DNA of 64,000 nucleotides, taken from assembly GCF_019890725.1 (NCBI RefSeq), contig NZ_JAINZZ010000001.1, positions 186,001-250,000 of the forward strand, given 5' to 3'. The DNA is from Actinacidiphila acidipaludis. GTDB taxonomy: Bacteria > Actinomycetota > Actinomycetes > Streptomycetales > Streptomycetaceae. The notes under the pieces were generated by a model. The model was not told the origin of the DNA. It saw only the letters and a list, made by a program, of their open reading frames with translations, and searched no databases. Both the position numbers and the translations under genes were made by a program. Positions 1 to 64,000 of this stretch are shown here, piece after piece (within the stretch, counting starts at the first letter, position 1; each line of letters begins with the position of its first letter).

Positions 1-693
1 CGTCTCCTCGTCCATCCGGGAGGCCAGAGCCATCGCCGGGTAGAAGCGGCCGACGTGGTCCGGCTCGAAAGCCACGGCCCTGTCGGCCAGTTCGCCGTAG
101 GGGACGCGGATACCCCGGAGTTCCTCCAGCTCGGTCAGGATCGCGGCGTGCCCGGTCTGCACGCTCACCGAGCACGAGGGCGAGGACTGGGTCGAGGACG
201 AGGACGACGACGAGGACGTGGTGACGTGGACGGTCTCGAACCACCCCGTTCCCACGTCCTGCGCGGGGCCGCGCGTGATCCGCGCCTCGTCGCCCTCCAC
301 CCCGCCCAGCCGTCGCAGGAGTTCGGCGCCCGCGTCGACGCCCACCCAGGCGCGGGCGAGGTCCATCGCGTCCCGCCCTACGTCGTCGCGGAACCAGAAG
401 TCGGGTGAACCGCCGCGCAGTTCGTGCCAGGCGCCGACCGCTCCGCCGTCCGCCGCCAGCATCACCGGCGTGCGGCCCCCGGGGCAGCGCAGGTTCGGGT
501 CTGCACCGGCCCGGAGCAGCACCTCGCACATCGCGGCGTCGGCCCGGACGACGGCGAGCCCGAGGGCCGTGTACCCGCCGTCGTCCCGCGCGTCGGCCGG
601 CACGCCTGCCGCCAGCAGCTCCTCGGCGGCATCGGTGTCGCCGGCCCGTACGGCGGCGATCAGCGCGGCAGCGTCCATCGGCATGCCCGCCAT
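1..693 (-). CDS. Ankyrin-repeat protein, 3' end beyond window
   Basis: Partial gene that runs off the left edge; the first 231 codons are present without a stop. The ATG at 693 follows GAGGAG by 6 bases; further in-frame ATGs at codons 4 and 6 are alternatives. The first ~100 residues carry ankyrin-like units (DGGYTALGLAV, EVLLRAGADPN, GRTPVMLAADGG), a fold used for protein-protein contacts. A run of eight serines at residues 160-167 then links to a second region ending YPAMALASRMDEET at the window edge. Such proteins are common in Streptomyces, are probably cytoplasmic, and have no defined partner. No signal peptide is visible. The ankyrin assignment is good; the role is unknown. Confidence 0.75.
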   Translation of the reverse strand, partial: MAGMPMDAAALIAAVRAGDTDAAEELLAAGVPADARDDGGYTALGLAVVRADAAMCEVLLRAGADPNLRCPGGRTPVMLAADGGAVGAWHELRGGSPDFWFRDDVGRDAMDLARAWVGVDAGAELLRRLGGVEGDEARITRGPAQDVGTGWFETVHVTTSSSSSSSSTQSSPSCSVSVQTGHAAILTELEELRGIRVPYGELADRAVAFEPDHVGRFYPAMALASRMDEET

Positions 694-959
694 TGTTCGC
701 TCCTCATCACTGAACGTCCCATTCCACATGGGTACGTTGAACGATTTCACTGACAAAGGATCACTTGGTCACCAGGACCACCACCGGCTTCCTCGCCCAC
801 GCCCCCGCCGACACCGCCGGCGGCCGGGCCGCCGAAGCCGCGTACGCCGCCCTGAGCCGGAGCGATTCCACGCTCTGACCTGGCCTTCGAACTGGCACTG
901 AGCGAGTCGGGCGAGCCCGGTGCCGGCAGGGGTACCCGCCGCTGTGGAGGCCGCGCCGC
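694..959. other. Intergenic region with a possible 37-codon ORF
   Basis: A plus-strand reading frame at 765-878 starts TTG, has AAAGGA upstream, and would encode a 37-residue alanine/threonine-rich peptide starting MVTRTTTGFLAH and ending in TGA. It could be a gene remnant or chance; I recognise no family. Nothing else is evident. Confidence 0.2.
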
Positions 960-1450
960 TCAGAGCCCGGCTTGCGAACGCGGCGCCCCCGCCGCCGGGC
1001 TCAGCAGAACCAGGGTGTCCCCCGGTTCGGCCTGCGGCACGGCTCCTTCCGTGACCGGTTCCAGCCGGTGTCCGCGGCGCACCACGAAGAGCAGGTCGCT
1101 GCCGGTGGGGAGGGGCGCGCCGGCGGGGACGGCCGTGATGACGCCGCCGTCCTCGTGCTTGCGGGCGAGGTCGGAGCCCGTCAGGTGCGTCCCGAAGAGG
1201 ATCTCCCCGCCGAGGTAGGGGGCGACGACGCCGTGGCTGCCGATCGCCGCGCCGACGCGGTGGACCGGGCCCTCGACCCCGCCGCGCAGCAGCGCCGCCG
1301 CCAGCGCGTTGAAGTCGTCCTCACCGGTGAGCAGGTACAAGGCGGTGATGCCTTCCAGCTCGGCCCCGGCGCCCGTCGCGTCGGCCAGCATCTCTCCGGG
1401 CGCGAGCTCGATGCCCGCCCGCTGGATGAGCCGCCGTTGCCGGTCGAGCC
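960..1450 (-). pseudogene. C-terminal remnant of a cation/proton antiporter
   Basis: About 162 codons from LDRQRRLIQRAGIEL to the stop encode the cytoplasmic TrkA-like tail of a CPA1-type (NhaP-like) sodium/proton antiporter. Recognisable parts are the nucleotide-binding TrkA_N remainder (DATGAGAELEGITALYLLT, then FNALAAALL) and a TrkA_C-like end (GVITAVPAGAP, PGDTLVLLSPAAG). The membrane domain and start codon are absent. Upstream sequence switches abruptly, in another frame, to NDH-2 at about 1450, so this is the 3' end of a gene left by a deletion. It cannot be a functional antiporter. An out-of-frame reading through the junction would add unrelated residues. Confidence 0.8.
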
Positions 1451-2281
1451 CGGCGCCTCGACGCCCGCCGTCCACAGCACGGTGCGCGCGGCGTACCGCG
1501 TGGTCGTGCCCTGCCGGTCCTCGACCGTCAGACCGTCGGCGTCGAGGTCGGTGACCCTCGTGCCGAGATGGAGTTCCACGCCGAGGTCGGCCAGGGTGCG
1601 CGCGGCACGCCCGGCCAGCGGTTCACCGAAGGGCCCGAGCACCTTGTCGGATCCCTCGAAGAGCAGCACCCGGGCCTGGAGCGGGTCGATCGTGCGGAAC
1701 TCGCGGTCGAGGGTGTGCCCGGCGATCTCCCGGATCTGGCCGGCCAGCTCCACGCCGGTCGGGCCGCCGCCGACGAGCGCGAAGGTGAGCCACTGGCGTC
1801 GTTCTTCCGCGTCGGCGGCGGACTCGGCCATCTCGAACGCCCGGTAGAGCCGGCGGCGGATCTCCAGGGCGTCGGCCAGGGTCTTCATGCCCGGGGCGTG
1901 GGCCGCGAACTCGTCGTGCCCGAAGTAGGACTGCCGCATGCCGACCGCGACGATGAGGTCGTCGTACGGCACGGCGACACTGCCGCCGGCCGGCCGCCGG
2001 GTGTGGACGAGGCGGGCCTTCACATCCACGTCGGTGGCGTCGGCGAGCAGGCAGCGCACGTTCGTGTGGCGGCGCAGCACCGCGCGCAGGGGCTGCGCGA
2101 TCTGGCCCTCGGACAGGATCCCGGCCGCGCACTGGTAGAGCAGCGGCTGGAAGAGGTGGTGAGCCCGGTGGTCGAGCAGCGTCACCGCGACCGGGGCCCG
2201 GCGCAGCGCACGGGCGGCGAACAGCCCCGCGAAACCGCCCCCGACGATCACCACCCGGCGGGGCGTCACATGGTCTTCCAC
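1451..2281 (-). pseudogene. ndh: Truncated type II NADH dehydrogenase (NDH-2)
   Basis: The first ~277 codons match NDH-2, a membrane-associated FAD enzyme passing electrons from NADH to quinone. The N-terminal FAD dinucleotide motif (VVIVGGGFAGLFAARAL), the HHLFQPLLYQ segment, the second Rossmann motif (LVGGGPTGVELAGQI) and RTVLWTAGVEAP are all present. The gene then breaks at about 1451: the C-terminal FAD-binding end (GDL...) and amphipathic membrane helix are missing. Translation runs out of frame through antiporter sequence to a stop at 1181. The ATG at 2281 lies 6 bases after the stop of the upstream SDR gene, suggesting an original operon. Loss of the C-terminal FAD and quinone region makes activity unlikely. 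Confidence 0.8.
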
Positions 2282-2287
2282 CGGGGC

Positions 2288-3127
2288 TCAGCCGCCGGTG
2301 GCGAAGCCGGGGAAGAGCGTCATCCCGCCGTCGACGTACAGGGTCGCGCCGACCACGTAGTCCATCAGGTCCGAGGCCATGGCGACGACGGCGTCGGCGA
2401 TGTCCTCGGGGTCCCCCACCCGCTGGTACGGGATGAGTTTGAGCAGCTCGGCCTCGGCCTCCGGCGTCTCCCAGGCGTCCCGGTTGATGGGGGTGCGGAT
2501 GGCGCCGGGGCCGATGGCGTTGACACGGATGTGGTGGGGTGCGAGTTCCTGGGCCAGAGTCTGCATCATCATGCCGACGCCGCCCTTGGAGGAGGCGTAG
2601 TTGACGTGGCCGGTCCACGGGACGATCTGGTGGACCGAGCTCATGCAGATGATCTTCCCGGCCGCCCGGGACACCTCGGGGACGATGCCGCGGCGCATGA
2701 ACTCCTTCGCCGCCTCACGGGCGCACAGGAACTGCCCGGTGAGGTTGACGTCGATGACCTTCTGCCACTGGGCGAGCGTCATGTCGACCAGCGAGGAGTC
2801 CCGTTGGAGGCCCGCGTTAGCCACCATGATGTCGATGGTGCCGAGCTCCTTCACCATCCGGGCGACCATCTCGACGACCTGGCCCTCGTTCGACACGTCG
2901 GCCTCGTGGGCGTAGGAACGGACCCCGAACGCCTTGATCTGCTCGACGACCTTCTCGGCCTCGTCCGGACCGACGACGTAGTTGACGACGACATCGGCGC
3001 CGGCCCTGCCCAGGGCGATGGCCGTCGCCTTGCCGATACCCGAGTTCGCGCCGGTCACCAGGGCCTTCTGACCTCGCAGAAGCTGCGCGTTCACCGGGGT
3101 GCCGCTCTTCTCAGCACGTTCCGCCAC
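2288..3127 (-). CDS. Short-chain dehydrogenase, glucose-1-dehydrogenase-like
   Basis: A 279-residue classical SDR. Visible are the cofactor motif TGANSGIGKAT near residue 25, ANAG, the catalytic serine in CMSSVHQ, and YASSK supplying the Tyr/Lys pair. VDGGMTLFPGF near the C-terminus is usual for the glucose 1-dehydrogenase/3-oxoacyl reductase branch. It should oxidise or reduce an alcohol/ketone with NAD(P); the substrate is not predictable. The GTG start at 3127 follows GAGGAAGG at about 8 bases. It is followed after 6 bases by the broken NDH-2 and faces a second SDR across a divergent intergenic region. Confidence 0.85.
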   Translation of the reverse strand: MAERAEKSGTPVNAQLLRGQKALVTGANSGIGKATAIALGRAGADVVVNYVVGPDEAEKVVEQIKAFGVRSYAHEADVSNEGQVVEMVARMVKELGTIDIMVANAGLQRDSSLVDMTLAQWQKVIDVNLTGQFLCAREAAKEFMRRGIVPEVSRAAGKIICMSSVHQIVPWTGHVNYASSKGGVGMMMQTLAQELAPHHIRVNAIGPGAIRTPINRDAWETPEAEAELLKLIPYQRVGDPEDIADAVVAMASDLMDYVVGATLYVDGGMTLFPGFATGG

Positions 3128-3441
3128 GACGATCCTTCCTCGAGCGTTTGCAGCAGGACCCGGGCCCCGGCTGCCGCCCGGAGCCCGTCACAGAAGCCGT
3201 CGCATTCTCGTGGTCACACGAAAGCACCCGGGCTCACGGCGGCCCCACCGGCACGCCTGCCCGCGCCTGCTCCGGCCACCCACGCCACCCGGACGGCCCA
3301 CCGGGCGCCGGCGGCTGCAGCAATTCCCGATGGCCGCCATAAGCGGTTCCTCGTGTCACGGCGAAATCGCCGGCGGCCGATCACGGTTTCCCCAGGTCGA
3401 CAAGGCCGTACGGCCATGAATTCCGCTGAAGGGAATGTTCC
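3128..3441. promoter_or_regulatory. Divergent intergenic region between two SDR genes
   Basis: About 314 bases separate the divergent SDR starts. The minus gene has GAGGAAGG and the plus gene AAGGGA as ribosome sites. Promoters for both must lie here, but I see no clear -35/-10 pair or strong palindrome, and no convincing additional gene. Confidence 0.5.
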
Positions 3442-4194
3442 ATGACTTCCTCCTTCTCTCTGGAAGGTGACATCGCGCTGGTGACCGGCGCGACGAGCGG
3501 CATCGGCGCCGCGACCGCCGTCGCCCTGGCCGGGCAGGGGGCCCACGTCCTGGTCGCCGGCCGCAACACCGGACGCGGCGAGGCCGTGGTGACCACGATC
3601 CGGAGCCGCGGCGGCAAGGCCGACTTCGTCGCCGCCGACCTGAGCGACGCCGAGTCGGCCCGGCAACTGGCGCGGCGGGCCGTCGAGATCGGCGGCCGGG
3701 TCGACGTCCTCGTCAACAACGCCGGCGCCTACGCGTTCCAGCCGACGGCCGAGGTGACGGAGGAGCAGTTCGACGCCGCCTACGCGCTCAACGTCAAGGC
3801 GACGTTCTTCCTCGTCGCCGAGCTCGCCCCGGCCATGGCCGCGCGCGGCAAGGGCGCGATCGTGAACATCAGCACCCAGGTCGCGGCCTTCGGCGCGGCC
3901 GGCGCGGCGCTGTACGGCTCCAGCAAGGCCGCCGTCAATCTGCTGACCAAGGCGTGGGCCGCCGAGTACGGCCCGCACGGCGTGCGCGTCAACGCGCTCG
4001 GCGTCGGCCCGACGCGTACCGAGGGCACGGCGGCCATGGGTGACGGCCTCGGGCAGCTCGCGGCGCAGTCACCGGCCGGCCGGCCCGCCGGCCCCGAGGA
4101 GATCGCCGCCGCGGTGGTCTATCTGGCGAGCGACGCGGCGAGCTTCGTGCAGGGTGTGGTGCTGCCCGTCGACGGTGGCCGCACGGCGGTGTGA
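3442..4194 (+). CDS. Short-chain dehydrogenase/reductase (FabG-like)
   Basis: A 250-residue classical SDR with the full motif set: TGATSGIGAAT (residues ~16-26), NNAGAY, the catalytic Ser in NISTQVA, YGSSK, and VDGGRTAV at the end. It has the usual family length and is cytoplasmic and NAD(P)-dependent; the substrate is unknown. ATG 3442 follows AAGGGA at 7 bases. It is transcribed alone, divergent from the SDR at 2288-3127, and ends in a strong hairpin before the convergent LysR gene. Confidence 0.85.
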   Translation: MTSSFSLEGDIALVTGATSGIGAATAVALAGQGAHVLVAGRNTGRGEAVVTTIRSRGGKADFVAADLSDAESARQLARRAVEIGGRVDVLVNNAGAYAFQPTAEVTEEQFDAAYALNVKATFFLVAELAPAMAARGKGAIVNISTQVAAFGAAGAALYGSSKAAVNLLTKAWAAEYGPHGVRVNALGVGPTRTEGTAAMGDGLGQLAAQSPAGRPAGPEEIAAAVVYLASDAASFVQGVVLPVDGGRTAV

Positions 4195-4205
4195 CGCCGC
4201 GGGCC

Positions 4206-4237
4206 GGGGCCGTCCGCCCGTCATGCCGGACGGCCCC
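4206..4237. terminator. Hairpin terminator between convergent genes
   Basis: GGGGCCGTCCG at 4206-4216 pairs perfectly with CGGACGGCCCC at 4227-4237 around a 10-base loop. It sits between the stop of the plus-strand SDR and the stop of the minus-strand LysR gene, so it can serve both. There is no U-tract, as is common in high-GC actinomycetes. Confidence 0.7.
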
Positions 4238-4264
4238 CGGGCACGAAGCCCATGGCGCCACGTG

Positions 4265-5173
4265 TCAGTCCGCGGTCTCCGCCGGACGGTCCAGGGCCGA
4301 GATGAGGCGTCCGAGATCGCGACGGCGTGAGTCCGCCGCCCAGACCGCCCAGGTGCGGCGCACCAGGGGGTGGCCGGCCAGCGGCTGCCAGCGCACGCCT
4401 TCGGGCAGGGGCTGCGTCCAGTGGGGCGGGGCGAGCGCGAAGGCGCGGCCGGCGCTGACCGCCGCCAGCTTCACCTCGGCGATCAGGCGCTGCCCCTCCG
4501 GGGCGTCGCTGAACCGCTCGAGGCCGTGGCTGCGCAGGATGGCGGTCAGCTCGTCGTACCAGGCGGGGCTGTCCGAACGCGGGAAGGCGAGCCATTCGAG
4601 CCTGCCGAGGCCGTCGAGCGGCACACCACGGCCGGTGGACAGCTCGTCGGCCCGGTCGGCGGACAGCAGCACCCCGAGCCTTTCGCGGGCGACCAGCATC
4701 GCGTCGAAGAGCTCACCGGCCGGCCGCTCACGCAGCAGTCCCAGTTCCAGGTCACCGGCCCGCAGGGCGTCGATCTGGGCGGCGGACGACAGATGGCGGG
4801 CCTGCACCTTGGTGTCCGGCCACTCCTCGGCGAGTTCGGCCAGCGCGGGACGCAGCACGTCGAAGGGGAACTCCAACGGGATGCCGATCCGCAGCAGGAC
4901 GCCCTCGCCGTCCTCGGACAACCGCGCCATCGTGCGCACGGCCTGCTGGTAGCGGGCCAGCACCGCGCGTGCCTCGCCGAGCAGCACGCGGCCGGCCTCG
5001 GTCGGGCGGGCGCCGGTGCGGCTGCGTTCGAGCAGCGTCACCCGCAGTTCCCGTTCCAGGCCGCTGATCGTCTGCGACAGGGCGGGCTGGCTCACGTGCA
5101 GTCGCCGCGCCGCGGCAGACAGCCCGCCCTCCTCCGCCACCGCGACGAACGCCGACAGCTCACGCAGCTCCAT
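4265..5173 (-). CDS. LysR-family regulator divergent from RclA-like gene
   Basis: A 302-residue LysR-type regulator. The N-terminal winged HTH is clear (ELSAFVAVAEEGGLSAAARRLHVSQPALSQ, with the recognition helix at about residues 28-47), followed by a linker and a LysR substrate-binding domain of normal length. It is divergently transcribed from the flavoprotein at 5346. A T-N11-A palindrome 25 bases upstream of its start is the likely site for autoregulation and control of that neighbour. The inducer is unknown; if the neighbour is a true RclA homologue, an oxidant or chlorine-related signal is plausible (inference). The ATG at 5173 starts directly at the conserved MELREL. Confidence 0.9.
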   Translation of the reverse strand: MELRELSAFVAVAEEGGLSAAARRLHVSQPALSQTISGLERELRVTLLERSRTGARPTEAGRVLLGEARAVLARYQQAVRTMARLSEDGEGVLLRIGIPLEFPFDVLRPALAELAEEWPDTKVQARHLSSAAQIDALRAGDLELGLLRERPAGELFDAMLVARERLGVLLSADRADELSTGRGVPLDGLGRLEWLAFPRSDSPAWYDELTAILRSHGLERFSDAPEGQRLIAEVKLAAVSAGRAFALAPPHWTQPLPEGVRWQPLAGHPLVRRTWAVWAADSRRRDLGRLISALDRPAETAD

Positions 5174-5197
5174 GGACCCATCTCACCACGTGTCAGC

Positions 5198-5214
5198 CAT
5201 AGGAGTGGCTTATG
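5198..5214. promoter_or_regulatory. Putative LysR operator (T-N11-A palindrome)
   Basis: CATAGGAGTGGCTTATG has CATA/TATG arms and contains T-N11-A, the LysR core. It lies between the divergent LysR gene (start 5173) and the flavoprotein gene (start 5346). Assignment rests on position and symmetry only. Confidence 0.5.
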
Positions 5215-5345
5215 ACGGCTCTCACCAGGAGGCGGGCAGCATGCCGCGCCCGGGGCGGGCCGTCCGGCCTAGCGTGGCGGGGGCGGTCCCTCGAAGCACG
5301 GTCCCGAGGCACCGCGTCCCATCGCACCACCGAGCGGGAGAACGC

Positions 5346-6761
5346 ATGACCACGCGAGCCGAAGAACAGCGCACGCTGCGCGCCGACGTGCTGGTGATCG
5401 GGTTCGGCAAGGGCGGCAAGACCGCGGCCCGGGCCCTCGGCCGGCTCGGCCGGACCGTGGTGCTCGTCGAGGAGTCGGAGCGCATGTACGGCGGCACCTG
5501 CCCGAACGTGGGCTGCGTGCCGTCCAAGGGCATGGTGCACCACTCCCGTCTGCGCCGCCCGGACGACGACCCCCAAGCCTTCTTCGAGCAGGCCGTGGCG
5601 AAGGTGCAGGACGTACGGGAGTTCATGCGCAAGGGCAACTACGAGAGCCTGAACGCCCTGGAGACGGTCACGATCGTCACCGGGCGGGCGGAGTTCACCG
5701 ACCCGCACACCGTGTCCATCACCCGGCAGGACGGCGAGCGGCTGACGGCGACGGCCGAGACCATCCTGATCAACGCGGGCTCGCGGCCCGTCGTGCCGAA
5801 CGTGCCCGGCCTGCGCGCCAGCACCCACCTGGTCTCCAGCACCGACCTGCTGGAGCGCACTCGGCTGCCGAAGCGGCTCGTGGTCATCGGCGGCGGCTAC
5901 CTGGGGCTGGAGTTCGCCTCGATCTACCGGGCGTTCGGCTCCGAGGTGACGGTGCTCGCCAGGGGCGGGCACTTCCTGCCCCGGGTGGACGCGGACGTCG
6001 CCGAGGCGGTGCGACGGGTCCTCACCGACGAGGGCGTCGAGATCGTCCTGGGGGCCCGTGTCCGCGAGGTGCGCGACGACGAGAACGGCGCCGCCGTCGT
6101 CTACGACCTCGACGGTGCCGAGCACACCGTCACGGCCGACGCGGTGCTGCCGGCGACCGGCCGCACTCCCGACACCGCCGGGCTCGGCCTGGAGGCCGCC
6201 GGGGTACACACGGCGGCCGACGGCGCGATCGAGGTGGACGAGCACCTGCGGACCAGCCAGTCGCACATCTTCGCCCTCGGCGACGTCAATGGCGGCCCGA
6301 AGTTCACGTACATCTCGCTGGACGACAGCAGGATCGTGCTCGACCAGCTCATCGGCGACGGCAGGCGCTCGACGACCGACCGGGTCGCGGTCCCGAACAC
6401 CGTTTTCCTGACCCCACCGCTGGCGACCGTCGGCATGACCGAGCGAGAGGCCCGTGAAGCCGGTCACCGCGTCAGGATCGCCCGGGAGGACGTCGCCGAC
6501 ATCCTGGCCATGCCCCGCGCCTACGCGGTGGAGGAGAAACGCGGTCTGATGAAGTTCGTCATCGACGCCGACACCGATCTGATCCTGGGCGCCGCGCTGC
6601 TCAGCGTGGACGCGCAGGAGCTCGTCAACACCGTGGCCCTCGCGATGCGTCACGGCATCACCGCGAGCGATCTGCGTGACGCCGTCTACACCCACCCGAG
6701 TTCCACCGAGGCGTTCAACGAAGTGCCGACGGTCGTCGTCCACGAGGATGCGCCGGCCTGA
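5346..6761 (+). CDS. rclA: RclA-like flavin disulfide reductase
   Basis: A 471-residue pyridine nucleotide-disulfide oxidoreductase. The opening VLVIGFGKGGKTAARAL and MYGGTCPNVGCVPSKGMVH resemble RclA/YkgC (reactive chlorine resistance; a Cu(II)-reducing flavoenzyme in E. coli) more than mercuric reductase or lipoamide dehydrogenase. The redox cysteines are C52 and C57. A second Rossmann motif (VVIGGGYLGLEFASIYRAFG), the FAD-binding FALGDVNGG, and the C-terminal dimerisation domain with HPSSTEAFNEVP follow. The E. coli enzyme is cytoplasmic and FAD-dependent. The divergent LysR gene probably regulates it. The chosen ATG precedes TTRAEEQRT, leaving a compact N-terminus; longer upstream in-frame extensions are unlikely because they cover the operator. 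Substrate is inferred by family only. Confidence 0.8.
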   Translation: MTTRAEEQRTLRADVLVIGFGKGGKTAARALGRLGRTVVLVEESERMYGGTCPNVGCVPSKGMVHHSRLRRPDDDPQAFFEQAVAKVQDVREFMRKGNYESLNALETVTIVTGRAEFTDPHTVSITRQDGERLTATAETILINAGSRPVVPNVPGLRASTHLVSSTDLLERTRLPKRLVVIGGGYLGLEFASIYRAFGSEVTVLARGGHFLPRVDADVAEAVRRVLTDEGVEIVLGARVREVRDDENGAAVVYDLDGAEHTVTADAVLPATGRTPDTAGLGLEAAGVHTAADGAIEVDEHLRTSQSHIFALGDVNGGPKFTYISLDDSRIVLDQLIGDGRRSTTDRVAVPNTVFLTPPLATVGMTEREAREAGHRVRIAREDVADILAMPRAYAVEEKRGLMKFVIDADTDLILGAALLSVDAQELVNTVALAMRHGITASDLRDAVYTHPSSTEAFNEVPTVVVHEDAPA

Positions 6762-6787
6762 ACCGGGGACGGAGGCGGTCAGGCCGG

Positions 6788-7846
6788 TCAGGCAGCCGGC
6801 ACGCCGCGCTGCGGGGCATGCGCGAACTCGGCCACGCCAGCGGCGAATGCGACCTGCGGCCGCCAGCCGAACTCCTCGCGCAGCCGCGTCGAGTCGGCGG
6901 TGATGTGGCGGACGTCGCCCAGGCGGTACTCGCCGGTGACGATCGGCGCGGGTCCGCCCGAGGCGTCGGCGAGGGCCGAGGCCATCTCGCCGATGGTGCG
7001 GGGCGTGCCGCTGCCGGCGTTGCGGGCGCGAAAGGTCCCCGGCTCCAGCTGCGAAATGCCCTGGACAGCAAGGCAGTTGGCGTCGGCAATGTCGCGTACG
7101 TGCACGAAGTCCCGCCGCTGGCGGCCGTCCTCGAAGACCCTGGGGGCCTCGCCCCGGGCCAGCGCCGAGCGGAAGAACGAGGCGACGCCCGCGTAGGGGG
7201 TGTCGCGCGGCATCCCGGGCCCGTAGACGTTGTGATAGCGCAGGGACACCGCCCGGCCCCCCGTCGCCCTCGCCCAGGACGCGGCCAGGTGTTCCTGGGC
7301 GAGCTTCGTCGCCGCGTAGACGTTGCGCGGGTCGGCGGGCGTGTCCTCGTCGACCAGCCCGGGCACCGACTCGGCGCCGCACCGGGGGCAGCGGGGCTCG
7401 AAGCGGCCCGCCTCCAGGTCGGCGGTCAGCCGCGGCCCCAGCGCCACCCGTCCGTGGCGCGGGCAGTCGTAGCGGCCCTCGCCGTACACGACCATGGACC
7501 CGGCGAGCACCAGGTCCCGGACCCCCGCCCCGGCCATGGCGGCCAGCAGCACGGCGGTTCCGTGGTCGTTGCAGTCGACGTACGCGGGCGCGTCGGCGAA
7601 GTCCTTGCCGAGTCCCACCATCGCCGCCTGGTGGCACACCGCGTCGACGCCGCGCAGCGCCCGGTCCACGGCCGCCCGGTCGCGGACGTCGGCGTGGAGG
7701 AATTCGGCGTCCGGCCGCGGCGGCGCGACCGCGTGGGCGGTGGCCGACAGGGCGTCGAGGACGACCGGTTCGTGGCCGTCGGCGAGCAGGGCGGTGACGA
7801 CGTGCGAGCCGATGAAGCCCGCGCCGCCGGTGACGAGTACGCGCAT
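6788..7846 (-). CDS. NAD-dependent sugar epimerase with zinc-ribbon insert
   Basis: A 352-residue extended SDR: TGGAGFIGSHV for NAD binding, AGSMVVYGEG for the catalytic Ser region, and YAATK for the Tyr/Lys pair. Between strand and catalytic region sits an insert with CPRHG and CPRCG about 30 residues apart, a four-ligand zinc-ribbon-like feature I associate with the dTDP-L-rhamnose 4-epimerase branch. The probable role is nucleotide-sugar epimerisation for a glycoconjugate; the substrate is not proven. A CTAGGGT -10 box only 6 bases before the ATG suggests a leaderless mRNA. The neighbouring membrane protein and the divergent GT2/methyltransferase operon fit a glycolipid or glycan pathway. 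Confidence 0.8.
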   Translation of the reverse strand: MRVLVTGGAGFIGSHVVTALLADGHEPVVLDALSATAHAVAPPRPDAEFLHADVRDRAAVDRALRGVDAVCHQAAMVGLGKDFADAPAYVDCNDHGTAVLLAAMAGAGVRDLVLAGSMVVYGEGRYDCPRHGRVALGPRLTADLEAGRFEPRCPRCGAESVPGLVDEDTPADPRNVYAATKLAQEHLAASWARATGGRAVSLRYHNVYGPGMPRDTPYAGVASFFRSALARGEAPRVFEDGRQRRDFVHVRDIADANCLAVQGISQLEPGTFRARNAGSGTPRTIGEMASALADASGGPAPIVTGEYRLGDVRHITADSTRLREEFGWRPQVAFAAGVAEFAHAPQRGVPAA

Positions 7847-7852
7847 GGGCCG

Positions 7853-7858
7853 ACCCTA
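7853..7858 (-). promoter_or_regulatory. -10 box of leaderless promoter, epimerase gene
   Basis: Read on the minus strand, CATGCCTAGGGT contains TAGGGT six bases before the ATG at 7846. Transcription would start at or next to the ATG, leaving no room for a ribosome site. The same 12-mer precedes the membrane gene at 9420. Confidence 0.5.
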
Positions 7859-7980
7859 GGCATGGTTCGGCGACGGCGGGTGGCGGCGGCCGGGGAGACC
7901 ACAGGTTCGTAAGGTTTCGGCGGCCGCGGTCCCACCCGTCGTCCGCGGCCGACCGGACGTGCCGTCCCGGCCGCCGCTCG

Positions 7981-9420
7981 TCACCAGCCCGTCAGCAGCA
8001 GGTGGTTGAGCAGCAGCGCGGCCAGCGCCTGCGCGGCGAGCCAGGCGCGGTCGTCGCGTCGCGGCAGGAACGCCGCGCCGGCCGGCAGCCACAGGGAGAA
8101 CGGCAGCCAGATCCGTTCGGTCTCGGCCTTGCTCATGCCGGTCAGGTCGGCGACCAGCATCGCCAGCACGAAGCCGACCGGCAGCAGCACCGCGGCCGTC
8201 GCCGCGCGGTCGCCGCGCAGCCGCGTCCGGACACGGCCCGGCAGCGCCGCCGCAACCCGGCGCAGCCCGGCCGCGGAGGCCAGTCCGGCCGCCGCCGCCA
8301 CCGCCGCGATGTCGCCGAAGAACCAGTAGCCGTAGGGGCGTACGCCGCCGTAGCCCTGGTAGTAGCGGATCCTCAGCAGCCCGTACGCCTGCCACCAGTC
8401 GAAGCCGGCGGCGGTGAAGGCGGCCACCACGACGGCGGCGCCGGCCAGGGCGTACGGGACCGGGCGGGCCGTGCGGGCGCACAGCAGCACCACGGCCGCG
8501 GGCACCGCGAGGAGCACCAGCCCGTAGGACAGGTAGCAGGCCGCGCCGAACAGCAGGCCGCCGCCGAATCCGGCAGCCGCTCGCGCCACCGTGCTCGTGC
8601 GCGTGGCCGCGACGGCCAGCAGCGCCAGGGACCAGGCGGCGACGGCGGCGAAGTAGCCGTCGGCGGAGACCCCGACCCAGACCGCGCCCGGCGCCAGGAC
8701 CAGGAACGGCGCCGCCGCGCGGGCCCCGCGCTCTCCGGTGAGCAGGCGCAGGGTCACCAGGGCGGCGACCACCAGGGAGGTTCCGGTGGTCATCACGAAC
8801 GCCGCGGCCCAGACGCCCCCGCCCAGACCGATCCGGTCCAGGCCGACGAAGGTCAGCACCGCGCCCGCCGGGTGCCCCGCGATGTGGGTGGTCCAGTGCC
8901 GCGGTGAGTCGATCAGGATGTGGTCGGTGTAGGTCCGCAGGGCTGGCCCGAGGTCGTCGAACCGGTGCAGCTGCGTGAGGTACTCCCCCGTCTCCCGCAG
9001 CCGGCCGGCGATGCCGCGGTGCCACCCGTCCACCAGCGCCAGGGACCACGTCCACGCCATGGCGGCCGCCCAGGACACCCCGAGCAGCGCACGCCACGGC
9101 AGCCGCTCGGCCAGCGCCGGCCCGTAGGCGACGACCAGCACGGCGACGGTGACGGCGAGGGGAGTGCCCGGGCCGGCGTGCGGACGCCACCAGGCCTCCA
9201 ACGGCGGGAACGGCGACCGGAGCACGGGGCTGTCGCGCTGCAGCCAGGCGCCGAGCGCCGCCATCGCGGCGAACAGCAGCAGGGCGGCTCCCGCGGCCGC
9301 CACATCCCACCGGCGGCCACCGGCCGCCTCCTTGGGTCCGTGTGCGTCCGCTGACGTGTCGGGGCGCGGGCCGGACGACGGGACGGCGCCCGCTCGGAAA
9401 AGGGAGGAGAGAGGGCTCAC
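7981..9420 (-). CDS. Polytopic membrane protein, possible GT-C-type transferase
   Basis: About 479 residues with a ~40-residue polar N-terminus and then roughly ten hydrophobic segments (for example AAAGAALLLFAAMAALGAW and ALLAVAATRTS...). Conserved-looking loops hold RDSPVLRSPFPP, HIAGHPAGA and SADGYFAAV. The size, segment pattern and neighbourhood suggest a GT-C polyprenyl-phosphate-sugar transferase, but I cannot point to a diagnostic catalytic motif. I take GTG 9420 as the start because TAGGGT at 9428-9433 leaves 7 bases to it; the ATG at 9438 lies upstream of that box. It ends 134 bases before the epimerase start on the same strand and is divergent from the molybdopterin operon. Confidence 0.65.
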   Translation of the reverse strand: MSPLSSLFRAGAVPSSGPRPDTSADAHGPKEAAGGRRWDVAAAGAALLLFAAMAALGAWLQRDSPVLRSPFPPLEAWWRPHAGPGTPLAVTVAVLVVAYGPALAERLPWRALLGVSWAAAMAWTWSLALVDGWHRGIAGRLRETGEYLTQLHRFDDLGPALRTYTDHILIDSPRHWTTHIAGHPAGAVLTFVGLDRIGLGGGVWAAAFVMTTGTSLVVAALVTLRLLTGERGARAAAPFLVLAPGAVWVGVSADGYFAAVAAWSLALLAVAATRTSTVARAAAGFGGGLLFGAACYLSYGLVLLAVPAAVVLLCARTARPVPYALAGAAVVVAAFTAAGFDWWQAYGLLRIRYYQGYGGVRPYGYWFFGDIAAVAAAAGLASAAGLRRVAAALPGRVRTRLRGDRAATAAVLLPVGFVLAMLVADLTGMSKAETERIWLPFSLWLPAGAAFLPRRDDRAWLAAQALAALLLNHLLLTGW

Positions 9421-9427
9421 CCGCCGC

Positions 9428-9433
9428 ACCCTA
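9428..9433 (-). promoter_or_regulatory. -10 box of leaderless promoter, membrane gene
   Basis: CATGCCTAGGGT on the minus strand, identical over 12 bases to the epimerase promoter. TAGGGT ends 7 bases before the GTG at 9420. A -35 of the form CGTGAC sits about 18 bases upstream. Start choice and leaderless status need 5'-end mapping. Confidence 0.45.
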
Positions 9434-9561
9434 GGCATGCCGGGCGCCCCCGTCACGCTGCCCGGGCCTGCCGTCAGAGTTCCGCAAGGACTTGGCCCCA
9501 CCGCGCTCGACGTCAGACTTTCGTCATGAGTCGATCCGGTCACCGGCGCCGGTTCCGCCTC

Positions 9562-9567
9562 TAGGGT
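9562..9567 (+). promoter_or_regulatory. -10 box of leaderless promoter, molybdopterin operon
   Basis: CTAGGGT appears again, with TAGGGT 8 bases before the ATG at 9576 and no purine-rich ribosome site between. GGTCAC about 18 bases upstream is a possible -35. Confidence 0.45.
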
Positions 9568-9575
9568 CGGCCGAC

Positions 9576-10862
9576 ATGAATGCCCCCCTCGCCCGCCGCC
9601 GGAGCCCGTGGCGCAGTCCACTGCGCGGCCCCTGGCTGACCTCGGTGCTCGGCGCCGTGCTGCTCGTCGGCATCCCGGTGCTGTTCGTCACCGGTCTGCT
9701 GTCGTACGCCGCGTACAACCCGGGTCTGTCGGCGGTCAACGACAAGACCCCGGACAAGGGCCTGCTCGGCTTCTACCTGTTCTCCTGGCCCACGCACCCG
9801 TACTGGCTGTACCGGCTCACCCAGGGTGTGCACGTGACGCTCGGGATCGCCCTGGTTCCCGTGCTGCTGGCCAAGCTCTGGTCGGTGGTGCCGAAGCTGT
9901 TCACGCTGCCGCCCGTGCGATCGGCCGGGCACGCGCTGGAGCGGCTGTCGCTGCTGCTCCTGGTCGGCGGCGGGCTCTTCGAGTTCACCACCGGCATCCT
10001 CAACGTGCAGCTCGACTACGTCTTCCCCGGATCGTTCTACCCCCTGCACTTCTACGGCGGGTGGGTGTTCGCCGGCGCCGTGCTCGCTCACGTCTGCTTG
10101 AAACTCCCCACCGCCGTGCGGGCGTTGCGCAGCCGCGACCTGCGGGCCGAGTTGCGTACCCCGACCGCCCGCACCCGCCCGGAGACCGGTGACACGACCG
10201 GGCTGGTCGCGTCGGACCCGGCGGAGCCCACCATCTCGCGCCGCGGCGCTCTGGGCATGGTGGGACTCGGCTCGCTGACGCTCCTGCTCGTGACAGCGGG
10301 ACAGAGCATCGGTGGTCCCCTGCGACGCACCGCCCTGCTCGCCCCGCACGGCCGCTCACCCGGCACCGGTCCCGGAGGCTTCCCCGTGAACAAGACCGCG
10401 GCCGGCAGCCACATCCGGCCGCAGGACGTCGGAACCGGCTGGCGGCTGACCGTCGACGGCGGGGCGGGAACCGTGCAGTTGACCCTCGACGACCTACGGC
10501 AACTGCCCCTGCACCGCGCGGTCCTGCCCATCGCGTGCGTCGAGGGCTGGTCCACCGGTGATCAGCACTGGGAAGGGGTGCGACTGCGGGACCTCGCCGC
10601 GCTGGCGGGTCACGAAGCCGACCCGCCCGGGGTGTTCGTCGAGTCCGTCCAGCGCACCGGCTCCTTCCGCGCGGTGGCGCTCAGCGCCGGTCAGGTCCGC
10701 GACGGCCGCTCCCTGCTGGCCCTGCGGGTCAACGGCGCCGACCTGACGCACGATCACGGCTACCCGGCCCGCGTCATCGTGCCCGGCGCGCCCGGCGTGA
10801 TGAACACCAAATGGGTGGGGCGGCTCACCTTCGGAGCGACCGGCTTCCCGGAGCACGCATGA
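9576..10862 (+). CDS. Cytochrome b561-like/molybdopterin oxidoreductase fusion
   Basis: A 428-residue two-part membrane enzyme. Residues ~20-200 hold four hydrophobic helices with histidines (HPYWLYRLTQGVHVTLG, LHFYGGWVFAGAVLAHV), as in a haem-b quinone-reactive domain. A second membrane or Tat-like segment follows (ISRRGALGMVGLG, ~residue 225). The C-terminal ~170 residues form a sulfite-oxidase-type molybdopterin domain; C321 in PIACVEGWS matches the conserved molybdenum-ligating cysteine. It would exchange electrons between an extracytoplasmic substrate and the membrane quinone pool; the substrate is unknown. Its stop overlaps the next start (ATGA), so it leads a tightly coupled five-gene operon with glycosyl- and methyltransferases. 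Confidence 0.8.
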   Translation: MNAPLARRRSPWRSPLRGPWLTSVLGAVLLVGIPVLFVTGLLSYAAYNPGLSAVNDKTPDKGLLGFYLFSWPTHPYWLYRLTQGVHVTLGIALVPVLLAKLWSVVPKLFTLPPVRSAGHALERLSLLLLVGGGLFEFTTGILNVQLDYVFPGSFYPLHFYGGWVFAGAVLAHVCLKLPTAVRALRSRDLRAELRTPTARTRPETGDTTGLVASDPAEPTISRRGALGMVGLGSLTLLLVTAGQSIGGPLRRTALLAPHGRSPGTGPGGFPVNKTAAGSHIRPQDVGTGWRLTVDGGAGTVQLTLDDLRQLPLHRAVLPIACVEGWSTGDQHWEGVRLRDLAALAGHEADPPGVFVESVQRTGSFRAVALSAGQVRDGRSLLALRVNGADLTHDHGYPARVIVPGAPGVMNTKWVGRLTFGATGFPEHA

Positions 10863-11332
10863 AAAGGCTGCTGCACACCCTGTACGGGGAACCGTGGTGG
10901 CATCTGGCCGCGCTGCTCGCGTCCTTCGCCCTCTGCGGCTACGCGCTCGCCCGGCTGCTGTCCGGCGACTGGTGGGGCGTGGTGCAGTGGGCGGTCGGCG
11001 CGGCTGTCGTCCACGACCTGGTGGCCGTACCGCTGTACGGCGGCGCCGACTGGCTGCTGCACCGGGCCGTTCGTGCCGGACGGCCGCGTTCGGCGGCACC
11101 CGTCGCCGTCGTGAACCACATCCGGGTCCCCGCGTTCGTCTCGCTGATGCTGCTGCTCGTCTACTGGCCGTCCATCACCGAGGACAGCGGCGCCCAGTAC
11201 CGGCACGCGACGCTGCTCGATCCCGGGGTGTTCCGCACCCGCTGGCTGGTCGTCACCGGAGTGCTGTTCGCCCTCTCCGGTCTCCACCTGACCTGGCGCT
11301 TCCGCCGGGACCGGTCGCACCCCGCCGATTGA
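10859..11332 (+). CDS. Small integral membrane protein of the molybdo operon
   Basis: 157 residues starting at the ATG that overlaps the preceding stop (ATGA). Four hydrophobic segments are visible (WWHLAALLASFALCGYALA; VVQWAVGAAVVHDLVAV; RVPAFVSLMLLLVYW; WLVVTGVLFALSGLHL). Polar residues include VVHDL, GGADWLLHR and NHIR. I recognise no named family. Translational coupling to the molybdenum protein suggests a partner or anchor subunit. Confidence 0.75.
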   Translation: MKRLLHTLYGEPWWHLAALLASFALCGYALARLLSGDWWGVVQWAVGAAVVHDLVAVPLYGGADWLLHRAVRAGRPRSAAPVAVVNHIRVPAFVSLMLLLVYWPSITEDSGAQYRHATLLDPGVFRTRWLVVTGVLFALSGLHLTWRFRRDRSHPAD

Positions 11333-11443
11333 GGACAGGCACGCCCCGCCCCTGCTGAACCACTGCCACTCACCCACCCCACGTCGCCCCGTGGCCGCAC
11401 ACCGCCGTGCCGTCATGCGGCCGCCCCGACCGAGAGGAATCCC

Positions 11444-12178
11444 ATGACCCCCACCGCCGACGTCGTCCTCCCCTGCCTCGACGAGGCCCGAGCACTGCCC
11501 TGGGTGCTCGAACGGATTCCGCCGGGCTGGCGGGCCATCGTCGTGGACAACGGCTCGGCCGACGACTCCGCGCGGATCGCCGCGGAGCTCGGGGCGGTCG
11601 TCGTGGACGAACCGCGCCGGGGGTTCGGCGCCGCCTGCCACGCCGGACTGCTCGCCGCCACCGCCGAGTTCGTCTGCTTCTGCGACTGCGACGCCTCCCT
11701 CGACCCGGCGGCGCTGACCGGATTCGTCGAGCGGATCGCCGCCGACGAGGCCGACCTCGTGCTGGGCCGCCGCCGTCCCGCGGCGCGGGGCGCCTTCCCG
11801 GCGCACGCCCGCGTGGGCAACGCCGCGCTGATGCGCATGCTGCGGGCCCGCACCGGCCTCCGCCTGCGCGACCTCGGCCCGATGCGCGCCGCACGGCGCC
11901 GCCCGCTGCTCGGCCTGTGCGTCGAGGACCGGCGCAGCGGTTACCCCCTGGAGACGGTGGTGCGGGCCGCGGACGCCGGATGGCGCGTCGTCGAGGAGAA
12001 CGTGGACTACCTGCCGCGCACCGGCAGGTCCAAGGTCACGGGCACCTGGCGGGGAACGTGGCAGGCGGTGCACGACATGCGTGCCGTCCTCGCGACGCCG
12101 GCGCGGCAGGGGGCGGAACAGGCGCGGCTGAGCGCGGCACCGGGCCAGCGGAACACGGAGCAGGCGGGCGCCCGATGA
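11444..12178 (+). CDS. Family 2 glycosyltransferase (DPM1-like)
   Basis: A 244-residue GT-A fold transferase resembling dolichol-phosphate mannose synthases. Opening VVLPCLDEARALPWVLE, the nucleotide-binding VVDNGSADDS, and FCDCDASLDP in place of the usual DADLQ metal site are seen, then DLVLGRRRP and the RRSGYPLETVVRA acceptor region. No membrane helices follow, so it is a soluble or peripheral enzyme. It likely moves a sugar from a nucleotide donor to a polyprenyl phosphate or similar acceptor. The ATG lies 111 bases after the previous gene; its stop overlaps the next gene by ATGA. Together with the epimerase it suggests a dedicated glycosylation pathway. Confidence 0.8.
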   Translation: MTPTADVVLPCLDEARALPWVLERIPPGWRAIVVDNGSADDSARIAAELGAVVVDEPRRGFGAACHAGLLAATAEFVCFCDCDASLDPAALTGFVERIAADEADLVLGRRRPAARGAFPAHARVGNAALMRMLRARTGLRLRDLGPMRAARRRPLLGLCVEDRRSGYPLETVVRAADAGWRVVEENVDYLPRTGRSKVTGTWRGTWQAVHDMRAVLATPARQGAEQARLSAAPGQRNTEQAGAR

Positions 12179-12795
12179 CCACACTCATGGTGATCGCGAA
12201 GGAGCCGGTGCCGGGCCGCGTCAAGACCCGGCTCACCCCGCCCTTCACCCCCGAGCAGGCCGCCGTCCTCGCCGAGGCCGCTCTCGCCGACACCCTTGCC
12301 GCGGTGGCGGCGACGCCCGCGCGGCGACGGCTGCTCGTCCTGGACGGCGCTCCCGGCCCCTGGCTCCCCCCGGGCATCGACGTCGTCCCCCAGAGCGCCG
12401 GCGGCCTCGACGAGCGGCTCGCCGCGGCGTTCGGCCGGTGCGACGGCCCGGCGCTGCTCATCGGCATGGACACCCCGCAGGTCACCCCCGCTCTTCTCCG
12501 CTCGGCGACGAAGCCCGGCCCGGACGCGTGGTTCGGGCCGGCGGCCGACGGCGGGTTCTGGGCGCTGGGCCTCGCCGACCCCGAACCCGCGCTGCTGCGC
12601 GGCGTGCCCATGTCCACCGCGTGCACCGGCCGGGCCCAGCGCGACCGGCTCGTCGCGGCCGGACTGACGGTCCGCGACCTGCCGCTGCTGCGTGACGTGG
12701 ACACCGCCGCGGACGCCGCGTACGTGGCGGCGCGAGCGCCGGGCACCCGCTTCGCGGCGGCCCTGGCCCACTGTGCGGCGGCGGGTGCGCGGTGA
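12175..12795 (+). CDS. TIGR04282/DUF2064 family transferase
   Basis: 206 residues beginning TTLMVIAKEPVPGRVKTRL, the signature of the TIGR04282 (DUF2064) arsenosugar/nucleotidyl-sugar-like family. IGMDTPQVTP and GPAADGGFWALGL, the second and third landmarks of this GT-A-like fold, are present. The exact chemistry of most members is unresolved; some lie beside radical SAM enzymes, but none is here. The ATG overlaps the upstream stop and the gene ends in a GTGA overlap with the methyltransferase, so the three downstream genes should be translated in near-equal amounts. Confidence 0.8.
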   Translation: MTTLMVIAKEPVPGRVKTRLTPPFTPEQAAVLAEAALADTLAAVAATPARRRLLVLDGAPGPWLPPGIDVVPQSAGGLDERLAAAFGRCDGPALLIGMDTPQVTPALLRSATKPGPDAWFGPAADGGFWALGLADPEPALLRGVPMSTACTGRAQRDRLVAAGLTVRDLPLLRDVDTAADAAYVAARAPGTRFAAALAHCAAAGAR

Positions 12796-13475
12796 CCCTT
12801 CCCCTGACCCTGCCCGCGGCACCGGCGTGGGCCGGCGCCGACCTCTACGCCGCCGCGTTGCGGAGCGGACGCGGCCCGCTGTATCTGGCCTGCCCCGACG
12901 GCCGCATGCTTCCGCTGCACGTCGAACGATGGTGCGCCCCGCCGGACGCGGCAGACCGCACGGTGCTGGCCGCGTGCCGCGGTCCCGTCCTCGACATCGG
13001 ATGCGGACCGGGCCGGATGGTCACGGCGCTGGCGGCCCACGGCACGACGGCCCTCGGCATCGACGTCAACGCCGAGGCCGTACGGCGCGTTCTCGCCGTC
13101 GGCGGACCGGCGCTCCTCCGGTCCGTCTTCGACCCGCTGCCGCGTGAAGGCCACTGGAACACCGCGCTGCTGCTGGACGGCAACCTCGGCATCGGCGGCG
13201 ACCCCGGTGCCCTGCTCGACCGGATCCAGCACCTGTTGCGCCCCGGCGGGACGCTCATCGCCGAGACCGCGCCCGGCCGTCCGGACCGCGACGAGCGCCT
13301 GCGTGTCCGCCTGCACGACGGCGAACGGGCCCACGGCGGGCCGTTCCCCTGGGCGCTCCTGGGCGCCCACGCGCTGGCCGGCCGCGCCGCGGCGCACGGA
13401 TGGAGCCCCGCGGGGGCCTGGACCGTGGGCGGCCGCGGTTTCACCGCCCTCCGGGCCGCCGCCCCTGGTGGCTGA
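12792..13475 (+). CDS. Class I SAM-dependent methyltransferase
   Basis: 227 residues from the GTG that overlaps the upstream stop (GTGA). Motif I VLDIGCGPGRMVTAL (residues ~67-81), LGIDVNAEAV as motif post-I, and ALLLDGNLGIGGDP as motif II are clear, followed by LLRPGGTLIAET. It should methylate a small molecule or glycolipid intermediate made by the operon; no specific substrate motif is seen. This is the last gene of the operon; its stop is 18 bases from the convergent stop of the next gene, with no obvious hairpin. Confidence 0.85.
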   Translation: MTLPLTLPAAPAWAGADLYAAALRSGRGPLYLACPDGRMLPLHVERWCAPPDAADRTVLAACRGPVLDIGCGPGRMVTALAAHGTTALGIDVNAEAVRRVLAVGGPALLRSVFDPLPREGHWNTALLLDGNLGIGGDPGALLDRIQHLLRPGGTLIAETAPGRPDRDERLRVRLHDGERAHGGPFPWALLGAHALAGRAAAHGWSPAGAWTVGGRGFTALRAAAPGG

Positions 13476-13493
13476 GGGTGGCGGGAGGCAGGC

Positions 13494-14612
13494 TCAGAAG
13501 GACGCCCGCGGCGGGACGGAAGGGCGGCCCGCCTTCTCCCAGTCGTTGAAGGTGTGGGTCCGCACATGGACGAACTGCTTGAGCGGCGACGCGAAGTAGG
13601 TCCAGGGAACAGCGCCCGCGTAACCGCCGATCGCCCGGAACTGCTCGGCGGCCTCCGCGTGACGACCGGTCCTGTACAGCGCGTTGGCCAGCAGGTGGCG
13701 GACCACCGGAAGGCGGTGGTGGTCGGCGGGGACGAGGTCGACCGCGTCGAGCGTCGCGTCGACGGCGGCGGTGACGTACGGGTCCTCGTAGAAACTGTCG
13801 TCGGTCTGCTTGAGCACGTGCTCGAAGGTCGCGTAGAGCCGGAGGACGGGCAGCAGGCTGCCGGGAGGCGCCGAGGAAGCGGCCTGCTCCGCGAAGTCGA
13901 ACATCAGCGCGCTGGAGCCGCGCCACTTCTCGCACCAGTACTGCAGAGCGGCCACGTGCGCGCCGAAGTGGTACGGATCGCGGGCGGTGATCTGCGCCCA
14001 CAGGTGGCGGAAGTCGTCGTGCGACCAGCCCAGGCCGTAGGCGATGGGGATCTGCGCGACCCAGGGACTCGGGTCGTACGGTGAGGCCAGCCGTGCCGCC
14101 TCCTGGCAGGCGGGCAGCGCCTCCCTCAGCACGCGGTGGAAACCCTGGAACTGCTCGGGAGTGGTGTGCGATCCCCCCTTGCCGCCCCGGACCTCCCAGG
14201 CCAGAGTGACCAGAGCGTCGGCGTGCGTCAGGGCGGCGCCGGGGTCACCCGGGCTTTGCGTGCGCCACGCGGTGAGCCAGGTGTCGTTGTCCGAGTCGAC
14301 TTTCATCAGGTGCTGGACGCGGTACCAGCGCAGGTCCCAGTCGCTCCCGGCGTCCGCGAGGTAGGCGGCGGGACGGCGCCAGTCGCCGGCGCCGGCCGCG
14401 GCGACCGCTTCGTCGGCCTGCGGGTCCGGGCCGGGGCGCGTGGTGTCGACCTGCGCGGCCGGCACCAGGCCGTACGTCGCGGCGTCGATCTTGACCGGCA
14501 TCGCCGCCTTGGCCTGCGCGCGCTTGGCACGGGCCTTCTTGGCGTTGCGCGGGATCGTCACGGCGGCGTAGACGAGCAGGCAAGCGCCGGCGATGTACAC
14601 GACGGTGTTCAT
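13494..14612 (-). CDS. Hypothetical helical-repeat protein paired with M48 peptidase
   Basis: A 372-residue protein with one N-terminal membrane segment (VVYIAGACLLVYAAVTIP) and then a basic stretch (RNAKKARAKRAQAKAA). The rest is soluble and helix-rich, with TPR-like features: alternating aromatic/alanine positions (WEVRGGKGG, FDFAEQAASSAPP, LANALYRTGRHAEAAEQFRAIG). No catalytic motif is seen. The start ATG overlaps the stop of the upstream M48 peptidase gene (ATGA), so the pair is coupled. A role as partner or substrate adaptor of the peptidase is inference. Confidence 0.7.
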   Translation of the reverse strand: MNTVVYIAGACLLVYAAVTIPRNAKKARAKRAQAKAAMPVKIDAATYGLVPAAQVDTTRPGPDPQADEAVAAAGAGDWRRPAAYLADAGSDWDLRWYRVQHLMKVDSDNDTWLTAWRTQSPGDPGAALTHADALVTLAWEVRGGKGGSHTTPEQFQGFHRVLREALPACQEAARLASPYDPSPWVAQIPIAYGLGWSHDDFRHLWAQITARDPYHFGAHVAALQYWCEKWRGSSALMFDFAEQAASSAPPGSLLPVLRLYATFEHVLKQTDDSFYEDPYVTAAVDATLDAVDLVPADHHRLPVVRHLLANALYRTGRHAEAAEQFRAIGGYAGAVPWTYFASPLKQFVHVRTHTFNDWEKAGRPSVPPRASF

Positions 14613-16357
14613 GGGAGCCTTCGGATGGTGGTGGTCTGAGCGCCGCCCTGAGGCAGGGGCGCCGAGTCGAGCAGAGCACGCAGCGGCGCCGTGGCGGGCG
14701 GGGCGGCGATGACGGCGTCCAGCGCCGCCTCCAGGGTGTCGCCCAGCCCCTCGGACACGATCTGCCGCACGGGTGCCCCGGACCAGGACAGTTCCCAGCG
14801 GATGTGCCCGGTGTCGGCGAGGGCGACGACGGTCAGGGCCCGCAGGCGGGAGCGGAAGGCCGTCCGGGCGAACTCGCGCGTGGCGCGTCCGGTGCTGCGC
14901 TCCGCCACTGCGGACCGGGGCAGCAGCGCGGCGATCTCCGGGAGCAACCCGGCGTCGACCAGGTCGAGCAGCGTGCCCACGGCGGGCGGCCCGTGCAGGG
15001 TGGCACCGCGAGCCGCCGCGACATCGGCTGTCGCCTGCAGCAGCGGCTCGGCGGTACGGGCCTGGGCTGCGCGGTGCGCCCGGTACGGGAGTTCGTGCCA
15101 CGGCACCCGGTGAGCGGTTCTCACATCCGGGCCCAACTCCGCTTCCTCCAGGGCGGCGAGCACGGTGTGCGGTGCGCGCAGCAGTCCGACGGCGGGGGCC
15201 GTGCCGCGGAGGGGGCGGCCGTCGTCGGGAAGCGCCTCGATGGTGGCGACGCGTTCGGCGAGCGGCGGGTGGATGTCGTGCGGCGATCCGTGCTGGTCGG
15301 CCAACCGCGGTGCCAACTCGTCCAGTTCGCGCCGACGGGCCTCGTCCGCGAGCAGGTGGGCCAGTCCGCCGTGGACCTGGCCGGGCGGCGGGAGGAATCC
15401 CGCGTCCCAGCCCATGGCCGGGTAGCGGTGCAGGTAGAGGTCGGTGGCCACGCTCAGCACCGCGAGGTGCCGCAACGCGTCAGCGGTGCTGCGGCGCCCG
15501 GCGATCCGGACCGCGACGAGGTCGGCGGCGTACTCCTGGCGGCGGCTGACCCCTTCGGTGCAGCGCAGGCAGAGCTTCGCGTAGGCGGTGTAGACGACGC
15601 TCAGGTAGTGGTCCGCGCCGCGGGACGCTCCGGCGGTCACCGGCGCGGGCTTCCCCCGCGCCCGCCGCCGCGCGGCCTTGGCCTCGGCCTCGGCGGCCTC
15701 GCGTTCCCGGTGGGCGGCCGAGCGCTCGTTCAGGGTGCCGACGGTGCGTTCCACGGCACCGCGCGCCGCCCACACGGTGGCGGCCAAGCGGGTGTCGCCG
15801 TTGGCATAGTGGCCGAGTTCGTGCGCGAGGACCGCGTCGAGTTCGGCTTCGCTCAGGCCGAGGAGGAGCGGAGTACCGAGGAACAGCCGCCGCTTGCCGT
15901 GGCGCAGACCCAGCAGGCGCGGCTCCTCGGTCACCATGGCGTTGGCGTCCGGGATCAGCCGGATCTCGGCGAATGTGGCGGTGCCCACCGACTGCGCCAA
16001 CTCTCCCATCCGCTGCCACAGTTCCGGCTGCTCCGCGGGTGTCAGCGCGACGCCGGGGAGGTCGTGACGGTCCTGCGCACCGCCTCGGGTGAGGTAGACG
16101 ACGCGGACCAGCGAGCAGGTCACCGCGACGGAACCCGCGTACGCGCCGAGGCTGGTCAGGGCATAGGGCTGCGAGCCGCGCAGCAGAAAGAGATCCGCGA
16201 GGGCGAGCGCGGCCAGGATCAACGGCGCGACGAGGTGGTAGCCGGCCAGCAGGGCGAGCGCGAGGAGTGCGCGCGGGAGCAGCGCGCCGCGGCTCGGACC
16301 GGCCGAAGAGGCGGCGCGGGAAGCGGCCTGGGAGGCGGCGCGGCCGGACCTCGGCAT
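14609..16357 (-). CDS. M48-family membrane zinc metallopeptidase
   Basis: A 582-residue HtpX/M48-type protease. An N-terminal hydrophobic pair (LLPRALLALALLAGYHLVAPLILAAL and the following LTSLGAYAGSVAVTCSLV) anchors it, then the zinc motif HELGH at residues 179-183 within DAVLAHELGHYANGD; the downstream glutamate ligand is probably in RRQEYAADLVA. The long C-terminal half (~300 residues) is an extension beyond the core family, which is typically ~290 residues. I chose ATG 16357 (MPRSGRAAS) since upstream in-frame sequence looks non-coding. It is coupled to the downstream hypothetical by ATGA. The substrate is unknown, possibly membrane-protein quality control. Confidence 0.85.
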   Translation of the reverse strand: MPRSGRAASQAASRAASSAGPSRGALLPRALLALALLAGYHLVAPLILAALALADLFLLRGSQPYALTSLGAYAGSVAVTCSLVRVVYLTRGGAQDRHDLPGVALTPAEQPELWQRMGELAQSVGTATFAEIRLIPDANAMVTEEPRLLGLRHGKRRLFLGTPLLLGLSEAELDAVLAHELGHYANGDTRLAATVWAARGAVERTVGTLNERSAAHREREAAEAEAKAARRRARGKPAPVTAGASRGADHYLSVVYTAYAKLCLRCTEGVSRRQEYAADLVAVRIAGRRSTADALRHLAVLSVATDLYLHRYPAMGWDAGFLPPPGQVHGGLAHLLADEARRRELDELAPRLADQHGSPHDIHPPLAERVATIEALPDDGRPLRGTAPAVGLLRAPHTVLAALEEAELGPDVRTAHRVPWHELPYRAHRAAQARTAEPLLQATADVAAARGATLHGPPAVGTLLDLVDAGLLPEIAALLPRSAVAERSTGRATREFARTAFRSRLRALTVVALADTGHIRWELSWSGAPVRQIVSEGLGDTLEAALDAVIAAPPATAPLRALLDSAPLPQGGAQTTTIRRLP

Positions 16358-16596
16358 GGAGGGGACCCCTCTCGGAGCCGGACAGGGAAAAGCCCGGCAC
16401 GCGGAGCCCGCATGGAGCGCGGACGAACACCTGTGCTGAGGGAAACCGCATCGTACCCGAGCCGGAAGGCGCGTTCTCACCCTGGCCGGACCTCCCGCCA
16501 GGAATGGGGAGGGCGACTGTCGGGGTGCGCGTCCCCAAGCCCAGGTCGCCCCGCACGGCGTGGAGTTCGGCATCGTGACCGAGAGCATCGAGGACC

Positions 16597-16636
16597 GTGA
16601 CAACGGGGGGTTGACACGACAACCCCCCATTGTCAC
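16597..16636. promoter_or_regulatory. 17-bp inverted repeat overlapping a TTGACA box
   Basis: GTGACAACGGGGGGTTG (16597-16613) pairs with CAACCCCCCATTGTCAC (16620-16636) with one mismatch around ACACGA. TTGACA at 16611-16616 overlaps the loop, so a protein bound here would block a -35. It ends 9 bases before the ATG of the small HTH gene, making autoregulation likely. Confidence 0.6.
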
Positions 16637-16645
16637 AGTGGAGGC

Positions 16646-16864
16646 ATGGCAGACGTCAAGGATCTCTCCGCCCATGAACCGGCCTTCGACCGCATCAGGG
16701 AGGTGCGTGACCAGGCCATCCACCACGCCCGCCTGGCCCAGCAGTTCGCCGCCGAACGGCGTGAGTTGATGCAGGACCTCATCGACCAGGGGGTGACGCG
16801 GGCCGACATCGCGCGCGAGCTCGGCGTGACGCGGCAGGCCATTCAGAAGATGCTGGCCTGCTGA
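16646..16864 (+). CDS. Small helix-turn-helix DNA-binding protein
   Basis: 72 residues. The C-terminal third, MQDLIDQGVTRADIARELGVTRQAIQKML, is a sigma-70 region 4/HTH_23-type helix-turn-helix. The N-terminus (AFDRIREVRDQAIHHARLAQQFAAERREL) is a long amphipathic helix suited to dimerisation. GGAGG precedes ATG 16646 closely. A large inverted repeat directly upstream is probably its operator. Small stand-alone HTH proteins like this are frequent in Streptomyces; the regulated genes beyond itself are unknown, with the divergent M48 operon a candidate. Confidence 0.8.
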   Translation: MADVKDLSAHEPAFDRIREVRDQAIHHARLAQQFAAERRELMQDLIDQGVTRADIARELGVTRQAIQKMLAC

Positions 16865-16892
16865 TCCCGCCGACGGCGCCGGCCCCCCTCCG

Positions 16893-17400
16893 TCACGGCT
16901 GAGCGGCGGCCACCTTGAGGCCGAAGGCGATCAGGGCGGTGCCGGTGACGCGGTCCATGGCCCGGCGCACAACGGGCTTCTGGAAGAAGGCGCGGGCCTG
17001 GCAGACTGGTGTAGAAGACGGCGATCTTGGGGTTGAAGACGTTGTTGACCAGCCCGGTCCGCCAAGGATTGCCGGCAGGGACGTCCGGGTGGGCGTCCGG
17101 GGCCTGCGCCCGCGCCTGCCGGCTGTTCAGCAGCGCGTGGACGCCGAGGAAGAACAGGTAGGCGGCTCCCGCCAGCTTGACCACGGTGTACGCCGCGGCG
17201 GATGCGGCCAGGACCGCGGCGAGACCCACGATCGTCAGAACACCCCAGACGAGCAGGCCCACGGTGATGCCGCCGACCGTTCGCAGACCGTCCTGCCAAC
17301 CGGAGGACACAGCCCGCCTGGTCACGACGGCCATGTCCGGCCCGGGCACCATGGGCAGCACCGCGAGCACGCCGGCCGCGGCGAGGAACCGAAGGAGCAC
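16893..17400 (-). pseudogene. LysE-family exporter with internal deletion
   Basis: The GTG start at 17400 opens a normal LysE/RhtB amino-acid exporter: LPMVPGPDMAVVTRRAV, then helices up to LVNNVFNPKIAVFYTS. At about 17010 the sequence jumps, in another frame, to the family's C-terminus: ARAFFQKPVVRRAMDRV, then TGTALIAFGLKVAAAQP, ending at the TGA 16893-16895. About 50-60 residues, covering two membrane helices, are missing, so the product would be frameshifted and truncated. Reading on from the 5' part gives a nonsense tail. The flanks are otherwise intact, so a single deletion explains it. A sequencing error alone cannot replace the missing segment. Confidence 0.8.
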
Positions 17401-17550
17401 GCCTCAGTCTCGCACCGGGACGGTCCCGGACGACAGCCCGCACAGGGCATCGGGCCTGGCGCCCCGCCCACTCTGATTCCCGCGCGTCGAGTCGAGGCCC
17501 ACAGCCTTCTCTGGCCCTACTGTCGAACCCGTTGCAGAGGAGGACTGCTG

Positions 17551-18123
17551 ATGCGCAGCGTGATCTGTTCCATGGGCGTTTCGCTCGACGGCTACATCGT
17601 GGGGCCGGACGGCGACTTCGGGTGGACGGCGCCCGACGAGGAGCTCTTTCGCTTCATCTCCGAGGAGACACGGCAGATCGGGGTTCAGCTGATGGGGCGG
17701 CGGCTGTACGAGACGATGCTGTATTGGGAGACCGCCGACCAGGATCCCTCGCTCAGCGACGCGATGCTCGAGTGGGCCGCCTTCTGGAAGCAGCTCCCGA
17801 AAGTGGTGTTCTCCACGACGCTGTCCGCGGTGGAAGGTCACGCGCGCCTGGCCACCGGCAGTCTGGCCGAGGAGATCGGGCGGTTGCGGGACGAGCCGGG
17901 CGACGGGGAGATCGCGATCGGCGGCGCCACGCTCGCCGCCGAAGCAGCCGCGCTGGATCTCATCGACGAGTACCGGGCGAGAGTCCACCCCGTGCTGGTC
18001 GGGGGTGGCATCCCCTTCTTCCCCCGGCACGAGCGCCGCGTGGATCTGGATCTCGTCGAGAACCGCAGCTTGAGCTCGAACGTCGTCTATCTCCGCTACC
18101 GCGTGGTGCACAACGAAGGCTGA
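17551..18123 (+). CDS. Dihydrofolate reductase/RibD-C-like reductase
   Basis: 190 residues of the RibD C-terminal/DHFR superfamily. It opens SVICSMGVSLDGYIVGPDGDFGW, typical of the stand-alone actinobacterial group, then MGRRLYETM, KVVFSTTL and IAIGGATLAAEA for NADPH and substrate binding, and HPVLVGGGIPFF. The reaction is NADPH-dependent reduction, but the substrate of these small paralogues is usually unknown. AGAGGAGG sits 8 bases before ATG 17551. It is convergent with the STAS gene. Confidence 0.85.
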   Translation: MRSVICSMGVSLDGYIVGPDGDFGWTAPDEELFRFISEETRQIGVQLMGRRLYETMLYWETADQDPSLSDAMLEWAAFWKQLPKVVFSTTLSAVEGHARLATGSLAEEIGRLRDEPGDGEIAIGGATLAAEAAALDLIDEYRARVHPVLVGGGIPFFPRHERRVDLDLVENRSLSSNVVYLRYRVVHNEG

Positions 18124-18166
18124 GGCGTGGGACCGGCTCCGGTCAGCCGGGCGCATCTTCGCCAGA

Positions 18167-18625
18167 TCAGGCGAACAGGGCCTCGCAGCCGCTCAGTTCG
18201 AACATCCGCCGGACGGCGGGCGATATCCGGGTGACCTTCATCGGGATGCGGGACGTGACGGCCTCCTGCCGCACCCGAAGCAGCGCGTTCAGGCCCGAGC
18301 AATCGAGGAATCCAACCCCGGCCAGGTCGACCTCGAGGCCGTCCCGCGCATCCGCCATGGAGCGGAGCAGGATCCGTTCCATCAGAGGAGCGCAGCCGAG
18401 GTCGATTTCACCGACCACGGCGGCCAGGGCGCGACCGCCGGTCTCGGTCAGACGCACTTCCAGCCGGGAGTGCAGGTCCTTGACCGAGCAGCCCTGCGAC
18501 ACAGATGTCGGCGGAGCAGAGACTCGCGAGGCGGGGGTGAGGGATGCCGCCGCCCCGGACGGACACAACGCAGCGGTGAGCTCTGCGGGGGCGCCTTGGG
18601 ATGGGAAGCACTCGATGCCGATCAT
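18167..18625 (-). CDS. STAS-domain anti-anti-sigma factor
   Basis: The C-terminal ~100 residues are a STAS domain of the SpoIIAA/RsbV type: LEVRLTETGGRALAAVVGEIDL, then VDLAGVGFLDCSGLNALLRVR, where the serine in DCSG is the conserved phosphorylation site. Such proteins bind anti-sigma kinases and free a sigma factor. The first ~50 residues (MIGIECFPSQGAPAEL...) are low-complexity. I chose ATG 18625 (AAAGGGA 6 bases upstream); a GTG at 18706 would add 27 residues. It is divergent from a winged-helix gene. No cognate kinase or sigma gene lies in the window. Confidence 0.75.
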   Translation of the reverse strand: MIGIECFPSQGAPAELTAALCPSGAAASLTPASRVSAPPTSVSQGCSVKDLHSRLEVRLTETGGRALAAVVGEIDLGCAPLMERILLRSMADARDGLEVDLAGVGFLDCSGLNALLRVRQEAVTSRIPMKVTRISPAVRRMFELSGCEALFA

Positions 18626-18732
18626 CACACCATCCCTTTCAGGCGCAGGCAGTTGCTCAGGTCCGTCCAGCATGGGCGCACCGGCGGCACACGTCAACAA
18701 ATACACGAAAACAAATTCGCGTACAGGCTGAC

Positions 18733-18749
18733 GTGAATCATTCGTTCAC
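18733..18749. promoter_or_regulatory. Small inverted repeat before winged-helix gene
   Basis: GTGAA-N7-TTCAC lies 6 bases upstream of ATG 18756 in the AT-richer divergent region with the STAS gene. It could be an autoregulatory operator; short arms make this weak. Confidence 0.3.
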
Positions 18750-18755
18750 CGTACG

Positions 18756-19106
18756 ATGTCGACCATGGACGACGCCTTGCATCCGCGGCCGGGATGGACA
18801 TTCCTCACCAACCATGCGCGCGTGCTGGCCACCATCGCCCGCGACCCGGGCGTCCGCGTTCGTGACATCGCCGCGCGATGCCTGCTCACGGAACGCGCCG
18901 TGCAGAAGATCATCTCCGACCTGGAGACTGACGGCTATCTGATGCACACGCGCAACGGCCGCACCAACCATTACGAGATCCCTGAGGGCACCGTCCTGCG
19001 TCACCCCGCCGATGCCGGGCCGACTGTCGCCGACCTGCTGGCCACCCTCCTGGCCGTCCATGACAGCGGAACGGCGGCCCAGCAGAACGTTCAGCACGAG
19101 CGCTGA
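18756..19106 (+). CDS. Winged-helix MarR/ArsR-like regulator
   Basis: 116 residues with a single winged-helix domain: TFLTNHARVLATIARDPGVRVRDIAARCLLTERAVQKIISDL, then the wing DGYLMHTRNGRTNHYEI. It matches the small HTH proteins often annotated as MarR- or LexA-like in Streptomyces. No sensing cysteines or metal ligands are obvious. ATG 18756 (MSTMDD) is used; a second ATG is at codon 4. It is divergent from the STAS gene, which is a plausible target. Confidence 0.8.
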   Translation: MSTMDDALHPRPGWTFLTNHARVLATIARDPGVRVRDIAARCLLTERAVQKIISDLETDGYLMHTRNGRTNHYEIPEGTVLRHPADAGPTVADLLATLLAVHDSGTAAQQNVQHER

Positions 19107-19167
19107 ATCAGGCGGGAGGGGCACCCAAGGCCGGGGAGCCGGAGGGGGCCCGGCGTACGGTACGCGT

Positions 19168-20142
19168 ATGACGTTCGCCGGGCTCCCCGTGACCATCGTG
19201 CGGGCGTGCCTGCGGGAGAGTCTGCGGGACGGCCTGCCTGGGGAAAGGGGCGGCAGTCCCACCGCCGTGCTGGACGAGTCCGGGATGAGCGATGCCGAGC
19301 GCCGCCGCGTGCCCGAGGCGATGGGCACCTCGCACGCCGTCTTCCTGGCCGGGCACGCCCGTGGCCCCGGCGGCCGGACCACGGCATCCCTGCGCTTCTT
19401 CACCCGGGAGGGCGAACTCCCCGCGTGCGGCCACGGCACGGTCGCCGCACTCGCCGTCCTCGCCGCCCGAAACGCGCCCGCCCACCCGGTTGGCTCCGGC
19501 AGCCCCGGGGGCCACCCGCACTTCCGGGCCGAACTGCGCACCCGGGGGCGGACGTTCACCGGCTGGTGCGCCCGGAAGGACGGTGGCCTGTTCGACGCCG
19601 CCTTCGACCCCGGCCCGGTGGATCTCAGGGAACCCACCCGGGAGGAGCGGGAGTCGGTGCCGGCAGCGCTTGGCCTCGACGCGGACGCGCCGGAGCCCGG
19701 GCTGCGCGTCGCCACGGTCGGCCGGCCCCGGCTGCTCGTCCCCGTCGTGTCCCGGTCCGCCCTGGCCGCCCTCACCCCGGACCTGGACCGCCTCCGCGCG
19801 GCCTGCGACCGGTTCGGCCTGCTCGGCGCCTATGCGCACTCGGTACCGGAGGCGGACGGCCGCTGCGCCGCCCGCATGTTCGCGCCGTCGATCGGCGTTC
19901 CCGAGGACATCGCCAACGCCAACAGCACGGCCTGCCTGGCCGCTCATCTCGCCGAGCGCGGTCTCAGCCGGATCGCCGTGGACATGGGCGACTCCCTGGG
20001 CAGCCCGGCCACGATCACCGCGACCCTCGCGTCCGGTGCCGGCGCCGCCGCATCGACCACCCTTGCCCGGCCCGTCGTGCATGTCGGCGGCACGGCCGAG
20101 ATCACCGGCAGCGTGTCCCCGGTCGTCAGCCGACCTCCCTGA
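19168..20142 (+). CDS. PhzF-family isomerase-like protein
   Basis: A 324-residue member of the PhzF/DapF-like fold. GELPACGHGTVAALAVLAA matches the N-terminal PhzF signature, and RMFAPSIGVPEDIANANSTACLAAHLA is the C-terminal counterpart, giving the two-lobed enzyme. PhzF in phenazine synthesis isomerises an acid intermediate, but most family members have unknown substrates and no phenazine genes are nearby. The gene's 3' end overlaps the convergent gene by 17 bases. Confidence 0.8.
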   Translation: MTFAGLPVTIVRACLRESLRDGLPGERGGSPTAVLDESGMSDAERRRVPEAMGTSHAVFLAGHARGPGGRTTASLRFFTREGELPACGHGTVAALAVLAARNAPAHPVGSGSPGGHPHFRAELRTRGRTFTGWCARKDGGLFDAAFDPGPVDLREPTREERESVPAALGLDADAPEPGLRVATVGRPRLLVPVVSRSALAALTPDLDRLRAACDRFGLLGAYAHSVPEADGRCAARMFAPSIGVPEDIANANSTACLAAHLAERGLSRIAVDMGDSLGSPATITATLASGAGAAASTTLARPVVHVGGTAEITGSVSPVVSRPP

Positions 20143-21652
20143 GTCTCGCAGCGGTCTGCTCGGCCAGCTCGTGGACGCGCTGCGCGGCGTTCTCCGCGAG
20201 CTCGCCGTAGACCGCGTCGGCGGCCGCGAGGAGCACGCGGGCCTGGTCCGGGAGGCCCGCGTCCGCCAGAGCGAGGGCGAGCCGGTAGTGCTCCTCGGCG
20301 ATGAAGCAGCCGAGGTTGACCTGCCGCCAGGATCGCAGCGAGTCGTCGCCCGGGGTGGCCAGGGCGTCGCGCACGGCGGCCAGGCTGTCCGCCGCCTGGG
20401 GCAGGTGGCCCGCCTCCCGCTCCAGGCGGGCCAGGGTCTTCCTGGCAGAGACCCGGTCCCATGCGCTCTCCTGCAGCGCGGCGCACAGGCGCTGGGCGCG
20501 CAGCGCCTGGGGAAGATCGCCGAGTTCCTCGAAGTCCCGGACGAGACCGCTCATCGGTCCCGTGGTCAGGGTGCCGGGCGCCCCGGGGTGGCGGAGTCTG
20601 CTCTGGTCCAGGAAGAGATCGTCGAGTTCGCGGATCAGGGTCACTCGCGCGAGGTTCGTCATCCCCTGGTCCCGCGCCAGGTCGGTCCAAAGCCAGAGCG
20701 GCTCGTCCGCCGGGTCCGTCCCGAACAGCGACTCGTCGAGCTCCCGCGCCCACCGGCGCAACTCGTCGGAGCTCGCGCCCGGTTCCGGTATGCCGCCCAG
20801 GCCGCACGCCGTGTCGAAGTCCGTCTCCCGGACCTCGAGGAGCAGCGGCAGATCTTCCGCGTTCCCGCGGAGCCCCACCAGCACGGCGGCGAGCCGCAGT
20901 TCGTCCGACATCGACGACCGCGCCTCGTGCCGCAGCAGGTGACGCAGCACTTCGAGATCGCCTTCGGCCCGGTCGAACTGCGCGGCCCGCAGGGTGACCC
21001 GGCGCCGCACCGGGTCTTCCGCGACGTCGCGCCAGGCCGTGCGGTCGCCCTGCCGCAGCCGGACGAGATCGGCTCGGCCCGCGGCGAGCACGGGCTCCCA
21101 CAGCGGGGGGCCGGCCGGGCCTATCGCGTCGTAGGCGCAGCCCTCCTCCGCGTTGAGCAGCACGAAGTCCGGTTCGGTGCGCAGCAGCGCGGCATGCAGT
21201 CTGCCCACGAGCTCGGCCGGGGAGCGGTTCGGGAGGCCCAGCGCCGCACGGAGCTCGGCCCGCTCCTCGTCGATTCCGTAGTGCTCACGGATCCCTTCCT
21301 CGGTCTCCGCGACGCACGCGAGGATCTTCTCCTCGCCGTCCTCCGGCGACAGACGCGTGTAGTCGTGCCAGCCGGGCAGGCCGATGACGATCTCCAGGGC
21401 CTCGTCGACACCGGAACCGATGATCCCGGCGCCTCCCTCCGAGTCGGCGTAGAGCACCGAGCCGTCCGCGCACACGAAGTAGGTGCCGCCGGTGTCGTCC
21501 CCGGCTATCACCTCCAGCGGTCCGCCCGAGGCGAGGCGGACCTCCTCGACGTGGCCGTGGTCGGCGCGGTCCAGGTCGAAGTCGAAGGGGAAAGCGGCCA
21601 GTTCGGCCAGGCGGCGGTCCTGCCGCAGCAGCCGGAGCGCGTGATCGGTCAT
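20126..21652 (-). CDS. Hypothetical SUKH-like/helical-repeat protein
   Basis: A 508-residue cytoplasmic protein with no signal or membrane segment. The N-terminal ~130 residues (DLDRADHGHVEEVRLASG, then GGTYFVCADGSVLYADSEGGAG and LEIVIGLPGWHDY) look like a SUKH/Smi1-like module, though I cannot prove it. The remainder is a helical array rich in leucine and alanine (LRAAQFDRAEGDLEVLRHLL; YRLALALADAGLPDQARVLL), TPR/HEAT-like. The start ATG 21652 is the first in a clean frame; longer upstream readings are compositionally different. Its last 17 bases overlap the end of the convergent PhzF gene. Confidence 0.65.
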   Translation of the reverse strand: MTDHALRLLRQDRRLAELAAFPFDFDLDRADHGHVEEVRLASGGPLEVIAGDDTGGTYFVCADGSVLYADSEGGAGIIGSGVDEALEIVIGLPGWHDYTRLSPEDGEEKILACVAETEEGIREHYGIDEERAELRAALGLPNRSPAELVGRLHAALLRTEPDFVLLNAEEGCAYDAIGPAGPPLWEPVLAAGRADLVRLRQGDRTAWRDVAEDPVRRRVTLRAAQFDRAEGDLEVLRHLLRHEARSSMSDELRLAAVLVGLRGNAEDLPLLLEVRETDFDTACGLGGIPEPGASSDELRRWARELDESLFGTDPADEPLWLWTDLARDQGMTNLARVTLIRELDDLFLDQSRLRHPGAPGTLTTGPMSGLVRDFEELGDLPQALRAQRLCAALQESAWDRVSARKTLARLEREAGHLPQAADSLAAVRDALATPGDDSLRSWRQVNLGCFIAEEHYRLALALADAGLPDQARVLLAAADAVYGELAENAAQRVHELAEQTAARLREVG

Positions 21653-21756
21653 GTCACAGAACGTAACAGCGGGCTCTGACAACGGAGGTGCGGCCGCGCA
21701 GAGGCGGCGGCCGACGGAAGCGGGCTTGACGGGCGCGGACAGTTCCTGGTGGTGCG

Positions 21757-22347
21757 TCAGGGCTCCGGGTCGTCCTGGACGCGGGCGTGGAGGTGTTCGT
21801 CGTGCCAGCCGTCGGCGTGGAGGAGCGCGCTGCGCATCGTGCCTTCCAGGGGGAAGCCGGCTCTGGTGGCGACGTGGCAGGAGGCGGTGTTGGCCACGGA
21901 GTGCGTGATCCGCAGACGGTGCAGCCCGAGCCATGCGAAGGCCCACCGGCTGACGGCGCGTGTGGCGGTGACCATGACGCCGTGTCCCCGGCCGGCGGGC
22001 AGCAGCCAGTAGACGAACTCGCCGCTGCCCCCGCGCAGGTCGAGGTCGGCGAGACCGATCAGCCCCAGGGGCACGTCGTCACCGGTGGGAGCGATCGCCC
22101 AGACGGCAGCCTCCTCGGTGTGCCACCGCCGCTCCCAGCGCGCGATCTTCTCCCGGGCCGCGTCGATGTCCACCTGGCCGGGGCGGTTCCAGTGCTGGAT
22201 GTCCGGGTCGAGACACGACCGCACCAGGACGTGCGCGTCGCTCTCCCGCCAGGGTCGCAGCCGTATGTCGTCGGGGAGTTCCAGGGCGGTCTGCCGTGCC
22301 CGCGCCATCCGGCCGGGGAGCACGACGGGCGCTGTCGGATCGATCAC
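21757..22347 (-). CDS. GNAT acetyltransferase (RimJ/RimL-like)
   Basis: 196 residues in the RimJ/RimL class: IRLRPWRESDAHVLVRSCLDPD opens the fold, GLIGLADLDLRGGSGEFVYWLLPAGRGHGVMVTATRAV gives the central strands and acetyl-CoA loop, and RITHSVANTASCHVATRAGFPLEGTMR is the classic N/S-x-x-S-x-x-V-x-x-K/R-x-GF pattern. It acetylates a protein N-terminus or small amine; the substrate is not predictable. GTG 22347 follows GGAG at 4 bases. It starts 8 bases after the end of the upstream YcxB-like gene. Confidence 0.8.
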   Translation of the reverse strand: MIDPTAPVVLPGRMARARQTALELPDDIRLRPWRESDAHVLVRSCLDPDIQHWNRPGQVDIDAAREKIARWERRWHTEEAAVWAIAPTGDDVPLGLIGLADLDLRGGSGEFVYWLLPAGRGHGVMVTATRAVSRWAFAWLGLHRLRITHSVANTASCHVATRAGFPLEGTMRSALLHADGWHDEHLHARVQDDPEP

Positions 22348-22354
22348 TGCTCCA

Positions 22355-22927
22355 TCATGCCAAGGCGGCACGGTCCGTGGCGGAGTCCGTGGGCGAGACG
22401 CCGGCGAGGTACTCGGTGATGAGAGCGCGGCAGGCCGGGACGAGTTCGGGGTCGGCGAGGCCCCGCTTGGGGACGACGACGGCCGGTTTGCCGGCACGGT
22501 CCACGAGCAGGAACTGCCGGTCGGATTCCTGGAACCCGCCGAAGTGTGTCCAGGCGTAGGTGCGCGACTGCCCCTGCGTGCGGACGGTCACCGCCTCTGG
22601 TCCTATCTCCTGCTCATGCGCCTGCCGGAGTACCGATGAGCGCCGCCAGGTCGCGCGCGCCTTTCGGCGAAGGCCCCAGCGGGTGGAGAGGACAAGCACC
22701 TGTACCGCGTATCGCACGAAGCCCACCGCGAAGAGCACCGCGGGCATCAGGGTGTCCGAGGTCGGCGCGACCGTGCTCCACCAGACCACGCAGCCCAGCA
22801 GGACGAAGAGGGTGATCGCGTTGCGCACGGCCCGGTTTCGGCCCCGCCGCCGTTCGGGAGCACCGGCCAGCAACTCGGTGAGGTCGTCGATCTCCGGTAC
22901 GTACCTCAACCTGAGGGTTTCCTGCAT
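22355..22927 (-). CDS. YcxB-like membrane protein
   Basis: 190 residues: a cytoplasmic N-terminus (MQETLRLRYVPEIDDLTELLAG), two adjacent hydrophobic helices (AITLFVLLGCVVWW and LMPAVLFAVGFVRYAVQVLVL), then a soluble C-terminal domain. QEIGPEAVTVRTQGQSRTYAWTHFGGFQESDRQFLLVD is typical of the YcxB-like C-terminal domain. The function is unknown. It precedes the acetyltransferase gene by 7 bases on the same strand, probably cotranscribed, and is divergent from the gene at 23069. Confidence 0.7.
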   Translation of the reverse strand: MQETLRLRYVPEIDDLTELLAGAPERRRGRNRAVRNAITLFVLLGCVVWWSTVAPTSDTLMPAVLFAVGFVRYAVQVLVLSTRWGLRRKARATWRRSSVLRQAHEQEIGPEAVTVRTQGQSRTYAWTHFGGFQESDRQFLLVDRAGKPAVVVPKRGLADPELVPACRALITEYLAGVSPTDSATDRAALA

Positions 22928-23068
22928 CGTCTCCCCGCCGTCCGCATGTAGGAGCCGCAGCATAGCCGTGGCAGCCGTTCTCGCCGAAGGCGTCGCCGTG
23001 ATCGCGGCACGCCCGGACGGCGTGCCCGCGCCGGACACCCGGACGATCGGTTGGCCTACATTGAGCAC

Positions 23069-23563
23069 ATGTTCGAACGCGTGGTCACCAAAGAGGGCGC
23101 GGCCTTCGAGACATTGGCCTGGAAGGTGCGCAACGAGCTTGCGGCCGCAGGCCTTCCCGTGGTGTGGCCGGGTGCGGATCCCGCTCTGGTCGCCGGCGCC
23201 GAGGTCGACGTCGACTACGGTGCCGACGCGGCAGGCGGGGTGTTCGTGGCCTGGCAGGCCAGCCCCCGCCTGCAGGCCTGTTCGAGCCGGGCGTTCAGGC
23301 TGAAGCAGCTGGACGAGCCGGTCCTGCGGCATTCCCATGCGGTCGGAGCCGCGATGATGCAGGCCATGGCCTCCGTCCTGGCCTCCGCGGGCTACAGCGT
23401 CGAGGACGCCCGCGACGACTACCGGCCCCAGCAACTGCGGGTCCTTGCCGGCCCTCCATCCGGGCGGTCTCGGGTGTGGCAGCTCCGCGACGACGAACTG
23501 GACGCGCCCGGCTGGCGGGAGGCGCCCGCCGACAGCGCCGACCGGGGCACCCCGCCGGAGTGA
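23069..23563 (+). CDS. Conserved actinobacterial hypothetical protein
   Basis: 164 residues, soluble, no signal or membrane helix. It shows mixed alpha/beta pattern (DVDYGADAAGGVFVAWQASPRLQACSS; HAVGAAMMQAMASVLASAGYSVEDA). No catalytic motif or family I can name. Start ATG 23069 (MFERVVTKE) is preceded by TTGAGCAC and lacks a strong ribosome site. It stands alone between divergent and convergent neighbours; the 48-base convergent gap contains the perfect 12-bp palindrome GCAACCGGTTGC at 23573-23584. Confidence 0.6.
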   Translation: MFERVVTKEGAAFETLAWKVRNELAAAGLPVVWPGADPALVAGAEVDVDYGADAAGGVFVAWQASPRLQACSSRAFRLKQLDEPVLRHSHAVGAAMMQAMASVLASAGYSVEDARDDYRPQQLRVLAGPPSGRSRVWQLRDDELDAPGWREAPADSADRGTPPE

Positions 23564-23611
23564 CCTGCGCGGGCAACCGGTTGCGGACCCTGAACGTCCC
23601 GGTGCGGCTGC

Positions 23612-24352
23612 TCACATGTAACGCCCGCCCGTCACCTCGGTGACCGTTCCCGTGACGTACGACGCCAGGTCCGACGCCAGGAAGACGGCCACCGACGCGA
23701 CCTCCGCCGCCTCACCGGCGCGCTGCATCGGGATCTCGGCCAGTTTCGCGTCCCAGATGTGCTCGGGCATGGCTTCGGTCATCGGGGAGCGGATCAGGCC
23801 CGGGGCTATGGCGTTGACCCGCACGCCGTGGTGGGCCATCTCCTTGGCGGCGGCCTTGGTGAGCCCGACGATGCCGGCCTTGGCCGCCGAGTAGTTGGTC
23901 TGGCCGACGAAGCCGACCTTCCCGGAGATGGACGAGAGGTTGACGATCGCGCCGGACCGCTGCCCGCGCATGACCGCGGCGGCCAGCCGGGTCCCGTTCC
24001 AGCAGCCCTTGAGGTGCACCGCGATCACCTGCTCGAACTGCTCCTCGGTCATCGTCCGCATCGTCGCGTCACGGGTGATGCCCGCGTTGTTGACCATCAC
24101 GTCGAGCCTGCCGAACGTGGACACGCAGCGGTCCACGGCGCCCTGGACGTCCGCCGCGACGGTGACGTCGCACGTCACCGTCACAACGCGGTCGCCCGCG
24201 TCGAGGCTGTCGGCGGCGCTGCGGCAGGCGTCCGCGTCGCGGTCGGCGATGACGATCCGCGCGCCCTCGCGCAGAAAGGTCTCGACGGTCGCGAGACCGA
24301 TTCCCTGGGCTCCCCCGGTGACGATCGCGGCGCGGTCTCTCAGCAGATCCAT
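23612..24352 (-). CDS. SDR dehydrogenase of F420 catabolic island (FabG-like)
   Basis: A 246-residue [33 protein letters not shown] with the catalytic Ser, YSAAK, and the end [10 protein letters not shown]. Resemblance to 3-oxoacyl/3-hydroxyacyl-CoA reductases ([11 protein letters not shown] is typical of FabG/PhaB) suggests it handles a beta-hydroxyacyl thioester after the enoyl-CoA hydratase encoded upstream. Its ATG at 24352 lies inside the end of cofC (13-base overlap). It is the last gene of the long minus-strand island. Confidence 0.8.
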
Positions 24353-25032
24353 GGCTGTCCTTCGGGAAGGGTGGGGTGGGTGGCCGGCATGCGCCCGCGG
24401 GCTTCCGGCGGGAGTCCGCCGAGTGCCTCGGCGAGGTTCGGGTGGTTGACGAGCGGTGACACCAGGCGCAGGTGGGCGAGGCGGTCGACGTCGAACCTCA
24501 GGGGTGCGAGGTCGCGCTCGACGAGCTCTACGGCTCCGGACCGGCGATGGGCCGCGCGCGACCCGACGCCGTAAAACGGTCGCAGCTCCTGGCCCGGACG
24601 GGCGGTCAGCAGGGTCGTACCGTGGCCCTCCGCGTCGGCGAGGAACGCCCTGTCGTGGGCCTGCGCGTAGGCGAGGGCCCGGCCGAGGACCGCAGGTTCG
24701 ACGAAGGGAAGGTCCGCGGGAAGGGCGGCCACCGCACATCCGGGACGGCGGGTCCGAGCCGCCCGTTCGCCCTGCCGCAGCGCCTCGTTGAGACCGGAGC
24801 CGGCGGCCAGGACGTGGCGTACGCCGAGGTCGTCGACGGCCTCGACGTCCCGGCGGCGATCGAGCACGACGACGACCTCGGCGACCCCGGAGGCCGCCCG
24901 AGCGGCCGTCACGGTGTCGCGGAGCAGCGCGCGGGCGACGGCCTGCCGGTCCCGCGGGTCCAGCTCCATGCGGCTCTTGGCCTGGCGGAAGTCCTTCTGG
25001 GGGACGACGACCACCCAGTCCCCGCCCGTCAA
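24340..25032 (-). CDS. cofC: Phospho(enol)pyruvate/lactate guanylyltransferase of F420 synthesis
   Basis: 230 residues of the CofC/FbiD family, which activates phosphoenolpyruvate or 2-phospholactate with GTP before coupling to [19 protein letters not shown] is the N-terminal nucleotide-binding motif, [10 protein letters not shown] carries the metal-binding acids, and [15 protein letters not shown] and [14 protein letters not shown] follow. I take the TTG at 25032, which overlaps the stop of fbiC (TTGA) and gives translational coupling; there is no ATG at the right place. Its 3' end overlaps the next SDR gene by 13 bases. A cofC within a catabolic operon is unusual. fbiA/cofD and fbiB/cofE are not in the window. 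Confidence 0.85.
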
Positions 25033-27599
25033 CGGACGAACCCGACGCTCAGAGGGACGACGCGGTGCACCTCGGTGTCGAACCGCTGCGCGGCCCGCGC
25101 CTGTTCCGGGGAGACCTGGTCGTAGGTGGTGGTGCGCTGCCGGGCGGGGCGACCAGCGGCGGCCGCGAGTTCCGTGATGCCGGCGATCGTCTTCATCGAT
25201 CCGTTGGCCGAGCCGGCCATGCGGCTGATGGTCTCCTCCATCAGGGTGCCGCCGAGGTCGTTGGCCCCGCCGCGGAGCAGCTCGACGCACTGCTCGGGCG
25301 TGAGCTTCACCCAGGAGCACTCGATGTTGTCGATGTGGCCGTGCATGAGCAGCCGCGCCAGGGCGTGAACGACGCGGTTGTCGCGGTGCGACGGGCCGGG
25401 GCGTGCGATGCCCGCCAGGTAGAGGGGCGCGTTCTGGTGGACGAACGGGAGCGGAACGAACTCGGTGAAGCCACCGGTCTCCTGCTGCAGGCGGACCAGT
25501 GTCCGCATGTGCGCGACCCAGTGGCGCGGCTCGTCGACATGGCCGTACATCATCGTCGCGGTCGACCGGATACCGAGTTCGTGGGCCGTCCGGATGACGC
25601 GGACCCACTCCCCCGCCGGGAGCTTGCCCTTGGTGAGCACCCATCGCACCTCGTCGTCGAGGATCTCGGCGGCCGTGCCCGGGACCGAGTCGAGGCCGGC
25701 CGACCGTGCCTCGCGCAGCCATTCGGCGACGGAGATGCCCATGCGGGAGGCACCGCTGATGATCTCCATCGGCGAGAAGGCGTGCAGGTGGATGCCGGGG
25801 CGGCGTCGTTTCACCTCGCGGGCCAGGTCGAGGTGGATGGTGCTGGGCAGCGCCGGGTCGATGCCGCCCTGCATGCAGATCTCGGTGGCACCCACGGCCC
25901 ACGCCTGCTCGACGCGCTCACCGACCTCGTCGAGGGACAGGCGATAGGCGTCGGCGTCGGTGGCGCGCTGGGCGAAGGCACAGAACCGGCAGCCGACATA
26001 GCAGACGTTGCTGAAGTTGACGTTCCTGTTGACGACGTAGGTGACGGCGTCACCGACGGTCGAGCGGCGGACCTGATCGGCCAGCAGGCACAGTGCGTCG
26101 AGGTCGGGCCCGTCGGCGTGCACCAGCGCCAGCGCCTGGGGGTCGGTGAGGGCCGCCGGGTCGCGCTCGGCGGCTCGCAGGGCGGCGGCGACGTCGGAGT
26201 TCAGCCGCTGCGGGGCGCCGGCCCCGGTCTGCGCCGTCCTGCCGCTGAGCTGTTCCGCCAGTACCCGCCAGTCCCCGAAGGCGTGGTCGAAGTCGCCGCG
26301 GGCGGTGGTCCGCCGGCCCTCCTGGTCGATGGCCGTGTGGAGGTCCGTGCGGCCGGAGGAGACGGCTTCGGCCGTCTCCTGCCAGGGCCGGCCGGCCGGT
26401 GTGACGTCGGCGGCGAGGCCGGTGGCCGGATCGGCGAGGGCCAGCAGGTGCGGTCGCAGCCGGGCGTCCGCCCACGGGCCGCCCGCACGCAGGTACTCCG
26501 GCTGCACCGCCAGCCGCTCACGGAGTTCGAACCCGGCCTCGGCGGTCAGATCCTTCAGCCGCTCCAGTTGCGGCCACGGCCGCTCGGGGTTCACGTGGTC
26601 GGGTGTGAGGGGCGAGACGCCGCCCCAGTCGTCGACGCCGGCGGCGAGCAGCAGGCGCAGTTCCTCGGGACGCGAGAGGTTGGGCGGGGCCTGGACCCGC
26701 ATCCGCGGGCCGAGGAGGATCCGCGCCACGGCGATCACGGCCAGGTACTCGGCCAGTCCGGCGTCCGGTGCGGCGCGCATCGCCGTGCCGGACTTGGCGC
26801 GGAAGTTCTGGACGATCACCTCCTGGACGGCGCCGTACTGGCGGGCGATCCGGCGGATCTCCAGGAGGGAGTCGACACGGTCCTCGGGGGTCTCGCCGAT
26901 GCCGACGAGGATCCCGGTGGTGAAGGGGATGCCGGTCCGTGAGGCGTCCTCGATGGTGCGAAGCCGCACCGCGGGCTCCTTGTCCGGCGACCCGTGGTGG
27001 CAGCCGCCGGGCTCGGCCCACAGCGACCGCGCGGTGGTCTCGAGCATCAGTCCCATCGATCCCGCCACGGGCTTGAGCTTCTGCAGTTCCGCCCACGTCA
27101 TCACACCGGGGTTGAGGTGCGGGATCAGGCCGGTCTCCTCCAGGACGAGAATCGCCATGGCGCGGACGTAGGACAGGGTGTCCTCGTAACCGCGGGCGTC
27201 CAGCCAGGAGCGTGCCGCCTTCCACCGGGCCTCGGGGCGGTCGCCGAGGGTGAACAGGGCTTCCTTGCAGCCCAGCCGGGCGCCCTCGCGGGCGATGTCG
27301 AGCACCTTCTCCGGGGGAAGGTACGCCTCTTCGACCCGGCCGGGCGTGGTGGCGAACGTGCAGTAGTGGCATCGGTCCCGGCACAGCCGGGTGAGCGGCA
27401 CGAAGACCTTCCTGCTGTAGGTCACGGTGCCGGGCCGTCCGGCGTCCGCAAGGCCTGCCGAGCGGATGGACGCCGCGACCTCGCAGAGCCGGGTGAGGTC
27501 GTCGCCGCGGGCCCCGAGCAGTGCGGTGGCCTCGGCGCGGTCGATGTTCTTGCCAGCCTGTGCCCGCGCCAGGGCGCGGCGTACGGATGCGGTGCTCAC
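25029..27599 (-). CDS. fbiC: FO synthase, two radical SAM domains (FbiC)
   Basis: An 856-residue bifunctional CofG-CofH fusion, the usual actinobacterial length. The first radical SAM site is CRDRCHYC (C73, C77, C80) and the second is CYVGCRFC (C533, C537, C540). It makes the deazaflavin FO from tyrosine and the ribityl-pyrimidine 5-amino-6-ribitylaminouracil using SAM radicals in the cytoplasm. ECMQGG-type ([10 protein letters not shown]) and MMYGHVDEP motifs confirm the CofH half. GTG 27599 ([10 protein letters not shown]) is taken; upstream frame is non-coding in style. It lies between an acyl-CoA dehydrogenase and cofC in one operon. Streptomyces normally have fbiC elsewhere; whether this is a second copy cannot be seen here. 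Confidence 0.92.
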
Positions 27600-27630
27600 C
27601 GCGACCCCCTGACGTCGTGATCGTCGCTCA

Positions 27631-28788
27631 TCAGCCGGCCCGCAGTCCCATGGAGCGGGCGACCACATTGAGCTGGACGGCCGGCGGCCCCGCGACCACC
27701 CGGGCGATGATGCCGTCGGAGTGGTGCATGGGCAGGGTGTGGTCGCGGACGTACCCGTACGCGCCCTGCGTCTGCATGGCCAGCGCCGACGCCTCGGCGT
27801 AGATCTGCCCGCACAGGAACTTGGCCATGGTGCTCTCCACCTCGCAGGCGGCGCCCGCGTCGAAGAGGGCGGCCGAGCGTTGTACGGCACAGCGGGCGGC
27901 GTCCATGCGGACGAACATCTCGGCCAGCGGAAGACTCACGCCCTGGTAGGCGGAGATGGTCCGGCCGAACTGCTCGCGCTCGTTGGCGTAGGCGACGGTC
28001 ATGTCGAGCACCGAGGCGACGCTGCCGAGGAAGCCGGAACTGATCATGATCCGTTCGAGGACCAGGCGTTCCTTGAGGATCTGCCAGCCCTGGCCCGGCC
28101 GGCCGAGGAGTGCCGAGTCGGGCAGCCGGACGTCGTGCAGGAACACCTCGTAGATGCCGCTGATGTTGCGGCCCAGCGCCGGCATGCGGCGGACCTCGAC
28201 ACCTGGGTGGTCGGCGGGCACCAGGAACACGGCCAGGTCGTCGCGCTTGCGGCCGCCGTCGCCGACCTTGACGAGCAACTCCATGACGGTGCCCGGGAGT
28301 CCGGCGGCCTCGCAGTAGGTCTTCTGGCCGTTGAGCACCCAGCCGCCGTCGGCCCGCTCGGCCCGGGTGGCGACGCTCGCGGCGTCCGACCCGACATCGG
28401 GCTCGCTCACCCCGATGGAGAAGCGGCCGTGGCCGCCGAGCACGGGCTCCGCGTAGGTCTTCCGCTGCTCGGGGGTGCCCCAGCGGGCCAGGTCGCGGAT
28501 GCCGCTGATGTTGAGGTTCAGCAGGGCGACGAGGTCGGAGCTCGCCCGGCCGATCTCCTCGCACACGGTGATGAGCAGGGCCGCCGTGTCCTCGACGGGC
28601 TCGTCGGCGTCGGCGACCATGTCGTACCAGCCGAGTCGGGCGATCTCCCGGTAGAACCGCTCGGGGTAGGAGCCCTCCTCGTCCCAGACCCGCACGTCGC
28701 GTTCCGGGGCGTGCCGGGTGACGAACGCGCGGGCGGTGGCCCGCAGTTGTGCTTGTTCTTCGCTCTCGCTGAAGGCGCTGGTGCGCAT
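27631..28788 (-). CDS. Acyl-CoA dehydrogenase
   Basis: 385 residues, the usual family size, with the N-terminal helical domain, the FAD/substrate segment [28 protein letters not shown], the [15 protein letters not shown] helix and the C-terminal [21 protein letters not shown], then [17 protein letters not shown]. It oxidises a CoA thioester at alpha-beta, passing electrons to ETF. No exact glutamate base is assigned. [16 protein letters not shown] at the end is the usual termination. ATG 28788 (MRTSAFSES) follows AAAGG. It follows enoyl-CoA hydratase by 58 bases and precedes fbiC by 31 bases in the same operon. Confidence 0.88.
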
Positions 28789-28846
28789 GGTCGTCGCCTT
28801 TCCTTAGGGGGTCGAGGTGGGCGCAGGAGTGGTGTTTCGTGGGGAC

Positions 28847-29503
28847 TCAGGTGGTGAGCGCCGTCCGAAGGCGATCCAGGAGGTCGGCCGGGGCGGCGGC
28901 GAAGCGTTCGGCGAGCACGCGGGCACGGGCGTCGAGGTCCGCCGCGTCGACAGCCTCGGCCAGTCCCAGTCCGGCCAGTTCACGGGCGGAGAAGCGCTCG
29001 TCAGCGGCCAGCAGCCGGAACGCCGCCGCAGGTCCGACGGACGCGCGCAGTCTGCGGATCGTGGCGTCCGGGGGGAGGAAGCCGAGGCGCAGTTCCGGGA
29101 AACGGAAGGACGCCTCCGGTGCCGCCAGGGTCACCACCGCGGAGGCGGCCAGGGCCCAGCCGCCGCCGACGGCCGGTCCCTGCACCGCGGCGATCGAGGC
29201 CGGGAACGCCTCGATGAGGTCGCAGGCCTGCTCGATCAGCCTCCGCCGCAGGCCAGGCTGCCCGATCGCGGACCCGTCGTCGGCGCGCACGTCGGCGCCC
29301 GCGCAGAAGGCGGGGCCCACCGCTCGCAGCACGAGGACGTCCGCGTGCCGGGCGTGGGCGTCTCCGAGCGCGCCGACCAGGTTCCTGAGCAGCGGGAGGT
29401 TGAGCGCGTTGCGCGCGTCCGGGCGGTTCAGGGTCACCGTCGCCACCGCGCCGTCCCGGTCCAGGAGGCACAGGGATGCGGTCGGGTTCTCGCGGGTGTT
29501 CAC
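28847..29503 (-). CDS. Enoyl-CoA hydratase/isomerase
   Basis: 218 residues of the crotonase superfamily: VTLNRPDARNALNLPLL, FCAGADVRA for the first oxyanion strand, and AVQGPAVGGGWALAASAVVTLAA for the second with GGG. A typical hydratase glutamate pair is not clearly aligned (PEASFRFPELRLGFLPPDA is the second region), so isomerase or hydrolase activity is possible. GTG 29503 overlaps the stop of the upstream LLM gene (GTGA). It is shorter than the usual ~255 residues mainly at the C-terminus. Confidence 0.82.
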   Translation of the reverse strand: MNTRENPTASLCLLDRDGAVATVTLNRPDARNALNLPLLRNLVGALGDAHARHADVLVLRAVGPAFCAGADVRADDGSAIGQPGLRRRLIEQACDLIEAFPASIAAVQGPAVGGGWALAASAVVTLAAPEASFRFPELRLGFLPPDATIRRLRASVGPAAAFRLLAADERFSARELAGLGLAEAVDAADLDARARVLAERFAAAPADLLDRLRTALTT

Positions 29504-30564
29504 AGGATCTCCGGGAGCACCTCGGAGGTCAGCAACGCGACTGCCTCCGCCGGGTCGGGGCCCACGGGAGCCCCGACGTAGGTCTCCGTGAAGCCGGCGG
29601 CTCGGGCGTACTCCAGGAGTTCCGCGAGTGCCTCGATGCAGTCGCCGGGTGTTCCGGAGATGATGAGCTGGTCGGCTATCTCCTGGGGCAGCAGGTCCGC
29701 GGCCTCGTGGAGGTTCATGCCCGCCTTCACCGCGTCCCGCGCCGCCGCGTAGTCCGACGGCTCGAATCCGCCGCGCTGCAGGCTCTCGTGCGGCTGCTGG
29801 GCGACGATGAGCGTGGCCTGCCTGCGCGCCGCGGCGGTGGCGCTGTCGCGGTCCGCCGCGACGGAGATGTTCACGCCGTAGATCCGGGTGAACTCCGTTC
29901 TCTCGCTGCGCTCTCGGCCGCGTTCGAGCCGGTCGAGGTGGCTCACCGAGTCGAACTGGCCGCTCCGGAACGCGGCCAGGCTGTGGGCCGGGAAGTTGCT
30001 CGCGCAGATCACTCCGTCGGCGAACTCGCCGGCCATCTCCAGCATCCGGGGTCCGGCGCCGGCGACGATCACCCGCACCGCCGGATCCTTGGCCCACTCC
30101 AGGGACGCGTGGGCGTCCTCGCGCAGGCCCAGGTCCGCGCGGGTCAGCGGGAAGTCGCCCATCCGGACGGCGTCCCCCCGCCAGAGCGTGCGGCAGAAGC
30201 GGATCAGTTCCGCGGTGCGCTCCACGGGATGCTGGGGGTCCATCATCGCGCGCACCAGGCCGCCGCCGGCGCCGATGCCCATGCTGACCTGGCGTCCTGG
30301 GGGCATGAACTCCGCCAGCGTGGCCATGGTCGAGGCCTGCTCCATCGGGTTGCGCCCGTACGGGAAGGTCACCGCCGTGCCCACACCGGCCCCGGTGCGG
30401 GCGGCGATCGCGCCGAGGACGGCGCCTATGCTCCGGGACTGCATCTGGTCGGTGACCCAGATGGTCTCGAAGGTGCGAGCGGCGACCTCGGCGGCTTCGA
30501 CCATGCTCGGTCCGGCCGTCCAGGCATGCAGCTGAATGCCCTTGATCATCGACCCTCGATTCAC
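29500..30564 (-). CDS. LLM-class F420-dependent oxidoreductase
   Basis: A 354-residue luciferase-like monooxygenase-fold protein: GIQLHAWTAGPSMVEAAEVAARTFETIWVTDQ, VGTAVTFPYGRNP, QVSMGIGAGGG, and VRVIVAGAGPRMLEMAGEFADGVICASN, which form the F420-phosphate site and sheet of F420-dependent dehydrogenases/reductases. It probably transfers hydride to or from F420H2; a role as flavin enzyme cannot be excluded. The first ATG at 30564 or the ATG at 30549 (MIKGIQ) could serve; the second sits directly before the conserved start. It is coupled to enoyl-CoA hydratase by GTGA and faces a promoter-like region upstream. Confidence 0.85.
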   Translation of the reverse strand: MNRGSMIKGIQLHAWTAGPSMVEAAEVAARTFETIWVTDQMQSRSIGAVLGAIAARTGAGVGTAVTFPYGRNPMEQASTMATLAEFMPPGRQVSMGIGAGGGLVRAMMDPQHPVERTAELIRFCRTLWRGDAVRMGDFPLTRADLGLREDAHASLEWAKDPAVRVIVAGAGPRMLEMAGEFADGVICASNFPAHSLAAFRSGQFDSVSHLDRLERGRERSERTEFTRIYGVNISVAADRDSATAAARRQATLIVAQQPHESLQRGGFEPSDYAAARDAVKAGMNLHEAADLLPQEIADQLIISGTPGDCIEALAELLEYARAAGFTETYVGAPVGPDPAEAVALLTSEVLPEIL

Positions 30565-30575
30565 AATAACGAACT

Positions 30576-30595
30576 GCGTCCGCGATATGGAACGC
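30576..30595. promoter_or_regulatory. Possible regulator site before LLM/catabolic genes
   Basis: GCGTCCGCGATATGGAACGC has imperfect GCGT(T)CC/GGAACGC-type symmetry (one base missing in one arm) and lies about 12-46 bases before the LLM starts. Nearby minus-strand GTTCG-N2-AT-N2-TGAA resembles the CaiB promoter. A site for the island's IclR regulator is conjecture. Confidence 0.25.
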
Positions 30596-30702
30596 GATGA
30601 GAAGAGAATGAGTCCCCGTCAGGCGCCCTGGCCAGGGCCCCTGTGCCGTCCGGCCGGCCGTGCGGAACCGGACACGCGAGCGCGCTCGATCCGTGCGCCA
30701 GA

Positions 30703-31026
30703 TCAGCGGCGGGAGAGGACGTAATCGGGCTCGGTGAGGTAGGTGCTCACGATTTCCTCGATCAACGGCCCCGTGGCCTCGGTCCGTTCCTTCAACGCGA
30801 TCCACCGCGGATCGGCTCTGAAGGTCTCCCAGAAGGCGGCTGCCTCGGCGGTGTCGGCGAAAGCGCAGAGGTAGACGATCCGCCACCGCTCGCCGACCTC
30901 GTGCCAGAACCCGCGGAGGTCCAGGCCGACGTCGTCGAAGAGGTCGAGGGTGTCCTCGGCGAAGCGGCGGTGCAGCTCCTCGGCCCGCCCGGGCAGCGCG
31001 ATGTACTCGCGCAGTTCGAAGATCAT
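30703..31026 (-). CDS. NIPSNAP-family protein
   Basis: 107 residues: MIFELREYIALPGRAEELHRRFAEDTLDLFDDVGLDLRGFW, then VYLCAFADTAEAAAFWETFRADPRWIALK. This is the NIPSNAP fold (dimeric alpha-beta barrel); members often accompany aromatic or cyclic acid breakdown genes. No catalytic residue is known. The ATG overlaps the stop of the upstream NADP:F420 reductase-like gene (ATGA), so the pair is co-translated. Confidence 0.8.
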   Translation of the reverse strand: MIFELREYIALPGRAEELHRRFAEDTLDLFDDVGLDLRGFWHEVGERWRIVYLCAFADTAEAAAFWETFRADPRWIALKERTEATGPLIEEIVSTYLTEPDYVLSRR

Positions 31027-31697
31027 GCCGGTATCCCCGAGAGCTTGAGGCCGGACCGCGTCCTGTAGCGGCGGTTGACGCCGATGAGCACCGCGGTCAG
31101 CGGTTCGAGGTGGCGGGCCAGGCGCAGGGCGCCGCTGTCGATGCCGGGGCGACCGGTGATCGTCGCGGCGAGCGCGGCCACGCGCTCCTTCGCGGCCCGG
31201 TCGTCGCCGCAGACCAGGACGTCCTCGTGGTCGAGGAGCCCGTCCGCCTCCCAGAGCGTCACCGCCGACAGGTGGTGGAAGGCGCCCACCACGACCGCGT
31301 CGGGCACCAGTTGCTGGGCCTGTTCGGCGGCGCTGCCCTCCTCCACGTCCAGCCCGTAGGGGCCGTGGCGGTCGAAGCCGAGCGGGTTGACGCAGCTGAT
31401 CACCAGCTTGCCGGCAAGGTGCGGCGCCAGGTCGCGGACCAGCTCCCGGTGTCCGTCCCACGGCACGGCGAGCAGAGCGATCCCCGCGGCCGCGACGGCA
31501 TCCGGGTTCGCGAGGCCGCGCACCTCGGCGCTCGCGCCGACACGGTGCCGGATCTCGGCCGCGGTGTCCCCGGCGCGCTCGGCCGAGCGGGATCCGATGA
31601 CGACCGCGTGGCCGGCCCGGGCGAAACGCAGGGCCAGTCCCCTGCCTTGGGGACCGGTCCCTCCCACGACAGCGATGGTGTTGTCGAAATTGTCCAC
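31023..31697 (-). CDS. NADPH:F420 reductase-like protein (NpdG/Fno family)
   Basis: A 224-residue Rossmann protein opening TIAVVGGTGPQGRGLALRFARAGHAVVIGSR, the signature of the F420:NADP oxidoreductase/NpdG family, then LLAVPWDGH, VISCVNPLGFDRHGPY and VVVGAFHHLSAVTL. It would regenerate F420H2 from NADPH for the two LLM enzymes. GTG 31697 follows AGGAGAGG at about 10 bases. The presence of reductase, cofactor genes and acceptors in one operon is consistent with an F420-fuelled reduction. HLEPLTAVLIGVNRRYRTRSGLKLSG at the end is typical of the family. Confidence 0.85.
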   Translation of the reverse strand: MDNFDNTIAVVGGTGPQGRGLALRFARAGHAVVIGSRSAERAGDTAAEIRHRVGASAEVRGLANPDAVAAAGIALLAVPWDGHRELVRDLAPHLAGKLVISCVNPLGFDRHGPYGLDVEEGSAAEQAQQLVPDAVVVGAFHHLSAVTLWEADGLLDHEDVLVCGDDRAAKERVAALAATITGRPGIDSGALRLARHLEPLTAVLIGVNRRYRTRSGLKLSGIPA

Positions 31698-31818
31698 TGC
31701 TTCCACTCCTCTCCTCTGGTAAGGCTGGTAAGGCACTTGTCATGCGTCAGCGCGGCCGGACCAGGGGGAAGGGGGACGGCCCGGCGGAATGCGCCGAGTC
31801 GGACACGTCAACCGGCTT

Positions 31819-32634
31819 TCAGCTGACGGCTTCCTCAGGACCGGCGGCGGGGTAGTCGGCCGGCACCCGTCCGCCGCTGCGGACCGTGATGGCCCGCGCG
31901 GCGGTCACCAGGTACTGGGCCAGGTCCTCGACGTCGTCCGGCGTGAGATCCTCACCGATGCCGAGGAGCGCGATCACGAGACAGGGGTACCCGTCACGGT
32001 CGAACACCGGGAACCCCATGACGTTGAGTTCGGGGCGGTACTCGCCGAAGACCGCGCCGAAGCCGCGTGCACGGACGTCCCCCCCGTCCGGGGCGCCGTC
32101 CCCCGCGCCGGCGTCCGGGCCCTCGTTCCAGGCGTCGGCCAGCTGGCTGAGCAGCGGCGACGTCCGGTCGAAACGCGAGCCGACCTCGATGGTGACCTTG
32201 ATGTCCTTGCGGCTCTCGATCTTGGCGATCGCGGTGAAGTGCCCGTCGGGCATCGGCTGGATCGCGAGGCAGGCCAGTTCGGTCCGCTCGGCCAGCCGTT
32301 CCATGAACGGCCGCGCCTCGGTGACCGGCGTGGTCCGGGTGACCGCCGCGATGCCGTACTCCACCAGCAACGGCCCCAGGTTGTAGCGCCGCGTCTCCAC
32401 GTCGTAGCTGATCAGGCCCTCGGTCACCATCGTCCGGAGCAGGTTCGACGCGGTGCTCTTGGCGAGCCCGCAGCGATCCGCGAGTTCGGTGAGCGTCGCA
32501 CCGCCGGCCCGCTGGGCCAGCGTGTCCAGGACCCGTACGGCGCGTGACACCGCCGGCACGAGGACTCCACCGCCCTGGTCGGCGCCTTCGTCGTCGATGG
32601 CCGCGCGGTTCTGCTGGGAAGGGCCGTTCGCCAC
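31819..32634 (-). CDS. IclR-family transcriptional regulator
   Basis: 271 residues. The N-terminal winged HTH (VSRAVRVLDTLAQRAGGATLTELADRCGLAKSTASNLLRTMVTEGLISYD) is followed by an effector-binding IclR domain. GTG 32634 has AAAGG about 9 bases upstream. It is embedded in the middle of the catabolic island and transcribed with it, so it may control the surrounding genes; a palindrome before the CaiB gene is a candidate site. The effector is unknown, presumably a pathway acid or CoA ester. Picrate npd clusters of Rhodococcus also carry an IclR-type repressor (NpdR), which supports the comparison. Confidence 0.85.
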   Translation of the reverse strand: MANGPSQQNRAAIDDEGADQGGGVLVPAVSRAVRVLDTLAQRAGGATLTELADRCGLAKSTASNLLRTMVTEGLISYDVETRRYNLGPLLVEYGIAAVTRTTPVTEARPFMERLAERTELACLAIQPMPDGHFTAIAKIESRKDIKVTIEVGSRFDRTSPLLSQLADAWNEGPDAGAGDGAPDGGDVRARGFGAVFGEYRPELNVMGFPVFDRDGYPCLVIALLGIGEDLTPDDVEDLAQYLVTAARAITVRSGGRVPADYPAAGPEEAVS

Positions 32635-32639
32635 GGTCG

Positions 32640-33131
32640 CTACCTTTCGGTCGGGGTCTCTCGGCTGACCGTAGCGGCACCCCCCACCAACTCGACAAAG
32701 TGGAAGAGTGTGCCGTCGGGGTCGCGGGCGAACAGCAGGCGCCAGCCGTGCACACCGTCCGGGCCCATCACGGTCTGCGGGGTGTGCAGGAACTCCACGC
32801 CCTCGGCGCTCAGCCGGTCGTACTCGGCCTGGATGTCGTCGGTCAGGATCGAGAACCGGCACAGGCCGGGGTGGACGAGGTCGGCCGAGGCCCGGCCGGC
32901 GGCCGGGACACCGCGCCATTCGATGATGTCCAGCAGCGCCTCGTCCGGCGAGTCGTTCAACCGCATGTGCGCGAAGCGGAGTTCACCGGCGCCCTCGACC
33001 ATGAAGGCCCGGGCGAGGTTGGCGTCCTCGATCACCTTGTCCTGCAGGACCTTGAAGCCGATGCGCTCGTAGAACGCGATCGACCGGTCCATGTCGGTGA
33101 CGTTGATTCCTACATGCCAGAACTTGCGCAT
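32640..33131 (-). CDS. VOC-family (glyoxalase/dioxygenase-like) protein
   Basis: 163 residues of the vicinal oxygen chelate fold: WHVGINVTDMDRSIAFYERIGFKVLQD repeats as CRFSILTDDIQAEYDRLSAEGVEF, ending RDPDGTLFHFVELVGG. Metal-binding candidates are H5 (HVGI), H in AHMRLND, and the C-terminal E in HFVEL. Roles range from isomerase to ring-cleaving dioxygenase. I use ATG 33131; the earlier ATG two codons before is directly adjacent to AAAGGG, too close. It is in the same run as IclR (5 bases apart) and ACS (15 bases). Confidence 0.8.
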   Translation of the reverse strand: MRKFWHVGINVTDMDRSIAFYERIGFKVLQDKVIEDANLARAFMVEGAGELRFAHMRLNDSPDEALLDIIEWRGVPAAGRASADLVHPGLCRFSILTDDIQAEYDRLSAEGVEFLHTPQTVMGPDGVHGWRLLFARDPDGTLFHFVELVGGAATVSRETPTER

Positions 33132-33146
33132 GGTCATCCCTTTCGG

Positions 33147-34757
33147 TCAGTGGCTCGGTGTCGTGAGCCGGCGTCGCAGGAGCTTCCCGGTCTCGGTCCT
33201 CGGCAGGACGGAGACCACCTCGAACTCACGGGGTTTGGCGTGGGGCCCCACGGAGCCGGCCACCAGGTCGCACAGTTCGGCGCGCAGGGTGTCGCCGAGC
33301 CGGCCGTCGGCGAGCCGGAGGAACACCTTGATGTGCTGACCGGTCCTGTCGTCGGGTATGCCGACGGCGGCGGCCTCCACGACCAGGGGGTGTTTCAGCA
33401 GAGCGTCCTCGATCTCGGACGGCCCGATCCGGTAGCCGCGGCTCTTGATGACGTCGTCCGCGCGCCCGAGGTACTCCAGGCGGTGTCCGTAGGCCCGGCG
33501 GGCGAGGTCACCCGTGTGGTGCCACGGGCCCGCGGTCGGCACCGGGCGGGCCGTGGCCGCGTCCCACACACCGAGCATGGCGACCGGATCCGGGAGCCGT
33601 ACGGCGATCTCTCCGACCTCGCCGTCGTCCACCACCTGTCCGTGCTCGTCCAGGAGCGCGATGCGGTGGCCGGGATAGGGGGCGCCCATGGTGGCGTCGT
33701 CCACCGAGCCGAGGACTCCAGAGTCGCCGATGAGCGCGTTGGCCTCGGTCTGCCCGTACGCCTTGTTGACCGCCTGGGCCAGGTGCCGGCGCGCCCACGC
33801 CATCTCGGCGCGGCCGGCCGGCTCCCCGCCGGTGACCACGGCCCGCAGCCGGCGCTCCGGCGCCCGGCCGTTGGCCTGGAGCAGGCGCAGGACGGACGGC
33901 GGGAGGAACGCGGTGGTGACACCGCACCGCGCGAAGAGGTCGAGCGTGACGTCCGCGTCGAACCGCGCCTGCCGCTGGGCGACCACCGGTACGCCGAAGG
34001 CCCACGGCACCAGCAACCCCAGCATGAGGCCGCCGATCCAGCCCCAGTCCGCCGTCCCGTAGTAGACGTCGTCCGGCTGGAAGAACTCGAACGCGTAGTC
34101 CACGCCGATGTGGCCGAGCAGGGCCTGATGGCCGTGCACGACGCCCTTGGCCGGACCGCTGGTGCCGGAGGTGTACATCAGGAGAGCCGGCTGTGTCGGG
34201 CCCCCGGGGTGCGGGACGACCACGTCCGGATCGACCGTCCGCTCGCCGATCTCCCGGCCTTCGGCCCCGTCGACCGTCAGCACGATCCGGTCGTCGACCG
34301 CGCAGCCGGTCGACCTCAGCCGTTCGAGCCCCGGCCCGTCGGAGACGAGGGCCTTGGCGCCGGAGTCGCTCAGCCGGTGCACCACCGACGCCCCGGTCAG
34401 CAGCGGTGGGATCGGCAGGAGTACGGCGCCCGCGACCAGTACGCCGAAGACCACCTCCGCGGTGGCCGGCGACGGGTCGAGGTACATCGCGACACGGTCG
34501 CCGGGGCGCACACCGTGAGCGCGCAGAGCTCCGCCGATCCGCAGCGCGGCGCGCTGCACCTCGCCGAACGTGGTCTCCTTCGTCCCGTCGGGACCGGCGG
34601 TGAGCAGCGCCACCGCGCGCGGGTCGTGCGCGAAGAGCGCGTCGTGGGTGATCGAGTAGTCCGCCGACGGCGACCAACGGCCCAGGCCCCGCAGCTCCCG
34701 CAGCCGGGAGACGACCGGAACGGCCGTCGTCTCCGGCGCTAGTCCAGCCGTGCCCAT
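33147..34757 (-). CDS. Acyl-CoA ligase (AMP-binding, benzoate/fatty-acid-like)
   Basis: A 536-residue ANL-superfamily adenylating enzyme: the P-loop YTSGTSGPAKG at residues 195-205, YGQTEANAL, the hinge GRADDVIKSRGYRIGPSEIE, and TGKLLRR with K525 as catalytic lysine. Its organisation (WGWIGGL, FGVPVVAQRQARF) resembles acetyl/propionyl- and benzoate-type CoA ligases. It makes an acyl-CoA from a free acid, ATP and CoA. Substrate cannot be read. The ATG overlaps the ALDH end by 19 bases. A CoA ligase and a CoA-transferase in one island offer two activation routes. Confidence 0.85.
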   Translation of the reverse strand: MGTAGLAPETTAVPVVSRLRELRGLGRWSPSADYSITHDALFAHDPRAVALLTAGPDGTKETTFGEVQRAALRIGGALRAHGVRPGDRVAMYLDPSPATAEVVFGVLVAGAVLLPIPPLLTGASVVHRLSDSGAKALVSDGPGLERLRSTGCAVDDRIVLTVDGAEGREIGERTVDPDVVVPHPGGPTQPALLMYTSGTSGPAKGVVHGHQALLGHIGVDYAFEFFQPDDVYYGTADWGWIGGLMLGLLVPWAFGVPVVAQRQARFDADVTLDLFARCGVTTAFLPPSVLRLLQANGRAPERRLRAVVTGGEPAGRAEMAWARRHLAQAVNKAYGQTEANALIGDSGVLGSVDDATMGAPYPGHRIALLDEHGQVVDDGEVGEIAVRLPDPVAMLGVWDAATARPVPTAGPWHHTGDLARRAYGHRLEYLGRADDVIKSRGYRIGPSEIEDALLKHPLVVEAAAVGIPDDRTGQHIKVFLRLADGRLGDTLRAELCDLVAGSVGPHAKPREFEVVSVLPRTETGKLLRRRLTTPSH

Positions 34758-36187
34758 ACGCTCTTCTCCTTCGTGAAGCTCTCGATCGCGCTCTGGCCGA
34801 GATCGCTTCCGTAGCCGCTGTGCCGGAACCCGCGGTACGGCGAGGCGGGGTTGAGCACACCCCAGCTGTTGATCCAGACGTTGCCCGCGTCCAGGGACGC
34901 CGCGAAGCGCAGCGCCCGTCCGACGTCCCGGGTGAAGACCCCCGCGGCCAGGCCGTACAGGGTGTCGTTCGCCAGCTTCAGCGCCTGGTCCTCGCCGTCG
35001 AAGGGCAGCACCGACAGCACGGGCCCGAAGATCTCCTCGCGGGCTATGCGCATGTCGGACGTGACGTCCGCGAACAGGGTCGGCCGGTAGAAGAAGCCGG
35101 GGCCGTCCGCGGGGACGTCGGTGCTTCCCGCCAGCAGGACCGCGCCCTCCTCGGCGCCGGACACGACGTAGGAGTGGACCGACTGCCGCTGCTGGGCGTT
35201 GATGAGCGGACCGATCTCCGTCTCCGGGTCGAGCGGGTCACCGACCTTCGCGGACTCGACGCGGATCCTGACCAGTTCGAGGACCTCGTCGTAGATCGGC
35301 CGCTCGACCAGCAGCCGGCTGGGCGCGGTGCAGGTCTCGCCCTGGTTGCCGTACATGGCCTGGAAGACCACGCCGGCGACCGACTTCGGGGAGGCGTCGG
35401 CGAACGCCACCATGGCCGACTTCCCGCCGAGTTCCAGCGATGCGGTGACGAGGCGGTCGGCGGCCATCCGCCCGATCTCGCGGCCCACTTCGGTGGAACC
35501 GGTGAAGGTGATCTTGCCGACGAGCGGGTGCCGGACGAGCGCGTTCCCGGCCACCGACCCCCGGCCGGGCAGGACGTTGACCACCCCGGGCGGGATTCCG
35601 GCCTCCAGAGCCAGCTCGCCCAGGGCCACCGGCACCAGCGGCGCGAGCTGGGCGGGCTTCAGGACGATGGCGTTGCCCATCGCCAGCGCCGGGGCGATCT
35701 TCCAGACGGCCTGCACCGCGGGGAAGTTCCACGGGGTGACAGCACCGACCACACCGACCGGCTCGCGCACCGTGTAGTTGAGGAAGCGGCCGGGGGCCGG
35801 GGTGGTCCGCCCCTCGATCTTCGTGACGAGACCGGCGAAGTACTCCAGAGTCTCGACCATGACCGGCAGATCGATCGACAGGGACTCGCGGATGGGTTTG
35901 CCCATGTCCCGGGTCTGCAGCTCGGCGAGCGTCTGCTTGTTCGCCTCGATCAGCGCCGCGTAGCGCAGCATCAGGCGGGTGCGTTCGGACGGCCGGATCC
36001 GCTGCCAGACCTTGGCCGCGTCCCGGGCGATCTCGACGGCACGGCCGACGTCGTCCGCGGTCGCCTCGGCGACGGTGGCGACGAGGCTGCCGTCGGCCGG
36101 GTTGACGGTGTCGAAGGTCGCCCCGCTCGACGCTTCCACGAGCCGGTCACCGATGACCAGCGGAACACGGGTGGTCAGCGCACGCAT
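34739..36187 (-). CDS. NAD(P)-dependent aldehyde dehydrogenase
   Basis: 482 residues: PWNFP with N154, ELGGKS with E252 general base, GNQGETCTAPSR with the nucleophile C286, and EIFGPVLSVLPFD. It oxidises an aldehyde to an acid with NAD(P). The start MRALTTRVPL at 36187 has GGAG at 6 bases. It lies between an LLM gene (26 bases upstream) and the CoA ligase gene (19-base overlap). It could act on an aldehyde arising from ring cleavage before CoA activation; inference from order only. Confidence 0.9.
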   Translation of the reverse strand: MRALTTRVPLVIGDRLVEASSGATFDTVNPADGSLVATVAEATADDVGRAVEIARDAAKVWQRIRPSERTRLMLRYAALIEANKQTLAELQTRDMGKPIRESLSIDLPVMVETLEYFAGLVTKIEGRTTPAPGRFLNYTVREPVGVVGAVTPWNFPAVQAVWKIAPALAMGNAIVLKPAQLAPLVPVALGELALEAGIPPGVVNVLPGRGSVAGNALVRHPLVGKITFTGSTEVGREIGRMAADRLVTASLELGGKSAMVAFADASPKSVAGVVFQAMYGNQGETCTAPSRLLVERPIYDEVLELVRIRVESAKVGDPLDPETEIGPLINAQQRQSVHSYVVSGAEEGAVLLAGSTDVPADGPGFFYRPTLFADVTSDMRIAREEIFGPVLSVLPFDGEDQALKLANDTLYGLAAGVFTRDVGRALRFAASLDAGNVWINSWGVLNPASPYRGFRHSGYGSDLGQSAIESFTKEKSVWARLD

Positions 36188-36213
36188 GATCGTTGTCTCC
36201 TTCACTCGGCGGT

Positions 36214-37101
36214 TCAGGGAAGGGTGTGAGCGGTCGGCAGGACGGCCTCGGCCAGTTCCTGGAGCTCTTCCATCGCGGCGTCGAGGGTGGCGTGCTCGAA
36301 GGAGGTGTCGCAGATGAAGTGCGTGACACCGAGATCGGCGTAGGCCTCGATGGTCTCCGCGTTGTAGGGCGCCTTGCGCAGCGGCCGCGCGGTCAGCGTG
36401 ATCTCGCTCATGTCGCGGCCGGCCTCCTCGACGTACCGGCGGAGGGTGGCGAGGTAGCCGGTGTACTCGTCGGGTCCGACCGCCAGCGGGTGCCAGCCGT
36501 CGCCGATGGCGGCGATCCGGCGCAGCGACGCCTCGCTGTAGCCGGCGAACCAGATGGGGATGGTGCCGCGTACGGGCTTGGGGTACATCTTGAAGTCGTG
36601 CAGCTTGTAGAACTCGCCGTCGAAGTCCACCTCGTCGTCGGTCCACATCTGCCGCATCGCGTTGACCATCTCGGTCACACGACGCCCGCGGTCCTTGAAG
36701 GGCGCGTCCAGGAGCTGGAACTGCTCCTTCATCCAGCCGACGCCGATGGCGACGGACAGCCGGCCCTTCGACAGGACGTCGATGCTCACCAGGGTCTTCG
36801 ACGTCTGCACCAGCGGGCGCCAGGGCAGGATGAGGCAGGACGTGCCCAGCTCGACGGTCTCCGTCGCGGCCGCCGCCCAGGTCAGTGCCGTCAGGCAGTC
36901 CAGGTAGGGCGTCTCGGGCGCCCACAGGAACTTGCCGTTGTCCGTGTAGGGGTACGGCGTCTCGACCTTCGTGGGCAGGGCGACGTGATCGGTCATCCAC
37001 AACGAGTCGAACCCGATCTTCTCCGCGTAGCGCGAGACCTCGCTGATGGCGTCCGGTCCGGCCCAGGGACCGGCACCGGGGATCCTGATTCCCACCTTCA
37101 C
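36214..37101 (-). CDS. Second LLM-class F420-dependent oxidoreductase
   Basis: 295 residues with F420-dependent LLM features: VGIRIPGAGPWAGPDAISEVSRYAEKIGFDSLWMTDH, WAAAATETVELGTSCLILPWR, KGRLSVAIGVGWMKEQFQLL, and TIPIWFAGYSEASLRRIAAIGDGWHP. GTG 37101 has AAGGAG 6 bases upstream. It belongs to the same operon as ALDH and CoA-transferase. A paralogue of the LLM at 29500 with a distinct subfamily, so two different hydride-transfer steps are plausible. Confidence 0.87.
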   Translation of the reverse strand: MKVGIRIPGAGPWAGPDAISEVSRYAEKIGFDSLWMTDHVALPTKVETPYPYTDNGKFLWAPETPYLDCLTALTWAAAATETVELGTSCLILPWRPLVQTSKTLVSIDVLSKGRLSVAIGVGWMKEQFQLLDAPFKDRGRRVTEMVNAMRQMWTDDEVDFDGEFYKLHDFKMYPKPVRGTIPIWFAGYSEASLRRIAAIGDGWHPLAVGPDEYTGYLATLRRYVEEAGRDMSEITLTARPLRKAPYNAETIEAYADLGVTHFICDTSFEHATLDAAMEELQELAEAVLPTAHTLP

Positions 37102-37129
37102 GTGAAGCTCCTTAGAAGAAGTTGCTGAT

Positions 37130-38323
37130 TCAGCGGACGACTCGGGCGGCCAGGAGCCGCTCGATGTCCTCGTCGTCGTGTCCGAGCTCCTTGAGGAGCT
37201 CGGCCGTATGCTCGCCGAGCGACGTCGGCGGCCGTTCCACACGGCCGGGCGTCGCCGACAACGTGATGGGCACGCCCGGCACTCGGAGCGCGCCGAGCGT
37301 GTCGTGCGCGATGTCGACCACCAGGTCGAGGGCACGGATCTGGGGGTGCGCCACGGCCTCGTCGTAGGCGAGCACGGGGGCGCAGATGATGTCCTGCTCG
37401 CCGAGCAGAGCGACCACGTCGTCGCGGTCGCGCCCGGCGAACCAGGGGGCCAGTTCGGCGTCGAGCTCGTCACGGTGGGCGAGCCGGGCGGCCGCGTCGG
37501 CGAACCGTTCGTCGTCCAGCAGCCGTTCGGCGCCGGCCGCCCGGGCGAGCCTGGCGAAGTGGCGGTCGTTGAAGGCCACGACGTGCACGGCTCCGCCGTC
37601 CCGGGTCCGGTAGGCGTTGTACGGAGCGTAGAAGTTGCTGGCGTTGCCGGACCGCGTCTGCACGTAGTCGGCCAGCAGGTACTGTCCGAGCCACGGCGTC
37701 TGCAGGTGGAACAGCGAGCCGACGAGGGAGATCGATCCGCTCTGGCCGGCGCCGGTGCGCTGCCTGGCGAGGATCGCGACGAGGGCGGCGACGGCGACCA
37801 GGTAGCCGGCCGAACTGTCGGCGACGGGCGGGCCCGCCTTGACGCCGCGGCCGTCGGTCTCGCCCGTGGCCTGCATCATGCCGGTGAGCGCCTGGGCCAC
37901 GGGGTCCATCGCCGGCCGTCCGGCGAGCGGCCCGCTCTCGCCGTACCCGCTGACGTTGAGACAGATCAGGTGCGGGTGGCGCTTCGTCAGGTCCTCGGCG
38001 GTCAGGCCGAACCGCTCACGCACGCCGGGCAGCATGTTCTCGATCAGCACGTCCGCACCGGCGCACAGCTCGTGGAAGACCTCCCGTCCGCTGTCGGCCC
38101 TCAGGTCCAGTGCGATGGCCCGCTTGTTCCGGTTGACCCCGCAGTACACACCGCTCATGCCGTCGCGGCCGGGGCCGAAGGTGCGGGACTCGTCGCCGGC
38201 GATGGGTTCCACCTTGATCACGTCGGCGCCGAAGTCCGCCAGGATCGACGCACCCAGCGGACCCGCCACCATCGTGGCGGCGTCGATCACCCGCACGCCC
38301 GTCAAAGCCTGTGTCTCGACCAT
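37130..38323 (-). CDS. CaiB/BaiF CoA-transferase (family III)
   Basis: 397 residues: GVRVIDAATMVAGPLGASILADFGADVIKVEPI, NRNKRAIALDLR, the active aspartate D140 in GRPAMDPVAQALTG, and APYNAYRTRDGGAVHVVAFN. It moves CoA between carboxylic acids. MVETQALTG at 38323 has a poor ribosome site; a GTG one codon earlier is also possible. It is the first gene after a promoter with an inverted repeat and probably opens a transcript continuing through LLM, ALDH, CoA ligase and VOC. Confidence 0.87.
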   Translation of the reverse strand: MVETQALTGVRVIDAATMVAGPLGASILADFGADVIKVEPIAGDESRTFGPGRDGMSGVYCGVNRNKRAIALDLRADSGREVFHELCAGADVLIENMLPGVRERFGLTAEDLTKRHPHLICLNVSGYGESGPLAGRPAMDPVAQALTGMMQATGETDGRGVKAGPPVADSSAGYLVAVAALVAILARQRTGAGQSGSISLVGSLFHLQTPWLGQYLLADYVQTRSGNASNFYAPYNAYRTRDGGAVHVVAFNDRHFARLARAAGAERLLDDERFADAAARLAHRDELDAELAPWFAGRDRDDVVALLGEQDIICAPVLAYDEAVAHPQIRALDLVVDIAHDTLGALRVPGVPITLSATPGRVERPPTSLGEHTAELLKELGHDDEDIERLLAARVVR

Positions 38324-38341
38324 CACACGACCGTTCTGTTC

Positions 38342-38374
38342 ATTATCTCGAACCGCCATCGGTATTTCGAATAC
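38342..38374 (-). promoter_or_regulatory. Promoter and palindromic operator before CoA-transferase
   Basis: On the minus strand TCGAAA (38370-38365), a 17-base spacer, and GATAAT (38347-38342) form a good -35/-10. GTATTTCGAATAC at 38362-38374 is a 5-bp-arm palindrome overlapping the -35. The transcript would have a very short leader. It is a good candidate site for the IclR protein. Confidence 0.5.
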
Positions 38375-38582
38375 AGTAGGCACGTGCTGCGGCCCGGTCA
38401 AGGCTCTTCTGGAGCGGTGGGGGTGGGAGGCGCCCGGCCGGCATGACGGGGCGCACGGTGCCGGGAGGTGCTCGACCGGCTGAAGCGCCGGGCCATACGC
38501 CCAGCTCAGAGGGGTGGTCGACAGACTTCCGCCGAGCCCCCGGGTGACGGCCCGATGCAGTCACCCGGGGATGCGCGAAGAA

Positions 38583-38885
38583 TCAGGCCGTGGCGTCCGC
38601 CGTGCCCGGGTCGTTCGGGTGTGACTCGAGGGCGGTGACGACCCCGGTCATCCACGGCCACAACGGCAGCGAACCGAGGACCTTCTCGTGGAGTTCGGCC
38701 TCGTCGGCCGCACGCCACAGGGCGATGCTGCGCATCTCGCCCACCGGCCGCCAGAGCCGCACCAGGTGACCTGCGGCGATCAACTCCCGCGCCCGCAGCG
38801 CCTCCGCGGCGCGACGCCGGTCGACCTCGGCCGGATCGGTTCCCTCAGGAATCGCGGTGGTGACCTCCACCAGGAACTCTTTCAC
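38583..38885 (-). CDS. Muconolactone isomerase-like small protein
   Basis: 100 residues: VKEFLVEVTTAIPEGTDPAEVDRRRAAEALRARELIAAGHLVRLWRPVGEMRSIALWRAADEAELHEKVLGSLPLWPWM. This is the muconolactone delta-isomerase fold, with the family's E, W and H-position patterns; true catalysis of muconolactone is unproven because no catechol pathway genes are here. GTG 38885 follows AAAGG at 7 bases. It lies upstream of the CaiB promoter and may be a separate transcript with the binding-protein gene. Confidence 0.75.
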   Translation of the reverse strand: MKEFLVEVTTAIPEGTDPAEVDRRRAAEALRARELIAAGHLVRLWRPVGEMRSIALWRAADEAELHEKVLGSLPLWPWMTGVVTALESHPNDPGTADATA

Positions 38886-38999
38886 ACGTCTGCCTTTCTG
38901 TGATCCCAGCGAAAAACACGATGTGATGACTCGCGGACGGGCAGCGGTGGTCCACGGGCGCGGTCCGATCGCCGCCCGCACGTCTGGGTGCGGCCGGCC

Positions 39000-39881
39000 C
39001 TAGGGAGCCGGGGTGGTCGCGGTCCGGTAGAAATCGGCCGCGGTGAACGTCGGCGCGACGTCGAGCTCGGCCGCCACCGCGGTGACGGCGGCGGCACCGG
39101 CCGCGAGGTCGGCCCGGCCGTCGGTGCCGAAGTTCGGGGCGATGAACTTCTCGTAGTGCGCCCGGACTTCGTCCGGGGTGTGGCCGTTGAGGAAGTTCTG
39201 GAGGTATCGCACGGTGGTGTCGGGTTCGTCGCGGATCACCCGCAGGGCGCGCCGGTGCGCCCGCACCACGGCCTGGACGGCGGGACCGTCCGGGTCGACG
39301 CGGGTGGGGTCCACGGCCAGCCCGACGGTGGGAATCCTGAAGTGGTCGCCGGCGAAGGCCAGGACCTGCCAGCCGTTCTCGGCCGCCACCGCCTCCGGCG
39401 CCATGACGTCACCGACCACGGCGGCGTCGATCGTGCCGTCGCGCAATCGCCGCAGGTCCATGCTGTAGTCGCCGGGCGCACGGACGACGGTGTGGATGTC
39501 GCGGTCCGGATCGAGGCCGGCCCGGCGCAGGATGACCCGGGCGATGACGCCGGGTCCGGTGTGCGGAGGGTGGACCGCCAGCCGCCGGCCGGCCAGGTCG
39601 GCCAGGGAGTTCAGGCCCGGGCGGGCGAGGAACCAGAACTGCGGGCTGTCCGTGTTGACGTTGAGCGCGACCCAGGGAATGCCGCCGGTGAGCCGGGACA
39701 GCAGCGTCCGGCCGAGGCCGATGACGGCGCCGCCGCGCAACCGCTCCGGGTCCCAGAGGCAGCCGTCGCGCAGGGCGACGTGAACCCCCTCGTCGGCGTA
39801 GAAGTCCTGCTGGTCGGCGATGTACGTGACCAGTTCCTCGTGCGGGCCCCGCCCCACGTAGGCGAGATCGATCGTGTGCAT
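39000..39881 (-). CDS. Periplasmic-binding-fold protein without signal peptide
   Basis: 293 residues of the NMT1/SsuA-like type II binding fold: MHTIDLAYVGRGPHEELVTYIADQQDFYADEGVHVALR, then DLAGRRLAVHPPHTGPGVIARVILRRAGLDPD and GDYSMDLRRLRDGTIDAAVVGD. No signal peptide, lipobox or N-terminal hydrophobic segment is present and no permease or ATPase gene is adjacent. It may be cytoplasmic: the fold is shared by 4,5-dihydroxyphthalate decarboxylase-like and THI5-like enzymes. ATG 39881 follows AAAGGA at 9 bases. The island's first gene; probably binds or converts the substrate (inference). Confidence 0.7.
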   Translation of the reverse strand: MHTIDLAYVGRGPHEELVTYIADQQDFYADEGVHVALRDGCLWDPERLRGGAVIGLGRTLLSRLTGGIPWVALNVNTDSPQFWFLARPGLNSLADLAGRRLAVHPPHTGPGVIARVILRRAGLDPDRDIHTVVRAPGDYSMDLRRLRDGTIDAAVVGDVMAPEAVAAENGWQVLAFAGDHFRIPTVGLAVDPTRVDPDGPAVQAVVRAHRRALRVIRDEPDTTVRYLQNFLNGHTPDEVRAHYEKFIAPNFGTDGRADLAAGAAAVTAVAAELDVAPTFTAADFYRTATTPAP

Positions 39882-40256
39882 GCACGTCTTCCTTTGACGT
39901 CGCGGTGCGCCGGATGCGGTCCTGTTCTGCCGGACCGGGACGGCGTGGTCCCCGCCTGCGCGGGGACTGGCGGGCGACAGTACATCCACACTCCCGCTGT
40001 CGACCGCCCACCGTGGCGCAGGTCACGGCGGGCGGCGTCCCCGCGGACGCCCGGAAACGACCGATGTGGGGACGTCGGCGGGGCGTGCGAAACCCCCTCC
40101 CAGCGGGCGCCGCGGGGCGGCCCCGGTGCGGGCCGCGGCATGCGTCGCGGCACCCCCGAGCGGGCCGGTTCATGTGTCGTGTGACACGGTGTCATGAGGC
40201 AGGTCATGAGTGATGACTGACGGCCTGTCGTACGCGGCGCTCGACGGCCGCAGACG
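39882..40256. promoter_or_regulatory. Intergenic region upstream of catabolic island
   Basis: 375 bases without a gene. Symmetric elements cluster at 40174-40217: GTGTC-GTGT-GACAC (40174-40187), two GTCATGAG copies 12 bases apart (40191 and 40203), and GTCAT-GAGTG-ATGAC (40203-40217). They lie upstream of the binding-protein gene (start 39881) and just after the stop of the acetyltransferase gene. No -35/-10 is certain. Confidence 0.4.
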
Positions 40257-41108
40257 TCATCCGGGCAGGGTGAACAAGCGGTACTCCCCCGCCTCGGCGA
40301 ATCCGAAGCGCCGGTACAGCGGCTCGCCGGCGCGGCTGGCCGCGAGGGCCGCCAGCGGCATACCGCGTTCTCGCCCGGCGCGCAGCGCGGCTGCCGTCAG
40401 TGCCCCGCCGATGCCACGCCTGCGGCGGTCCGCGGCGACGTGCACGAGGAAGATGCCGGCGACCTCGTGGGCCGCGACGACCACGGTCGTACCGACCGTT
40501 CGCCCGTCGAGCACGGCGGCGAGCCGGACGATGTGCGCGTTGTCGGCGCGCTCCTCCTCGATCCGGACCAACTCCCGTTCCAGCCCGGGATCGACACCCA
40601 TGGACGCGCTGTAGGTGCGCACCAGCTCGGTCAGTTGGGCCCGTGACTCGGCGACCTCGATACGCAGACCGGCCGGCTGCCGCGCACAGCCCAGGTCGTG
40701 GTGGAGTGGCCGCACCATCAGGGGCAGGACCCCTCGTGCGGAAGCACCCTGCTCGGCGAGGGCGGCGGCGGTCCCCCGAGGGCTGTCCGGGCCGACCCAC
40801 CACCACCAGGGCACGCCCGCCAGCCGTGTCCGCGCCGCCGCGACGGCCCGCTCGATCCCGTCGAGCGACGTCAGACGCACCACGCCGTTGAACTGAGGTT
40901 GGGCCAGCCCGCTGCGGAAGTGGTCGACGAGGCCCTCGCCGCGCTCCTGCGCGCTCCAACCCATCAGGTACTGGCGGAAGTTCGCGGTCACCCGGGCCAG
41001 GTCCCCGGTGTCCGGGCCGGCATCGGCGCGCTCTGACACCCCGGCGTTCCCGGCGTCCGGTGACTCCGTCCCGCCCGCGACGGATGCGTCATCTCCCGGC
41101 CTCGGCAT
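40257..41108 (-). CDS. GNAT-family N-acetyltransferase
   Basis: 283 residues with a single C-terminal GNAT domain: VVVAAHEVAGIFLVHVAADRRRRGIGGALTAAALRAGRERGMPLAALAASRAGEPLYRRFGFAEAGEYRLF. The acetyl-CoA loop RRRRGIGG is clear. The N-terminal half is an alpha/beta extension with a tryptophan cluster (GVPWWWWVGPDSPRG), seen in a subset of actinobacterial acetyltransferases with unknown substrates. ATG 41108 (MPRPGDDAS) is taken; the first ~40 residues are low complexity so a later start is possible. It is separated from the island by the long intergenic region. Confidence 0.75.
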   Translation of the reverse strand: MPRPGDDASVAGGTESPDAGNAGVSERADAGPDTGDLARVTANFRQYLMGWSAQERGEGLVDHFRSGLAQPQFNGVVRLTSLDGIERAVAAARTRLAGVPWWWWVGPDSPRGTAAALAEQGASARGVLPLMVRPLHHDLGCARQPAGLRIEVAESRAQLTELVRTYSASMGVDPGLERELVRIEEERADNAHIVRLAAVLDGRTVGTTVVVAAHEVAGIFLVHVAADRRRRGIGGALTAAALRAGRERGMPLAALAASRAGEPLYRRFGFAEAGEYRLFTLPG

Positions 41109-41283
41109 GGTGTCCCTTCCGTCGGTGACGTGCTCTGCGGCTCGGAAGGGAAGACAGCCATGACGCCGGATCTGTGACGCCGGGACGGCATCGAGGCGTA
41201 GGAGGCGTGGCAAGTGTGGGAGGTTTGGAAGCTGTCGGAGACATGGGGGACGTGCCGTCGTGCCTGCTCGGCCGTGTCCGCGC

Positions 41284-41300
41284 GTCTTTACAGCTTCTGA
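41284..41300 (+). promoter_or_regulatory. Shared element A, likely response-regulator box
   Basis: GTCTTTACAGCTTCTGA, 97 bases before the start at 41381, matches element B at 44605 in 14 of 17 positions. Homology continues downstream as GGATCCCCGAACGG/GGATTCCCTGAACC and CCCGAC. The repeated CTT-TTAC/CTTCTGA halves suit tandem binding of the OmpR-type regulator encoded at 42523. Confidence 0.5.
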
Positions 41301-41380
41301 AGGATCCCCGAACGGTATCCCGACACCCCGGGCGGCACTCTGGAGGTGCACCCGGAAACGTCCGGGTTTGGGAGGCACGC

Positions 41381-41689
41381 ATGCCTGTCGATCTGCCACC
41401 CGGTGACCCGGGGCGCCGCCGGCCCCGGTCCGTGACCGAGGCCGCGCGGAGCCGCGACGAGGGGCGCCGCCGCGTCGGCAGTGCGACCCGCTGGACGCTC
41501 GCCCTCACCGCCGCGGGGGCCGCCGTTCTCGGAGCGGGCTACGCCCACGCGATCCCCGGCCTTCCGGCCCGGTCACCGGCGAACGCCCCGGGAAGCACGC
41601 ACTCGGGGACCTCCGGTGGACTCCGGCCGCCCTCGTCGGCCCCCGGTGCGACCTCGCAGGCCCCGCACACGCAGTCGGGCGCGTCGTGA
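41381..41689 (+). CDS. Small membrane-anchored protein, paralogue of 44707 gene
   Basis: 102 residues: a basic cytoplasmic N-terminus (MPVDLPPGDPGRRRPRSVTEAARSRDEGRRRVGSATR), one hydrophobic helix (WTLALTAAGAAVLGAGYAHAIPG), then a Pro/Ser/Gly-rich exposed tail. The helix region (LGAGYAHAIPG) is almost identical to the protein at 44707, as is the promoter element. No enzymatic motif. It may be an extracytoplasmic partner of the redox operon. GGGAGG lies 7 bases before ATG 41381. Confidence 0.65.
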   Translation: MPVDLPPGDPGRRRPRSVTEAARSRDEGRRRVGSATRWTLALTAAGAAVLGAGYAHAIPGLPARSPANAPGSTHSGTSGGLRPPSSAPGATSQAPHTQSGAS

Positions 41690-41756
41690 GCGGGACGGCC
41701 CCACGTCCCCGTCGTGCGCGGAGCCGCCCGGTGCCCGCCGGATCTCCGCCGGGTGC

Positions 41757-42308
41757 TCAGTCGTGGTGCGCGCTCGCGGACTTGTCGTAGTTGTCGTGCC
41801 AGGCGGCCTTGGCCCCGGATTCCCCGATGCGGTAGACGTCCACGACGGCGCCCACCGAGACGACGACGGCCAGCGCCAGGACCACGGCACGCACGATCCC
41901 GGGCGCGGCCCGGCGCGCGGCGACCGGTGACGTCCCCTCAGCGGTGGCCTGCTCGTCCGGACCGGCCTGAGCGGAGTGCCCGAAGCGGCGTCCGAGCCAC
42001 CAGACGGCGAGCGTCGCGACGAAGAGACCGAACGCCCACGGCAGCAGACCGTCGCCGAGTTCGGTGTGCTTGTGGATGAGCGGGTCGTTCCCGACCCGCG
42101 ATTCCAGCCACTCCCCGGCATGCGTGGTGACCGGCACCATGCCGAGGGTCACCAGCCCCATGATCGGGAGGACGAGGCCTATGCGCCGGGCGAACCGCGG
42201 CTGGACGGCGCATACGACTGCGGCCAGGGCGGTCAGCGGCACCATCACCAGGATGAAATGGACGAACAGGACGTGGGCCGGCAGACCGTCGATGTGCGTG
42301 AGGCTCAT
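41757..42308 (-). CDS. DUF2231-like membrane protein
   Basis: 183 residues with four hydrophobic helices: HVLFVHFILVMVPLTALAAVVCAV, IGLVLPIMGLVTLGMVPVTTHAG, LPWAFGLFVATLAVWW and IVRAVVLALAVVVSVGAVVDV. Histidines in or near helices (GLPAHVLFVHF; THAGEW; IHKHTELGDG; ESGAKAAWHD) could hold haem or metal, fitting DUF2231-type predicted membrane proteins. It starts 216 bases from the divergent two-component genes across element C. The function is unknown; a redox or regulatory partner is inference. Confidence 0.7.
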   Translation of the reverse strand: MSLTHIDGLPAHVLFVHFILVMVPLTALAAVVCAVQPRFARRIGLVLPIMGLVTLGMVPVTTHAGEWLESRVGNDPLIHKHTELGDGLLPWAFGLFVATLAVWWLGRRFGHSAQAGPDEQATAEGTSPVAARRAAPGIVRAVVLALAVVVSVGAVVDVYRIGESGAKAAWHDNYDKSASAHHD

Positions 42309-42399
42309 GCGTTCTCCAGTGCAAGGACAAGTGGGGGGATGCGTGTGAGGCGTGGTGATGCCTCCGTGTCGCGCGGGAGTTGGCAGCCTTGCACGGCAA

Positions 42400-42418
42400 C
42401 TTCTCAGCTTCTTCTGAG
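42400..42418 (+). promoter_or_regulatory. Shared element C before two-component genes
   Basis: CTTCTCAGCTTCTTCTGAG has CTTNNCAGCTTCT in common with element A and contains CTCAG-N6-CTGAG. It lies in the 214-base region between the divergent DUF2231-like gene (start 42308) and the response regulator (start 42523), so it could control both. Confidence 0.45.
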
Positions 42419-42522
42419 CCGGTGCCCGCCAGGAGCCGCCGGGGACCGTTCGTGTGACAGCTCGTGCTCCCGCCGGAGCGACCGTCGGGCCCGGGCCGCG
42501 GGTGGGCGCCTACGATGAGGAG

Positions 42523-43206
42523 ATGCGCGTGCTAGTCGTGGAGGACGACCGGGGCATCGCCGACCTTCTGGTTCGCGGCCTGGAGCGCGCCGGGTACGAG
42601 GCAGCCGCGGTGTCCTCCGGCACGGAGGCCCTGACGGCGTCGCCCGAACCCGATGTCGTCCTGCTGGACCTCGGCCTGCCCGACATGGACGGCACCGAGG
42701 TGTGCCGTCGGTTGCGCACCCGGTCCGACGTCGCCGTGATCGTCGTGACCGCCCGCGGGGAGGAGGGCGACCGGGTGGCCGCACTGGACGAGGGCGCGGA
42801 CGACTACCTGGTGAAGCCCTTCGGTCTGGCCGAGCTGCTCGCCAGGATCCGGGCGGTGCTGCGGCGGGTGCGTCCGGCGGACCGCGAGCTGCTGTCCCAC
42901 GGCGACCTCACCGTGGACCTGCGCACCCGCACGGTGCGCGTCGGCGAGCGTGAGGTGGCGCTGACCCCGAAGGAGTTCGACATCCTGGAGGTGCTCGCCG
43001 TGGACCCTGGTCGCGTGGTCTCGCGGCAGGAGATCCTCGAACGGGCGTGGGACGAGCACTGGTACGGGCCGACGAAGGTGCTGGACGTGCATGTGGCCGC
43101 GCTGCGGCGCAAGCTCGGCACCCCGGGCCTGGTGGAGACGGTGTACGGCAGGGGTTTCCGGCTGGGACCGGCTGCCGGGCAGGCCGACGGGCCCGAGGCG
43201 CCATGA
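42523..43206 (+). CDS. OmpR-family response regulator
   Basis: 227 residues: an N-terminal receiver with acids in VEDDRG and the phosphoacceptor D49 (VLLDLGLPDMDG), KPFGLAEL for the conserved lysine, and a C-terminal winged helix (LTPKEFDILEVLAVDPGRVVSRQEILERAWDEHWYGPTKVLDVHVAALRRKL). It is coupled to the kinase by ATGA. ATG 42523 is preceded by GAGGAG. It likely controls elements A, B and C, hence the two small membrane-protein genes and the redox operon (inference). Confidence 0.9.
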   Translation: MRVLVVEDDRGIADLLVRGLERAGYEAAAVSSGTEALTASPEPDVVLLDLGLPDMDGTEVCRRLRTRSDVAVIVVTARGEEGDRVAALDEGADDYLVKPFGLAELLARIRAVLRRVRPADRELLSHGDLTVDLRTRTVRVGEREVALTPKEFDILEVLAVDPGRVVSRQEILERAWDEHWYGPTKVLDVHVAALRRKLGTPGLVETVYGRGFRLGPAAGQADGPEAP

Positions 43207-44567
43207 CGCGCCGCGTCGCCCTCGCGGTGATGGCGCTGGTCACCCTGGTGTTGCTGATCGCCGTCCTGCCGCTGGGGCTGTCGCTCGCCCGGCAGGAACG
43301 CAACTCGTTCCGGGACGGCACCGTCGCCGCGGACCGGGCCCTGGCCGCCGCCGCCGAGGAACACCTGCCGGTGCGGGGTTCAACGGCGCCCCTGCGTCGG
43401 TTCCTCGAGCGCAGCACCGAGCCGGGCGACTGCTCCGCCGTCTTCGACGCGGCGGGACGTGAACTCGCGGTGACCCCGTGCCCCGGCGCGACGGGCGCCC
43501 AGGCGGCCGCCCGGAGTGAGCAGTGGGCGGCCCTCGCCCGCAGCGTCCTCGCGCACCCGCGCACGGTCACCCGCTCGCAGGACGACCGCCTGGTCGTCGC
43601 GGTGCCGGTCGGCGACGAGTCCAGGACGGTGGGCGTGTCGGTGCTGTCCCGGTCGTCCGACGCGACGGACGACCGGATCGCGGCGATGTGGCTGCGGCTG
43701 GCGGCCGTAGGCGTCGGCGGTCTGGTCGCCGGGGCCCTGCTGGCCGTGTTCCTCGCACGCTGGGTGGGCCGGCCGCTGCGGGCCGTGGACGCCGCCGCGC
43801 ACGAACTCGGCGAGGGCGACCTCACGGCACGCGCGGCCGCGGGGCGGGGACCGGTCGAGGTCCGGAGGCTCGCCGCCACCTTCAACACGATGGCGGCCCG
43901 GATGGAGGCGCTGATCCACGGGCACCGCGCGGTGATCGCCGATGTATCCCACCAGTTGCGGACCCCGATGGCCGCCCTGCGGCTGCGGCTGGACATGCTC
44001 TCCGCCGACGCGGACGAGGCCGCCGGGCCGGACTTCGCGGCCGCGCAGCAGGAGATCGCGCGGTTGTCGCGCCTGGTGGACGGTCTGCTGGCCGTGGCCC
44101 GGGCGGAGAACGCCGTGCCGCGCCCGGTGGCGGTGCGGGTGGACGAGGTGGTGGCGGACCGGCTCGCCGCCTGGGCCCCGGTGGCCCAGGACCGCCGGGT
44201 CCGGCTCACGGCCCGCTGCCACCCGGGGCTGACCGCCCGCCTCGGCCCGGGCGACCTGGAACAGGTCCTCGACAACCTGCTCGCCAACGCGCTGGACGCC
44301 CTCGACGAGGGAGGACACATCGCGCTCGACGGTCTGGCGCGCCACGGCCAGGTGATCCTCACGGTGACCGACAACGGGCCGGGAATGAGCAGGTCGGCCC
44401 AGGAGACGGCCTTCCACCGCTTCAGCGGCCCCGAGACCTCCGGTACCGGCCTCGGTCTGGCCATCGTCCACCGGCTGCTCACGGCCAACGGCGGGTCCGT
44501 CCGGCTGGAGGACACCCCGGGCGGCGGGCTGACCGTCGTACTCGAACTTCCTCCGGGTGACCGCTGA
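43203..44567 (+). CDS. Membrane sensor histidine kinase
   Basis: 454 residues: TM1 VALAVMALVTLVLLIAVLPLGLSL, an extracytoplasmic sensor of ~130 residues with two cysteines (GDCSAVF and TPCPGA), TM2 LAAVGVGGLVAGALLAVFLARW, a HAMP-like RPLRAVDAAAHELGEGDLT, the H-box VIADVSHQLRTPM with H250, and ATPase motifs DNLLANALDAL, DNGPGM and GTGLGLAIV. Autophosphorylates and passes phosphate to the regulator. The paired cysteines in the sensor could be redox-active, fitting a membrane redox operon, but this is speculation. Confidence 0.9.
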   Translation: MTRRVALAVMALVTLVLLIAVLPLGLSLARQERNSFRDGTVAADRALAAAAEEHLPVRGSTAPLRRFLERSTEPGDCSAVFDAAGRELAVTPCPGATGAQAAARSEQWAALARSVLAHPRTVTRSQDDRLVVAVPVGDESRTVGVSVLSRSSDATDDRIAAMWLRLAAVGVGGLVAGALLAVFLARWVGRPLRAVDAAAHELGEGDLTARAAAGRGPVEVRRLAATFNTMAARMEALIHGHRAVIADVSHQLRTPMAALRLRLDMLSADADEAAGPDFAAAQQEIARLSRLVDGLLAVARAENAVPRPVAVRVDEVVADRLAAWAPVAQDRRVRLTARCHPGLTARLGPGDLEQVLDNLLANALDALDEGGHIALDGLARHGQVILTVTDNGPGMSRSAQETAFHRFSGPETSGTGLGLAIVHRLLTANGGSVRLEDTPGGGLTVVLELPPGDR

Positions 44568-44604
44568 CCTGCATGTATGAGGCAGCTCACGCTTCACGCG
44601 GCGG

Positions 44605-44621
44605 GTCTTAACCACTTCTGA
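44605..44621 (+). promoter_or_regulatory. Shared element B before redox operon
   Basis: GTCTTAACCACTTCTGA, 102 bases before the ATG at 44707, is the partner of element A. The downstream GGATTCCCTGAACC and TTCCCGAC also align. A shared regulator is likely. Confidence 0.5.
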
Positions 44622-44706
44622 GGATTCCCTGAACCGGTTCCCGACGGGCCGCCCGGCAGGCTGGTGACCGTACGTTGCCCGTCGTGCCGTGAGGACATCC
44701 ACGCCA

Positions 44707-45225
44707 ATGCGCCGTCGCCCCCGCTTCCAGCCCGAGCCCCGCACCGCGGACCTCCCCCTGGAGGAGGCAGCCCGCCGCCGTGACAAGGGGCGGTTCAGGA
44801 TCAGGGCCACGACCGGCTGGGCGCTCGCCGCGGCCGTCGCGGGTACCGCGGCCCTGGGGGCCGGCTACGCCCATGCCATCCCCGGCTCCGCGGCCCACTC
44901 CTCCCCCGCACAGTCCCCGGCGGCTCAGCCGCCCGGCGGCACCAGCCATGCGCCTGCCACCGCACCGGGCGGCGCCACCTCTCCCGCCCCGGCCGGCGGC
45001 CGCCCCTCCCCCACGGCCAAGCCCTCGAAGCCCGCCGCGCCGCCGAAGACCACGCATCGGCCGGCCACGACCGGCACCACGCACCGGCCCGCCAAAACCC
45101 GCACGCCGCCGGTCACCACGCATCAGCCGGTGAAGTCCACCAAACCGTCGACCGGTCTGCGTCCGCCGACGACCCCGCCGGCACCGACGACGCAGCCGCC
45201 GCAGACCACGACGGGAGGATCATGA
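44707..45225 (+). CDS. Proline-rich membrane-anchored protein of redox operon
   Basis: 172 residues: a basic N-terminus (RRRPRFQPEPRTADLPLEEAARRRDKGRFRIRATTG), one helix (WALAAAVAGTAALGAGYAHAIPG), and ~110 residues of Pro/Thr/Ser/His repeats (TTHRPA, KPAAPPK, PPTTPP). It is a likely wall-reaching tether with its repeats outside. It is a paralogue of the 41381 protein. It is translationally coupled to apbE by ATGA. It has no FMN-binding domain or clear S/T-G-A-T flavinylation site, although its family role beside ApbE suggests a redox scaffold. ATG 44707 has GAGGA 12 bases upstream; a GTG at 44689 is possible. Confidence 0.65.
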   Translation: MRRRPRFQPEPRTADLPLEEAARRRDKGRFRIRATTGWALAAAVAGTAALGAGYAHAIPGSAAHSSPAQSPAAQPPGGTSHAPATAPGGATSPAPAGGRPSPTAKPSKPAAPPKTTHRPATTGTTHRPAKTRTPPVTTHQPVKSTKPSTGLRPPTTPPAPTTQPPQTTTGGS

Positions 45226-46199
45226 CCCACAGCTCCCGGCTCCCGAGCCCGGCCGCGGCCATCGACCGCGTCGCGTTCCCCGCACTGGGTACGACGGCGG
45301 TACTGCTGACCGCGGATCCCGCGGGCACGGCCTCCGCCGTGGCGGCGCTGAAGGCGGAACTGGTCGCCATCGACGACGCGTGCAGCCGGTTCCGCCCTGA
45401 TACGGAGCTGTCCCGCGTCAACGCGTCCGCGGGTTCCGGCCGGCCGGTGCCGGTCGGTCCACTGCTGGCCGAGGCCCTCGAGGTGGCCCTGCGCGCCGCG
45501 CGGCTCACCGATGGGGTGGTGGATCCCACGGTGGGACCGGCCGCTGTGGCGCTCGGTTACGACGTCACCTTCACCCGGGTCGCACGGACCGGTCCGACGC
45601 CCGCGCTGCATCCCGCCAAGGGCTGGCAAACGGTCGGCTGGGATCCCGAGCTGCGGCTGCTGCGGCTGCCGCCGGGCAGCGCGCTCGACCTGGGCGCCAC
45701 GGCCAAGGCCCTGGCCGCGGACCGGGCGGCACGAGCGGCCGCCGCGGCGGCACGCTGCGGCGTGCTGGTCAACCTCGGCGGCGACCTGTCCACCGCGGGC
45801 CCCGCGCCGGCCGGCGGCTGGCGGGTGGCCGTCGCGGACGACCACGCCGAACCGGCCGGACCGGGCCTGCCGGTCGTCGCCCTCAGCAGCGGCGGCCTCG
45901 CCACGTCCGGCACGACGGTGCGCACCTGGGAGCGCGGCGGCCGGACCCGCCACCACATCATCGACCCCGCCACCGGGGACAGCGCCCCGGCGGTCTGGCG
46001 CACGGCCAGTGTCACCGCCGCCGACTGCGTCGACGCCAACACCGCCTCCACGGCCGCCATCGTGATGGGCGAGCGTGCCGTGGACTGGCTGCGCGACACC
46101 GGGCTGCCGGCCCGGCTGGTGCGCGCCGACGGCGGCGTCGTCCGCCTCAACGGCTGGCCGCCCGAGGATCGACCCGCACCGGAAGGGACCCGCATATGA
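45222..46199 (+). CDS. apbE: ApbE-like FMN transferase
   Basis: 325 residues. Features of ApbE: MGTTAVL-like start (FPALGTTAVLLTAD), DDACSRFRPDTELSRVN, VDPTVGPAAVALGYD, LDLGATAKALAADR, VNLGGDLSTAG, and HHIIDPATG for the metal/FAD end. ApbE attaches FMN to a Thr/Ser on an extracytoplasmic protein using FAD and Mg2+. No signal peptide or lipobox is seen, unlike most secreted ApbE proteins; it may act inside, or the start is misplaced. It is coupled at both ends by ATGA. Its target is unclear. Confidence 0.85.
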   Translation: MTHSSRLPSPAAAIDRVAFPALGTTAVLLTADPAGTASAVAALKAELVAIDDACSRFRPDTELSRVNASAGSGRPVPVGPLLAEALEVALRAARLTDGVVDPTVGPAAVALGYDVTFTRVARTGPTPALHPAKGWQTVGWDPELRLLRLPPGSALDLGATAKALAADRAARAAAAAARCGVLVNLGGDLSTAGPAPAGGWRVAVADDHAEPAGPGLPVVALSSGGLATSGTTVRTWERGGRTRHHIIDPATGDSAPAVWRTASVTAADCVDANTASTAAIVMGERAVDWLRDTGLPARLVRADGGVVRLNGWPPEDRPAPEGTRI

Positions 46200-46969
46200 C
46201 CGCCCACACGGCCGTCCTGCTCGCGGCGTCCGGGCCGAGCCCGCTGTGGTACGCCACGCGGGCCGCCGGCACGGCGTCGCTGGTGCTGCTGACCCTGACC
46301 GTCGTCCTCGGGATCGCCGCGGCCGGACGCTACGCGCCGCGCAACATCGGCCGGTTCGAGGTGTCCGCACTCCACCGCAATCTGTCGCTGATGACGCTGG
46401 TCTTCCTGGCCCTGCACATCGTCACCGCCATCGCCGACAGCTTCACCCACATCGGCTGGCCGGCCGCCGTCGTCCCGTTCGCCTCGTCCTACCGCCCCCT
46501 GTGGGTCGGCCTCGGGGCCGTCGCGCTGGACCTGCTGCTGGCCGTGGGAATCACCAGCGCGTTCCGCCGGCGGATCGGGCACCGCATGTGGAAGGCGGTG
46601 CACTGGTCGGCATACGCGGCCTGGCCGGTCGCGCTCTTCCACGCCGCCGGCACCGGCACCGACACCCGGCTCACCCCGCAGCTGCTGCTGTACGCGGCAT
46701 GCGTCGCCGCGGTCCTGGGTGCCGTCTGGTGGCGGCTGGCGCGTGCCGGGGCCGGCTCCCGGCGGGTCCGGTGGTGGGTGCTGCCCGCCACCGGGATCGT
46801 GCCGGTCCTGCTCGTGGTGTTCCTGGCCACCGGGCCGCTGCGTCCCGGCTGGTCCCACCGCGCCGCCGCCACGTTCCCGTCCAAGCCCGCGGTGGCCACG
46901 GCCCCGGCCCTTCCGGCCGGGCCCGCGGCGTCCGCATCGTCGACCCCGCAAGGAGGGGAGAGCGAGTGA
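46196..46969 (+). CDS. Ferric reductase-like transmembrane protein
   Basis: 257 residues: six hydrophobic helices, with haem-ligand histidines such as ALHRNLSLMTLVFLALHIVTAI (two His 14 apart in one helix) and WKAVHWSAYAAWPVALFHAAG. This is the ferric reductase-like transmembrane (FRD/MsrQ-type) domain without the FAD/NADPH domains; electrons must come from a partner. The C-terminus ends in a low-complexity Ala/Pro segment. Start overlaps the apbE stop (ATGA). It probably passes electrons across the membrane from the NuoF-like/ferredoxin pair. Confidence 0.82.
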   Translation: MTAHTAVLLAASGPSPLWYATRAAGTASLVLLTLTVVLGIAAAGRYAPRNIGRFEVSALHRNLSLMTLVFLALHIVTAIADSFTHIGWPAAVVPFASSYRPLWVGLGAVALDLLLAVGITSAFRRRIGHRMWKAVHWSAYAAWPVALFHAAGTGTDTRLTPQLLLYAACVAAVLGAVWWRLARAGAGSRRVRWWVLPATGIVPVLLVVFLATGPLRPGWSHRAAATFPSKPAVATAPALPAGPAASASSTPQGGESE

Positions 46970-48258
46970 CCTCCGAGACCGCGATGCCGATCACCGGCCA
47001 GGACATGCCCGTCCCGTACGGCGTCCGTCTCCTGAGCGGCTGGTTCGCCACCGGCGGGCCCACCGGCCTGGACGAGCACCTCGCCCGCTTCGGGGCGGCC
47101 CCCACCGGTCGCGCCCCCGCGACCCTGGCGGACGACGTCGAGGCGGCGGGCCTGACCGGCAGGGGTGGCGGCGCCTTCCCCACCGGACGCAAGCTGCGCA
47201 CCGTGGCGGCCCAGCGGGGGCCCGCGGTGGTGGTCGCCAACGGGATGGAGAGCGAGCCCGCCAGCCGGAAGGACGAGACCCTGCTCGCGCTCGCCCCGCA
47301 CCTGGTCCTGGACGGCGCGGTGCTGGCCGCCGCCGCGACCGGCGCGTCGACCGTGCATCTGTGCCTGCCCCGCACCAGGAGCGACCAGGCCGCGCTGCTG
47401 GGCCAGGCCGTGGCGGACAGGAACCGGGTCCGGCTGGACGAGGCCGGGATACGCGTCCACACGCTGCCGCACCACTTCGTCTCCAGCGAGGAGACGTCGC
47501 TGGTCAGCTGGCTCAACGGCGGCGGCGCACGTCCCCGGCCGACCCCGCCGCGACCCTTCGAGAAGGGCGTCGGGAAACGGCCCACGTTCATCGCCAACGT
47601 GGAAACGCTGGCGCACATGGCACTCATCGCCCGGTACGGCCCGGACTGGTTCCGTGAACTGGGCGGCGCCGATGCACCGGGGACGACTCTGGTCACCCTG
47701 TCGGGCGCGGTCCGCAACCCGGGCGTCTACGAGATGCCCATGGGCACGTCCGCCCGGCAGGCCCTCACCGTGGCGGGCGGGCCCAGCTCCCGGCTCGGCG
47801 CCGTGCTCGCGGGCGGATTCTTCGGAAGCTGGCTCCCCGTGCCGCTGGATCCCGCGGCCCGCCCGCGCGGCGCCGGGGTGCTCGTGGCGCTGCCCGAGGA
47901 CGCGTGCGGCCTGGCCGAGACCGCCGCGGTGCTGGCCTATCTCGGAGGACAGAGCGCGGGCCAGTGCGGGCCCTGCACGTTCGGCGTGCCGTCCGTCGCC
48001 GAGGACTTCGCCGAACTGGCGTGGGGGCGGCCGGGCGCCGAGCTCCTGGAGCGGCTGCACCGGCGGCTCGGACTGCTTCCGGGCCGGGGAGCCTGCCGCC
48101 ACCCCGACGGTGCCGCCCGGCTGGCCACCTCGGCACTGCAGGTCTTCGGCGACGACGTGCTGCGGCACCTTCAGTACGGGCCGTGCCCGCATGCCGCGGA
48201 ACCGCTGAGGCTGCCCGTTCCGGCGGACGGCCCCGCGGCCGAGGAGGGCTGGCGATGA
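46966..48258 (+). CDS. NuoF-like NAD(P)H/FMN oxidoreductase
   Basis: 430 residues related to the 51-kDa subunit of complex I. The FMN/NADH glycine-rich loop GLTGRGGGAFPTGRKL, VVANGMESEPASRKD, the SLBB-type VTLSGAVRNPGVYEMPMG, and the GQCGPCTFG cluster region are present. Only C334, C337 and C377 align with the four NuoF ligands (the third position is Gly), with C407 further on, so the cluster may be altered. It probably takes electrons from NAD(P)H and hands them to the ferredoxin encoded next. GTG 46966 overlaps the upstream stop (GTGA), with AGGAGGGGAG in front. Confidence 0.85.
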   Translation: MTSETAMPITGQDMPVPYGVRLLSGWFATGGPTGLDEHLARFGAAPTGRAPATLADDVEAAGLTGRGGGAFPTGRKLRTVAAQRGPAVVVANGMESEPASRKDETLLALAPHLVLDGAVLAAAATGASTVHLCLPRTRSDQAALLGQAVADRNRVRLDEAGIRVHTLPHHFVSSEETSLVSWLNGGGARPRPTPPRPFEKGVGKRPTFIANVETLAHMALIARYGPDWFRELGGADAPGTTLVTLSGAVRNPGVYEMPMGTSARQALTVAGGPSSRLGAVLAGGFFGSWLPVPLDPAARPRGAGVLVALPEDACGLAETAAVLAYLGGQSAGQCGPCTFGVPSVAEDFAELAWGRPGAELLERLHRRLGLLPGRGACRHPDGAARLATSALQVFGDDVLRHLQYGPCPHAAEPLRLPVPADGPAAEEGWR

Positions 48259-48488
48259 GCCGCGACCACGAACTCACAGTCGACTTCGCCGCCTGCGACG
48301 GCCACGGTCTGTGCGCCGAGCTGCTGCCGGAACGCATCGCCCTGGACGAATGGGGTTATCCCGTCCTCCGGGACTCCGCCGTCCCGGGCCCGCTGCTCGC
48401 CCACGCACGACGAGCCGTCGCCGCCTGCCCTGTGCTGGCGCTGCGCCTGAGGCCGGCCCGGCGCGGGGAGGGACCGCGCACGGGCTGA
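48255..48488 (+). CDS. 3Fe-4S ferredoxin
   Basis: 77 residues. C14-x5-C20 (CDGHGLC) and C58 (AACPVLAL) form the three-cysteine pattern of the actinobacterial [3Fe-4S] ferredoxins that often serve P450s or small redox enzymes. There is no P450 gene here; the NuoF-like protein just upstream (ATGA overlap) is the likely electron donor. It is the last gene of the redox operon. A small basic C-terminal tail follows. Confidence 0.88.
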   Translation: MSRDHELTVDFAACDGHGLCAELLPERIALDEWGYPVLRDSAVPGPLLAHARRAVAACPVLALRLRPARRGEGPRTG

Positions 48489-48502
48489 CCGTCGCCCCTT
48501 CC

Positions 48503-48670
48503 TCAGCGCCGGCCGAGGAGGCGCTTGAAGAAGCCCCCGCCGGTCCCCGCGTCCTCGGCGCAGGTGCAGCGCTGGGACTTCGGGACACCGGCCAGAACCT
48601 GGTCGACGTGCATCCCGCAACCGCGGTACGTGAACTTCTGACAGGTCCTGCAGACGGCTCGTCGGCACAT
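48503..48670 (-). CDS. Small cysteine-rich zinc-ribbon protein
   Basis: 55 residues that a length cut-off would miss: MCRRAVCRTCQKFTYRGCGMHVD..., with Cys at 2, 7, 10, 18 and CTC later, then a glycine/basic tail (GGGFFKRLLGRR). CRTC and the following GCGMHV are typical of short actinobacterial zinc-ribbon proteins of unknown role. It starts at ATG 48670, 19 bases after the DUF302 gene ends, so is probably cotranscribed with it. Confidence 0.7.
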   Translation of the reverse strand: MCRRAVCRTCQKFTYRGCGMHVDQVLAGVPKSQRCTCAEDAGTGGGFFKRLLGRR

Positions 48671-48689
48671 GGTGGTGGCTCCTTCGTTC

Positions 48690-49088
48690 TCAGCCGAGTG
48701 ACGCCAGCGCGGCGCCGAGGCGGCGGCGCGCCTCGTCGGCGACGGGGCGCAGTTCGGGCAGGCCGGTCAGTTCGACCATCGTTCCCGGGTCGAGGGCCTG
48801 GACGACGGACCCGCCGCCGGGGTCGGCGCGCACCACGACGTTGCAGGGGAGGAGCAGTCCGATGGACGACCGGTCGGCCTCCAGGGCCTGGTGCGCCAGC
48901 GGCGGGTTGCAGGCCCCCAGAATCAGGTACGGCTCCATCTCGGCGTCGAGTTTCGCCTTGAGGGTGGCACGGACGTCGATCTCCGTGAGCACCCCGAATC
49001 CCTGGGCCGCGAGGGCTTCCCGCACCCGCGGCACCGCCTCGTCGAACGGCACCGGCAGCGTGACCGTCTGCCCGTAGTCCTTGCTCAT
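48690..49088 (-). CDS. DUF302-domain protein
   Basis: 132 residues: YGQTVTLPVPFDEAVPRVREALAAQGFGVLTEIDVRATLKAKLD, then YLILGACNPPLAHQALEADRSSIGLLLPCNVVVRAD. This is the DUF302 fold, with one conserved cysteine in GACNP and a second in LPCNV. Function is unknown, but it is often linked to sulfur/metal-stress operons with CsoR/CstR-like repressors, as here. Its start 49088 faces the transporter gene across two repressor operators. Confidence 0.85.
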   Translation of the reverse strand: MSKDYGQTVTLPVPFDEAVPRVREALAAQGFGVLTEIDVRATLKAKLDAEMEPYLILGACNPPLAHQALEADRSSIGLLLPCNVVVRADPGGGSVVQALDPGTMVELTGLPELRPVADEARRRLGAALASLG

Positions 49089-49125
49089 GACCTGCCTCGC
49101 TCTCAGGATCGTCCTGCTGTCCAAT

Positions 49126-49141
49126 ATACCCCCGAGGGTAT
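49126..49141. promoter_or_regulatory. CsoR/CstR-type operator 1
   Basis: ATACCCCCGAGGGTAT: a 6-bp-arm palindrome, 37 bases upstream of the DUF302 ATG (minus strand). It matches operators 2 and 3 in the ATACCCC core. Confidence 0.6.
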
Positions 49142-49180
49142 TTGCACGCCCGGCCTCACTCCGCCTACCGTGGATGTCGA

Positions 49181-49198
49181 GATACCCCCTGGGGTATC
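49181..49198. promoter_or_regulatory. CsoR/CstR-type operator 2
   Basis: GATACCCC-CT-GGGGTATC is a perfect 8-bp-arm palindrome, 39 bases upstream of the MMPL transporter ATG. Confidence 0.7.
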
Positions 49199-49237
49199 TC
49201 CACGAACGCGTCCCGCACGGCAGGAAGGCCTTGTCCC

Positions 49238-51421
49238 ATGACGTCCGCGTCCTCACTCGGAGTCGAGTCGGCCGACCGGCGGCCCCGCCCCTCCGACCCA
49301 CCCGGCACGCCCGGGGCACCCGGGCCGTTCGGCCGGCTCGGGGCCTGGTCGGCGACCCACACCAGGAGTGTCTTCGTGCTGTGGGTGATCGTGGTCGCCG
49401 TCCTCGGCGCCTTCGCACCCAAGGTGGAATCCGCGCTGTCGGGGGCCGGATGGCAGGCCGACGGGTCGCAGTCGGTGGCCGTGCGGCAGATCGCCCAGCA
49501 GCACTTCGGCGGCAACGCCTCGTCCGCGATCGAGATCGTGGTGCACGCCGACCGGCCGGTGGACGACCCCGCCGTGCGGCACGTCATCGCGCAGGCCGAG
49601 ACCATGGTGCGGGCCGACCCGCGGGTGGCCGCCGTGGTGCCCCCGCAGCCCGGCGCGACGATCAGTCCCGACGGCCGCACGGCGATCGTCCTGGCGGGGG
49701 CCAAGGCGGATCCGAACGCGATGGTGCGCGCGGCCGACGACCTCAAGGGCCCGCTCGCCGGCCTGTCGGGGCACGGTGTGACGGTCCACGCCACCGGAGC
49801 GTCCGTGCTGTGGAGCGACTTCAACACCGCCAACCACAACGCGATGATGCACTCGGAGATCCTCTCCTGGCCGGTCACCATGATCATCCTCGTGCTGGCC
49901 TTCGGCTCCCTGGTCGCGGCGGGACTGCCGCTGCTGCTGACCATGGCGGGGCTCGGCGCCTCGGCCGGCTCACTCGTGCTCCTGACGCATCTGACGCCGG
50001 TGTCGATCTGGGCGATGAACTTCGCGATGATGTTCGCCCTGGCACTCGGCATCGACTACGCCCTGTTCATGGTCATGCGGTTCCGCGGGGCCAGGGCGAG
50101 CCGTGGTCGCGGCACCGTCGCGGCGGTCGTGGAGACCATGGACACCGCGGGCAAGGCCGTCGCCCTGTCCGGCGCCACCGTCCTGGTCAGCCTGTCGGCC
50201 GTGATGCTCGTACCCTCCCCGGCCTTCCGCTCGATGGCCGGCGGCATCATGCTCGCCGTCGCCTTCGTCCTCGCCGCCACACTGACCCTGCTGCCCGCGG
50301 TACTGGCCAAGCTCGGACACCGGGTCGACGCCGTCTCCCTGCCCTGGGCGAAGACGGGCGAGCACCGCTCCCCGCGCTTCGCCGCCTGGGGCGAGCGGCT
50401 GTGGCGCCGGCCGGTGGCCTACGGCGCCGCCTCCCTGGTCGTCCTGCTCGCGCTGGCCGCTCCGGTGATCGGGCTGCGCACCGCCATGCCGTCCATCGCC
50501 GTCCTGCCGAACGACGCCTCGGCGCGCGCCGGCTACACGGCCGTACAGCACGCCTTCGGCCCCGGTGCCCCGGGCACACTGCAGATCGCCGTGCCCACGG
50601 CCGCGGCGGACGAGGCCGCCGGGATCGCCCGGCACACGCCGGGCGTCGCCGCCGTCGTGCCGCCGCAGGCCGCGACCGACCATTCCGGGTGGTCGATGAT
50701 CCAGGCCGTCCCGAAGGTGGACCCGTCCGACCCGAAGCTCTCCGGGACCGTGCACACCCTGCGCGCGGAGCTGCCCCACGGCAGCCTGGTCGGCGGCGCC
50801 GCCGTGGAGAACCTCGACCTGCAGCACCTCCTGACGAGCAGGACGCCGCTCGTCATCGGTGTCGTCCTCGGTCTCGGCTTCCTGCTGCTGCTCATCGCCC
50901 TGCAGGCACCCCTGATCGCCGCGTTCGGCACCGCCGCCAGCCTGCTCTCCACCGGCGCCGCCTTCGGCACCGCCCGGCTGATCTTCCAGGACGGGCACGG
51001 CGCCGGGCTGCTGGGCTTCACCTCCCAGGGCTTCCTCGACGGCTGGGCCCCGGTGTTCTTCTTCGCGATGATCTTCGCCATCGCGATGGACTACACCGTG
51101 TTCCTGCTCGCCTCCGCCAAGGAGCACTACGAACGCGGCCGCGACGTCAAGGACGCCATGGTCGGGGCCATGGCACACTCCGGCCGTGTGATCTTCGCCG
51201 CCGCGGCGGTCATGGTCGCCGTGTTCTTCACCTTCGCCGTCTCCGGACCGCTCCCGCCCAAGGAGATGGGCATCGTCCTCGGCGTGGCCGTCCTGCTGGA
51301 CGCCGTCCTGGTCCGGCTGATCCTGCTGCCGGTCCTGCTGCGGCTGGCCGGCCACGCCGCCTGGTGGAGCCCGTCCTGGCTGCGGCGCGTCCTGCCGTCG
51401 GTACGGTTCTCGCACGACTGA
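49238..51421 (+). CDS. MMPL/RND-type membrane transporter
   Basis: 727 residues of the MMPL family: two repeated units, each a hydrophobic helix, an extracytoplasmic ~150-residue domain and five helices. Landmarks are ALGIDYALFMVMRFR in the first half and AIAMDYTVFLLASAKEHYERG in the second, which hold the conserved D/Y proton-relay region. Exports lipids, dyes or small molecules in known members; the substrate here is unknown. The ATG 49238 follows GGAAGG. Its position downstream of a CsoR/CstR-type operator suggests expression under sulfur or metal stress. Confidence 0.88.
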   Translation: MTSASSLGVESADRRPRPSDPPGTPGAPGPFGRLGAWSATHTRSVFVLWVIVVAVLGAFAPKVESALSGAGWQADGSQSVAVRQIAQQHFGGNASSAIEIVVHADRPVDDPAVRHVIAQAETMVRADPRVAAVVPPQPGATISPDGRTAIVLAGAKADPNAMVRAADDLKGPLAGLSGHGVTVHATGASVLWSDFNTANHNAMMHSEILSWPVTMIILVLAFGSLVAAGLPLLLTMAGLGASAGSLVLLTHLTPVSIWAMNFAMMFALALGIDYALFMVMRFRGARASRGRGTVAAVVETMDTAGKAVALSGATVLVSLSAVMLVPSPAFRSMAGGIMLAVAFVLAATLTLLPAVLAKLGHRVDAVSLPWAKTGEHRSPRFAAWGERLWRRPVAYGAASLVVLLALAAPVIGLRTAMPSIAVLPNDASARAGYTAVQHAFGPGAPGTLQIAVPTAAADEAAGIARHTPGVAAVVPPQAATDHSGWSMIQAVPKVDPSDPKLSGTVHTLRAELPHGSLVGGAAVENLDLQHLLTSRTPLVIGVVLGLGFLLLLIALQAPLIAAFGTAASLLSTGAAFGTARLIFQDGHGAGLLGFTSQGFLDGWAPVFFFAMIFAIAMDYTVFLLASAKEHYERGRDVKDAMVGAMAHSGRVIFAAAAVMVAVFFTFAVSGPLPPKEMGIVLGVAVLLDAVLVRLILLPVLLRLAGHAAWWSPSWLRRVLPSVRFSHD

Positions 51422-51427
51422 GGGTCT

Positions 51428-51445
51428 GATACCCCCTGGGGTACC
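51428..51445. promoter_or_regulatory. CsoR/CstR-type operator 3
   Basis: GATACCCC-CT-GGGGTACC, one mismatch in the arms, 43 bases before the repressor gene ATG; the repressor probably controls its own synthesis and the two divergent operators upstream. Confidence 0.65.
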
Positions 51446-51479
51446 CTGGGGGAACGCACACGTGAGCGATGAGGAATGA

Positions 51480-51761
<282 letters not shown>

Positions 51762-51796
51762 CCTTCCGGCTCCTGCCCCGGGACGCTCAGCCCCCG

Positions 51797-51817
51797 ACAG
51801 GGGCCGACCGGCCCTGT
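51797..51817. promoter_or_regulatory. OsdR-type box before universal stress gene
   Basis: Core GGGCCG-AC-CGGCCC at 51801-51814, inside ACAGGG...CCCTGT flanks. A degenerate partner GGGACG-CT-CAGCCC lies at 51780-51793, 21 bases upstream. The box sits 115 bases before the ATG at 51929. Confidence 0.65.
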
Positions 51818-51881
51818 TCCCGCGGCGCGCGGGCGCGTGACGCTGGAGGGGACCGGGCCGGGCGCACGGCGCCGGCCGGGT

Positions 51882-51911
51882 GTCCGGACAGGCTCGCAGT
51901 CCTGTCCGGAC
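51882..51911. repeat. Inverted repeat before universal stress gene
   Basis: GTCCGGACAGG (51882-51892) and CCTGTCCGGAC (51901-51911) are perfect 11-bp arms around an 8-base loop. Could be an mRNA hairpin in the leader of the gene at 51929, or an operator. No U-tract follows. Confidence 0.55.
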
Positions 51912-51928
51912 GAAGGCGGTGGTCAGCG

Positions 51929-52789
51929 ATGACAGGACGACTGGTCGTCGGAATCGACGGCTCCCCGGCAAGCGCGGCAGCGGCCGCCTGGGCCGGTCAG
52001 GAAGCGGCGTTGTGGGACGCGGACGTCCATCTGCTCAACGTCTGGCGCCCCCCGGTGAGCAACGTGCAGTTCTCACCCAACCCCGAGGCCTACCGGTTGT
52101 GGGAGGAGGACCGGCTGGCGGGCACGGCGCGAGACGTGCGCGGGACCTACCCGGGGCTGACGGTGACGGCCGAGCAGGCCTCGGGCACCCCTGTGAAGGT
52201 CCTGCTGCGGGCTGCCGCCACCGCCGACATGCTCGTCCTCGGGTCCGGCGGCCTCGGCAGGATGAGCCGCTTCCTCCTCGGCTCCGTCGGCCTGCCGGTG
52301 CTCGCTCACAGCGAGCGGCCGGTGGTGCTGGTGCGCACGCCAGAGGGCTCGGACGTCGCGGGACCCGACGTCGTGGTCGGCGTGGACCTCGGTGCGTCCG
52401 TCGACGCGCTCATGGCCTTCGCCCTCGCCGAGGCGGAGGTCCGCCAGTCGACCTTGAGGGTGGTCCACGCGGACGACGTCCGCAGGATGTACGGGTACGC
52501 GGCCCCGCAACTCGACCCGGGCCTGGCCCTGGAGTTCCGCGCCGAGCAGGAGACGGCGCTGGCGAAGGCGCTGGCTCCGTGGCGCAACGGACCGCAGGGC
52601 GGGCGCGTGGTCCAGGAGGTGGTCACCGGACCGGTGGTGTCGAGTTTGATCGACGCCAGCGCCGGCGCCGGGCTGCTCGTCGTCGGCCGCAGGCGCGGCT
52701 CCCTCCACGTGGGGGCGCACATCGGTCCCGTCACGCACGGCGTCGTCCACCACGCCGGCTGTCCGGTCGCCGTGGTCGCCCACGACTGA
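51929..52789 (+). CDS. Universal stress protein, tandem UspA domains
   Basis: 286 residues in two UspA domains. Domain 1: LVVGIDGSPASAAAAAWAGQEAALWDADVHLLNVW ... VLGSGGLGRMSRFLLGSVG, which fits the ATP-binding GxxG-x9-GS pattern. Domain 2 begins VVVGVDLGASVDALMAFALAEA and ends GRRRGSLHVGAHIGPVTHGVVHHAGCPVAVV. Cytoplasmic; members bind ATP and act in dormancy and oxygen limitation. An OsdR-type box is 115 bases upstream. ATG 51929 is chosen. Confidence 0.9.
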   Translation: MTGRLVVGIDGSPASAAAAAWAGQEAALWDADVHLLNVWRPPVSNVQFSPNPEAYRLWEEDRLAGTARDVRGTYPGLTVTAEQASGTPVKVLLRAAATADMLVLGSGGLGRMSRFLLGSVGLPVLAHSERPVVLVRTPEGSDVAGPDVVVGVDLGASVDALMAFALAEAEVRQSTLRVVHADDVRRMYGYAAPQLDPGLALEFRAEQETALAKALAPWRNGPQGGRVVQEVVTGPVVSSLIDASAGAGLLVVGRRRGSLHVGAHIGPVTHGVVHHAGCPVAVVAHD

Positions 52790-52837
52790 GACACCCACGA
52801 CGGACGCGAGGACTGTGAGACAACCATGATCCCCCGG

Positions 52838-52851
52838 GGGCCGTTCAGCCG
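52838..52851. promoter_or_regulatory. Weak OsdR-like box
   Basis: GGGCCG-TT-CAGCCG matches the left arm fully and four of six right-arm positions; it lies 50 bases before the CBS-BON gene at 52901. Confidence 0.3.
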
Positions 52852-52900
52852 ATCGGGGCACCGGACGGCCGGCCTCCTCATCCGCGAGGAGTGATACGCC

Positions 52901-53581
52901 ATGACAGGCGGCCCGCACATCGTCGACGACGTGATGACGCGATCGGTCGTGTCCGTGGACCGCGGCACACCGTTCAAGGAGATCGTGCGGATCCTCCAGG
53001 AGCACCGGGTCACCGCTGTGCCCGTGGTCGGGGCGGACGGCACCGTCGCGGGGATGGTCTCGGAGGCGGATCTGCTGCCCAAGGAGGAGTTCCGCGACGC
53101 CGACCCCAGCCGGCTGGGCCAGCTCCGGCGCCTCGACGACATGGTGAAGGCCGGCTCCGTCCACGCCGTGGAGCTGATGACGACGCCGGCCGTCACCGTC
53201 GAGTCGGGTGCCACGCTCTCGCGAGCGGCCCGGATCATGGCGGAGACCAAGGTGAAGCGGCTTCCGGTGGTCGACCCGGCCGGCATCCTGTGCGGCATCG
53301 TCAGCCGCGGCGACCTGCTGAAGGTGTTCCTGCGGGACGACGAGGAGATCGCGGAGGAAGTGCGGCGGGAAGTCGTCGGGTACCTGTTCCCCGGCGAGCC
53401 CTCCCCGGTCCGGGTCGACGTCGCGGAGGGGACCGTGACGCTGCACGGGCGGGTGCGCGACACCTCGCGCGTCCCGGTCGCGGCCCGGCTGGTCCGCGCC
53501 GTCGAGGGGGTCGTCGACGTCCGATGGGACCTCGGCCCGCCTCCGTCACGGCCGCATGACGCCGGGCTCAGGACGCGGTGA
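52901..53581 (+). CDS. CBS-pair plus BON-domain protein
   Basis: 226 residues: two CBS motifs (VDDVMTRSVVSVDRGTPFKEIVRILQEHRVTAVPVV and AVELMTTPAVTVESGATLSRAARIMAETKVKRLPVV), then a BON domain (EVRREVVGYLFPGEPSPVRVDVAEGTVTLHGRVRDTSR). CBS pairs sense adenine nucleotides; BON domains associate with membranes. It is a paralogue of the proteins at 53568 and 54858. The ends of this gene and the convergent 53568 gene overlap by 14 bases. Confidence 0.88.
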   Translation: MTGGPHIVDDVMTRSVVSVDRGTPFKEIVRILQEHRVTAVPVVGADGTVAGMVSEADLLPKEEFRDADPSRLGQLRRLDDMVKAGSVHAVELMTTPAVTVESGATLSRAARIMAETKVKRLPVVDPAGILCGIVSRGDLLKVFLRDDEEIAEEVRREVVGYLFPGEPSPVRVDVAEGTVTLHGRVRDTSRVPVAARLVRAVEGVVDVRWDLGPPPSRPHDAGLRTR

Positions 53582-54221
53582 CCGCCGCGGTCAGGTCGTC
53601 GTGGACGTCGACGACGCCCTCGACCGTCCTGGCCAGGCGCCCGGCCACCGGGATCAGGCCCGGCTCCAGCACGTCGCCGGAGAGCGTGACCAGACCGTCG
53701 CTGACGTCCACGGTCACCGCCTGCTCCCCCGGGAAGAGGGCGTTGACGACGTCGTGCCGGACCTCCTCGGCGATCTCGTCGTCCGAACGCAGGAAGACCT
53801 TCAGCAGGTCGCACCGGCTGACAATGCCGGCGAGCTTGCCCTCGGCGTCGGTGACGGGCAGCCGCTTCACCTTCCGCTGGGCCATGATGCGGGCGGCCTG
53901 CGCCAGGGTGGCGTCGGCGTGCACGCACACCGCGGGGCTGCTCATCAGCCGGCCCGCGGTGACGGCGTCGGCCTTGGCCATCTCGGCGAGCCGGTGGATG
54001 TCGTCCACTCGCGACGGATCGCTCTGCCGGTACTCCTCCTTGGGCAGCAGATCCGCCTCCGACACCACCCCCACCACCCGGCCCTCGCCCTCGAGCACCG
54101 GCATGGCGCTGACCTTCCACTGCTCCATGGTGCCGACGATGTCCTTGAAGGTCGCGTCCTGGCCCAGGGCCACGACCGTCTGGGTCATGACGTCGCTGAC
54201 AGTGCGCGGTGAGGCGTACAT
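53568..54221 (-). CDS. CBS-pair plus BON-domain protein
   Basis: 217 residues, ATG 54221: two CBS motifs (VSDVMTQTVVALGQDATFKDIVGTMEQWKVSAMPVL; AGRLMSSPAVCVHADATLAQAARIMAQRKVKRLPV) and a BON domain (EVRHDVVNALFPGEQAVTVDVSDGLVTLSGDV). Belongs to a five-gene minus-strand operon starting at 57363. 73 bases separate it from the flavodoxin stop. It overlaps the end of the convergent paralogue by 14 bases. Confidence 0.88.
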   Translation of the reverse strand: MYASPRTVSDVMTQTVVALGQDATFKDIVGTMEQWKVSAMPVLEGEGRVVGVVSEADLLPKEEYRQSDPSRVDDIHRLAEMAKADAVTAGRLMSSPAVCVHADATLAQAARIMAQRKVKRLPVTDAEGKLAGIVSRCDLLKVFLRSDDEIAEEVRHDVVNALFPGEQAVTVDVSDGLVTLSGDVLEPGLIPVAGRLARTVEGVVDVHDDLTAAVTAS

Positions 54222-54294
54222 GATGTCTCCGTAAGTTGTCGGGTGGCCCGATGACGACGGGACGGCTGGCGTCGGCGCGACCGGGACCCGGTCG

Positions 54295-54810
54295 TCAGAT
54301 CAACTGCCGTCGTTCCGTCGACGCCGTGGCGGCGATGCGCTCGGCCCAGGCCGTCACCCGGCCGGAGTCCCGGAAGTCCCCGCCCTTTCCCTTGCTCAGG
54401 ATGAGCCGGGCGACCAGGCCGCGGGCGCCGGGGACCAGCCGCCCGCCGAACGTGACGTGTTCGACGGCATCGGCCCCGTCGGCGATCCGCAGCGCGCCGG
54501 ACACCGGCGGAATGTCGCGCTCGGCGGCGGAGGAGTCCAGCGGCCCGCTGCTGAACAGCCACAGCGGAAGCATCCGGAGCCCCTGGCGGTGGCGGCGGGC
54601 GAAGCGGGTCGCGTCGCGCAGCCAGCGGCCGGCGTACAGGCCGGAGCCGAGCACCACCGCGGTGTACCGGTGCAGGTCGCGGACCTCGGCGGCCGGGCGT
54701 ACGTCGGAGGCGACACCGGCGTCGGTGAGGGTGCGGCCGATCCAGGCGGCGATCTCCGCGGTGCCGCCGTTCTTCGACGCGTAGGCGACCAGCACCCGGG
54801 GCTCGGTCAT
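54295..54810 (-). CDS. Flavodoxin-domain protein (HemG-like)
   Basis: 171 residues: VLVAYASKNGGTAEIAAWIGRTL is the FMN phosphate loop, LHRYTAVVLGSGLYAGRWLRDATRFARRH the second flavin loop, and PLWLFSSGPL the third. Looks like the short flavodoxin of the HemG (protoporphyrinogen oxidase) group often found near universal stress and CBS proteins. It would shuttle electrons with FMN under oxygen limitation. It is in the stress operon. Confidence 0.85.
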   Translation of the reverse strand: MTEPRVLVAYASKNGGTAEIAAWIGRTLTDAGVASDVRPAAEVRDLHRYTAVVLGSGLYAGRWLRDATRFARRHRQGLRMLPLWLFSSGPLDSSAAERDIPPVSGALRIADGADAVEHVTFGGRLVPGARGLVARLILSKGKGGDFRDSGRVTAWAERIAATASTERRQLI

Positions 54811-54857
54811 CGTCGTTCACCTCTCGTCCGCGTTCGGCGCGCGTCGGACCGGCGGTC

Positions 54858-55553
54858 TCACGGCAGCACGCGTGTGCGCTCCTGCGGCGACGAGACCGCC
54901 ACCGCCTCGTCCGTGCGGTAGTCGAGCGTTCCCGTCACCTCGACGACGCCGTCGACTCCTTCGCACAGCCTCTTCACCACGGGTACCAGGCTGCGGCGTT
55001 CGACGGTGCCGTGCAGGGTCACCCGTCCGTCGCTGACGTCGACGCCCACCTCGTCGGCGCTGATGCCGAGCATGCGGTCGAGGATGTCGCCGCTGATCTC
55101 CTCGCGGATGAGGTGGTCGCGGCGCAGGAAGATCCGCAGCAGGTCCGCGCGGCTGATGATGCCGACCAGCCGGCCGGTGTCGTCGACGACCGGGAGCCGC
55201 TTCACCCCGTGGTGGTCCATGATCCTGGCGGCCTGCACGACCGTCCACGCGGGGCGGGCCGCCACCACGGGCGCGCTCATCAGGGTCCGGGCGGTGGTCG
55301 GCGCCCTGCCGGGCTCCAGCGGAGGGATGTCCAGGATGGCCAGCAGCCCGGCGGTGTCCGGCAGCGCGGCCTCCCTGCGCAACAGGTCCGCCTCGGAGAC
55401 GACGCCGATCGGGCGGTCGTCGTCGTCCACGACCGGGACGGCGGTGATGTCGTGATCGGCGAGCGTCTTGGCGATCTCCTTGAACGGGGTGTCCGCGTGG
55501 ACGCGGTGGACCGAATGGGTCATCAGGTCGCTCACGGTCCGGTGCTTCGTCAT
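54858..55553 (-). CDS. CBS-pair plus BON-domain protein
   Basis: 231 residues: VSDLMTHSVHRVHADTPFKEIAKTLADHDITAVPVVDDDDRPIGVVSEADLL, a second CBS (ARTLMSAPVVAARPAWTVVQAARIMDHHGVKRLPV), and a BON domain (EISGDILDRMLGISADEVGVDVSDGRVTLHGTV). Third copy of this architecture in the window. Lies 31 bases after the upstream Usp gene's stop. Confidence 0.88.
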   Translation of the reverse strand: MTKHRTVSDLMTHSVHRVHADTPFKEIAKTLADHDITAVPVVDDDDRPIGVVSEADLLRREAALPDTAGLLAILDIPPLEPGRAPTTARTLMSAPVVAARPAWTVVQAARIMDHHGVKRLPVVDDTGRLVGIISRADLLRIFLRRDHLIREEISGDILDRMLGISADEVGVDVSDGRVTLHGTVERRSLVPVVKRLCEGVDGVVEVTGTLDYRTDEAVAVSSPQERTRVLP

Positions 55554-55584
55554 CGATCCCGCCTCCCAGCAGGTGTGCGGCGCC

Positions 55585-56460
55585 TCAACTTCCGTGCGGC
55601 AGGGGCGCGATGATCAGCGGACAGTCGGTGTGGTGGATCAGCGCCCTGCTCGTGGAGCCCAGCAGCATGCCGCGGAAACCGCCGAGTCCCCGGCTGCCGA
55701 CGACCAGGCATCTCGCCTGCTGCGCCAGCGACGCCAGCACGAGCGCGGGGTTGCCGGACAGGATCTCCTGGCTCACCGAGACGTCCGGGTGGCGCTCACC
55801 GTAACCGGCCAGCACCTCGGACAGGTTGAGCTCGGTGACCTCGGGCAGTTCCGCCCAGGTGTAGTCGCGTGGGCGGCGTACCTCGACGGCCACCAGGTCC
55901 GTCTTCACCGCCTCGGCCTCCGTGAACGCGAGGTCGAGGGCGACGTGCGACGAGGACGAGCCGTCCACGCCGACGACGACGGGCGCGTAGTCGGGGACGT
56001 CGGTCTCGGGTTCGGGCACCAGCGCCACCGGGCACGGCAGATGGCCGGCCAGGGCGTGTCCCTTGCCGCTGCCGGCGAAAGCGCCCTCGATGCCGGTGAG
56101 ACGCCGTGCGCCGAGTACGAGCATGTCGGCGGTCTCCGCGTTCTCGCGGAGGACCTGCACCGCACGGCCGTCGGCGAGTTCGGTCGTCACGGGCAGGCCC
56201 GGCCGCCCCGCTGCCGCGGTGAGCCGGGCGTCGTCGAGCAGCGCCTCGCCGTTGGCCCGGAAGTGCCGCGACCACACGTGTGCCGGATGGTCCGGTCCTG
56301 CGTCCGGGGACGTCCCGCGCGGCCACTCCTGTGCGTGGACGATGTACAGGGACGCCCCGCGGGCCACGGCCTCGTCCGCCGCCCAGTCGATGACGTGGGC
56401 GCTCACCTGGGGGTGGGCGCCGGAGACGCCCGCCACCACTTTCCGATGGTTCCTGGGCAT
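55585..56460 (-). CDS. Universal stress protein, tandem UspA domains
   Basis: 291 residues in two UspA domains: KVVAGVSGAHPQVSAHVIDWAADEAVARGASLYIVHAQ, then VLGARRLTGIEGAFAGSGKGHALAGHLPCPVALV; second domain APVVVGVDGSSSSHVALDLAFTEAEAVKTD and CLVVGSRGLGGFRGMLLGSTSRALIHHTDCPLIIA, where G-x2-G-x9-GS matches ATP binding. It is a member of the stress operon with the Usp at 56488. Confidence 0.9.
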   Translation of the reverse strand: MPRNHRKVVAGVSGAHPQVSAHVIDWAADEAVARGASLYIVHAQEWPRGTSPDAGPDHPAHVWSRHFRANGEALLDDARLTAAAGRPGLPVTTELADGRAVQVLRENAETADMLVLGARRLTGIEGAFAGSGKGHALAGHLPCPVALVPEPETDVPDYAPVVVGVDGSSSSHVALDLAFTEAEAVKTDLVAVEVRRPRDYTWAELPEVTELNLSEVLAGYGERHPDVSVSQEILSGNPALVLASLAQQARCLVVGSRGLGGFRGMLLGSTSRALIHHTDCPLIIAPLPHGS

Positions 56461-56487
56461 GGGTCCTCCCGCGGGTCCCTCCTGCGG

Positions 56488-57363
56488 TCAGCTCCGCTGG
56501 GGAACGACGGCGACCGGGCAGGCGGCATGGTGCAGAACGGTGTGGTTGGCCAGGCCCAGTTGCATCCCGATGCTCCCGCGCGGCCGGCGCGCGCCGACGA
56601 CGAGCAGATCGCTCGTGGCAGCGGCTTCGAGCAGCGCCGTGTGCGCGCGCCCCTCCGGCACCCGTGTCTGCACGGTGACCTTCGGGTAGGCCTGCGCGGT
56701 GGCGAGCAGCGCGCCGCCCAGCGCGCGTTCGGCTTCGTGCTCGTCGTGGTCCGAGCCGTCGCCCGAGACATGTGCCGTTCCGGGCAGTTCGTGGGCGGGA
56801 CGGTGCCAGGCGTGCACGGCCAGCAGGTCCGCCTCACGGACCTCGGCCTCCCGGAAGGCGAACTCGATGGCCGCGGCTGATTCGCCCGGGCCGCCGACGC
56901 CCAGTGCGATCCGGCCCGACTCGTCACCGCTGTTGTCGGGTTCACCCCGCACCACGATGACCGGGCAGGTGGCGTAGGCGGCGACCTCCAGGCCGGTCGA
57001 GCCCAGCAGCATTCCGCTGATGGCGCCGCGGCCACGGGTTCCGACGACGACGGCGAAGGCGGCTTCCGCCGCACGCAGGAGGGCCATGCCCGGGTCGGAC
57101 GAGACGAGTTCGGTGGTGACCTTCAGGTCGGGGGCGATCCGGGCCGCCCGTTCGGCGGCGGAGGCGACGATGTGCTCGGCCATGAGATGCCCGGCCGAGG
57201 GCGCCGTCCCGAAGGCGGGCTTGACGGTCTCGTACCGCTCCCACAGCGACCCGTGCACCAGCCGGACCGGCACGTCGTGCCGGGCGGCCTCGGCCACGGC
57301 CCAGTCGATGGCTCGCAAACTCGCATCCGATCCGTCGACACCGACGATCAGGGGGGCGTTCAT
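56488..57363 (-). CDS. Universal stress protein, tandem UspA domains
   Basis: 291 residues: LIVGVDGSDASLRAIDWAVAEAARHDVPVRLVHGS ... AFAVVVGTRGRGAISGMLLGSTGLEVAAYATCPVIVV (ATP-type motif), then a second domain (RIALGVGGPGESAAAIEFAFREAEVREADLLAVHAWHR ... LLVVGARRPRGSIGMQLGLANHTVLHHAACPVAVV). It opens the operon 57363-53568. Two OsdR boxes, spaced 22 bases, lie 75-110 bases upstream. Confidence 0.9.
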   Translation of the reverse strand: MNAPLIVGVDGSDASLRAIDWAVAEAARHDVPVRLVHGSLWERYETVKPAFGTAPSAGHLMAEHIVASAAERAARIAPDLKVTTELVSSDPGMALLRAAEAAFAVVVGTRGRGAISGMLLGSTGLEVAAYATCPVIVVRGEPDNSGDESGRIALGVGGPGESAAAIEFAFREAEVREADLLAVHAWHRPAHELPGTAHVSGDGSDHDEHEAERALGGALLATAQAYPKVTVQTRVPEGRAHTALLEAAATSDLLVVGARRPRGSIGMQLGLANHTVLHHAACPVAVVPQRS

Positions 57364-57437
57364 GGGGCTACCGCCTTCCGGTGTGCGCGTTCTCGCGGTC
57401 CGTTCTCACCGTCGCACGCGGCCCGCGGGGCCCGTCA

Positions 57438-57473
57438 GGGCCGGAACGTCCTGGCGTGGGGGCCGGTCGGCCC
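57438..57473. promoter_or_regulatory. Paired OsdR-type boxes before stress operon
   Basis: GGGCCG-GT-CGGCCC at 57460-57473 is a perfect box; a degenerate GGGCCG-GA-ACGTCC at 57438-57451 lies 22 bases earlier. They are 75-110 bases upstream of the Usp start at 57363. Confidence 0.65.
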
Positions 57474-57543
57474 TGATGCCGGCCTCGACCCATGAGTCCC
57501 ATGGCTTCTGTGGATCGCATGCGTCGCATGAAGTCGGCTCCGC

Positions 57544-58116
57544 TCACCCGCGGGCGGCCGTGCCCCACTCCGGGCCGATGCGGGCCCACTCCCGGTCCAG
57601 GTCGGCGGAACGCCGGTGGTCGAGGTAGCGCTTGGTGCACGCCCACCCCGTACCCGCGACCAGCGCGGTGCCGCCGGCCGCGCCCATCCCGAACGCCACG
57701 GCGCGGGCCCGCACGTACGCCGCGTCTTGCGGGTTCTCGCGGAGGGCCCCCGAGCGGTCCAGCCAGACGGTGACGCGGCTTCCCGCCGGACTCGTCGGCC
57801 GGACCAGCGCCAGCCCGTGGTGCGTGCGGCCGTCCGGCGTCGTCCAGCGGACGTCGGAGCGGACGCCGGTCGCCTGCATCGTGCCGTAGCCGTAGCTGCT
57901 CGGCGGCGCCTGCCGGGTGAGGACCGCCGTGGTCGTGTGCCATCCCGCGGGCGGGGTGGCCGCGGCCGCGGAGCCGAGACCGGTCGCCACACCGGCGGCG
58001 GGGGCTCCCACGGCCAGTACGGCCGTCAGCGCGACGGCACTCCATGCCTCGGCCCGGTCCGTGCCGCGCTTGAGCGGATTGCGGCGCCAGCGCCAGAACC
58101 TCACGGTGGTCCGCAT
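57544..58116 (-). CDS. Rv1733c-like membrane protein
   Basis: 190 residues: RNPLKRGTDRAEAWSAVALTAVLAVGAP is very like the DosR-regulon protein Rv1733c (NPLVRGTDRLEA...) and a second helix AVAFGMGAAGGTALVAGTGW closes the extracytoplasmic domain. Two membrane helices bracket a ~90-residue outside loop (TTPDGRTHHGLAL, TVWLDRSGAL). Function unknown. Two OsdR boxes at 58206 and 58228 lie 90 and 112 bases upstream. Confidence 0.8.
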   Translation of the reverse strand: MRTTVRFWRWRRNPLKRGTDRAEAWSAVALTAVLAVGAPAAGVATGLGSAAAATPPAGWHTTTAVLTRQAPPSSYGYGTMQATGVRSDVRWTTPDGRTHHGLALVRPTSPAGSRVTVWLDRSGALRENPQDAAYVRARAVAFGMGAAGGTALVAGTGWACTKRYLDHRRSADLDREWARIGPEWGTAARG

Positions 58117-58205
58117 GGCCACGGCCCCCTTTCGGTCCGGCCGTTCTCCTGCGACCGTCGCACGGCGGCGGCGGGCGACGACAGGGGCCGCGCAGACCGC
58201 GCGCA

Positions 58206-58241
58206 GGGCCGAACGGCCCCCCGAGCGGGGCCCAAGGTCCG
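58206..58241. promoter_or_regulatory. Paired OsdR-type boxes before Rv1733c-like gene
   Basis: GGGCCG-AA-CGGCCC (58206-58219) and the variant GGGCCC-AA-GGTCCG (58228-58241), 22 bases apart. Confidence 0.7.
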
Positions 58242-58256
58242 TGCGAGCCGTGCGGA

Positions 58257-58913
58257 TCAGCCGGCGGTGATCCGCCGGCCGGTGACACGGCGCGGTTCGA
58301 TGCGGATCCACACGGGCCGGTCCCCTCCCGCCCAGGGACCCGTGCGGGCGCGGTCCGCGAGATCCCGCCGTTCGTCCGCCTCCGTGACCGCGGCGGCCGG
58401 ACCGAGGACCAGGACGCTCCAGCCCTCGCTGAGCGCCTCGTCGATCCGGTCCACCTCGAAGGCGACCTCGTGGTCCGCGGCCAGGGACGGCGCGGCGGAG
58501 GGTGCGGTCCTGAAGACGACGGCGCCGTCCGTCACGACGTAGTTGACCGGGACGATCGCCGGGCCGTCGTCGGTGGTCACCGCCACGCGCCCGACCCCGT
58601 GGTCGGACAGCAGGGTGAGGCATTCCCGCAGGCCGAGTGGGATGAGGGAGGGGTGGTCCGCCGCCTCGCCGAGGCCGGGTGGCAGCCCCGCGTCGGCTCC
58701 GCGCAGCCGCGGAACGCTCGTCTCCAGGGCCTGGGCGACCCTGAGCAGGCACGTGGGTCCCGGCGAGGCGAACGGCTGTTCCTCCACGTACTGCAGGTAC
58801 CCGGGCGCGATACCGGCCCGCTCGGCCACCTGCTCCCTGGTCAGGCCGAGTTCCTGACGGCGCAGCGCCAGGCGCCGGCCGATGTCACCGACCGGAGCGG
58901 ATGCCTGTGTCAT
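58257..58913 (-). CDS. XRE helix-turn-helix plus pyridoxamine-oxidase-like protein
   Basis: 218 residues: an N-terminal HTH (IGRRLALRRQELGLTREQVAERAGIAPGYLQYVEE, residues ~10-45) and a C-terminal split-barrel domain of the pyridoxamine 5'-phosphate oxidase-like type (LRECLTLLSDHGVGRVAVTTDDGPAIVPVNYVVTDGAVVFRT ... VAFEVDRIDEALSEGWSVLVLG). Such fusions could bind a flavin or F420 and sense redox state. Start ATG 58913 has AAGGGA 9 bases upstream. It is divergent from the OsdK-like kinase. Confidence 0.8.
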   Translation of the reverse strand: MTQASAPVGDIGRRLALRRQELGLTREQVAERAGIAPGYLQYVEEQPFASPGPTCLLRVAQALETSVPRLRGADAGLPPGLGEAADHPSLIPLGLRECLTLLSDHGVGRVAVTTDDGPAIVPVNYVVTDGAVVFRTAPSAAPSLAADHEVAFEVDRIDEALSEGWSVLVLGPAAAVTEADERRDLADRARTGPWAGGDRPVWIRIEPRRVTGRRITAG

Positions 58914-59038
58914 GGGATCACGTCCCTTCGTCGGTCCCGTTCCCGTCCGCCGGCCCTGCGGCAGCCCGGGCGGCCGGCCGGACGCCGGCCGGCGCAGTTC
59001 CAGCCTCACCACCGGCGACGGCACCCACAGGAGGCGGA

Positions 59039-59066
59039 GGGCCCTCGGTCCGGGGCCGTGCGGCCC
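59039..59066. promoter_or_regulatory. Tandem OsdR-type boxes in kinase promoter region
   Basis: GGGCCC-TC-GGTCCG (59039-59052) is followed directly by GGGCCG-TG-CGGCCC (59053-59066). They lie between the divergent XRE-fusion gene (start 58913) and the kinase gene (start 59204). Confidence 0.7.
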
Positions 59067-59203
59067 TCGGCAGGGGCGGCACCTGTCTGCCGGAACGGCC
59101 GCGCGAGGGTGCGCGTCAGGCAGGCGGGCCGCGCGCCGCGCGACTACCGTGGCCGGTGAGACGACATTCGGTCGCGGCGCGCGGGACGCGCCTGGAGGCA
59201 GCG

Positions 59204-60937
59204 GTGGGCGAGGCCGGCGGCAGCCAGGGCGGCGGGGACGGTGAGCACGAGTACCTTCCCCGGCTGGAGCTGGACCAGCTCCTGGACGAGCTGAAGGTAC
59301 GGATCGACGCCGCGCGGGGGACGCAGGACCGCATCCACAGCCTTCTGGAGGCGGTGCTGTCGGTGGGCCGCGAGCTGGACCTGCCGCATGTCCTGCGCCG
59401 GATCGTGGAGTCGGCCGTGCTGCTGGTCGACGCTGAGTACGGCGCCCTGGGCGTCGTGGAGGGCGACCGGCTGTCGGAGTTCCTGACCGTGGGGGTGACC
59501 GAGGAGGAGGTCCGGGAGATCGGCCCCCTGCCCTCGGGCCACGGCATCCTCGGCGAGCTGATCCGGCACCCCGTGCCGCTACGGCTGGACGAGATCGCCG
59601 ACCATCCGGCCTCGTACGGCTTCCCGCCCCACCACCCTCCGATGCGGTCGTTCCTCGGCGTTCCGATCCGGGTCAGGGAAGAGGTCTTCGGCAACCTGTA
59701 CCTCACCGAGAAGCGCGGCGGGCGCGCGTTCGACGCGGAGGACGAGACCGTCCTGAACACCCTGGCCGTGGCGGCGGGCGTCGCCATCGAGAACGCCCGG
59801 CTGTACAAGGCGGCGCGGGACCGGCAGCGCTGGATGGAGGCCAACGCCGACATCGTCGCCGCCCTGCTGTCCGGCGCCGACGAGATGGAGGTCCTGGAAC
59901 GCATCGTCCGGCACGCGCGGACCATCGCCAAAGCCGACCTCGGGGTCGTGGGGCTCCCGGCGGGCGACGGCGTGAACCTGCAGGTGATGATCGCCATCGG
60001 CATCGACGCCGACGACCACCACGGTCTCGTCCTCCCCCGCGAGGGCTCGTTCATGGGCGCGGCCATGTCGGCGGGAAAGCCGATCTCCACCCCGGAGATC
60101 AGGAAGGACCCCCGGCTCACCGCCGGGCCCCCGCGCTTCAGCGGTCTGGGACCGACGGTGGCCGTGCCGATGGTCACCGACGAGGGGACGCGCGGCGCTG
60201 TGCTGCTGGCGCGCAAGGAACACACGCCTCCGTTCACCGAGGCGGAGACCACTCCCCTGCTGGCCTTCGCGGGCCAGGCCGCCCTGGCCCTGCAACTGGC
60301 GGAACGGCGCAGGTCCGCCGAGCAGCTCGCCGTCCTCGAGGACCGGGACCGCATCGCCCGGGATCTGCACGACCTGGCCATCCAGCGGCTGTTCGCCACC
60401 GGCATGACCCTGCAGAGCGCGGTGCGCTTCGTGGAGCACCCCGAGGCCCGGGAACGACTGCTGCGGGCCGTGGACGACCTCGACGAGACCATCAAGATCA
60501 TCCGGTCCACGATCTTCGGCCTGCGCGCCAAGGAGGCCGACCAGCGCCCGCAGGGCCTGCGGGCACGGTCCGCCGCCGCTGTCGAACAGGCCGCCGGGCC
60601 GCTCGGGTTCACCCCCGTCCTGCACATGGAGGGACTGCTCGACACCGACGTGCCTTCGGCCACCGCGGACGACGCCGTCGCCGTCCTCACCGAGGCGCTG
60701 TCCAACGCGGCACGCCACGCCGGGGCGTCGGCCGTCGAGGTCACCCTGGTGGTCGCGGAGGGATGGCTGACGGTGTCGGTCACCGACAACGGGCGGGGCA
60801 TCCCGGAGAAGGCTCCGCGCAGCGGGCTGCGCAATCTCGCCGCGCGGGCCGGCCGGCTCGGGGGCCGGTTCGAGGCGGGACCGGGGCCGCAGGGCGGCAC
60901 GCGGCTGGCGTGGTGTGTGCCGATCGACGTGCGGTAG
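59204..60937 (+). CDS. osdK: OsdK/DevS-like GAF-GAF sensor histidine kinase
   Basis: 577 residues: two GAF domains (about 60-200 and 230-365), then HisKA_3 with H389 in RDRIARDLHDLAIQRL and an ATPase end (TEALSNAARHAGAS; VTDNGRGIPEKAPRSGLRNLAARAG). The first GAF carries PHHPPM at 142-147 in SYGFPPHHPPMRSFLGVPIRVRE, the region holding the haem-ligating histidine (H149) in M. tuberculosis DosS from memory; H144 is the candidate. This fits a haem sensor of oxygen/NO/redox. GTG 59204 follows GGAGG at 5 bases. With the regulator at 62106 it forms the Streptomyces OsdKR pair. Confidence 0.88.
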   Translation: MGEAGGSQGGGDGEHEYLPRLELDQLLDELKVRIDAARGTQDRIHSLLEAVLSVGRELDLPHVLRRIVESAVLLVDAEYGALGVVEGDRLSEFLTVGVTEEEVREIGPLPSGHGILGELIRHPVPLRLDEIADHPASYGFPPHHPPMRSFLGVPIRVREEVFGNLYLTEKRGGRAFDAEDETVLNTLAVAAGVAIENARLYKAARDRQRWMEANADIVAALLSGADEMEVLERIVRHARTIAKADLGVVGLPAGDGVNLQVMIAIGIDADDHHGLVLPREGSFMGAAMSAGKPISTPEIRKDPRLTAGPPRFSGLGPTVAVPMVTDEGTRGAVLLARKEHTPPFTEAETTPLLAFAGQAALALQLAERRRSAEQLAVLEDRDRIARDLHDLAIQRLFATGMTLQSAVRFVEHPEARERLLRAVDDLDETIKIIRSTIFGLRAKEADQRPQGLRARSAAAVEQAAGPLGFTPVLHMEGLLDTDVPSATADDAVAVLTEALSNAARHAGASAVEVTLVVAEGWLTVSVTDNGRGIPEKAPRSGLRNLAARAGRLGGRFEAGPGPQGGTRLAWCVPIDVR

Positions 60938-60967
60938 GCGGCCGAGCCGTCAGCGGACTTCCGTGCG

Positions 60968-61037
60968 ACCGGTCGCGGCTGGCGTCAGCGGTCCGCCGCG
61001 GGCCGTCGGAGGAACCGGTCGCGGCTCGCGTCAGCGG
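60968..61037. repeat. 24-bp direct repeat at 3' end of Acg-like gene
   Basis: A 24-base segment (60968-60991) is repeated at 61014-61037 with one mismatch. The second copy covers the last two codons and stop of the Acg-like gene, so the gene tail was duplicated. Confidence 0.65.
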
Positions 61038-62011
61038 CCGGGGTCGAGCACCTCGTGCACCGGCCGGCGCGGCGTCGCCGGACCCTCGGGCCCGTACCCG
61101 AACCGGATGAGCATCTGGACGTGCGCGGTTCCGCCGCGCGGGTCGCGCATCGCCCAGTGCGCCTCCGGCCACTCCACGGCCTGGCTGAACAGCGAGGCCC
61201 GCACACCGTGCGCGGTGGCGACGAGCAGCGCGCGCTCCAGGCCCTGCCCGGCCCGCAGCCAGTCCGCCGGCCTGTCGTGCAGCGTGCCCAGAACGGCCAC
61301 GGCCGGACGCTCCTCGAAGGGCGCCGGCTCCTGCGGGTGGGCCGCCCTGCCGGTGGTGTAGTCGCGGACGGGGAGGTGCCCCGTGGCGTCCCGGGGGCCG
61401 AGGGCGAGGGCGGGGATGCCGTCGTCGGCTCCCTCCCGGACCCAGGCGCGGCTCTCCGTGCTGCGGCCGGGGTCGGAGGCGGCGAGCCGCTCGGCCTCCG
61501 CCGTCAGTTGCAGGATGCGCGCGGTCTCCGCCGGCCCGGGGAAGACCAGCATGGCGCCCTCGGCGGTCACGGCCTCGGTGATCTCCGCGCGGATGTCGTC
61601 GGGAACGGGCGGCCCGTCGAAGGGGAAGCGGCTGCTGTGCCGGCGCCACAGCGCGTCGTACAGTTCGGCGCCCTCCCACGCGTCGCCGGCCCGTCGCGGC
61701 CCGGCCAGCCGCACCGCCGCCAGGAAGCCGGGATCGGCGGGCCTGGGCAGCAGGTGGACGACCGGCTCCCAGCCGAAGTGGGCGACGGCGGCCCGCAGGT
61801 TGAACACGGCGGCGCCGGCGGAGAGGTGGAGGGCCTGACCGGCCGGGTCGGTGTTCCGCAGGGTCCGGTCGGCGGCGGCGCGCACCTCGATCGTGGTGGT
61901 GGCCGGGTCGAGCCGGAAGCGCCAGGGTTGCGTGTTGTGGATCGAGGGCGCGGCCACGGCCGCGGAGACCAGCTTCTCCAGGGTCGCCCCGTCCAGCGCT
62001 GCGGTGCTCAT
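61031..62011 (-). CDS. Acg-type nitroreductase-fold protein
   Basis: 326 residues: LEKLVSAAVAAPSIHNTQPWRFRLDP opens the fold, and GLERALLVATAHGVRASLFSQAVEW with HVQMLIRFGYGPE closes it. This is the Acg family (Rv2032/Rv3131-like), a duplicated nitroreductase fold without clear catalytic residues; in M. tuberculosis it is a DosR-regulon member, perhaps an FMN store or sink. ATG 62011 follows GGAGG. An OsdR box lies 81 bases upstream, overlapping the end of the regulator gene. A short direct repeat has duplicated its final codons. Confidence 0.88.
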   Translation of the reverse strand: MSTAALDGATLEKLVSAAVAAPSIHNTQPWRFRLDPATTTIEVRAAADRTLRNTDPAGQALHLSAGAAVFNLRAAVAHFGWEPVVHLLPRPADPGFLAAVRLAGPRRAGDAWEGAELYDALWRRHSSRFPFDGPPVPDDIRAEITEAVTAEGAMLVFPGPAETARILQLTAEAERLAASDPGRSTESRAWVREGADDGIPALALGPRDATGHLPVRDYTTGRAAHPQEPAPFEERPAVAVLGTLHDRPADWLRAGQGLERALLVATAHGVRASLFSQAVEWPEAHWAMRDPRGGTAHVQMLIRFGYGPEGPATPRRPVHEVLDPGR

Positions 62012-62069
62012 GGCCGCCTCCTCCGGTCGTCGCGCTTCCAGCCTGAGCCGCGGGATCCGGCGCGGCCAG

Positions 62070-62105
62070 AGGCCGCAGGTCACCGCCTGCGGGTCCGAAC
62101 GGCCC
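62070..62105. promoter_or_regulatory. Paired OsdR-type boxes before Acg-like gene
   Basis: GGTCCG-AA-CGGCCC (62092-62105, one mismatch) and the weak AGGCCG-CA-GGTCAC (62070-62083), 22 bases apart, 60-95 bases before the ATG at 62011. Confidence 0.55.
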
Positions 62106-62810
62106 TCAGCCGTTGCCGTGGTGGCGGTGTCCGCCCTCGGGCGCGCCCTGGGTGGCGATGACGGCTGCCTGGACCCGCCGTTCCACGCCGAGCTTGGCCA
62201 GCAGCCGGGAGACGTTGTTCTTCACCGTCTTCTCCGACAGGTAGAGCCGGCGTCCGATCTGACGGTTCGTCAGTCCCTCGCCGATGAGTTCGAGGATCTC
62301 ACGTTCGCGCGGCGACAGCCCGGACAGGGCCTCCTGGCCGGGCTCCGGCGGCGCGTCGTCGTCCCGCAGCCTGCTCATCAGCCGGGCGGTCGTCGCCGGA
62401 TCCAGCAGGGACTGCCCGGAGGCGACCGTGCGCACCGCCGACACCAGGTCCGAGCCCTTGATCTGCTTCAGCACGTACCCGGCCGCGCCCGCCATGATCG
62501 CGTCCAGCAGTGCGTCGTCGTCGTCGAACGAGGTGAGCATCAGGCAGGCCAGCTCCGGCATCGACGACCGCAGCTCCCGGCACACCGTGATGCCGTCGCC
62601 GTCCGGCAGCCGCACGTCCAGCACCGCGACGTCCGGGCGCAGGGCCGGACCGCGGGCCAGGGCATGGTCCGCGGTCCCCGCCTCCCCGACGACCTCGATG
62701 TCCGGCTCGGCGTCCAGCAGGTCGTGCAGACCCCTGCGCACGACCTCGTGGTCGTCGAGGAGGAACACCCGGATCGGGGACGGCGACGAGAACCGCCGCG
62801 GCTCGCTCAT
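62106..62810 (-). CDS. osdR: OsdR/DevR-like NarL-family response regulator
   Basis: 234 residues: receiver with D65 ([13 protein letters not shown]), T93 and K115 (GYVLKQ), and a LuxR HTH at ~165-220 ([53 protein letters not shown]). The output region resembles DosR/DevR. It should bind the GGGCCG-N2-CGGCCC boxes found through this part of the window. A box lies 86 bases upstream of its own start, pointing to autoregulation. The kinase gene lies ~1.2 kb away on the other strand. Confidence 0.9.
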
Positions 62811-62895
62811 GGTCGGCCCCTCACCTCTGACGTCGCCGGCGCCCTGTGGCGCGGTCCTGAACTAGATCCTTAACCGGGCACTGCGCCTTCTGCTA

Positions 62896-62909
62896 GGGCC
62901 GAACGGGCC
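62896..62909. promoter_or_regulatory. OsdR-type box before regulator gene
   Basis: GGGCCG-AA-CGGGCC: one mismatch in the right arm; 86 bases upstream of ATG 62810. Confidence 0.6.
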
Positions 62910-62984
62910 CGTTGCGCGCTCCCGGCCAGGCCCCGTCTCCACGGGCGCGGTGCGGTGGCGGACCGGCGGCGTCCACAGTCACCG

Positions 62985-63470
62985 TCATGGACCCGCATCC
63001 GGTCGCCCGCCCACGACGTCGAGGCCGCCCGGCTGCGGGGAGTCCTCCGTGAACGGGGCCGCCAGGGCGCACCGGGCCGCCGGCCCCAGCAGATCGGAGA
63101 TCATGCCGTGCGCCTGCAGCAGCAGGTCGTCCACCGACACCACCCCGACCGTCCATGTGCCGTCCAGTACCGGCAGACGGTGCACCTCGGCCCGCTGGAA
63201 CGCGCGGCTCGCGGTGACGAGGTCGTCGTCCGCGTCCACGGTGACGACGGGCGCGGACATCAGCTCTCCCACCGGGGACCGCGGATCGGTCCCGTCCGCG
63301 AGACAGCGCATCACCAGGTCCCGGTCCGTGACGATTCCCACCAGCTTCCGGTCCCGGCACACCGGCAGGCACCCGACGCCGGCCTCGCACAGCACACGCG
63401 CGGCGGTCCGCACCGGGACGTCCGGTGCCACGGTGACGGCCGGGCCGCGCATGACGTCCGCGATTCTCAC
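62985..63470 (-). CDS. CBS-pair protein, Hrp1-like
   Basis: 161 residues: MRIADVMRGPAVTVAPDVPVRTAARVLCEAGVGCLPVCRDRKLVGIVTDRDLVMRCLADG, then GELMSAPVVTVDADDDLVTASRAFQRAEVHRLPVLDGTWTVGVVSVDDLLLQAHG. Resembles Hrp1 (Rv2626c), another DosR-regulon CBS protein; unlike the three CBS-BON proteins it has no BON domain. Cysteines at ~28, 34 and 38 could be redox sensitive. GTG 63470 follows GGGGAG at 7 bases. It shares a promoter region with the divergent Usp gene at 63642. Confidence 0.85.
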   Translation of the reverse strand: MRIADVMRGPAVTVAPDVPVRTAARVLCEAGVGCLPVCRDRKLVGIVTDRDLVMRCLADGTDPRSPVGELMSAPVVTVDADDDLVTASRAFQRAEVHRLPVLDGTWTVGVVSVDDLLLQAHGMISDLLGPAARCALAAPFTEDSPQPGGLDVVGGRPDAGP

Positions 63471-63538
63471 GAGTGGCTCCCCTTCCCCCTCGATGGGCGT
63501 CCGGCTTCCAGCGTCGCTGCCCGGTGGCCTTCTCCCCA

Positions 63539-63574
63539 GGGCCGACCGGGCCTCCCCCGGTCCCCGCTCGGCCC
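63539..63574. promoter_or_regulatory. Paired OsdR-type boxes between CBS and Usp genes
   Basis: GGGCCG-AC-CGGGCC (63539-63552) with a half-conserved TCCCCG-CT-CGGCCC (63561-63574), spacing 22; 69 bases from the CBS start and 68-90 bases from the Usp start. Confidence 0.55.
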
Positions 63575-63641
63575 TATCCGCCTCCGCCGGGCGGACGGAG
63601 CCTGGAAGACAGAGGCCGGGAGAGGGAAGGAGGCGTCGATC

Positions 63642-64000
63642 ATGGTCTACTCGATCGTTGCCGGGGTGGACGGTTCGTCGGCGAGTCTGGCGGCGGTCCA
63701 CTGGGCGGCTCGTGAGGCGCTGCGGCGCGATACCGAGCTGCTGGTGGTCCACGCGACACCCGCGCGGCCGGGACGGACGACGCTGGCCACGCCCACCGAT
63801 CCCCGCCCCCGGCCGGCCGGCAAGCGCTGGACGCCGTTCCACGTCGCCGACGAGCTCCGGAACGCGTATCCCGCGCTGTCGGTGGTCGCGGACGAGATGT
63901 CCGGTCAGCCGCTGCCCGCACTGCTCGAGGCCGCACGGCGCGCCGAACTGCTGGTCCTGGGGGCGCACGGCGGAAGGACGGCGGCCGGGTTCCTGATCGG
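63642..64000 (+). CDS. Universal stress protein, cut by window end
   Basis: Partial: the first ~119 codons of a UspA protein, MVYSIVAGVDGSSASLAAVHWAAREALRRDTELLVVHATP, then ALLEAARRAELLVLGAHGGRTAAGFLIG at the window edge. GAAGGAGG lies 9 bases before ATG 63642. It shares the OsdR-boxed divergent region with the CBS gene at 62985. Confidence 0.85.
   Translation, partial: MVYSIVAGVDGSSASLAAVHWAAREALRRDTELLVVHATPARPGRTTLATPTDPRPRPAGKRWTPFHVADELRNAYPALSVVADEMSGQPLPALLEAARRAELLVLGAHGGRTAAGFLI

Follow-up and report, generated by a model that had tools for sequence, protein, structure and literature searches.

A junction between an NDH-2 gene and the tail of a cation/proton antiporter as the very probable scar of one deletion in a soil bacterium

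The window analysed here, a 64,000-nucleotide stretch of genome G000 (its own genome; contig C1, positions 186001-250000), raises the question of how a type-2 NADH dehydrogenase (NDH-2) gene comes to run directly into the C-terminal coding sequence of a cation/proton antiporter in another reading frame. We conclude with high confidence that the junction is the scar of one deletion in a soil bacterium. The features of the locus are as follows.

2288-3127, minus strand: SDR-family dehydrogenase, the intact upstream neighbour and synteny anchor (adh_short_C2, E 3.6e-63)
1451-2281, minus strand: 5' part of an NDH-2-like FAD oxidoreductase gene, codons 1-277 of about 446, with the 3' end deleted
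1451-1454, minus strand: junction microhomology GCCG, 3-4 bp
1181-1450, minus strand: NDH-2 frame continuing out of frame through antiporter DNA, with 89 nonsense residues and then a stop (ORF 1181-2281)
960-1450, minus strand: 3' part of the antiporter from about codon 431 of 587, comprising most of the RCK (TrkA-like) region

A preliminary description had placed a switch from NDH-2 to the antiporter C-terminus, in a different frame, at about position 1450, with both parts on the minus strand, and the DNA boundary and codon alignments bear this out (2281-1451, then 1450-960). The NDH-2 frame is opened by a GTG at 2281 and continues through ...VLWTAGVEAP to codon 277, ending at 1451. Across the 61 genomes compared, the DNA alignment of the best relatives ends at query base 849-851, corresponding to window positions 1450-1452, and on the opposite side the best DNA match is genome G008, which aligns over query 847-1298. 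From 1450 downwards, the antiporter C-terminus can be aligned codon by codon with the frame of ORF 1475..960, and the residues of this ORF ahead of the junction are NDH-2 DNA read out of frame. The exact 29-base junction was found in four of 143 loci searched, all four from G000. The downstream neighbour of the scar is an ankyrin-repeat gene, and a scan for sigma-70 promoters and terminators returned no match.

Over codons 1-276, the NDH-2 remnant closely matches the intact NDH-2-like Pyr_redox_2 flavoprotein of Actinacidiphila cocklensis (94% amino acid identity); unlike that protein, the window copy is without the last ~169 of 446 codons and carries out-of-frame sequence instead. The Pyr_redox_2 match on the remnant (E 1.2e-34) ends at profile position 238 of 291, while the match in the intact A. 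cocklensis protein extends to position 291. The remnant is also 92% identical to the Streptomyces mangrovisoli protein, whose DNA identity of 89.5% is the highest of nine compared. VVGD, AMQTG and the C-terminal anchor lie at residues 313, 330 and 386 of intact NDH-2, all past the break at 277; we take them to be the second FAD motif, the quinone-side motif and the membrane anchor, respectively. The window copy encodes none of these three and is not a complete flavoprotein with two dinucleotide-binding domains.

The antiporter part is similarly truncated. Its tail is 56-71% identical to the intact Na+/H+ exchanger-family (PF00999) antiporters of S. mangrovisoli, S. canus and G033, including 57% to residues 430-586 of the G033 protein; against S. 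mangrovisoli and the damaged G008 copy the identity is 70-71%, the 71% of S. mangrovisoli being the highest among 20 loci compared. Unlike the intact antiporters, in which PF00999 spans residues 16-391, the window is without codons 1 to about 430, which encode every membrane helix and the beginning of the RCK region; it retains only residues of about 431-587, with neither the PF00999 transmembrane domain nor any membrane helix. The tail gave no Pfam match at E 0.001, no NCBIfam match and no match in a PDB sequence search. An AlphaFold2 model of the intact tail (mean pLDDT 67.9) has TrkA as its top Foldseek match (E 2.1e-5, TM 0.39 by query), and VIA aligns 115 residues of it to an NAD(P)-binding domain at rmsd 4.3 (Z up to 10.9) and gives Z of 9-11 for many KtrA/TrkA/KefC chains, although the second half of the tail is poorly covered. 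The intact antiporter tail is thus predicted by the model to have an RCK fold, and the TrkA-like label that it had been given is right by fold, although Pfam gives the tail no match at that threshold. Residue 431 of the intact protein, where the break falls, is residue 31 of the model, so that the first RCK strand-helix-strand is gone from the window remnant, which does not contain a complete RCK/TrkA domain. Given their missing parts, the NDH-2 and antiporter remnants are both almost certainly dead, as judged from sequence.

To place the junction in context, we used 80 named NDH-2 loci from one scan of the genome collection, of which L055-L083 are the best-matching 29. NDH-2 continues past codon 277 in 79 of the 80, the exception, L122, stopping at a contig end. 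Among the best-matching 29, an SDR gene directly precedes NDH-2 in 26, cydA and cydB follow it in 25, and the antiporter comes directly after cydB in four (L074, L076, L080 and L083) and directly after NDH-2, with no cyd genes, in one (L081). Genomes G023 (the same genome as L080) and G033 have the single-strand order SDR - NDH-2 - cydA - cydB - antiporter, with the cyd subunits matching PF01654 and PF02322. In S. mangrovisoli, three opposite-strand genes separate the series SDR - NDH-2 - cydA - cydB from the antiporter, and L056, L058, L062 and L070 have a full-length, same-strand antiporter 6-7 kb further down, with opposite-strand GMC oxidoreductase, cyclase-like and GH15 genes ahead of it. 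Within the genus, NDH-2 was found at E <= 1e-100 in 8 of 35 genomes, the window's own included, and reaches at least codon 426 in all seven others; an antiporter match at E <= 1e-15 was also found in 8 of 35, six being full-length and two solely damaged (G000 and G008). Among the seven NDH-2 matches outside G000, that in G020 (G020:C1:7782450-7783763) contains one in-frame TAG.

Relatives had been expected to carry both genes intact, and same-strand, collinear, intact clusters are indeed what they contain; the window's junction as a normal gene, which would have argued against a deletion, is absent from the named loci and genus members just described. Because both genes are intact, collinear and on one strand in relatives, a single deletion suffices to explain the junction, and the proposed deletion of the NDH-2 end and the antiporter membrane part is supported by this collinearity and by the fact that the rest of the genome does not contain the missing pieces. 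That account is incomplete, as the deleted stretch very probably also contained cydA and cydB. The closest sequences to both halves share one layout, that of S. mangrovisoli, and in this best-fitting layout three further genes possibly lay within the deleted stretch too. Between breakpoints, the distance is about 10.1 kb in the S. mangrovisoli layout (by arithmetic), 10,504 bp in L070, 4,373-4,455 bp in the cydB-antiporter layout of the S. canus type (five loci measured) and 1,886 bp in the cyd-less L081; in L147 the antiporter breakpoint was placed by tblastn alignment, while L148, whose alignment row was on the wrong strand, was left out. Taken together, the best fit of the halves and these distances make the loss of cydAB very probable and leave the exact size, as estimated from the layouts, uncertain (about 10.1 kb, 4.4 kb or 1.9 kb). 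Since the antiporter of A. cocklensis, the closest relative by NDH-2 protein, sits on a different contig, the ancestral layout is one that we infer.

The junction could instead have arisen in two or more steps, with a smaller deletion following earlier damage to the antiporter or earlier loss of cydAB, and this is the most substantial alternative, though an unlikely one. The antiporter of G008 has an in-frame internal deletion, such that loss of the membrane part might have come first, and this genome has no NDH-2 or cydAB between the SDR gene and the antiporter; from an arrangement such as that of L081, where NDH-2 adjoins the antiporter, a deletion of only 1,886 bp would be needed. Against this, L081 is distant (52% identity to the tail), the cydA-cydB pair follows NDH-2 in the large majority of best-matching loci, and a single event is simpler.

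The junction sequence suggests how a single deletion may have occurred. The NDH-2 side reads GAG GC(G/A) CCG and the antiporter side TGG GCC GGG in S. mangrovisoli and G008; codon 276 is GCA in A. cocklensis and S. mangrovisoli, and the overlap is 3 bp if this codon is ancestral and GCCG otherwise. Microhomology of at least 4 bp occurred in 3.1% of 200,000 simulated random joins of both genes in S. canus. Three matches to Ku genes over the cut-off are present in G000, and a short microhomology with Ku present is consistent with end-joining but no proof of it. From the 3-4 bp of microhomology and the three Ku genes, the deletion likely arose by end-joining. An ancestor with the order SDR - NDH-2 - cydA - cydB - antiporter, possibly with three opposite-strand genes just ahead of the antiporter, would have suffered a double-strand break. 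Repair by end-joining at the microhomology would have cost it the 3' end of NDH-2, the membrane domain of the antiporter and, very probably, the cytochrome bd oxidase genes. The outcome would be an out-of-frame chimera in which, judging from the missing parts, neither remnant could do its parent's job. Microhomology-type deletion scars and fusion pseudogenes occur in bacteria and likewise join two same-strand genes abruptly where these have a few bases in common; compared with them there is nothing special here, except the probable added loss of a cytochrome bd operon segment. The case is a well-supported yet ordinary gene-loss scar. For Streptomyces, one report describes large deletions and discusses NHEJ genes in genome evolution (PMC5124664).

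An assembly error, in which the ends were wrongly joined and the strain really has the intact cluster, is highly improbable, even though the genome is a draft in 170 contigs. The junction is internal to a contig of 384 kb, its sides have just 3-4 bp in common, and no exact match between the two window halves exceeds 11 bp, a length too short for typical short-read assembly collapse. Moreover, the assembly is rated 99.96% complete, and elsewhere in G000 there is no copy of the lost NDH-2 end (next NDH-2-like match 33% identical), of the lost antiporter membrane domain (next match 32%) or of the lost cydA (paralogs at most 50%); the absence of these pieces makes a mis-join unlikely.

The one-deletion scar is probably recent, as gauged by a polarised substitution test. 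Window and sister branches carry 12 non-synonymous/27 synonymous versus 9/37 substitutions in NDH-2 (p 0.31), 20/21 versus 18/16 in the tail (p 0.82) and 16/36 versus 19/23 in the intact SDR gene (p 0.20), so that there is no significant non-synonymous excess on the window branch in NDH-2 or the tail, and unchanged ratios of this kind give no sign that the remnants have begun decaying. The scar looks young because this excess of amino acid changes is absent.

Damage to this antiporter is recurrent in the genus, given the further damaged copies in G008 and G031. The G008 gene (L139:1815-2699) has lost about 298 codons in frame, leaving 295 amino acids with most helices lost, and that of G031 (L029:7217-7558, minus strand) is a 113-residue in-frame remnant comprising the start, an unrelated middle and the last ~50 residues. 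In both, the antiporter frame and a downstream ClC-type channel gene have four bases in common, at the stop of the former and the start of the latter (G031 by eye); the sole ClC-type match in G000 is 41% identical and on another contig. That such leftover tails are retained because they couple translation or work as free RCK regulators, the window copy being the most degraded case, is very doubtful. Least tenable of all is the idea that the remnant is a fusion or free-standing RCK tail under selection, still made and doing something: the tail frame is open and stop-free, its dN/dS to G008 (0.38) is like that between intact relatives, and G008 and G031 also retain in-frame tails without the membrane domain, but long open frames arise by chance in high-GC DNA, a young scar would appear identical, the tail is in a different frame from NDH-2 and lacks the first unit of the RCK fold, and its possible starts are only GTG 1475, in out-of-frame NDH-2 DNA with no ribosome site nearby (by eye), or an internal ATG at about 1393.

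The scar is a clean and apparently recent case of an actinomycete losing, besides the antiporter, an accessory branch of respiration made up of NDH-2 and probably cytochrome bd oxidase, while retaining oxidoreductase paralogs. In the literature matches listed for cytochrome bd and NDH-2, the listing and abstract openings do not contain the genus name Actinacidiphila. Five NDH-2-like paralogs are kept in G000, as are cydA-like paralogs at C67 (50%) and C78 (28-36%), each followed by a cydB-like gene and thus forming two other cydAB sets (cydB was examined within the C67 and C78 stretches); these paralogs probably explain why the loss was tolerated. Annotation could mistake the remnants for working genes, one for an FAD-dependent oxidoreductase and the other for a short hypothetical protein; both should be labelled pseudogenes.

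The C67 pair (L135:12308-14997) is a divergent cydAB, its cydA and cydB being 47% and 46% identical to the lost family, and the C78 pair (L136) lies beside a 1185-aa ORF. Two apparent TGA stops in the C67 cydA paralog were rejected: its ORF, 561 aa long, stops at locus base 13312, which the alignment overshoots by 24 bases. Elsewhere in the window, at 26130-26223, ARAGORN calls a tRNA-Ala (cgc) that, at 94 bases, is unusually long and may be a false call.
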